Of a DNA stretch of 24,553 nucleotides, positions 1 to 24,553 are shown piece after piece (the stretch's first letter is position 1; the number at the start of each line of letters is the position of its first letter). Position numbers and translations under genes: made by a program. The stretch is from an uncultured Actinomycetes bacterium (GTDB lineage: Bacteria > Actinomycetota > Thermoleophilia > Solirubrobacterales > 70-9), in contig CAMPIP010000012.1 in the NCBI GenBank assembly GCA_946886425.1, positions 1-24,553 on the forward strand, given 5' to 3'. The notes under the pieces are model-generated. The model was not told where the DNA came from. It saw nothing but the letters and a program-made list of their open reading frames with translations, and made no database searches.

Positions 1-691
1 CTGCTGCTGATCGCCGCGCCTCGTCCTGGGAAGGCGTCGGCGCCTCGGCCACCTGCCGCGGCAGCACCCGCTCCGGCAGGTCGTAGTGGCGCTCGAAGTT
101 GACCCGCCGCGCCGCGCAGACCCGCCCGGCGTAGAACAGGTACTCGAGCGCGGTCTTCTCTTCGCTCCAGCTCCACATCTCGCCCGGAGCACGACGCCGC
201 CCGTTCGGCGCCAGGTCCGCGGCCCGAATCGGCCCCCGCTCCCGGACCACGTCGAGCACGAACTCCAGCAGCTCCGGCTCCTCCGTCCCCACCCGCGCCA
301 CGTTTTTCCAAGCCAGCGAGTCGGCCCGCGCCATCCGCCACCGCAGCAACGGCTGCAGCTCGACCGGCAGCAGCGACGCTTCGTGCCCCCAGTACTCGAT
401 CAGGTCCCGCGACCGGGCCCGCCGCGCCGTCCCACCGCCGTTCTCATGCCAAGCGAGCCGATCGAGCGCGTCCCGCGGATACGCCCCCAGCCGCGAGAAC
501 ACCGGCACGTAGTGAGAGCGGCAGAAGACGTTGACCGAGTCCAGCTGCAGCAGCCCGACGTCATCGATTGCGCGTCGCAGATGCCTCGCGTCCACCCGCC
601 CGGTAGGCCGCGGTCGACCAAACCCCTGCGCGGCGACCGCGAGCCGCCGAGCCTCGGCGGCGCTGACGTCGAAGTGGGGGCGGGGCGGCAT
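1..691 (-). CDS. YcaQ/AlkZ-like winged-helix DNA glycosylase, 3' end outside window
   Basis: The minus-strand reading frame opens at ATG 691-689 and stays open to the window edge (230 codons seen). A Shine-Dalgarno-like AGGAG lies about 9 bases upstream of the start. The protein has the conserved core of the HTH_42/YcaQ family: LLQLDSVNV (residues 47-55), then RSHYVPVFSRLG (58-69), then EYWGHEASLLP. Proteins of this family are monofunctional DNA glycosylases that unhook interstrand crosslinks or excise bulky alkylated bases. The Q49-L50-D51 triplet matches the QxD catalytic motif described for the E. coli YcaQ subgroup, as opposed to the QxQ motif of Streptomyces AlkZ. The C-terminal part of a family member (about 400 residues) is missing because of the window edge, not because the gene is broken. 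The family call is firm. The substrate is inferred from the motif only. Confidence 0.85.
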   Translation of the reverse strand, partial: MPPRPHFDVSAAEARRLAVAAQGFGRPRPTGRVDARHLRRAIDDVGLLQLDSVNVFCRSHYVPVFSRLGAYPRDALDRLAWHENGGGTARRARSRDLIEYWGHEASLLPVELQPLLRWRMARADSLAWKNVARVGTEEPELLEFVLDVVRERGPIRAADLAPNGRRRAPGEMWSWSEEKTALEYLFYAGRVCAARRVNFERHYDLPERVLPRQVAEAPTPSQDEARRSAA

Positions 692-857
692 CGGGCGATT
701 CTCCTGGAGACGACGGAGATGGAGGCGCGAGACGCGGGCGACCGCTTGCTGACATCTTTTTTATACATTGGATCTGCGTTCAGCAATTCGGCCAGGGGGA
801 CCTTTGAGGATTCGTTTGCGGTTGGGCGCTCGTCCGCGTCGCACGCTGTTGAGATCT

Positions 858-1261
858 ATGAGTCGCTTGCGGGTGGTAGCCGCCTTTGCGGTGGTCCTCG
901 CAGCTAGCGCCGCGGTTCCGGTCCTTGCCGCCGAATCGTCCGAGAGCGTTGCGGCGCCGGCCCCGCGGGCGCCCGCGGATTTCGACCCCTCCAAGCTCCC
1001 CGGGCCCGAGGAAAATCCCGGGCGGCAATTGTTCCTAATCACCAGATTCGCTGGGGTTGGGGGAGATAGCGGCGCCCCCGTGTGGAGCCTAGGCTTCAGA
1101 GATCGATCGGCTTGTTGAGCGGTGGCCCGAACATCCCGGGAAAAGTCAAGGATTGGGTTACCCCGCTGCTCTTGCCGAGGGGTCATGATTCCGAGAAGGT
1201 GTCAGGAATACTGCATGCACCAGGGATGGGGTCTCTTCAACTGGCCGTTCCAGGGTCATAA
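858..1261 (+). pseudogene. Frameshifted remnant of a secreted trypsin-like (GDSGAPVW) protein
   Basis: ATG 858 starts a good signal peptide (hydrophobic stretch about residues 5-19, cut after VLA). A short Pro-rich stretch follows, then GGDSGAPVW, which resembles the serine-nucleophile motif of S1 proteases. That frame ends in an unrelated tail at 1118. If the frame is shifted near 1083-1090, reading continues as EPRLQRSIGLLSGGP, then DWVTPLLLPRG and LHAPGMGSLQLAV, to a TAA at 1259-1261. This is what one expects after GDSGAPVW in actinobacterial S1-like secreted proteins. Only about 50 residues separate the signal peptide from the Ser motif, so the His and Asp part of a protease is absent. 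I infer a gene that lost its middle and then one base (or gained two). A sequencing error could explain the frameshift but not the missing middle. Confidence 0.6.
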
Positions 1262-1275
1262 GTGGTGGTAGCTGC

Positions 1276-1755
1276 ATGAGAACGCAAGCAGAAGGAATTC
1301 GAACCAGTGTGTCCTCAATTGCTGTTGCCATAGTGGGATTGATATGGATGAGCGGATGTGCGGCAACTGCCCCAGAGCACGACGCAGGTTCGGGACGGTC
1401 AGTTGGTAAGCCAACGGCCAATGCGATAGAAGGCGCAGGAGTTGTCAAGCCGATCCGTTGGGGTGTGATGAGCCTCATGGGTGAAAGGGTCAGGATTGGA
1501 GCTCTAGTCCCCTATTGTGAAGACGGGAGGCAAAGGCCACAGATTGAGCGAATCGAGCATCGCCGCCGTGAATCCCGGCTCGTCCTGACGATGTTTGTAA
1601 GGTTCTTTAATAGGTCAACTTCGGGGTCCGGGGGATGCATGTTTTTGCAGGTCGGCGTATCCCGCTGGGTTAGAGTGGGTGCGCCGGCGGGAGAGTTCGA
1701 TCTCTATGACGGAAGCACCTCTCCGCCAAGTCGTAGGCGCGTGTATCAACGCTGA
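1276..1755 (+). CDS. Putative lipoprotein, Cys/DGSxxPP-tail family member 1
   Basis: The product is 159 aa and matches no family known to me. The N-terminus is a lipoprotein-like signal: a hydrophobic stretch at residues 13-24 followed by MSGC with Cys28 as the possible lipidated residue, so it is probably anchored to the outside of the membrane. The mature part has Cys81 in YCEDGRQRPQI, Cys121 in GGCMFLQVG, and a C-terminal YDGSTSPPSRRR from Tyr144. The same pattern recurs in the proteins at 2874-3365 and 3347-3664: first Cys, 38-40 residues, second Cys, 23 residues, then (Y/F)DGSxxPP. It is therefore one of three paralogs in this patch. The gene is noticeably AT-richer than the chromosome around it. 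The next gene starts 13 bases downstream, which suggests co-transcription. The start codon has only a weak upstream purine tract. Confidence 0.6.
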   Translation: MRTQAEGIRTSVSSIAVAIVGLIWMSGCAATAPEHDAGSGRSVGKPTANAIEGAGVVKPIRWGVMSLMGERVRIGALVPYCEDGRQRPQIERIEHRRRESRLVLTMFVRFFNRSTSGSGGCMFLQVGVSRWVRVGAPAGEFDLYDGSTSPPSRRRVYQR

Positions 1756-1768
1756 TATAGGCGGGGAG

Positions 1769-2638
1769 ATGAACCGGAAACTGCAGCGACTTGCAACTGC
1801 GTTCACCGTGTTAGCGTGCGGCGGCTGGACCCTCGGCCCGCTGCCGGCGGCCGAGGGTGCCGAGTTCATTTGCGGGGATCGTGTTCTCACGGACTACGCG
1901 CAGCCCCTCGACGGATTGCCCGCCAACCGACTTCCCGGCGAGAGCTTGTCCTTCGCTCCTCGAGGCGTGGAACTGAGGGCGGGACGGTCGGTCGTCGTGG
2001 ACGGGGAACCGATCGCCTATACCCTCGCGCTCAACCGCCCGGATTTTGGGAACGGCCCTCGGCCTGCCGAGCTCGATTGGGCGCTCGCCTTGAGGCTCGA
2101 TGCCATTGATCGTCGAGGGCGGCCAACGGCCGAGGCCGAGCGGAGGCGTTGGCGAATAGGGAATCTCAGCAGTTCAGAACTCCAGTATGAGCTTCAAGCG
2201 GATCCGGGTCTCTACCGCATCTCAGTAAGGATCCGAAAACTCGGCGGTCCGGTGCTTGCCCGCTATCGGCAGTTCGTCCGGATATTGCCCTTGCGATGGG
2301 ATCTGAGCGTCTCGATCCGCGGTGGCGGGAGCTTCCGACCCGGTGACACCGTGGCGGCCCGAATCGAGAACCGCGGGACGCACGCGGTCGTGCTGCCCAC
2401 GGGATCAGGTCTCAAGCTTGAACGACTCGAGGGTGGGACGTGGACCGCAATCGTGCCCGAGCAGTCTCCCAGCGCGATGTTCGAAGACCCCAGATTCCTC
2501 GCCGGTGGCCGAGCGTCGGGGTGTTCGTTCCTTGTGATCCCGCCCGACTCCACCCCCGGTCAATTCCGATTCAGTGTCGACTGGCAGATCGGTGCGGGCA
2601 AGCCCCGCGCCGTATTCAGGTCGTTCTTCGTCTCGTAG
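1769..2638 (+). CDS. Secreted protein with an Ig-like C-terminal region, function unknown
   Basis: I place the start at ATG 1769, directly after GGCGGGGAG. The frame is open further upstream, but this start gives a clean signal peptide (MNRKLQRLATAFTVLACGG, cut near AEGA) and sits 13 bases after the preceding stop. The 289-aa product has a Cys in FICGDRVL near the mature N-terminus and beta-rich sequence throughout. A C-terminal stretch (SFRPGDTVAARIENRGT, then LKLERLEGGTWTAI) resembles bacterial Ig-like/CARDB-type sandwiches that handle exported, non-enzymatic roles. No catalytic motif is visible. It probably shares a transcript with the small lipoprotein gene upstream. The function is unknown. 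An extracellular location is well supported by the signal peptide. Confidence 0.7.
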   Translation: MNRKLQRLATAFTVLACGGWTLGPLPAAEGAEFICGDRVLTDYAQPLDGLPANRLPGESLSFAPRGVELRAGRSVVVDGEPIAYTLALNRPDFGNGPRPAELDWALALRLDAIDRRGRPTAEAERRRWRIGNLSSSELQYELQADPGLYRISVRIRKLGGPVLARYRQFVRILPLRWDLSVSIRGGGSFRPGDTVAARIENRGTHAVVLPTGSGLKLERLEGGTWTAIVPEQSPSAMFEDPRFLAGGRASGCSFLVIPPDSTPGQFRFSVDWQIGAGKPRAVFRSFFVS

Positions 2639-2681
2639 TCGCCGGAGCCGAGAGCCGGTGCCAGATCAGCAAGGGGTAACG

Positions 2682-2864
2682 TTGAGTAACTCACCAGAGC
2701 AGACAACTTGGGCAACGCGGATCCCGCTGGTATTCCTCGCTCTTGCAGTAGCCGTGCTTCTTTCCGGCTGGATCACGAGTTCCGCGCGAGCCGCCATCTA
2801 CTGGGTGAACTTCGACGGGATCGGGCGGGCGAACCTCGACGGGAGCAACGCCGAACCGGTTTAG
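2682..2864 (+). pseudogene. Truncated 5' copy of the YWTD beta-propeller gene
   Basis: TTG 2682, preceded by AAGGGG, opens a 60-codon frame encoding the same signal peptide and first propeller strand (IYWVNFDGIGRANLDGSNAE) as the intact gene at 3661. It then stops at TAG 2862-2864. The DNA from 2692 to 2858 matches 3668-3834 with one mismatch (C2826 against A3802), and the homology ends just before the stop. The product would be a signal peptide with a quarter of a domain, so it cannot fold as a propeller. Near-identity implies a recent duplication or active gene conversion. The TAG is followed at once by GGAGGGGG, which serves as the ribosome binding site of the next gene, so this stub may now act mainly as a leader for 2874-3365. 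Confidence 0.8.
2692..2858 (+). repeat. 167-bp direct repeat, copy 1
   Basis: This copy matches 3668-3834 with a single mismatch over 167 bases. The two copies are 976 bases apart, start to start. The left boundary falls at CACCAGAGC and the right at GCCGAACCG, with unrelated sequence on either side. Confidence 0.95.
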
Positions 2865-2873
2865 GAGGGGGCA

Positions 2874-3365
2874 ATGAGCAAAGAGATCCGACTGCTATCA
2901 GTAACTCCCGTTGCGGTGGTTCTCGTTCTAGCGATAGCCGTGGAGTTCGCTTCAGGGATAGGTCGAGAGGGGATCACCTCGGACGACCGCTATCGGGGGC
3001 GAGAGGCGGTTCGAGAAGGTTTCCATCCAAGGTACTACTGGGAGAAGACATCGAAGCCGATGCAGTGGGTTCTCGCTCGCCCGCCAGTTGGGGGTCGAAT
3101 AGAGATTGCCGCTTCTCCCAGGATCTGCATAGGGCGGCCCAGGCCGAAATTCGGCTCTATACGGATTGAGGGCTCCCGGCGCGCAGTCGTTGTCACCGCG
3201 GAAGTGAGCACGTACCGCCATCCAGCGAAGTTTGAAACCTGCATGGGAGTAGGAGGGGGAATTTCCAAGGAACTAACCTTGCCTAGCCCCGTAGGGCATC
3301 GTGTGCTCTATGACGGCAGTGTGGATCCACCGTCTCGACGTTGGCCATGGCGTCCTCCTCGCTGA
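2874..3365 (+). CDS. Small secreted or membrane-anchored protein, Cys/DGSxxPP-tail family member 2
   Basis: The product is 163 aa and matches no family known to me. The start ATG has an excellent ribosome binding site (GGAGGGGG, 3 bases upstream). Residues 8-27 form one hydrophobic segment (VTPVAVVLVLAIAVEF) that could be a signal anchor or an uncleaved signal peptide. The exported part carries Cys85 in ICIGRPRPKF, Cys123 in ETCMGVGGG and the tail YDGSVDPPSRRW from Tyr146. These line up with the proteins at 1276-1755 and 3347-3664, including the 23-residue step from the second Cys to the Tyr. The conserved pair of Cys may form a disulfide outside the cell (inference). The gene sits inside the 976-bp unit bounded by the two propeller 5' copies, so it could be lost by recombination between them. 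Confidence 0.6.
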   Translation: MSKEIRLLSVTPVAVVLVLAIAVEFASGIGREGITSDDRYRGREAVREGFHPRYYWEKTSKPMQWVLARPPVGGRIEIAASPRICIGRPRPKFGSIRIEGSRRAVVVTAEVSTYRHPAKFETCMGVGGGISKELTLPSPVGHRVLYDGSVDPPSRRWPWRPPR

Positions 3366-3664
3366 TTACTTCGTGGAGGGCGCGGTCCAGGTCTCTCACG
3401 GCGCCACAGCTTGGTCTGCGATGGTGCGTAGGTGCGCACAAGCCTCGTATCGCCGCGGTTCACACGCGCGAAACCAGGAAGGCTGTCGCGATCACTGTGG
3501 TTCGGGTCTCCTGTCGGACTCCTTCAAAGTATGAAGTCTGTCCGAGTCTCGAAGTCGGCCGCGAAGAGACGATAAGACTCGCGACAAGCCTCGGGTCAAG
3601 GCCCATATTCGACGGGAGCACCAGGCCGCCGACTCAGAGATGGCCGTCCGAAGCTCATAATTGA
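3347..3664 (+). pseudogene. N-terminally truncated member 3 of the Cys/DGSxxPP-tail family
   Basis: The frame runs from ATG 3347 (or TTG 3341) to TGA 3662-3664, 105 aa. From about residue 24 it aligns with the other two family members: Cys27 in RWCVGAHKPRI, Cys65 in YEVCPSLEVG, FDGSTRPPTQRW from Phe88, with the same spacings (38 and 23). The first 23 residues are Ser/Arg-rich, show no signal peptide, and overlap the end of the upstream gene in another frame. I infer that the original 5' end was lost when this copy was joined to its neighbour. If translated, the product would stay in the cytoplasm. The stop TGA overlaps the TTG start of the propeller gene (TTGA), so translation through this remnant could still feed ribosomes to that gene. 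It could also be a functional short gene. Confidence 0.5.
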
Positions 3665-4944
3665 CGGCACCAGAGCAGACAACTTGGGCAACGCGGATCC
3701 CGCTGGTATTCCTCGCTCTTGCAGTAGCCGTGCTTCTTTCCGGCTGGATCACGAGTTCCGCGCGAGCCGCCATCTACTGGGTGAACTTCGACGGGATCGG
3801 GAGGGCGAACCTCGACGGGAGCAACGCCGAACCGACTTTCCTCTCGGGGCATGAACGCCACTTCATGGCCTGCAGCGTCGCCGTCAGCGACAAGCACATC
3901 TACTGGGGTGACTACCAGAACAATTTGATCGGGCGCGCGAATCTCGACGGGACGGAACAGGTCGCATTCGTCAATAACGTGACCGAACCGTGCGCGCTTG
4001 CATTGGATGGGGAGCATCTATTCTGGATCAGTCGGAGCTCCCAGTCCGTCGGCCGGGTCAACCTCGACGGAACGGAACCCATACCGCAGCTGATCCAGGG
4101 TCAGGAATGGGAACGGCTCTGTGGTCTGGCAGTCAGCGGCGGATACGTCTACTACTCGTCGAGCTACTACGACAGGATCGGACGGGCGACAAGGGACGGG
4201 AAAGCGGTCGAACCGGAATTCATCGGTAAGGCCCGCAGCGCCTGCGGGTTGGCGATCAGCGGGAGCCAGATCTTTTGGGCTAGCTACGAGGGCAGCATCG
4301 GCAGAGCCAATCTCGACGGATCGGAATTCCAGCCCGCGCTGATCAGCGGCCTGGACGACGCCTGCGCGGTCGCTGCCAATAGCTCCCAGATCTTCTTCGC
4401 CGAATACATGAGCACTACCGGGCTCGGCGTCAGCAGCGCCAATCTCGATGGCACGTCTTTGCGCAGAGGGTTCATACCCGGAACGCTCCAGCAGTGTTCC
4501 GTCGCGGTGGATTCGGTCCAGGTCCCAGCGATTACGCCACCACCGCCGCGGCCGATCCGCTGCGAGGTGGCGAACGTCAGAAGGAACCTGCGGACGGGGG
4601 TCGCGTTCGTCCTGGTGTACACGGAGGGCGGGAGCAAGCTCGCCGTTACGAACAGGAGCCTGCGGTCACGCGACCTCAGGGAACAGCAACCGTGGAACTT
4701 CAGTCGACTCCTGAAAGTGTGGCCGGGTGGCAAGGGGAGGACCGGAAGGCGCCTGCGCCAGCGACTGCGCCGGACCGGCCGAGCCGAGCTCAAGCTGCAC
4801 ATCGACTGCGCCACCGCCGACCCGACGCTCGTCTCCAGCTCGACCGAAGTGCCGCTCACCCTGCGGCAGACCCGGAAGCCACTTCTGAGGCGCCACCACT
4901 CGAGGACCCGCCACCGAGATGCGGTGCTGGGCGGAAGCCCGTAG
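3661..4944 (+). CDS. Secreted YWTD/LDLR class B-type beta-propeller protein
   Basis: TTG 3661 is taken as the start because it is the only usual start codon in frame before the signal peptide, and the truncated copy also begins with a TTG near this point. Residues 1-36 are a signal peptide (LVFLALAVAVLLSG, cut after SARA). Residues 37 to about 295 contain six to seven repeats of roughly 40 residues built on a YW/FW strand followed by IGRANLDGT (for example IYWGDYQNNLIGRANLDGT). This is the pattern of LDLR class B/YWTD beta-propellers, which act as extracellular binding scaffolds. A Pro-rich hinge (PAITPPPPRP) leads to an Arg-rich C-terminal module whose NLRTGVAFVLV start resembles the C-terminal module of the propeller gene at 17804. 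Some repeats have drifted (VYYSS, IFFAE). The gene ends 7 bases from the convergent glutamate decarboxylase gene. The ligand is unknown. Confidence 0.8.
   Translation: MTAPEQTTWATRIPLVFLALAVAVLLSGWITSSARAAIYWVNFDGIGRANLDGSNAEPTFLSGHERHFMACSVAVSDKHIYWGDYQNNLIGRANLDGTEQVAFVNNVTEPCALALDGEHLFWISRSSQSVGRVNLDGTEPIPQLIQGQEWERLCGLAVSGGYVYYSSSYYDRIGRATRDGKAVEPEFIGKARSACGLAISGSQIFWASYEGSIGRANLDGSEFQPALISGLDDACAVAANSSQIFFAEYMSTTGLGVSSANLDGTSLRRGFIPGTLQQCSVAVDSVQVPAITPPPPRPIRCEVANVRRNLRTGVAFVLVYTEGGSKLAVTNRSLRSRDLREQQPWNFSRLLKVWPGGKGRTGRRLRQRLRRTGRAELKLHIDCATADPTLVSSSTEVPLTLRQTRKPLLRRHHSRTRHRDAVLGGSP
3668..3834 (+). repeat. 167-bp direct repeat, copy 2
   Basis: This is the second copy of the segment at 2692-2858. 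It forms codons 4-58 of the intact propeller gene and covers the signal peptide and the first YW strand. Confidence 0.95.
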
Positions 4945-4951
4945 CCCCTAA

Positions 4952-6328
4952 TCAGAAGCTGGGGCTGCGCTTCATCTGCTTGCGCTCCTCCGGGTGCGCG
5001 CCGCCCTTCTTCTCGAGCGTCTCGCATGCCTCGGCGATGTCGTTGGCGAGGCGGTCGACCTGGGCGCGGCTGAGGGTCTCCTTGACCAGGGCGCGCATGA
5101 TCTTCACGTCTTCGGCTTCGGGGGGCATCGTGTAGGCGGGGAGCATCCAGCCGCGCTCGGCGGAGAGCTGCCAGGAGACGTCGAACTCGTCGTAGTTCTT
5201 ACCCTCGCGGAGCTTGAAGGCGACCAGCGGCAGCTGCTCCTTGTCGGCCCCGATCAGCTCGAAGTTGCCGTTTTCCTCGAGCTTCGCGGCAAGCGCCTTG
5301 GCGTTCTGCTCCATCGCCCGCATCACGTGCGCGTAGCCCTCGCGGCCGAGGCGGACGAAGTTGTAGTACTGGGCCAGCACCATCGAGGCGCCGGTGGAGA
5401 AGTTGAGGGTGAAGGTGGCGTCGGTCTTGCCCAGGTAGTTCTCGTAGAAGACGAGGTCTTTGGCGAGGTCCGCTTCCTCGCGGAAGACGAGCCAGCCGAT
5501 CCCCGGGTAGACGAGCCCGAACTTGTGCCCGGAGACGTTGATCGAGCGCACCTGCTCGAGCCGGAAGTCCCACTCGGAGTCCGGGTAGAGGAAGGGCCAG
5601 ACGAAGCCGCCGCTGGCGGCGTCGACGTGCATCGGCACGTCCAGCCCCTTCTCGCTCTTGAGGTCGAGGAGGAGCTTGTTGATGCCCACGATGTCGTCGG
5701 CGTGGCCGGTGAAGGTGGTGCCGAGCACGGCGGCGACGCCGATCGTGTTCTCGTCGATGTGGGGCTCGACGTCCTCGGGCCCGATCACGTACTTGTCTTC
5801 CTGCAGGCGGACGATCCGCGGTTCGACGTCGAAGTAGCGGCAGAACTTTTCCCAGACCACGTGCACGTCGCCGCCGAAGACGAGGTTCGGCTTGTCGACC
5901 GACTGGCCGGCCGCTTCGCGCCGCTCCTTCCATTTCCACTTCAGAGAGAGGGCGCCGAGCATGATCGCCTCGGAGGAGCCCTGGGTGCGGCAGCCGGTCG
6001 TCTCCCCCGGCGCGTTGTAGAGGTCGGCGAGCATCCGCACGCAGCGCTGCTCGATCTCGGCCGAGATCGGGTACTCGGCGTGGTCGATGAAGTTCCGGTA
6101 CAGGTTCTCGGCGATCAGCCGCTGCGCCTCCGGCTCCATCCAGGTGGTGACGAAGGTGGCGAGGTTGCGCCAGGGGTCGCCCTCGAGGACCAGTTCCTCG
6201 TCGACCAGCCGCATCGCGTCCAGCGACGGCATCCCGTTGACGGGGAACTCCTTGGACGGAGCGTCTTCGGTGAGGAAGCGATTCCCGTAGAGGGTCGCCT
6301 CCTGCTCGGGGGTGAGATGGTCCGTCAT
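4952..6328 (-). CDS. gadB: Glutamate decarboxylase (PLP-dependent)
   Basis: The 458-aa product is close in length to E. coli GadA/GadB (466 aa) and colinear with it. The enzyme converts L-glutamate and a proton to 4-aminobutyrate and CO2 in the cytoplasm. Landmarks are GCRTQGSSEAIMLG (PLP phosphate-binding and substrate loop), HVDAASGGFVWPF (the Asp that pairs with the PLP ring nitrogen), and SINVSGHKFGLVYPG with Lys269 as the Schiff-base lysine. The C-terminus ends in KRSPSF and lacks the His-rich tail that plugs the active site in E. coli GadB, so pH control may differ. No glutamate/GABA antiporter gene is adjacent, so a complete acid-resistance system is not shown here. GABA metabolism or general stress are alternative roles. 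The gene is divergent from the S15 hydrolase gene, with 101 bases between. Confidence 0.95.
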   Translation of the reverse strand: MTDHLTPEQEATLYGNRFLTEDAPSKEFPVNGMPSLDAMRLVDEELVLEGDPWRNLATFVTTWMEPEAQRLIAENLYRNFIDHAEYPISAEIEQRCVRMLADLYNAPGETTGCRTQGSSEAIMLGALSLKWKWKERREAAGQSVDKPNLVFGGDVHVVWEKFCRYFDVEPRIVRLQEDKYVIGPEDVEPHIDENTIGVAAVLGTTFTGHADDIVGINKLLLDLKSEKGLDVPMHVDAASGGFVWPFLYPDSEWDFRLEQVRSINVSGHKFGLVYPGIGWLVFREEADLAKDLVFYENYLGKTDATFTLNFSTGASMVLAQYYNFVRLGREGYAHVMRAMEQNAKALAAKLEENGNFELIGADKEQLPLVAFKLREGKNYDEFDVSWQLSAERGWMLPAYTMPPEAEDVKIMRALVKETLSRAQVDRLANDIAEACETLEKKGGAHPEERKQMKRSPSF

Positions 6329-6371
6329 CTGGCGCTCCAGTCGTTTGGGGCTTGGCTGGGCGCGAGCCTAG

Positions 6372-6390
6372 CCGACGGGCGGCGCGTCGG
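6372..6390. promoter_or_regulatory. Small inverted repeat in the gadB / S15 hydrolase intergenic region
   Basis: CCGACG (6372-6377) pairs perfectly with CGTCGG (6385-6390) around a 7-base loop. It lies between the two divergent genes, about 45 bases upstream of gadB. It could be an operator or a chance hairpin in GC-rich DNA. Confidence 0.25.
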
Positions 6391-6413
6391 AATCACCGGT
6401 GCCGGCGCCGATT

Positions 6414-6457
6414 TTGACAACGATGTGCGGTGTGGTACGAATACCTAATCTTAGGTA
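6414..6457 (+). promoter_or_regulatory. Predicted promoter with a perfect palindrome over the start region (S15 hydrolase gene)
   Basis: A consensus -35 box TTGACA (6414-6419) is followed after 16 bases by TACGAA (6436-6441), with a TG one base before it as in extended -10 boxes. Directly next comes the perfect inverted repeat TACCTAATCTTAGGTA (6442-6457; 7-base arms, 2-base centre), covering the likely transcription start. This AT-rich palindrome stands out in the GC-rich surroundings, and its placement fits a repressor site. I cannot name the regulator. The order CCTAA..TTAGG is the reverse of the IdeR/DtxR iron box. Confidence 0.55.
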
Positions 6458-8745
6458 CGAGAGGGGCATTCAACGGCTGGAACGGGTGGCGCGGAGCGCT
6501 GCTGACCGCGGCGTTCTGCGCCATCCTCTTCGCCCTCGCGGCGGCTCCCTCGGTGGCCGGGGCGTTCGAAGCGCGCGGCAGCGTCGAGCAGGTCTACGCG
6601 ACGGGGCTGCCGCCGGGGGCGCCGGTGTACCTGCGTGACGGCTCCGAACAGGAGGTCGCGACGAAGAGCGCCAACGACCTCGGCGGGGTGCTGTTCCGCG
6701 ACGTCGCGCCGGGGGCCGGCTACCGGGTCGTCTCCGGGACGGCGGAATCGCCGCCGCTCCAGGTCCTCACCACCCAGTCGGCGCCCTCCGACACCGGCGT
6801 CTACAACCAGTCGATCCCGGCCAGCGGCTACGGGTACCTGACCACCCGCGACGGGACCAAGCTGGCGATCGACGTCCACCCGCCCCAGGACGTCCTGAAA
6901 ATCCTCCCCGGGGTCGAGCTGCCGCCGCTGCCGAGCGGGCCGACGCCGACGCTGATCGAGTACTCCGGCTACGGCTACGCCGATCCGGCCGGCCCCGAGA
7001 GCGGCATCTCGATAATCGCCAACCTCATGGGGTTCACGGTCGTCGACGTGAACATGCGGGGGACCGGCTGCTCGGGCGGCGCCTTCGACTTCTTCGAGCC
7101 GCTGCAGGGGCTCGACGGCTACGACGTCGTCGAGACGATCTCCCGCCAGCCCTGGGTGCTGCACGACAAGGCCGGGATGATGGGGATCTCCTACGGCGGC
7201 ATCAGCCAGCTCTTCACCGCCGCCACCCGGCCGCCGAGCCTGGCCGCGATCTCGCCGCTCTCGGTGATCGACAACACCCAGACGACGCTCTACCCGGGCG
7301 GTATCCTCAACACCGGCTTCGCGCTCGAATGGGCCAAGGACCGGGTCCACGACGCCGAAGCGGCCTCGCCGACCAGCGGGCAGGCCTGGGCCTACAAACG
7401 GATCCAGGAAGGCGACGCGACCTGCGCCGGCAACCAGGCCCTGCACCCCGAGGCGGTCGACCTGCTCAACAAGGTCGAGGAAAACGACCACTACGTGCCC
7501 GAGGTCGCCGACCCGCTGGCTCCGGTCACCTTCGTCGACAAGATCGACGTGCCGACCTTCATGGCCTGCCAGTGGACCGACGAGCAGACCGGCGGCCACT
7601 GCCCGACCCTGGCCAGCCGCTTCACCGGCACCGACCGCAAGTGGTTCACCTTCACCAACGGCACCCACATCGACTCGCTCGACCCGGCGACGTTCAACCG
7701 ATGGTTCGACTTCCTGCAGATCTACGTCGCCAAACGGCCGCCGTTGCTGGCCTCGGTCGCGGTGCGCGCCGCGGCGCCACTGGTCTTCCAGGAAGCGATG
7801 GGGATCCCCGGCCTGACCCTGCCGCTCGACCCGATCCAGCTGCTGCCGACCCTGGGGCTGGCCCGCCGCGCCTTCGAGAACCAGAAGCCGATCCGGGTGC
7901 TGTTCGACAACGGCGCCGGCGGCCTGCTCGGGGCGGGGCGGCCCTATCCCGGCTTCGAGAAGTCCTTCGACGCCCTGCCGGTGCCCGGGACGGTCGCGAA
8001 AGCCTGGTACCTCTCGCCGGGCGGCGCTCTCGGCAATAGCGCGCCGGCGGCCGCGGCGGCGGATGGGTTCACCTGGGACGCCGACTCGGTGCCGAAAACC
8101 GACTTCACCGGCAACACCTCCTCCGGCGAAGGCGGCCTCTGGACCGCGCTGCCGAAATACGACTGGGCCCAGAACCCGCCGGGGAGCGCCGTCTCCTATC
8201 TGACCGCGCCGCTGGCGGCGAACACGACCGTGGTCGGTGCCGGTGCCGTCAACGTCTGGGTCCGCTCCTCCGCCCCCAACGCCGATCTGCAGGCGACGAT
8301 CAGCGAGGTCCGTCCCGACGGCAAGGAGACCTTCGTCCAGAACGGCTGGGTGCGCGGCAGCCTGCGCGCCCTCGACCCCGCCAAGAGCACCCCGCTGGAG
8401 CCGGTCCTGAGCCTCCGCGAGTCCGACGAGGCGCCGCTCCCGTCCGACAGCTTCGCCCCGCTGACGATCCCGCTCTACTACGAGGGCCACGCCTACCGCG
8501 CCGGCTCCCGGATCCGGGTGACGATCGCCGCCCCCGGCGGCACCCAGCCGATCTGGGCCTTCGACCGGGCCGAGCCCGAAGGCACCGCCGAGGTCGCGAT
8601 CGCCTACGGCGGCGACACCCCCTCGCACCTGCTGCTCCCCGTTGTGCCGGGAGTGAGCGTCCCAACCTCCCTGCCGCCCTGTCCCGGCCTGCGCGGCCAA
8701 CCCTGCCGCGACTACCAGCCGTTCGCCAACCAGCCGGCCTCCTAG
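6430..8745 (+). CDS. Secreted S15/CocE-NonD family alpha/beta hydrolase
   Basis: The product is 771 aa from GTG 6430, the only usual start codon in frame before the signal peptide (hydrophobic core ALLTAAFCAILFALAAAP, cut near VAGA). A short beta-rich segment (about residues 45-120) precedes the hydrolase domain. The catalytic set of the X-Pro dipeptidyl-peptidase S15/CocE family is present: Ser254 in GISYGGISQ, Asp384 in ACQWTDEQTGG and His413 in NGTHIDSL, plus the family signature DVNMRGTGCSGG. The C-terminal part (about 570-760) is the jelly-roll domain of this family (YLTAPLAANTTVVGAGAVNV onward). Such enzymes hydrolyse peptides, acyl esters or beta-lactam-type amides. The substrate here is unknown, and the signal peptide puts it outside the cell. 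The start is uncertain: the predicted transcription start near 6450 lies downstream of GTG 6430, and no Shine-Dalgarno sequence precedes that codon. Confidence 0.88.
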   Translation: MWYEYLILGTRGAFNGWNGWRGALLTAAFCAILFALAAAPSVAGAFEARGSVEQVYATGLPPGAPVYLRDGSEQEVATKSANDLGGVLFRDVAPGAGYRVVSGTAESPPLQVLTTQSAPSDTGVYNQSIPASGYGYLTTRDGTKLAIDVHPPQDVLKILPGVELPPLPSGPTPTLIEYSGYGYADPAGPESGISIIANLMGFTVVDVNMRGTGCSGGAFDFFEPLQGLDGYDVVETISRQPWVLHDKAGMMGISYGGISQLFTAATRPPSLAAISPLSVIDNTQTTLYPGGILNTGFALEWAKDRVHDAEAASPTSGQAWAYKRIQEGDATCAGNQALHPEAVDLLNKVEENDHYVPEVADPLAPVTFVDKIDVPTFMACQWTDEQTGGHCPTLASRFTGTDRKWFTFTNGTHIDSLDPATFNRWFDFLQIYVAKRPPLLASVAVRAAAPLVFQEAMGIPGLTLPLDPIQLLPTLGLARRAFENQKPIRVLFDNGAGGLLGAGRPYPGFEKSFDALPVPGTVAKAWYLSPGGALGNSAPAAAAADGFTWDADSVPKTDFTGNTSSGEGGLWTALPKYDWAQNPPGSAVSYLTAPLAANTTVVGAGAVNVWVRSSAPNADLQATISEVRPDGKETFVQNGWVRGSLRALDPAKSTPLEPVLSLRESDEAPLPSDSFAPLTIPLYYEGHAYRAGSRIRVTIAAPGGTQPIWAFDRAEPEGTAEVAIAYGGDTPSHLLLPVVPGVSVPTSLPPCPGLRGQPCRDYQPFANQPAS

Positions 8746-8753
8746 CTCCCCCC

Positions 8754-8799
8754 ACGCGTTCGCCCTGTGCACCTATGAGGGACACAGGGGCGAACGCGT
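8754..8799. terminator. Bidirectional hairpin between the S15 hydrolase and DUF378 genes
   Basis: The left arm ACGCGTTCGCCCTGTG (8754-8769) pairs with CACAGGGGCGAACGCGT (8783-8799) with one bulged base. The 13-base loop contains CTATGAGGG. It lies 8 bases after one stop codon and 13 bases before the stop of the convergent gene, so it can terminate both. No T-run follows. Its apical sequence resembles hairpins at 13352 and 19410. Confidence 0.75.
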
Positions 8800-8811
8800 G
8801 TCTTGGTTCCT

Positions 8812-9045
8812 TCAGGTGCCGCGCGGGTGCGGCGCGTGGCCGCCCAGGTGGAGGCTCTCGACCAGCCTCGGGATCGCGATCAGGCCGCAGACGCCGACCA
8901 CCACGTAGACGACGTCGGTGAGGGTCCCGCCGCCGAAGACGTCGGAGACCACGTTCGTATCGAACAGCCCGACCATCCCCCAGTTGAGGGCGCCGAGTAT
9001 CAGCACCAGCAGGACAACCGGCTCGAGTCGTTTGATCATCTCCAT
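8812..9045 (-). CDS. DUF378 family small membrane protein
   Basis: The 77-aa product has two membrane segments (about residues 9-28 and 43-62) and the family's characteristic first half, VVLLVLILGALNWGMVGLF. This matches the DUF378/YuzA family in length and pattern. An AGGAGG ribosome binding site lies 7 bases upstream of the ATG. The family has no assigned function. The gene stands alone: it ends at the hairpin shared with the S15 hydrolase gene and is divergent from the LLM-hemerythrin gene. Confidence 0.9.
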   Translation of the reverse strand: MEMIKRLEPVVLLVLILGALNWGMVGLFDTNVVSDVFGGGTLTDVVYVVVGVCGLIAIPRLVESLHLGGHAPHPRGT

Positions 9046-9150
9046 CGCTCTCCTCCTAGGAGATAGTGCGGATAGTGACGATCCATTTACCCTGTGCGGG
9101 TCCGCCGGTTACGCCTCGTCCGCGGGGCGGCCCAGCTACCGTCCCCGCTG

Positions 9151-10770
9151 GTGCCCGACTACGGACACGAGCTCGAGTTCGGCGTCTTCCCGACCCCGTT
9201 GGCGGAGCGGTCGGCGGTCGTGGTGCGGCTGGCGGAGCTGGCCGAGGAGGCGGGACTGGACCTGGTCAGCTTCCAGGATCATCCGTACCAGTCGCGCTTC
9301 CTCGACACCTGGACGTTGTTGAGCTTCGTCGCCGCGAAGACGAGCCGGGTGAGGCTGGCGCCGAACGTCCTCAACCTGCCGCTGCGGCCGCCGGCGGTGG
9401 TGGCGCGGGCGGCGGCGAGCCTCGACCTGTTGAGCGGCGGCCGGGTCGAGCTGGGACTCGGTGCCGGCGCCTTCTGGGACGCGATCGAGGCGATGGGAGG
9501 GAGGCGCCTCTCGCCGGGGCGGAGCGTCGAGGCGCTGGAGGAGGCGATCGCGGTGATGCGCGAGCTCTGGGACGTCGAGCAGCGCGGCGGGGTGCGGCGC
9601 GAGGGCGAGCACTACCCGCTGCGAGGCGCCGCCCGCGGGCCGGCGCCGGCGCACCGGATCGGCTTCTGGATCGGCGCCTACAAGCCGCGGATGCTGCGCC
9701 TGACCGGGCGGCTCGGCGACGGCTGGCTGCCCAGCGTCCCGTACCTGGCCGCTACGGACCTTCCCGCCGCCAACGCGACGATCGACGGGGCGGCCACGGC
9801 GGCGGGTCGCGAGCCGGCGGCGGTGCGGCGGCTGCTCAACGTCAGCGGCGCCTACTCGGACGGGTCGCCCGGGCCGCTCGACGGCCCTGTCTCGCGGCAG
9901 GTCGAGGAGCTGGCGCGGCTGGCGCTCGAGGAGGGCATCGGGACCTTCATCGCCGCCGTCGACGATCCCGGCCAGATCGAGGAATTCGCCCGCGAGATCG
10001 CGCCGGCGGTCCGCGAGGCGGTCGCGAGCGGGCGGGCGAAGGCGCCGGCAGAGCGCGAGCGGTCGGTCGCGGTGGGGAGCGGCGAGGAGCCGGGCGCGGC
10101 TTCGCCCGCGAGCGCCTCCGCGGAGAGCGCCTCGGCCGACGCCGCCGGCCGGACCCAGTACGAGCGGCTCGGCGTCACCCCGACGCCCGACGACGGCAAG
10201 CGCCTGACCGCGCCGGCCTGGGACGAGTCGACGCGGCCGCACCGGCAGCCGAGCGGCCCCGACGTCACCTACACCGGGCAGGGCCGCGAGGTCGGCCAGC
10301 ACCTTGTCGACGTCCACGACATGCTGCGCCGCGAGCTGGCCGAGCTGCGCGACGTGGTCGGCCAGGTCCGCGACGGCCGCCTCAGCGCCGGCGACGCCCG
10401 CTCGGCCCTGAACGAGATGGCGCTGCGCCAGAACGACTGGACCCTGGGTGCCTTCTGCAGCCGCTACTGCCGCGTCGTCGCCCAGCACCACTCGCTCGAG
10501 GACGACTCGATCTTCCCGCACCTGCGCCGCCAGGACGGCGACCTCGAGCCGGTGATCGACCGGCTCGCCGAGGAGCACCTGGTCATCCACGACGCGATCG
10601 AGGCCGTCGACAAGGCGCTCGTCGAGCACATGAACCACCCCGACGACTCCGCTCCCCTGCAGGAGGCGATCGACCGCCTCACCGACACCCTGCTCTCGCA
10701 CCTCTCCTACGAGGAGGTCGAGCTGGTCGAGCCGCTCGCCCGGCTCGGCTTCTACCCGGGCCAGCTCTGA
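9151..10770 (+). CDS. LLM-class (F420/flavin) oxidoreductase fused to a hemerythrin domain
   Basis: GTG 9151 (PDYGHELEFGVF) is chosen because this is where family members usually begin. The frame is open to 9094 but adds unlikely sequence. Neither start has a clear ribosome binding site. Residues 1 to about 300 are a luciferase-like TIM barrel (DLVSFQDHPYQSRFLDTW, RLAPNVLNLPLRPPAVVARA, LSGGRVELGLGAGAFWDAIE), a family using F420 or FMN for hydride transfer. A low-complexity Ala/Ser/Glu linker follows (about 305-340), then a hemerythrin four-helix domain (about 380-539) with likely di-iron ligands: His389 (and His384), His446/His447 with Glu450, His457, His476/His480, His517 and Glu521. Hemerythrin domains bind O2 or NO or sense oxygen and iron. 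The fusion suggests that flavin/F420 chemistry is coupled to O2 or NO handling (inference). The gene is monocistronic. Confidence 0.88.
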   Translation: MPDYGHELEFGVFPTPLAERSAVVVRLAELAEEAGLDLVSFQDHPYQSRFLDTWTLLSFVAAKTSRVRLAPNVLNLPLRPPAVVARAAASLDLLSGGRVELGLGAGAFWDAIEAMGGRRLSPGRSVEALEEAIAVMRELWDVEQRGGVRREGEHYPLRGAARGPAPAHRIGFWIGAYKPRMLRLTGRLGDGWLPSVPYLAATDLPAANATIDGAATAAGREPAAVRRLLNVSGAYSDGSPGPLDGPVSRQVEELARLALEEGIGTFIAAVDDPGQIEEFAREIAPAVREAVASGRAKAPAERERSVAVGSGEEPGAASPASASAESASADAAGRTQYERLGVTPTPDDGKRLTAPAWDESTRPHRQPSGPDVTYTGQGREVGQHLVDVHDMLRRELAELRDVVGQVRDGRLSAGDARSALNEMALRQNDWTLGAFCSRYCRVVAQHHSLEDDSIFPHLRRQDGDLEPVIDRLAEEHLVIHDAIEAVDKALVEHMNHPDDSAPLQEAIDRLTDTLLSHLSYEEVELVEPLARLGFYPGQL

Positions 10771-10807
10771 GCTAAGGGATTCAGTTCCAAAGACCGAATA
10801 GAGCGGG

Positions 10808-12100
10808 ATGAGAAAACACCCGGCGCGTAGCGCCTTCCGCGGGCGCCTGGCGCCGGCACTGATCGGTCTGGCCCTCCTCGCTCTCGCCGTTCCGGCGGGG
10901 GCTGCCGCCTCAGCGCCCTCTGTCCTCACCTTCAAGACGATGCAGGTCGGCATGCCGGGCAACCCGGCGGTCGGGATCGTTCCGTTCACCGACGCGATCT
11001 ACCCGGAATGCGCGGCGGCGCCGCAGCCGGAAAAACCGCAGGACCCCTCCTGCATGATGGTCGGCGCGGTCGGCTACGGCTACGGCATCGGCCAGCTGGA
11101 GGTGACGGTCGGCCAGTGGGTGAAGTTCCTCAACACGGTCGACCCGCTCGGCCGCGACCGCCACGGCCTCTACAGCGAAACCGAGAGCGGCGACGCCTGG
11201 CCCCGCTTCGGCCAGCTCAACTACTCCGCTGGCGCCCGGCCCGGCCGCCACTACTCGCCGGCGGCGCCGGAATGGGTCGACAAGCCCTACGGGTTCGCCG
11301 ACTTCAAGCGCTCCGCCCGCTTCGTCAACTCGCTCTACAACGGCAAGCTGCTCGCCAAGCGGAAGGGCACCGAAGGCCCCTACAGCTACGTCAGCTACCG
11401 GGTCCGCCTCTCGCGCCAGACCGAGCGGGGGATGTACGACCTGCGCCGGCCGCGGACGACCCGCACGGCCAAGACCGGCTTCGTCGTCCCCAGCCAGAAC
11501 GAGTGGATCAAGTCCGCCTACTACGACCCCAGCGGCGGCGGCACCTACTCCTACTGGAAGTACCCGACCAACCCCGGCGCCTTCGGCGACGAAAACAAGT
11601 CGGCGCCGAAGCAGGCGACCCTGGACGCCAAGGGCAACGTCCTCAACGCCTCCAGCTCGCAGCCGCTGGCGATCTTCCACACCCCGAAGACCGAACCGCC
11701 GACCTGGTGCCCCTCGAACCAGACGGCGCAGGACTGCGCCACCGTCAACCCCTTCGGCTTCTCGATCGAAAAATACGAAGCCGCCTACGCGGGCAGTCTC
11801 GGCACCGTCGGCCAGGCGGAAACCCGCGGCCCCTGGGGCACCCTCGACCAGGGCGGCAACGTGGTCGAGTGGACCGACACGATCACCCCGCCCCCGTTCG
11901 GCAAGAAGGGTCCGCGCGTCTGGCGGCGCCTGCACGGCGGCATCGCCAACGCCCCCGTCTACCAGCTCTGGCTCTCGGCGGTCGGCCTGCAGCCGCAGGA
12001 AAACACCTTCTTCACGGCGACCTACCCCTCGCTCGGCATCCGGGTCGGCGTGGTCGGCGACCTGAAGATCGGAAAGGGCGGACCTACCGGGAAGCGGTAG
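10808..12100 (+). CDS. Secreted SUMF1/FGE-fold protein without the catalytic Cys pair
   Basis: The 430-aa product has a signal peptide (LAPALIGLALLALAVPAGAA). The mature chain shows the order of a formylglycine-generating-enzyme/sulfatase-modifying-factor fold: an early YGIGQLEVTVGQWVKFLN strand, a central VVPSQNEWIKSAYYDP block, DQGGNVVEWTD, and a terminal LGIRVG. Classical FGE uses two Cys near the C-terminus to oxidise a sulfatase cysteine. Here the segment VWRRLHGGIANAPVYQLW has none, and the only mature Cys (ECA, SCM, TWC, DCA) lie elsewhere. It is therefore probably a binding protein or another C-type-lectin-like enzyme, not an FGE. No sulfatase gene is nearby. The gene starts 37 bases after the LLM gene and may share its transcript. 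It overlaps the convergent next gene by 17 bases. Confidence 0.8.
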   Translation: MRKHPARSAFRGRLAPALIGLALLALAVPAGAAASAPSVLTFKTMQVGMPGNPAVGIVPFTDAIYPECAAAPQPEKPQDPSCMMVGAVGYGYGIGQLEVTVGQWVKFLNTVDPLGRDRHGLYSETESGDAWPRFGQLNYSAGARPGRHYSPAAPEWVDKPYGFADFKRSARFVNSLYNGKLLAKRKGTEGPYSYVSYRVRLSRQTERGMYDLRRPRTTRTAKTGFVVPSQNEWIKSAYYDPSGGGTYSYWKYPTNPGAFGDENKSAPKQATLDAKGNVLNASSSQPLAIFHTPKTEPPTWCPSNQTAQDCATVNPFGFSIEKYEAAYAGSLGTVGQAETRGPWGTLDQGGNVVEWTDTITPPPFGKKGPRVWRRLHGGIANAPVYQLWLSAVGLQPQENTFFTATYPSLGIRVGVVGDLKIGKGGPTGKR

Positions 12101-12362
12101 CGCGAGCCCGCGGCGCGGCGGCCGGCCTCGGTGCCGGTCGTCGCCGTCGCGGGGCAGCAGCGACGCTCGTCTCCCGCTCCCAGGCGAGCTCCTGGATCGC
12201 GGCGCGGGCGACGTGGGACATCGCCGCGACGATCAGGAAGAAGAGGGCGCTGTCGGGGGAGCCGAAGAGGACGGCGAGCAGGGTGACGGCCAGCATCGCG
12301 TAGAAGAACCGCGTCAGCGGGGCGATCAGGTGGGTCAGCCGGTTGGGGTCGAGGGACCGCAT
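12084..12362 (-). CDS. Small two-helix membrane protein, unknown
   Basis: The 92-aa product has two probable membrane helices (about residues 15-35 and 37-55) and an Arg/Pro/Ala-rich cytoplasmic-type tail. I do not recognise a family. The 3' end overlaps the convergent SUMF1-like gene by 17 bases. No Shine-Dalgarno sequence is visible before the ATG. Codon use (G/C in third positions, ordinary residue mix in the helices) supports coding in this frame. A hairpin at 12377-12399 separates it from the upstream gene on the same strand. Confidence 0.6.
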   Translation of the reverse strand: MRSLDPNRLTHLIAPLTRFFYAMLAVTLLAVLFGSPDSALFFLIVAAMSHVARAAIQELAWERETSVAAAPRRRRPAPRPAAAPRARATASR

Positions 12363-12376
12363 GAGAGGACGTTCGA

Positions 12377-12399
12377 CGGCGGGACCCCGGTCCCTGCCG
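12377..12399 (-). terminator. Hairpin after the DUF11-RTX gene
   Basis: CGGCGGGACC (12377-12386) pairs with GGTCCCTGCCG (12389-12399), with one bulged base and a 2-base loop. It lies 9 bases downstream of the stop of the minus-strand gene ending at 12408. There is no T-run. It may act as a terminator or attenuator before the small membrane protein gene. Confidence 0.45.
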
Positions 12400-12407
12400 C
12401 CGCGCGC

Positions 12408-13262
12408 CTAGCGCTCGCAGCCGCGGATGGAGTCGTGGCCCTGGCCGCCGCGGCAGCGGTCGATGCCGCGCCCGCCCCGCAGCCGATCGGCGCCGCGCCC
12501 GCCCTTCAGCGTGTCGTTGCCACGGGAGCCGCGGAGGACATCGGGACCGCCCTGGCCGAGGACGCGGTCGCGACCCGGGCCGGCGAATACCCGGTCCGCC
12601 GCGGTCCCGGCGCGGACGCGGTCGCTTCCGACCCCGGCGCAGACCAGGTCGCGCCCCGCCCGCGAGAGGATCCGGTCGCTGCCGCCGAGGGCGACGATCA
12701 CGTCGGGGCCGGAGGTGCCGAAGAGGATGTCGTCGCCGGGGCTGCCGCTGACGGTCGCCGGCCGGCCCCGGCAGGTGGGGGCGGCGAGCACGGTGGTCGC
12801 GGCGACCGCGCGGTTGTCGCCGCGGGACCGGTCGCGCTGGTCGGCCCGGACGTTCACGTGGCTACGGACAGTGCCGGTGCGGCGCGGCGTGACGACGATC
12901 GTGATCGTCGCCTGGGTGCCCCCGTAGTTGACGCCGACGGGATTCAGGGTGCCGAGCGGGCAGATCAGCTTGCCGGCCTGGGTGGCGCAGGCACTGGGCG
13001 GGCCGGTCACCGAGACCAGGCCGACGCTGCTCGGCAGTCGGACCACCACGGTGACCCCGGTGGCCGGATCGGGGCCGCGGTTCTCGACCCCGATCGTGTA
13101 GGTCAGCTGCCCGTTCAACGCCACCGGGTCGGGGCTGTCGGACATGACGATCCGCAGGTCCGAGGAGCCCGGGCGCGCCGCGGAGCCCGCCCCGGCCAGC
13201 ACCAGCCCGGCGACCAGCGCGGCACCGAGCAGGCAAAGCAGACATCCCTTCCTGGTTCCCAC
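12408..13262 (-). CDS. Secreted protein with a DUF11 domain and RTX-type repeats
   Basis: The start is GTG 13262, with no usual start codon in frame just upstream. The 284-aa product has a signal peptide (residues 1-29, cut near GSAA). A DUF11-type Ig-like domain spans about 34-160 (SDSPDPVALNGQLTYTIGVE, NRGPDPATGVTVVV). The C-terminal region, about 172-284, holds around a dozen degenerate nonapeptide repeats of the hemolysin-type calcium-binding class (GSPGDDILFG, GSRGNDTLKG, GGRGADRLRG). Canonical repeats are GGxGxDxUx, folding into a Ca-binding beta-roll. Many here have Arg in place of the second Gly or Asp and may bind Ca weakly. Proteins of this make-up are secreted or surface-bound; no enzyme domain is seen. 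The gene is divergent from the M23 hydrolase gene. Confidence 0.85.
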   Translation of the reverse strand: MGTRKGCLLCLLGAALVAGLVLAGAGSAARPGSSDLRIVMSDSPDPVALNGQLTYTIGVENRGPDPATGVTVVVRLPSSVGLVSVTGPPSACATQAGKLICPLGTLNPVGVNYGGTQATITIVVTPRRTGTVRSHVNVRADQRDRSRGDNRAVAATTVLAAPTCRGRPATVSGSPGDDILFGTSGPDVIVALGGSDRILSRAGRDLVCAGVGSDRVRAGTAADRVFAGPGRDRVLGQGGPDVLRGSRGNDTLKGGRGADRLRGGRGIDRCRGGQGHDSIRGCER

Positions 13263-13298
13263 GACGTATGGCTACCCGGATCTCCGGATTCGAGCGGC

Positions 13299-13394
13299 GT
13301 GTGTCAGATAGACGACACCAGAGCGTCGGTCTGCCCTGGTCTGTCCGAGCGCGGTCGTCCTTTGTCCCGGATAGCGAGACAAAAGACGACCGCA
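13299..13394. other. Two adjacent hairpins in the RTX / M23 divergent intergenic region
   Basis: The 226-base gap between the divergent genes holds GTGTC (13301-13305)/GACAC (13314-13318). It also holds a long imperfect hairpin, GCGGTCGTCCTTTGTC (13352-13367) with GACAAAAGACGACCGC (13379-13394), which has one mismatch in 16 pairs and an 11-base loop. Read on the minus strand both loops contain CTATC. Each lies in the predicted 5' leader of one or the other gene, so they could be leader structures, an operator or a dispersed repeat. No known riboswitch pattern is visible. Confidence 0.6.
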
Positions 13395-13488
13395 CTCCGA
13401 TCGAAGGCGACGATCACCGCGAAGCCGTGCGCCTGCACGTCGGCTTGCGAGGCTTGCGCGCCGGCGCCCCCGTACCCACTATTGGCGG

Positions 13489-14520
13489 ATGCGTCCGATT
13501 CGAGCGATCGGCGCATTGGCGCTCGTTGCCGTCCTGCTCGCCGTCCCCGCGAGCGCCGCTGCGTCTCCCGCCAGGGTTGCCGCCCTGCAGTCGGCCCTGC
13601 AGGGGCTGCACCTCTACGACGGCTTCGTGGACGGGATCGCCGGCCCGCTGACCCGGCACGGCGTCCTCTCCCTGCAGCGCCGCCGCGGCCTCGCCGTCGA
13701 CGGCGTTTTCGGCCCGCGGACCCGGCGGGCGCTCGGCTGGCGTGGCCGTCCCGGCCTGGGCAGCCGGCCGATGCGGCAGGGCAACCGCGGTTGGGACGTG
13801 GCGGCCCTGCAGTTCCTCCTCCAGCGGGCGGGCCACGGCCCTGGCCGCGCCGACGGCGTCTTCGGGCCGCTGACCCGCGGCGCGGTGCTGCGCGCCCAGC
13901 GCGCCGCCGGGGTCGCGGTCGACGGGTTCGCGGGCCCGGTGCCGATCCGCTCCCTGCGCGGTGGCGGTTCGCCCACGACGGTCAGCAACCCGACCGGACC
14001 GGTCCGCTTCCTGCGGCCGGTCGCCGGCCCGATCGGCGATGGCTTCGGGGCGCCCCGCAGCGACCACGTCCACCAAGGGCTCGACTTCCCGGTCCCCTAC
14101 GGGACCCGGGTCGGCGCCGCCGGCGTCGGCACGACGATCTTCGCCGGCTACAACTACGGCGGCTTCGGCAACCTGGTCGTGATCCAGCACCGGCTCGGAT
14201 ACACCAGCTGGTACGCCCACCTCTCCTCGATCACCACCTGGGTCGGCGAGGAAGTCGTCGGCGGCACCCGGATCGGCTACGTCGGCTCGACCGGGGCCTC
14301 TACCGGACCGCACCTCCATTTCGAGGTGCGTCGCTACGACACCCCCGTCGACCCGGCCCCGCTGCTGCTCTCGACGGTCGCTGCCCGCGCCTCGACCGCC
14401 CGCCCGGGCGCTCCGCCCGGCGGGCTCGCCGCCGAGTGCGAGGGCGCCCGGCCGGAGCAGCGCAAGCCGCCCCGCGGCAGCGACTGGATCGCCCGCGAGC
14501 GTCTCTGCGCGCCGCGCTAG
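13489..14520 (+). CDS. Secreted peptidoglycan-binding M23 metallopeptidase
   Basis: The 343-aa product has a signal peptide (residues 1-25, ALALVAVLLAVPASAAA). Two peptidoglycan-binding type 1 repeats follow (about 28-83 and 98-156; each has LQ...DGVFGPxTR). The LytM/M23 domain (about 171-300) has the complete zinc and catalytic set: His195 and Asp199 in HVHQGLDF, His244 in SWYAHLSS, and His275/His277 in GPHLHFEV. Such enzymes cut the peptide cross-links of the cell wall, here outside the membrane. The C-terminal 50 residues are Pro/Arg-rich with two Cys. The stop lies in a CTAG that is also the stop of a possible minus-strand frame. No c-di-AMP (ydaO) riboswitch, which often precedes such genes in actinobacteria, is visible upstream. 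Confidence 0.92.
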   Translation: MRPIRAIGALALVAVLLAVPASAAASPARVAALQSALQGLHLYDGFVDGIAGPLTRHGVLSLQRRRGLAVDGVFGPRTRRALGWRGRPGLGSRPMRQGNRGWDVAALQFLLQRAGHGPGRADGVFGPLTRGAVLRAQRAAGVAVDGFAGPVPIRSLRGGGSPTTVSNPTGPVRFLRPVAGPIGDGFGAPRSDHVHQGLDFPVPYGTRVGAAGVGTTIFAGYNYGGFGNLVVIQHRLGYTSWYAHLSSITTWVGEEVVGGTRIGYVGSTGASTGPHLHFEVRRYDTPVDPAPLLLSTVAARASTARPGAPPGGLAAECEGARPEQRKPPRGSDWIARERLCAPR

Positions 14521-14714
14521 GCGGACTGGCGCGACGCCGACTCGCGCGTCAGCGCCGCGACGTCGACCGCCATCGTGCCGCCGGTGATCGCCAGCGCCTG
14601 GAGGGCGGTGATGCCGGTCAGCAGTGCGCCGTTTGCCCGCCCTTCCCCGGGGTAGTCGCCAGGGAAGGCGACAAAAGAGAGGTCCGAGATGGCCAAATGC
14701 GAGGTTTGCGGCAA
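14517..14714 (-). CDS. Possible small protein or gene remnant (65 codons)
   Basis: The frame has strong G/C at third positions and an ordinary residue mix from about codon 18 on (ANGALLTGITALQALAITGG), unlike typical shadow frames. Its first 9 codons overlap the start of the metallothionein-like gene on the other strand, and the only ATG upstream is at 14714. It may be a real short gene with a non-standard start near 14665, or the 3' end of a lost gene. I recognise no family. Confidence 0.25.
   Translation of the reverse strand: MPQTSHLAISDLSFVAFPGDYPGEGRANGALLTGITALQALAITGGTMAVDVAALTRESASRQSA
14655..14672 (+). promoter_or_regulatory. Hairpin just upstream of the metallothionein-like gene
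   Basis: GTCGCC (14655-14660) and GGCGAC (14667-14672) form a perfect 6-bp stem with a 6-base loop, 16 bases before the start codon and next to the AGAGAGG ribosome binding site. It could be a leader hairpin or an operator; this is weak evidence. Confidence 0.3.
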
Positions 14715-14940
14715 CGACTACGACAAGCCGCTGAAGATCGAGGCGGCCGGCGCCCAGCACGTGTTCGACTCTTTCGAGTGCGCGATCCACAAGCTGGCGC
14801 CGCGCTGTGAGCACTGCGGCTGCTCGGTGATCGGCCACGGCACCGAGGCGGACGGTCACTTCTTCTGCTGCGCGCACTGCGCCAGCGAGCACGGCTTCAG
14901 CCAGCTCGCCGACCGGGTCGACGCCCCGGCAGGCGCCTGA
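14689..14940 (+). CDS. Cys-rich metallothionein-like / zinc-ribbon small protein
   Basis: The 83-aa product has nine Cys (4, 7, 31, 40, 43, 45, 60, 61, 64) and seven His. The N-terminal CEVCGNDYDK resembles a zinc-ribbon knuckle. The second half, RCEHCGCSVIGHG then HFFCCAHCA, resembles bacterial metallothionein (SmtA-type) spacing. This two-part form is, from memory, a recurrent small protein in actinobacteria and proteobacteria; its role is not established. Likely roles are cytoplasmic zinc or other soft-metal binding, or a zinc-stabilised structural protein. The start is set by GAGAGG 7 bases upstream. It stands alone between the M23 gene and the convergent hipA. Confidence 0.8.
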   Translation: MAKCEVCGNDYDKPLKIEAAGAQHVFDSFECAIHKLAPRCEHCGCSVIGHGTEADGHFFCCAHCASEHGFSQLADRVDAPAGA

Positions 14941-14964
14941 GCGGACGGGGCGCTCCCGGCTGGC

Positions 14965-16236
14965 CTATTCGTTGTGTTCTTCGAAGTCGTGGGCATTGAG
15001 CCCGAACCGCACCGCCCGCTCGAAGATGCCGTCGGAAATCCTTTCCGCCGTGTCCCGCGAGTGTTCGGGCCCCACCGAGAGGCCCAGGGCCGCGTCCGCC
15101 ACCCGCCGAACGAACGGGAGCATGCGCTGCCCCAGGAAGCGAGGGGCGAACCCCACCTCGGCGGCGAGCTTCGCCCAGGCCGAGTTGTCCACCTCCTCGA
15201 GGTGAGTCGCGCTGGCAATCGACATCGCCAGCCGGGTGGTCAGCTCGCCGTAGACCGCGGTCGAGAGCAGGTCGTAGAAGGGCGCCAGGCTCGGGGCGGG
15301 GGAGTCGTAGAGCAGCGAGTGGTTCTTCCCGTGGGCATCGCAGTTGCCGATCAGGATGTTGAAGACGAGCGCCAGCCAGAGCTGCTGGCGGTCCCGCGCC
15401 GGCGCCACCGACACCTCGTCGATCAAGCGCATCGACTCGCGCACGCCCGGACCGCCTTCGTGCTGGTACTTCTCCACGTACAGCTTGCCCAGCGCCTGGC
15501 AGAAGTCCTCCTGGTGCAGGCGGCGGATCGGGTCTTGGGTGAGGTCGCGGTCGTAGCGGCTGACGATCAGGTACGGCAGTCCCGAAATCGTCTCGGCGCG
15601 CCGCACCTGGGCGACGTTGAGGCCGACCTCCTCGGCGAGGCGCATGCAGAAGAACTCGTTCGCGACCAGGCCGGGGAAGCGCTCGGGCTCTGGCTTGAGG
15701 ATGTGCGTGGTGGGGTGGGCCGAGCCGTGGGGTAGCGCAAAGGCTCCGTCCACCTCGATCGCCGGCAGCTTGCTCTGCGCTCCGGCCAGGGACATCCGCA
15801 CCTCACCCTTGTCGTCGATTCCGAGCGGGCGCAGCGGCAGTCCCCTCAGCAGCTCGTCGAGCCGCTCCGGCGAGAGGGTCTCGAGCTCGTCCGGCTCGGG
15901 CTCGTCTCCCTCCTGGCCGATCGGCAGGAGGGTGACCGCGCCGGCCACGTCGCCGCCGAAGCGCTCCAGCAGCTTGTAGTCGTTGGCGGCCGAGATCCCG
16001 GTTGCCAGCGCGACTTGGGCGCGGACGTCCTCCTCGGGCAGGAGGTTCCCGAAGAAGGCCAGGCAGTCCCGGTGGGGGTAGGCCTCGGTCCGGAGCGGCA
16101 TGTTGACCGAGAGCGGCATCCCCCTGGCCTCCAGGTAGGCGTCGTCGTAGCGGAACTGGAGGTTGCCGTTGTCCTTGCGGAGCAGCTCCCCGGCGCGCTC
16201 GCCGTTCAGGCGGACCTCAAGCGTGGGCGTCGCCAC
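14965..16236 (-). CDS. hipA: HipA-family serine/threonine kinase toxin
   Basis: The 423-aa product is near the size of E. coli HipA (440 aa) and has both domains, HipA N-terminal (about 1-105) and kinase (about 145-410). Key positions are present: MSLAGAQSK, with Ser149 aligned to the autophosphorylated Ser150 of E. coli HipA; HILKPE with Lys181 for ATP; NCDAHGKN with catalytic Asp300 and Lys304/Asn305; and APFYDLLS with the metal-binding Asp322. E. coli HipA phosphorylates glutamyl-tRNA synthetase and stops translation, giving persistence. The same target is likely but unproven here. It starts with GTG and overlaps hipB by 20 bases, the usual antitoxin-first arrangement. All catalytic residues are intact, so the toxin should be active. 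Confidence 0.93.
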   Translation of the reverse strand: MATPTLEVRLNGERAGELLRKDNGNLQFRYDDAYLEARGMPLSVNMPLRTEAYPHRDCLAFFGNLLPEEDVRAQVALATGISAANDYKLLERFGGDVAGAVTLLPIGQEGDEPEPDELETLSPERLDELLRGLPLRPLGIDDKGEVRMSLAGAQSKLPAIEVDGAFALPHGSAHPTTHILKPEPERFPGLVANEFFCMRLAEEVGLNVAQVRRAETISGLPYLIVSRYDRDLTQDPIRRLHQEDFCQALGKLYVEKYQHEGGPGVRESMRLIDEVSVAPARDRQQLWLALVFNILIGNCDAHGKNHSLLYDSPAPSLAPFYDLLSTAVYGELTTRLAMSIASATHLEEVDNSAWAKLAAEVGFAPRFLGQRMLPFVRRVADAALGLSVGPEHSRDTAERISDGIFERAVRFGLNAHDFEEHNE

Positions 16237-16444
16237 GCGCCTCGACCCCGACGTTCAGTCCCACCGCCCGGGCGGCATTCAGTGCGATCCCGAGCTGGAC
16301 AGTCTCCTTGCCTCTCTCGAGCTGGCCGATCACCCGGCGGTTGACCCCGATCGCGAGGGCGAGGTCGTCCTGGGTCAGCTTCAACTCACCGCGGCGCTCG
16401 CGGATGGCGGTTCCCAGGAGGGTGGGGGAGTTGGTGATCCTCAT
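16217..16444 (-). CDS. hipB: HipB-family antitoxin (HTH_3 DNA-binding protein)
   Basis: The 75-aa product is an XRE/Cro-type helix-turn-helix protein: LGTAIRERRGELKLTQDDLA, then AIGVNRRVIGQLERGK, close to E. coli HipB (88 aa). HipB binds and neutralises HipA and represses the operon. ATG 16444 is chosen because it begins the HTH domain at the usual distance; the frame is open much further upstream but that part is non-coding in character and crosses the operator region. The last 20 bases overlap hipA, coupling their translation. Four similar 16-18-bp motifs lie immediately upstream (16467-16583), fitting autoregulation. A weak -10 (minus-strand TATATG, near 16510-16515) sits between two of them. 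Confidence 0.92.
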   Translation of the reverse strand: MRITNSPTLLGTAIRERRGELKLTQDDLALAIGVNRRVIGQLERGKETVQLGIALNAARAVGLNVGVEARGDAHA

Positions 16445-16466
16445 CTCGCCGAGTCTAGAGCCCGGA

Positions 16467-16484
16467 TGCGACCGTTCGATCCCA
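16467..16484. promoter_or_regulatory. Putative HipB operator site 1
   Basis: TGCGACCGTTCGATCCCA, the copy nearest hipB (22 bases before its start codon). It matches the local consensus TGNGACCGATCGATCCCA except for one T in place of A. Confidence 0.65.
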
Positions 16485-16495
16485 TTTCGGCCCGT

Positions 16496-16511
16496 TGGGA
16501 CCGATTTCCCA
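16496..16511. promoter_or_regulatory. Putative HipB operator site 2
   Basis: TGGGACCGATTTCCCA, a 16-base variant of the same motif, missing two bases in the centre and with TGGGA/TCCCA palindromic ends. It sits next to the possible -10 box. Confidence 0.5.
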
Positions 16512-16515
16512 TATA

Positions 16516-16533
16516 TGAGACCGATCGATCCCA
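16516..16533. promoter_or_regulatory. Putative HipB operator site 3
   Basis: TGAGACCGATCGATCCCA, a perfect match to the consensus. It lies directly upstream (on the minus strand) of the ATATAT that may be the hipB -10 box, so occupation would block the promoter. Confidence 0.65.
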
Positions 16534-16545
16534 CATCGCCTCTTC

Positions 16546-16564
16546 TTAGCCGGAATCCGGCTAA
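16546..16564. terminator. Inverted repeat at the end of the 69-aa gene
   Basis: TTAGCCGGAATCCGGCTAA is a perfect 8-bp inverted repeat with a 3-base centre. It contains the stop codon of the minus-strand gene 16561-16770 and lies between operator sites 3 and 4. It may be a weak terminator that insulates hipBA, or another operator. Confidence 0.45.
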
Positions 16565-16770
16565 ATGTGACCGATCGGTCTCGGACCCCGCTCGGCGGCG
16601 ACGATCTCGAGCAGGATCGCCGGCACGTACTCGCGTTGCTCGGGAGGGAGGGCGGCGACGCGGAGGCCGAACTCGTCCTCGAGTTCCTGGGTCGGCTTGG
16701 CCCGATACTCGGCGATCATCCACTCCAGCTCGGCGCGCACATGCGCTTTGTCCTCGCTCGTCAGGGCCAT
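16561..16770 (-). CDS. Small acidic protein, unknown
   Basis: The 69-aa product matches no family known to me. It is charged and helix-rich (LTSEDKAHVRAELEWMIAEY, then LPPEQREYVPAILLEIVAAE), with no membrane segment or Cys, so it is probably cytoplasmic. Its start is 23 bases from the start of the divergent membrane protein gene. No Shine-Dalgarno sequence is visible, so it may be read from a leaderless message. Its 3' end contains one of the hip operator-like sites, and it lies on the same strand as hipBA, 117 bases upstream of hipB. It could therefore be a third member of that locus or simply a neighbour. Confidence 0.6.
   Translation of the reverse strand: MALTSEDKAHVRAELEWMIAEYRAKPTQELEDEFGLRVAALPPEQREYVPAILLEIVAAERGPRPIGHI
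16566..16583. promoter_or_regulatory. Putative HipB operator site 4
   Basis: TGTGACCGATCGGTCTCG includes the perfect 12-bp palindrome GACCGATCGGTC. It lies inside the last codons of the 69-aa gene, so that gene's 3' end and the hip control region overlap. Confidence 0.55.
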
Positions 16771-16793
16771 CCGTGCGAGGGTATCGGCCAGGC

Positions 16794-17327
16794 ATGGATC
16801 GCAGGCGGTGGCTGATCGGGAGCGGGGTGGCGACGGCGGTGCTCTACGCCGCCCTGGTCGTGCTCGAGCGCAAGCTGACCGACGCCGGCGGCGCCTCGAT
16901 CGTCGGCTTCGAGCTGGCCGGCAGCGAGGGACGGGCGGCGGAGATCGTCGCCGAGTGGGGGGCGAGCGGTCGCGACTACGCGCGCGCCTCGCTCTGGATC
17001 GACTACCCGTTCATGCTCGCCTACGGGACGTTCCTCACCATGGCCGCACTCGCCACCCGCGACTTCGCCCGCCGGCACGGCCGCGCCGCGCTCGCCGCCG
17101 CCGGTGCCGTCGCCCCCTTCGCTGCCGCCGCGACCGCCGGCTTCGACGCGGTCGAGGACGTCTTCCTGCTGCTGGTGCTGGGCGGGCACGGCGGCAGCGC
17201 GGGGCCGGCGATCGCCACCGCCGCCGCAAGCGTCAAGTTCCTGCTCCTCGCCCTCACCATCGTCTACCTCGCCTGGGGCTTGGCGAGCCGGCTGCGGCTG
17301 CGGCGCGCGGTCGGCGAGGCGGCCTGA
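16794..17327 (+). CDS. Four-helix membrane protein, unknown
   Basis: The 177-aa product from ATG 16794 has about four membrane helices (near residues 8-25, 68-90, 98-122 and 140-165). A conserved-looking segment VGFELAGSEGRAAEIVAEWG and SLWIDYPFMLAYGTFLTMAA recurs, from memory, in small uncharacterised membrane proteins of several phyla. Function is unknown. Its stop overlaps the ATG of the YjbQ gene (TGATG), so the two are translationally coupled. Confidence 0.75.
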   Translation: MDRRRWLIGSGVATAVLYAALVVLERKLTDAGGASIVGFELAGSEGRAAEIVAEWGASGRDYARASLWIDYPFMLAYGTFLTMAALATRDFARRHGRAALAAAGAVAPFAAAATAGFDAVEDVFLLLVLGGHGGSAGPAIATAAASVKFLLLALTIVYLAWGLASRLRLRRAVGEAA

Positions 17328-17767
17328 TGTGGGCGCGGCGGGAGATCCGGCTCGGCGCCCGGCCGCGCGGCTTCCACCTCGTCACCGGCGAGGTCCTCGA
17401 CGCCCTCCCGGAGCTGGCCGGGATCTCGGTCGGCCTCCTCCATCTGCTGATCCAGCACACCTCGGCCTCGCTGGCTCTCAACGAGAACGCCTCGCCGGAC
17501 GTCCGCCACGACTTCGAGACCTGGTTCGACCGCGCCGTCCCCGAAGGCGCCGGCTACTGGACCCACACCCTGGAGGGCGAGGACGACATGCCCGCTCATA
17601 TAAAGGCGGCCCTGCTCGGCCCCTCCCTGACCCTGCCGATCCACGCCGGCCGTCTCGCCCTCGGGACCTGGCAGGGAATCTTTCTCTGCGAGCACCGCGA
17701 CCGCGGCGGCTCCCGCTCGCTGATCGCGACGGCCTGGGGCGAGGGGAGCGACTCCTCGAACACTTGA
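17327..17767 (+). CDS. YjbQ/UPF0047 family enzyme (secondary thiamine-phosphate synthase type)
   Basis: The 146-aa product fits the usual UPF0047 length (about 130-150 aa). Family motifs are clear: LLIQHTSASLALNENASPDV, DDMPAHIKAALLG, and GRLALGTWQGIFLCEHRDR. Members have a barrel-like trimeric fold and weak thiamine-phosphate synthase activity in E. coli YjbQ; the real cellular role is unsettled. It starts within the stop of the upstream membrane protein gene. A further gene begins 36 bases downstream with its own ribosome binding site. Confidence 0.92.
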   Translation: MWARREIRLGARPRGFHLVTGEVLDALPELAGISVGLLHLLIQHTSASLALNENASPDVRHDFETWFDRAVPEGAGYWTHTLEGEDDMPAHIKAALLGPSLTLPIHAGRLALGTWQGIFLCEHRDRGGSRSLIATAWGEGSDSSNT

Positions 17768-17803
17768 CGGCTGCGCCGGCGCTCGGGTTAGGATCGAAAG
17801 TCG

Positions 17804-19315
17804 ATGCGGGCGGAGGCGACCAGTAGAGCGGGGCGACGGGTATGGGCGACAGGGGCGATCCTGGCCCTTTTGGCGATGCTGTTGGCGCTCCCGTCCGCCG
17901 CCGACGCCTACCTGTACTGGGCGACCGGCCCGACCAAAATATCGGTGGGTCGCGCGAATAACGACGGGACGAATATGAAGGCGAGCTTCGTCACCGGCGG
18001 GAATAAACCGTTCGGGGTGGCTGTCGACTCCCAGCACGTCTACTGGACCGACAACGTCAACGACGCGATCGGCCGCGCCAACCTCGACGGCACCGCTGTC
18101 GACCAGGCGTTCATGGCTGTCGACGCACCGGAATACGTCGTGGTCGATGGACAGTTCATCTACTGGACCGCCAATGCCAACCACACGATCGGCCGCGCCA
18201 AACTTGACGGCACGGCCGTCGATCAGAGTTTCATCGTCACGGTGCTGCCGCTCGGAGGGATCGCCATCGACGGCCAGTTCCTCTACTGGGGCAACGGCAA
18301 CGCCGTCGCTAGGGCGAACATCGACGGCACTGACGTAGACGCGGCCTTCATACCCACCTCCAGCGCGGTCAGGGGAGTCGCCGTGGACTCGGGGCATCTT
18401 TACTGGAGTCAGGTAGGCGGGAAGATCGGCCGTGCCAACCGGGACGGGTCCGCTGCCAACCAGAACTTCATCGCCGCCGGGTCCAATATCTGGGGCGTCG
18501 CCGTCGACTCTCGGTTCGTCTACTGGAGCGATTACACCGAAGAACGGATTGGCCGTGCAAACCTCGACGGCACGGGCGTCAACCAGTCGTTCATCCCCGG
18601 CGTCGCTACTCCGGTGGACCTCGAGGTCGACTCGCTGCCGCACGGGAGCGCAACCGCTATCTCCTGCTCACCGCCCTCGCTGGTGTTGCCGAGCACCTCG
18701 ACCTGCACGGCAAACGTCGAGGACAAGGGTCCCTTCACGGCCATGCCAGGACCGACCGCGCCGACCGGCACGGTCGACTTCTCCGTCAACAGCGGCAGCT
18801 TCGCGCCGGCGCCGAGCTGCGCGCTCGTCCCTACCGGCTCGGGCCGGTCCGCATGCCAGGTCACCTTCACGCCGGCCGGCACCGGCGCGGTGGCGATCGG
18901 CGCCAGTTACCAGGGCGACCTTCTCCACGGGCCGAGCAGCGGCCTCGCCGCCCTCACCGTCAATGGGCCGCCGGTCCCAGCGCCGGTGACCGTGGTCCCG
19001 CAACCGTCGAACAGGTTCAAGCGGGCGAAACCGATGCTGAAGCCGAAGAAGGGCATCGCGGTCGTGCCGGTCACGGTTCCCGGCCCCGGCAAACTCATCC
19101 TCACCGGCAAGAAACTCGTCTTCTGCGCAAAACAGGCGAAAAAAGCGGGGCAGAAAGTCAACCTGCTCGCCCTGCCGAAGAAGGGGCTCAAGGAAACGCT
19201 GAAGGAGATCGGCTCGGCCAAAGCCGCCTTCAGGGTGACCTTCATCCCGGTCGGCGGCGAAGCGCGGACCGAGAACGGCTCCGTGACGCTGCGGCTGAAG
19301 CAGCAGCAGCGCTAA
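17804..19315 (+). CDS. Secreted YWTD beta-propeller with Ig-like and C-terminal modules
   Basis: The 503-aa product has a signal peptide (residues 1-35, ILALLAMLLALP, cut after SAADA). About 36-275 comprise six repeats of 39-41 residues built as YW[TS]xxxxxxIGRANLDGT plus VAVDxxxxYW. The YW codons begin near 17911, 18041, 18161, 18284, 18401 and 18521, giving a strikingly regular period of about 120 bases. An Ig-like domain of the Big_3 type follows (about 280-390; PTGTVDFSVNSGSF, GSGRSACQVTFTPAGTG), then a Lys-rich beta module (about 400-503; VPGPGKLILTGKKLVF). The propeller at 3661 has the same first and last modules but lacks the Ig domain. An extracellular binding role is inferred; the ligand is unknown. 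The start is supported by AGGA about 9 bases upstream. Two hairpins follow the stop. Confidence 0.85.
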   Translation: MRAEATSRAGRRVWATGAILALLAMLLALPSAADAYLYWATGPTKISVGRANNDGTNMKASFVTGGNKPFGVAVDSQHVYWTDNVNDAIGRANLDGTAVDQAFMAVDAPEYVVVDGQFIYWTANANHTIGRAKLDGTAVDQSFIVTVLPLGGIAIDGQFLYWGNGNAVARANIDGTDVDAAFIPTSSAVRGVAVDSGHLYWSQVGGKIGRANRDGSAANQNFIAAGSNIWGVAVDSRFVYWSDYTEERIGRANLDGTGVNQSFIPGVATPVDLEVDSLPHGSATAISCSPPSLVLPSTSTCTANVEDKGPFTAMPGPTAPTGTVDFSVNSGSFAPAPSCALVPTGSGRSACQVTFTPAGTGAVAIGASYQGDLLHGPSSGLAALTVNGPPVPAPVTVVPQPSNRFKRAKPMLKPKKGIAVVPVTVPGPGKLILTGKKLVFCAKQAKKAGQKVNLLALPKKGLKETLKEIGSAKAAFRVTFIPVGGEARTENGSVTLRLKQQQR

Positions 19316-19342
19316 CAGGGATTGACGAAACCGTTGCACCTT

Positions 19343-19365
19343 CCGGCGGCGGACGCCCCCGCCGG
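19343..19365 (+). terminator. GC-rich hairpin after the second propeller gene
   Basis: CCGGCGG (19343-19349) and CCGCCGG (19359-19365) form a 7-bp stem with a 9-base loop, 28 bases after the stop codon. No T-run follows. Confidence 0.4.
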
Positions 19366-19409
19366 CAACGCGGCATTCCCGATCGCCCCGGATGGGACCG
19401 GCTGAAAAT

Positions 19410-19461
19410 TCGACTGAGGAACTTTCCCGTCCCTATGGGGGCCGAAAAGTCCCTCAGTCGA
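19410..19461. terminator. Long bidirectional hairpin between the propeller and HD genes
   Basis: TCGACTGAGGAACTTT (19410-19425) pairs with AAAGTCCCTCAGTCGA (19446-19461) with one mismatch. The 20-base loop contains CCCTATGGG, which can close as a small apical stem. It lies between convergent genes and could stop both transcripts. The loop resembles that of the hairpin at 8754-8799. Confidence 0.7.
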
Positions 19462-19540
19462 TACTGACCGGTGGGTCATCCCCGGCTCCCGTTTCGCGAT
19501 TCGGAAGCTCGCCGACGACCGAGGGTTTCGCCCGGCCCTC

Positions 19541-20101
19541 CTAATACGCCTCGCGGCGCAGTCCGTCGAACCGCTCGAAGCGGTCCAGGAACTCGCGGCG
19601 GGCGCGGATCGGGTCCCAGGGCTCGATCTCGATCGCCAGCGGCTCGGCGCCGTCCAGCTCCGGCCAGCGCTCGCCGGTCGCGGTCAGCGCCCGGCGCTCG
19701 GTTGCCAGCAGCGAGCGGTCGATTGCCTTCACCTCGGGCCCGGTCGGCTCGAGGCCGAAGCGGGCCCGGATCGCCTCCTCGAGTCGGGCCTCGGCACGCC
19801 TGTAGGGCGGGCCGAGCTCGCTGCGGTGCTTGAGGGGGTGGGGCAGGTCGACGAGGTAGGCCTCACCGGCGTCGTGGAGCAGAGCCGCCAGCGCCTCGGC
19901 GGGCGTACCGCCGCGCTCGAGACAGACGTCGGCGACGATCGCCGAGTGCTGGGCGACCGAGTAGAAGGCCCGGCAGTGACCGCCGAAGCGGCACTGGTTG
20001 GCGAGCGCCTGGGCGATGTCGCCGACGTCGATGCTCGCGACGTCCGGGTCGAGCGGGTCGAGCCAGCGCCCCGATGCGGTCTGGATCGCGCTGCCCGCCA
20101 C
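19541..20101 (-). CDS. HD-domain phosphohydrolase (YfbR-like)
   Basis: The 186-aa product carries the metal-binding HD signature: His52 in SVAQHSAIVAD, His76-Asp77 in ALLHDAGEAYLVDLPHPLKH, and a distal Asp128 in KAIDRSLL. The FGGHCRAFYSVAQHS start is typical of a subfamily related to 5'-deoxynucleotidase YfbR. The likely reaction is hydrolysis of a nucleotide phosphate ester in the cytoplasm, with the substrate unknown. The upstream 65 bases to the MMPL gene stop contain GGCGCC repeats but no clear promoter. It may be transcribed with the MMPL gene, which lies upstream on the same strand. Confidence 0.88.
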   Translation of the reverse strand: MAGSAIQTASGRWLDPLDPDVASIDVGDIAQALANQCRFGGHCRAFYSVAQHSAIVADVCLERGGTPAEALAALLHDAGEAYLVDLPHPLKHRSELGPPYRRAEARLEEAIRARFGLEPTGPEVKAIDRSLLATERRALTATGERWPELDGAEPLAIEIEPWDPIRARREFLDRFERFDGLRREAY

Positions 20102-20166
20102 TTGCCGAGGATAGGCCCGGAGGCGCCTTCAGCGTAGGCAGGTTTCGCTCCAGCGCCCGGCGCCGA

Positions 20167-22317
20167 TCAGGCGCCGCCCTCGGCCGGCGCCTCGCGGGCC
20201 TCCACGTCGATCCGCGGCAGCATCCGCTCCAGCCAGTCGGGGATCCACCAGTTACGGGCGCCGAGCAGCTGCATCACGGCTGGGACCAGGACCATCCGGA
20301 CCAGGGTCGCGTCGAGGAAGATCGCCGCGGCGAGGCCGATTCCGAAGAGCTTCAGGAAGACTTCGGGGGAGACGACGAAGGCGAGGAAGACGACGACCAT
20401 GATCGCCGCCGCGGCGGTGATCACCCGGGCCGTCTTGGCGAGGCCGTCGGCGACCGCGCGGCGGGTGTCGCCGTCCTTCAGGTACTCCTCGCGGATCCGC
20501 GAGATCAGGAATACCTCGTAGTCCATCGAGAGCCCGAAGAGGATCGCGAACATCATCACCGGCATGAACGGCGCGATCGGCACCTCGTGGTCGATCCCGA
20601 TCAGTTCGCCGACCGCGCCACCCTGGGCGACCAGGGTCATCACCCCGTAGGCGGCGCTGACCGAGAGCAGGTTCATGATCGCCGCCTTCAGCGAGATCAG
20701 CGGCGAGTGGAAGGCGACCAGCAGCAGCAGGAAGGAGAGCCCGACGACGCCGACGATGAACAGCGGCATGCGGTCGGTGATGTATTCGCTCTGGTCCTCG
20801 AAGGCGACGGTGATGCCGCCGAGGTAGACCCGGGCGTTGCTGTCCTCGACGGCGCCGGGAACGATCTCGCCGCGGAGGCGTTCGACCAGCTCGGTGGTCG
20901 CCTCGGCCTGCGGCGAGGTGGTCGGGATGACGGTGAGGATCGCCGCCGTGCCCTCGCCGTTGTAGCGGGGGGCGGCGACGTAGGCGACACCCCGGTCCGC
21001 CCGCAGGTCCTCGGCGAGGGCGGCGACGGCGCCGCGCGCTTCGCGGTCGGGAACTTCGGCGGCGATCACGATCGGGCCGTTGGCGCCGGGCCCGAAGCCC
21101 TCGCTGATCAGGTCGTAGGACTGACGGGTCATCGTCTCCGTGGGGTCGTTGCCGGCGTCGGGGAAGCCGAGCCGCATCCCCAGGGCAGGCGCCGCCAGGG
21201 CGAGCAGGATCGCCGTCGCCACGATCGCTGCCGTCCAGGGCCGGCGCTGCACGGCATGGCTCCAGCGCGCCGCCGGCGAGTGACCGTCTTCTTCGGGCCG
21301 GTCGAGCCGGCGCCCGAGGAAGGGGATCTTCAGCCTGTCGACGCGCGGGCCGAGGTAGGAGAGCAGCGCCGGCAGCAGCGTCACCGAGGCGAGCATCACC
21401 ACCAGTACCGCCAGCGAGGCCGAGATCGCCACTCCGTACATGTACGGCAGCCCGGTGAGGAAGAGCCCGAGCACGGCGATGACGACGGTGCAGCCGGCGA
21501 TGATGACGCTGCGCCCGGCCGTCGTCACCGCCTCGACGACCGCGTCGTGGCGGTCCTTGCCGGACTTCAGGGCCGAGCGGAAGCGGGTCAGGACCAGCAG
21601 CGCGTAGTCGATCCCGACGCCGATCCCGATCAGCCCGGAGACGGCGAGGGTCCAGTCGGGGACGTCGATCACATTGGCGAGCAGGACGATCAGGCCGCCG
21701 CCGGAGATGCCGAGCCCGACCAGCGCGATCACCAGCGGCAGCCCGGCCGCGACCAGGGAGCCGAAGGCGATCAGCAGCACGATCGCCGCCGCCAGCAGGC
21801 CGTACATCTCGGCGCTCGCGCCTTCCTGGGCGCGGTAGATCGGGTCGCCGCCGAGCTGGATCTCGAGGCCGCCGGCGCTGTTCGCTTCGGCCGCCTCGAC
21901 GAGCTTTTCGCCGTCCTCCTTGGTGACCTCCCAGCCGGGGATAGTCAGTGGCAGGGTCGTGGTCGCGATCGTGCCGTCGTCGGAGACCCGGATCGGTTGC
22001 CGCTTCTCGACGTGGGGGATCCCTTCCGCCTCGGTCAGGAAGGCCTCGACGCCGCGTTTCGCGGCCGGGCTGTCAGCCCCGCTCTCGTCCTTCCAGACGA
22101 CGTAGATTTCCTGCCCCGAGTAGCCGCCGAACTCGCGCTCGGTCAGGTCGCTGGCCGCCTTCGATTCCGAGTCCGGCGTCGCGTAGTCGGCTTCGTACTC
22201 GCCGGCGAACGAGGAGCCGAGGGCGATCAGGACGACGGTGGCCACGATCCAGGCCAGGACCATGCGGCCGCGGCGGCGATAGGAGATGTCTGCGAGGCGG
22301 GCGAGGCGACGGGTCAT
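20167..22317 (-). CDS. MMPL-family RND-type transporter
   Basis: The 716-aa product has the two-fold layout of MMPL proteins. There is a first membrane helix (MVLAWIVATVVLIALGSSF), a large extracytoplasmic loop (about 45-190), a six-helix block with GIGVGIDYALLVLTRFR, then a second loop (about 400-520) and a second helix block with LFGLSMDYEVFLISRIREEY. The Asp-Tyr pairs in these blocks are the proton-relay residues of the family. Mycobacterial relatives export lipids or siderophores; this copy is shorter than mycobacterial MmpL3 and its cargo is unknown. It is divergent from a MarR regulator gene 97 bases away, which suggests inducible export of a small hydrophobic compound. Confidence 0.92.
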   Translation of the reverse strand: MTRRLARLADISYRRRGRMVLAWIVATVVLIALGSSFAGEYEADYATPDSESKAASDLTEREFGGYSGQEIYVVWKDESGADSPAAKRGVEAFLTEAEGIPHVEKRQPIRVSDDGTIATTTLPLTIPGWEVTKEDGEKLVEAAEANSAGGLEIQLGGDPIYRAQEGASAEMYGLLAAAIVLLIAFGSLVAAGLPLVIALVGLGISGGGLIVLLANVIDVPDWTLAVSGLIGIGVGIDYALLVLTRFRSALKSGKDRHDAVVEAVTTAGRSVIIAGCTVVIAVLGLFLTGLPYMYGVAISASLAVLVVMLASVTLLPALLSYLGPRVDRLKIPFLGRRLDRPEEDGHSPAARWSHAVQRRPWTAAIVATAILLALAAPALGMRLGFPDAGNDPTETMTRQSYDLISEGFGPGANGPIVIAAEVPDREARGAVAALAEDLRADRGVAYVAAPRYNGEGTAAILTVIPTTSPQAEATTELVERLRGEIVPGAVEDSNARVYLGGITVAFEDQSEYITDRMPLFIVGVVGLSFLLLLVAFHSPLISLKAAIMNLLSVSAAYGVMTLVAQGGAVGELIGIDHEVPIAPFMPVMMFAILFGLSMDYEVFLISRIREEYLKDGDTRRAVADGLAKTARVITAAAAIMVVVFLAFVVSPEVFLKLFGIGLAAAIFLDATLVRMVLVPAVMQLLGARNWWIPDWLERMLPRIDVEAREAPAEGGA

Positions 22318-22360
22318 GCGACTGGTCCTTCCGATGAAAGTTCTGTTACAGGCGAGAAAG

Positions 22361-22375
22361 GTTCAACTTCGGAAC
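22361..22375. promoter_or_regulatory. Candidate operator in the MMPL / MarR intergenic region
   Basis: GTTCAACTTCGGAAC holds the inverted repeat GTTC...GAAC with a 7-base spacer, between the divergent genes (gap 22318-22414). MarR proteins usually bind such a site and control both genes. The repeat is short, so this is tentative. Confidence 0.35.
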
Positions 22376-22414
22376 GATTCTTAGCAGAAAGCAACTCGGT
22401 AGGCTTGGAGATCC

Positions 22415-22909
22415 ATGGGCGGCGACCAGATCACCGGCGACAGGGCTCCCTCCAGCCTCGCCTTCCTGCTCTCGCAGGTCGGCATCCACGCCGCCCGCCA
22501 GTTTGCCGAGCGGCTCGAGGAGGTCGACCTGCAGCCGCCGCTATTCCGCGTCCTCAACCTCGTCGACGCCGCCGAAGGCCGCTCCCAGCAGGCGATCGGG
22601 GAAGCGATCCAGGTTCCGCCCAGCCGCATGGTCGCGCTGGTCGACGAGCTCGAAGAGCGCGGCCTGGTCGAGCGCCGCCCCAACCCCGCCGACCGCCGCA
22701 TCCGCGCCCTCTTCCTGACCCGCAAGGGCCGCCAGAAGTTGGCTCGCGGCCGCGAGATCGCCAGTGCCCACGAGGAGCAGCTGACCGTCGGCATGGCCAC
22801 CGCCGACCGCGAAAGCCTCACCCGGCTGCTGCAGCAGATCGTCGACACCCAGACGATCGGCCGCGGCGTCCACCCGGGGCTGGCCCGCCGGACGAGGCCG
22901 CCGGCATGA
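22415..22909 (+). CDS. MarR-family transcriptional regulator
   Basis: The 164-aa product contains a MarR winged helix-turn-helix: QQAIGEAIQVPPSRMVALVD as the HTH, then LEERGLVERRPNPADRRIRA as the wing with the characteristic DRR, flanked by dimerisation helices. GGAG sits 5 bases before the ATG. It is divergent from the MMPL transporter gene and probably represses it until a ligand binds, which is the standard arrangement. The stop overlaps the ATG of the HAD gene (ATGA), so the two are coupled. Confidence 0.92.
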   Translation: MGGDQITGDRAPSSLAFLLSQVGIHAARQFAERLEEVDLQPPLFRVLNLVDAAEGRSQQAIGEAIQVPPSRMVALVDELEERGLVERRPNPADRRIRALFLTRKGRQKLARGREIASAHEEQLTVGMATADRESLTRLLQQIVDTQTIGRGVHPGLARRTRPPA

Positions 22910-23634
22910 GCGCTCCGGTCACCGCGGTCACCTTCGACTTCTGGAACACGATCGCCAGGGTGCCGGCCGAGACGATGAGCGAGCTGCGCTCGCGGGCGGT
23001 GCTGGCCGCCTGCGCCGAGTGTGGGGCCGAGGTCGAGGCAGAGCGGCTGAAGCCGATCCTCGCCGAGGTTTCCCAAAGCTACGAAAGCTGCTGGCAGGCC
23101 GGCGACCACTTCCACCCGCGCCAGGGAGCGGCACTGCTGGTCGCCCGGCTCGGGCTCGAGGAGGCGGCGGCCGAGCTGGTCGCGGAGGCCTTCCTCTCCG
23201 CGGGTCGCGACGCCGAGCTCGAGCTCTCGCCCCACGTCGCCGCGACCTTGGCGACCCTCGACCGGCGCGGCGTCCGGATCGGGATCGTCTGCGACGTCGG
23301 CTTCACCGGCGGCGAGCTGCTGCGCGGCTTCCTCGATCGCGAAGACGTGCTGCGCCACTTCGACGGCTGGGCCTTCTCGGACGAGGTCGGCCACTACAAG
23401 CCGGCGGCGCCGATCTTCGAAGCGGCGCTGACCTCGCTCGGGGCAAGGCCCGCCGAGGCGATGCACGTCGGCGACCTGCGCCGCACCGACATCGCCGGCG
23501 CCGCCGCGCTGGGGATGCGGACCGCCCGCTACCGGGCCCTCCACGACGACCCCGGCGCCGCCGGCGATCCCGAGGCCGAGTTCGTCCTCGACAGCCACGC
23601 CGAGCTGCCGGACCTACTCGAGCGGCTCGGCTGA
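22906..23634 (+). CDS. HAD-superfamily hydrolase with atypical motifs I and II
   Basis: The 242-aa product is a HAD type IA hydrolase with a four-helix cap (about 20-100). Motif I is TFDFWNT (nucleophile Asp11), with Trp13 where phosphatases usually have the acid/base Asp. Motif II is IGIVCDVG, with Cys where Ser or Thr is usual. Motif III Lys is in GHYKPAAPIF and motif IV is HVGDLRRTDIAGA. The remaining residues suggest a fold able to bind Mg and substrate, but phosphatase activity may be weak or altered, as in dehalogenase-like members. It is translated directly after the MarR gene and probably regulated with it; the substrate is unknown. Confidence 0.85.
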   Translation: MSAPVTAVTFDFWNTIARVPAETMSELRSRAVLAACAECGAEVEAERLKPILAEVSQSYESCWQAGDHFHPRQGAALLVARLGLEEAAAELVAEAFLSAGRDAELELSPHVAATLATLDRRGVRIGIVCDVGFTGGELLRGFLDREDVLRHFDGWAFSDEVGHYKPAAPIFEAALTSLGARPAEAMHVGDLRRTDIAGAAALGMRTARYRALHDDPGAAGDPEAEFVLDSHAELPDLLERLG

Positions 23635-23642
23635 GGGCGGCG

Positions 23643-24431
23643 ATGAGACGGTCCGGGGGAAGCTTGACGGTCGCGGCCGGGACGCTGGCGGTCGCGGTCG
23701 CGCTCGTGCTGACGATCGCGGTCGGCGCCGGCACGGGGAGCCCGGTCCAGGTCCGGACCGGGGATCTCGAGCTGACCGTCAGCGGCGGCGTCGAGCCGAC
23801 CCGGATCTCGCGGACGAGGCTGACCCCGATCTCCTTCCGCATCGCCGGCCGGATCAGGGCCGTCAACGGCGGCCACCCGCCGGCGCTGACCGATTTCGTC
23901 CTCGAAACCGACCGCGCGGGCGTCATCGACGTACGCGGCCTTCCCGCCTGTCCCGGCGGCCGGCTGCAATCGACGACTACCGCGAGAGCCGAAGCGGTCT
24001 GTCGCGGCGCCCTCGTCGGCCGCGGCGAGACGACCGTCGAGATCGCCTTCCCGGAACGGAAGCCGATCCCGGTGCGGAGCCCGCTGCTGGTCGTCAACGG
24101 CGGCCGGCACGGAGGCGTCACCACCCTCTACGTCCACGCCTACATCACCGTGCCGACCGCGGTGGCGGTAGTCGTACCGGTGCGGATCGCCCGCGTCCCC
24201 GGCCGCTACGGCCTGCGCTCGGTGGCGAAGCTCCCGGCGATCGCCGGCGGCTCCGGGTCCGTGACCCGCTTCAGCCTCGAGATCGACCGCAAGTTCACCC
24301 ACAAGGGGCAGCGCCGCAGCGTCGTCTCCGCCCGCTGCGACGGTGTCCTCGAAGAGCGCGGCGAGGCGCGCTTTGCCGACGGGACGATCATCGAAGGCAA
24401 CTACTTCCGGACCTGCACGCCGGTTGACTGA
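23643..24431 (+). CDS. Secreted protein of unknown function
   Basis: The 262-aa product has an N-terminal signal sequence or anchor (AAGTLAVAVALVLTIAVG). The mature part is beta-rich, with Cys in LPACPGGR, AVCRGALVG, SARCDGVLE and a terminal YFRTCTP, spaced as if forming two disulfides. A segment at about residues 45-135 (LTPISFRIAGRI, ALTDFVLETDR) recurs, from memory, in uncharacterised exported actinobacterial proteins. No catalytic motif is seen. ATG 23643 follows GAGGGCGGCG and lies 8 bases after the HAD stop, so it is likely the last gene of the MarR-HAD operon. Its 3' end overlaps the opposite-strand HATPase gene by 31 bases. Confidence 0.75.
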   Translation: MRRSGGSLTVAAGTLAVAVALVLTIAVGAGTGSPVQVRTGDLELTVSGGVEPTRISRTRLTPISFRIAGRIRAVNGGHPPALTDFVLETDRAGVIDVRGLPACPGGRLQSTTTARAEAVCRGALVGRGETTVEIAFPERKPIPVRSPLLVVNGGRHGGVTTLYVHAYITVPTAVAVVVPVRIARVPGRYGLRSVAKLPAIAGGSGSVTRFSLEIDRKFTHKGQRRSVVSARCDGVLEERGEARFADGTIIEGNYFRTCTPVD

Positions 24432-24553
24432 GGCGCCGCCCTAGCTAGAAGGGATTGGGGCAGCGGGAATCGCATCCGCACCTCGGTGCCCTCGCCTTCC
24501 TGGACGATCGTCAGCTCGGCGCTGAGGCTGGCCATGATCGACAGGCCGAGGCC
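24401..24553 (-). CDS. HATPase_c protein (RsbW/anti-sigma kinase-like), 5' end outside window
   Basis: Only the last 50 codons are present, ending at a TAG at 24403-24401. The fragment begins GLGLSIMASLSAELTIVQ, the G2-box helix and following strand of GHKL ATPases, then EGTEVRMRFPLP, the last strand. This C-terminal form is typical of RsbW-like anti-sigma factors and serine kinases, not of histidine kinases. The partner sigma or anti-anti-sigma gene would lie to the right of the window. It overlaps the convergent secreted protein gene by 31 bases. Confidence 0.75.
   Translation of the reverse strand, partial: GLGLSIMASLSAELTIVQEGEGTEVRMRFPLPQSLLARAAPQSTGVQVRK

Follow-up and report, generated by a model that had tools for sequence, protein, structure and literature searches.

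A small two-cysteine protein family behind a protease relic in a Solirubrobacterales contig: a possible immunity-type array

Bacterial teneurin-like proteins, with NHL and YD parts, carry variable C-termini, some of which are like small proteases, and immediately downstream of almost all of their open reading frames lies a small gene, which was tested as an immunity protein for M. fibrata (PMC13018210). Polyimmunity loci and proteins were defined in PMC3482391; there, Imm65 is an immunity family with signal peptide and lipobox, and Tox-SerPeptidase appears in the toxin table, while the word "trypsin" has no occurrence in 300,000 of the 357,715 characters of that paper. As far as the titles of the literature and part of the text of these two papers can tell, a trypsin-like tip paired with the protein family considered here was not found in print, and one search of the literature on Solirubrobacter with RHS repeat found no such immunity-type family.

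The locus considered here lies in a stretch of 24,553 nucleotides from an uncultured bacterium of the Solirubrobacterales (contig CAMPIP010000012.1), hereafter the window, and its features are collected in Table 1. Judging from a glutamate decarboxylase with 86% identity, the host of the window stands close to MAGs of this order. As in the polymorphic-toxin immunity and polyimmunity loci described in PMC3482391, a small gene is found directly downstream of a protease tip (in G041) or of its relic (in the window), together with a paralog array in the window, a tandem-domain relative and a probable lipoprotein. Unlike the polymorphic-toxin immunity families, the window family has no Pfam or NCBIfam match above cut-off, neutralisation is only putative and the effector of the window is a relic. 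The giant proteins of G041 and G003 resemble the bacterial teneurin-like proteins of PMC13018210 in their NHL and RHS/YD parts, their differing C-termini and the small gene immediately downstream; unlike those proteins, they have one RHS_repeat stretch each and a conserved linker before the tip. We consider it possible, and tentatively prefer the reading, that the window is a decayed immunity-type array behind a collapsed protease of the kind that tips giant NHL/RHS proteins.

Table 1. Features of the array and its upstream region in the window
Feature	Position	Strand	Basis or remark
Secreted-protein start with signal peptide; possible 5' remnant of a giant (weak)	858..1050	+	Likeness to G041 giant N-terminus
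Frame-broken relic, C-terminal end of a trypsin-like protease tip	1062..1261	+	tblastn and tip profile
Paralog 1 (P0001)	1276..1755	+	Putative lipoprotein; groups with P0006-P0010, P0012-P0014 and P0011 domain 2; 14 nt behind protease relic
Putative secreted protein, weak Big_14-like Ig region	1769..2638	+	Big_14 E 0.028, below cut-off
Truncated copy of propeller gene 5' end, 61 codons with stop	2682..2864	+	Ends just before paralog 2
Direct repeat copy 1	2692..2858	+	167 nt, one mismatch to copy 2
Paralog 2 (P0002)	2874..3365	+	Putative exported protein; most like domain 1 of tandem protein P0011
Paralog 3 (P0003)	3347..3664	+	Truncated and without a visible signal peptide; shares 19 nt with paralog 2 and 4 nt with the start of the propeller gene
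YWTD-type (Ldl_recept_b) propeller gene, last of array by position	3661..4944	+	Ldl_recept_b E 3.9e-11
Direct repeat copy 2, inside intact propeller gene	3668..3834	+	167 nt, one mismatch to copy 1

The three ORFs are present as listed, and the original prediction that they are local paralogs was borne out by pairwise BLASTP (P0002 against P0003, E 1e-16; P0001 against P0002, 3e-10; P0001 against P0003, 1e-9). They have in common two cysteines, RP or KP after the first of them, and a [YF]DGSxxPP tail. The motif at the first cysteine, previously given as C-x(2,3)-G-x(2)-[RK]-P, has to be corrected to C-x(1,2)-G-x2-[RK]-P, with one or two residues from Cys to Gly; the remaining spacing is as claimed in the three ORFs, the second Cys falling 38-40 positions after the first and [YF]DGS 23 positions further. 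Among 18 domains that we chose from several sources, 22 residues intervene between the second Cys and [YF]DGS in 15, 23 in two and 21 in one. The tail motif occurs in three of the 206 stop-to-stop frames of at least 60 aa in the window and in one of 18,167 frames from the other fetched loci over 8 kb, a comparison set in which some loci were fetched as relatives and some overlap; it had no occurrence in 200 codon-block shuffles of 1276-3664.

Inspection by eye gives P0001 a signal peptide and a lipobox-like Cys and P0002 a stretch that could be signal or anchor; P0003 shows neither an export sequence nor the first strands. This agrees with the lipobox, the anchor and the missing N-terminus earlier attributed to the first, second and third protein, and on this reading P0001 and P0002 would be exported. 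An AlphaFold2 model of P0001 places eight strands between residues 56 and 154, with pLDDT of at least 90 for 67 residues and a disordered N-terminus, and the beta domain is thus confidently modelled. Sequence and model together place P0001-P0003, as members that have diverged strongly, in a predicted family of two-cysteine, all-beta domains that has no name.

That no named family was known for these proteins still holds: P0001-P0003 stay below every Pfam and NCBIfam cut-off, with no Pfam row at E <= 1 and a single NCBIfam row (P0001, E 0.051), their relatives likewise match no model at cut-off in these two collections, and none of the four proteins compared with the PADLOC models by E-value was matched. 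A search of P0002 against 5.8 billion proteins returned its near-identical twin only. The profile search proposed with the prediction was run: the three-sequence profile found 7 proteins at E <= 1, and a 15-row profile found 21 at E <= 0.01, a list that overlaps with the former. Proteins from both searches have no precomputed Pfam domain and, where named, are called "hypothetical protein". Close relatives were found in metagenomes, and P0006 is 84% identical to paralog 1. P0011, a putative lipoprotein, has two tandem copies of the domain; its domain 1 is the best match for paralogs 2 (E 3e-22) and 3 (4e-18) and its domain 2 for paralog 1 (1e-22), in outline agreement with a tree of weak support.

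The two cysteines and a C-terminal "PLG.R.l.DG" region define a wider family in P0015-P0019 and P0024-P0027, and distant family-like loci are present in up to 19 of the 232 genomes of Solirubrobacterales at E <= 0.02, the weakest rows (e.g. L130, L135) looking like chance. With a model built from window and metagenome proteins only, 19 family-like rows (E 2e-21 to 0.11), some of which are the same protein twice, outrank every other ORF in a set of 1,991; as the loci had mostly been retrieved with overlapping profiles, this does not count as an independent check. Judged by sequence comparison, the close family is best placed as a divergent branch of a wider unnamed domain family. In G043 (L085:997-2100) an Ig-like-looking region accompanies two tandem family-like domains, with transposase-like ORFs nearby (by eye), and in G208 (L087 / L095) genes for tRNA-Pro and tRNA-Arg flank a distant family-like gene, whose longest frame runs over tRNA-Pro.

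All genes of the array, paralog 1 first and the propeller last, share one strand and either overlap or lie a short gap apart, save near the propeller fragment, and they may be transcribed together; the three paralogs are interrupted by the Ig-like gene and by that fragment. Of the interleaved propeller and Ig-like genes reported before, the propeller is clear and the Ig-like gene is only weakly identified, since its Big_14 match is below cut-off; in a single-pair BLASTP its product matches the Big_14 protein behind a second G041 tip at E 4e-6. Because of the 167-nt direct repeat, the 5' end of the propeller gene is present twice, around P0002 and P0003, and such a repeat would result if a cassette had recombined into the propeller gene. 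Third-position GC is 0.54, 0.57 and 0.64 for the paralogs, 0.73 for the Ig-like gene and 0.80 for the propeller; in eight later genes of the window with Pfam matches it is 0.85-0.96. Of the earlier interpretation, the part that stands is an unnamed family of small proteins, apparently exported, that has local paralogs; the suggestion of one surface system with the propellers found no support, as propeller ORFs of the RANLDG type appeared in none of 15 other loci in a crude motif scan, 13 of these loci having family-like genes and only two the close family. Another propeller gene of the YWTD type is located at 17804-19315; it also matches Big_3_5, but weakly and not up to the cut-off.

In the protease relic upstream of paralog 1, positions 1062-1091 encode GDSGAPVWSL and 1091-1255 continue the same protein in another frame, with a stop at 1259-1261. 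Against the G041 tip (L084:834-1397), tblastn over the first 5,200 bases of the window gave a combined E of 3e-6, and the relic scored 32.0 bits, compared with a maximum of 23.1 in 1,000 shuffles. For a three-row tip profile, which includes L084, the relic was the best match of the whole window (E 0.0037, 9.9 bits; at most 4.7 in 200 shuffles). Unlike trypsin-like peptidases (PF00089), which the G003 tip resembles (Trypsin E 3.2e-5), the relic keeps only the Ser motif, in its GDSGAP part, and the C-terminus, in two frames, and a complete His-Asp-Ser triad in one frame is absent from it. The window has no intact protease, so that the genes of the array may be relics too. Further upstream, the product of the putative secreted-protein start aligns with the G041 giant's N-terminus at 42.6% over 47 residues, and this giant ranks first of 1,991 ORFs against it; the phmmer E is only 0.06, not significant after control, and the collapse of a whole giant in the window is therefore something that we infer.

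In G041 a frame of 2,208 aa begins with a signal-like stretch, continues through NHL, DUF6531 and RHS_repeat and runs into the protease tip, which is continued in another frame. This frame-broken tip has GDSGGP and a weak Pfam Trypsin match (E 0.13), and the end of its gene (to 1400) is overlapped by 8 nt by a family lipoprotein gene (L084:1393-1806). NHL, DUF6531, TEN_NHL and RHS_repeat are all above cut-off in the G041 giant. NHL scores 279.5 bits there and 129.1 bits in G003; for TEN_NHL, whose cut-off is 27.1, G041 exceeds it with 43.7 bits and G003 stays below with 22.8. DUF6531 is above cut-off in both giants and RHS_repeat in G041 only; each giant has a single RHS_repeat stretch, so that a full YD shell is at most putative in either. 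In G003 an unbroken tip ends the NHL/RHS giant, with TAGHC, DAEAIRV and GDSGGP, which we take to be the catalytic triad motifs; the next gene, lipoprotein-like and lacking the family motif, overlaps it. The protein with the second G041 tip runs into a contig end, which leaves just its linker and tip visible, and the Big_14 protein (E 4.6e-11) follows 2 nt on. All three strong tip loci (G041 twice, G003) thus have a short gene directly behind the tip, with signal peptide or lipobox by eye: one family member, one Big_14 and one neither. The family and Big_14-like types are both present behind the window relic, the second being weakly matched. Behind the G041 pair (L091:10213-16119) come a response regulator and an ORF of 1,702 aa whose peptidase domains are of the thermolysin type (M4).

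In the fuller form of the proposed array, for which G041 is the example, the protease would reach the outside on a secreted NHL/RHS scaffold. The lipoprotein from the next gene downstream, held on the membrane of the producing cell, would bind the tip or block it and so might inhibit it and confer immunity. An extracellular protease tip would require its immunity protein outside the membrane, as a lipoprotein may provide, and more kinds of tip would be tolerated thanks to the paralogs and the relative with tandem domains. By analogy, several features of the array resemble polyimmunity loci: same-strand paralogs, short gaps or overlaps, a recent partial duplication, the two-domain P0011 and the lower third-position GC of the paralogs. 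We keep the immunity reading tentative because there are two linked loci only, one of them a relic; a general surface role comes close behind it.

According to this competing explanation, which we regard as a serious possibility ranking after the first, the paralogs belong as ordinary members to a wider family of exported beta domains, whose role at the cell surface would be a general one (adhesion, ligand binding), and the place of the paralogs behind the relic would be incidental. The distant relatives counted above across the order, with their doubtful weakest rows, are consistent with it, as is the occurrence of the domain in tandem beside the Ig-like region of G043. Where the upstream DNA of close-family loci is readable, a tip or tip relic adjoins in two of three (G041 and the window) and not in G042. 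There the close relative is preceded, at a contig start, by what looks like the 3' half of a tRNA (T-arm by eye; the fragment was not called by ARAGORN), and the tip and pre-tip searches across the order gave no hit in G042. The tip and pre-tip profiles, whose three matching loci are those from which they were built, also found none at E <= 0.5 in 20 other family-like context loci; among eight genomes with weaker tip-like matches, the six loci opened had no family neighbour by eye. Against a merely incidental position, however, two divergent close-family genes lie directly behind homologous protease ends, although trypsin-like tips match in only 2 of the 232 genomes of the order. The family domains at these two loci are just 28% identical, so the adjacency to tips is either old or arose twice.

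That the lipoprotein is instead a maturation factor, chaperone or surface anchor of the giant protease seems to us quite improbable. The gene overlap and the probable lipid anchor would fit a dedicated partner of this sort, but three related tips have three kinds of downstream gene, a diversity that suits immunity genes better than it does a conserved chaperone, and the window retains its paralogs without a working tip. We are just as doubtful that the array is non-functional debris, made of duplicated and truncated pieces under no selection. The protease relic, the truncated propeller copy, the truncated paralog 3 and the flat codon-position GC of the paralogs all point in this direction; on the other hand, paralogs 1 and 2 have their full length, inspection by eye shows export signals and a likely ribosome-binding site, and near-identical copies (P0004, 99%; P0005, 98%) are present in other records, which may stem from the same sample or from others.

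The immunity reading can be extended to a broader proposal, which we consider unlikely as it stands: a new class of lipid-anchored protease inhibitors, in which a two-cysteine beta domain, once a general exported domain, would in Solirubrobacterales have become the partner that gives immunity to NHL/RHS (teneurin-like) proteins with a trypsin tip, and arrays and tandem versions would keep pace with changes of tip. If the immunity reading were right, an immunity-type family for an extracellular protease effector would be added in a soil lineage, a simple genetic signature would be available for finding more such pairs, and the locus would illustrate how immunity-type genes can persist and increase in number as their giant effector gene collapses. 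If it were wrong, an unnamed domain family would still be outlined in Solirubrobacterales, with single matches in Patulibacter and Nocardioides.

Other genes of the window include an AlkZ-like DNA glycosylase gene on the minus strand that runs off the window start (2-691), a luciferase-like monooxygenase fused to a hemerythrin domain (9094-10770), a minus-strand gene with DUF11 and RTX-type calcium-binding repeats (12408-13262) and a HipA-like gene with HipA_C and Couple_hipA (14965-16236).
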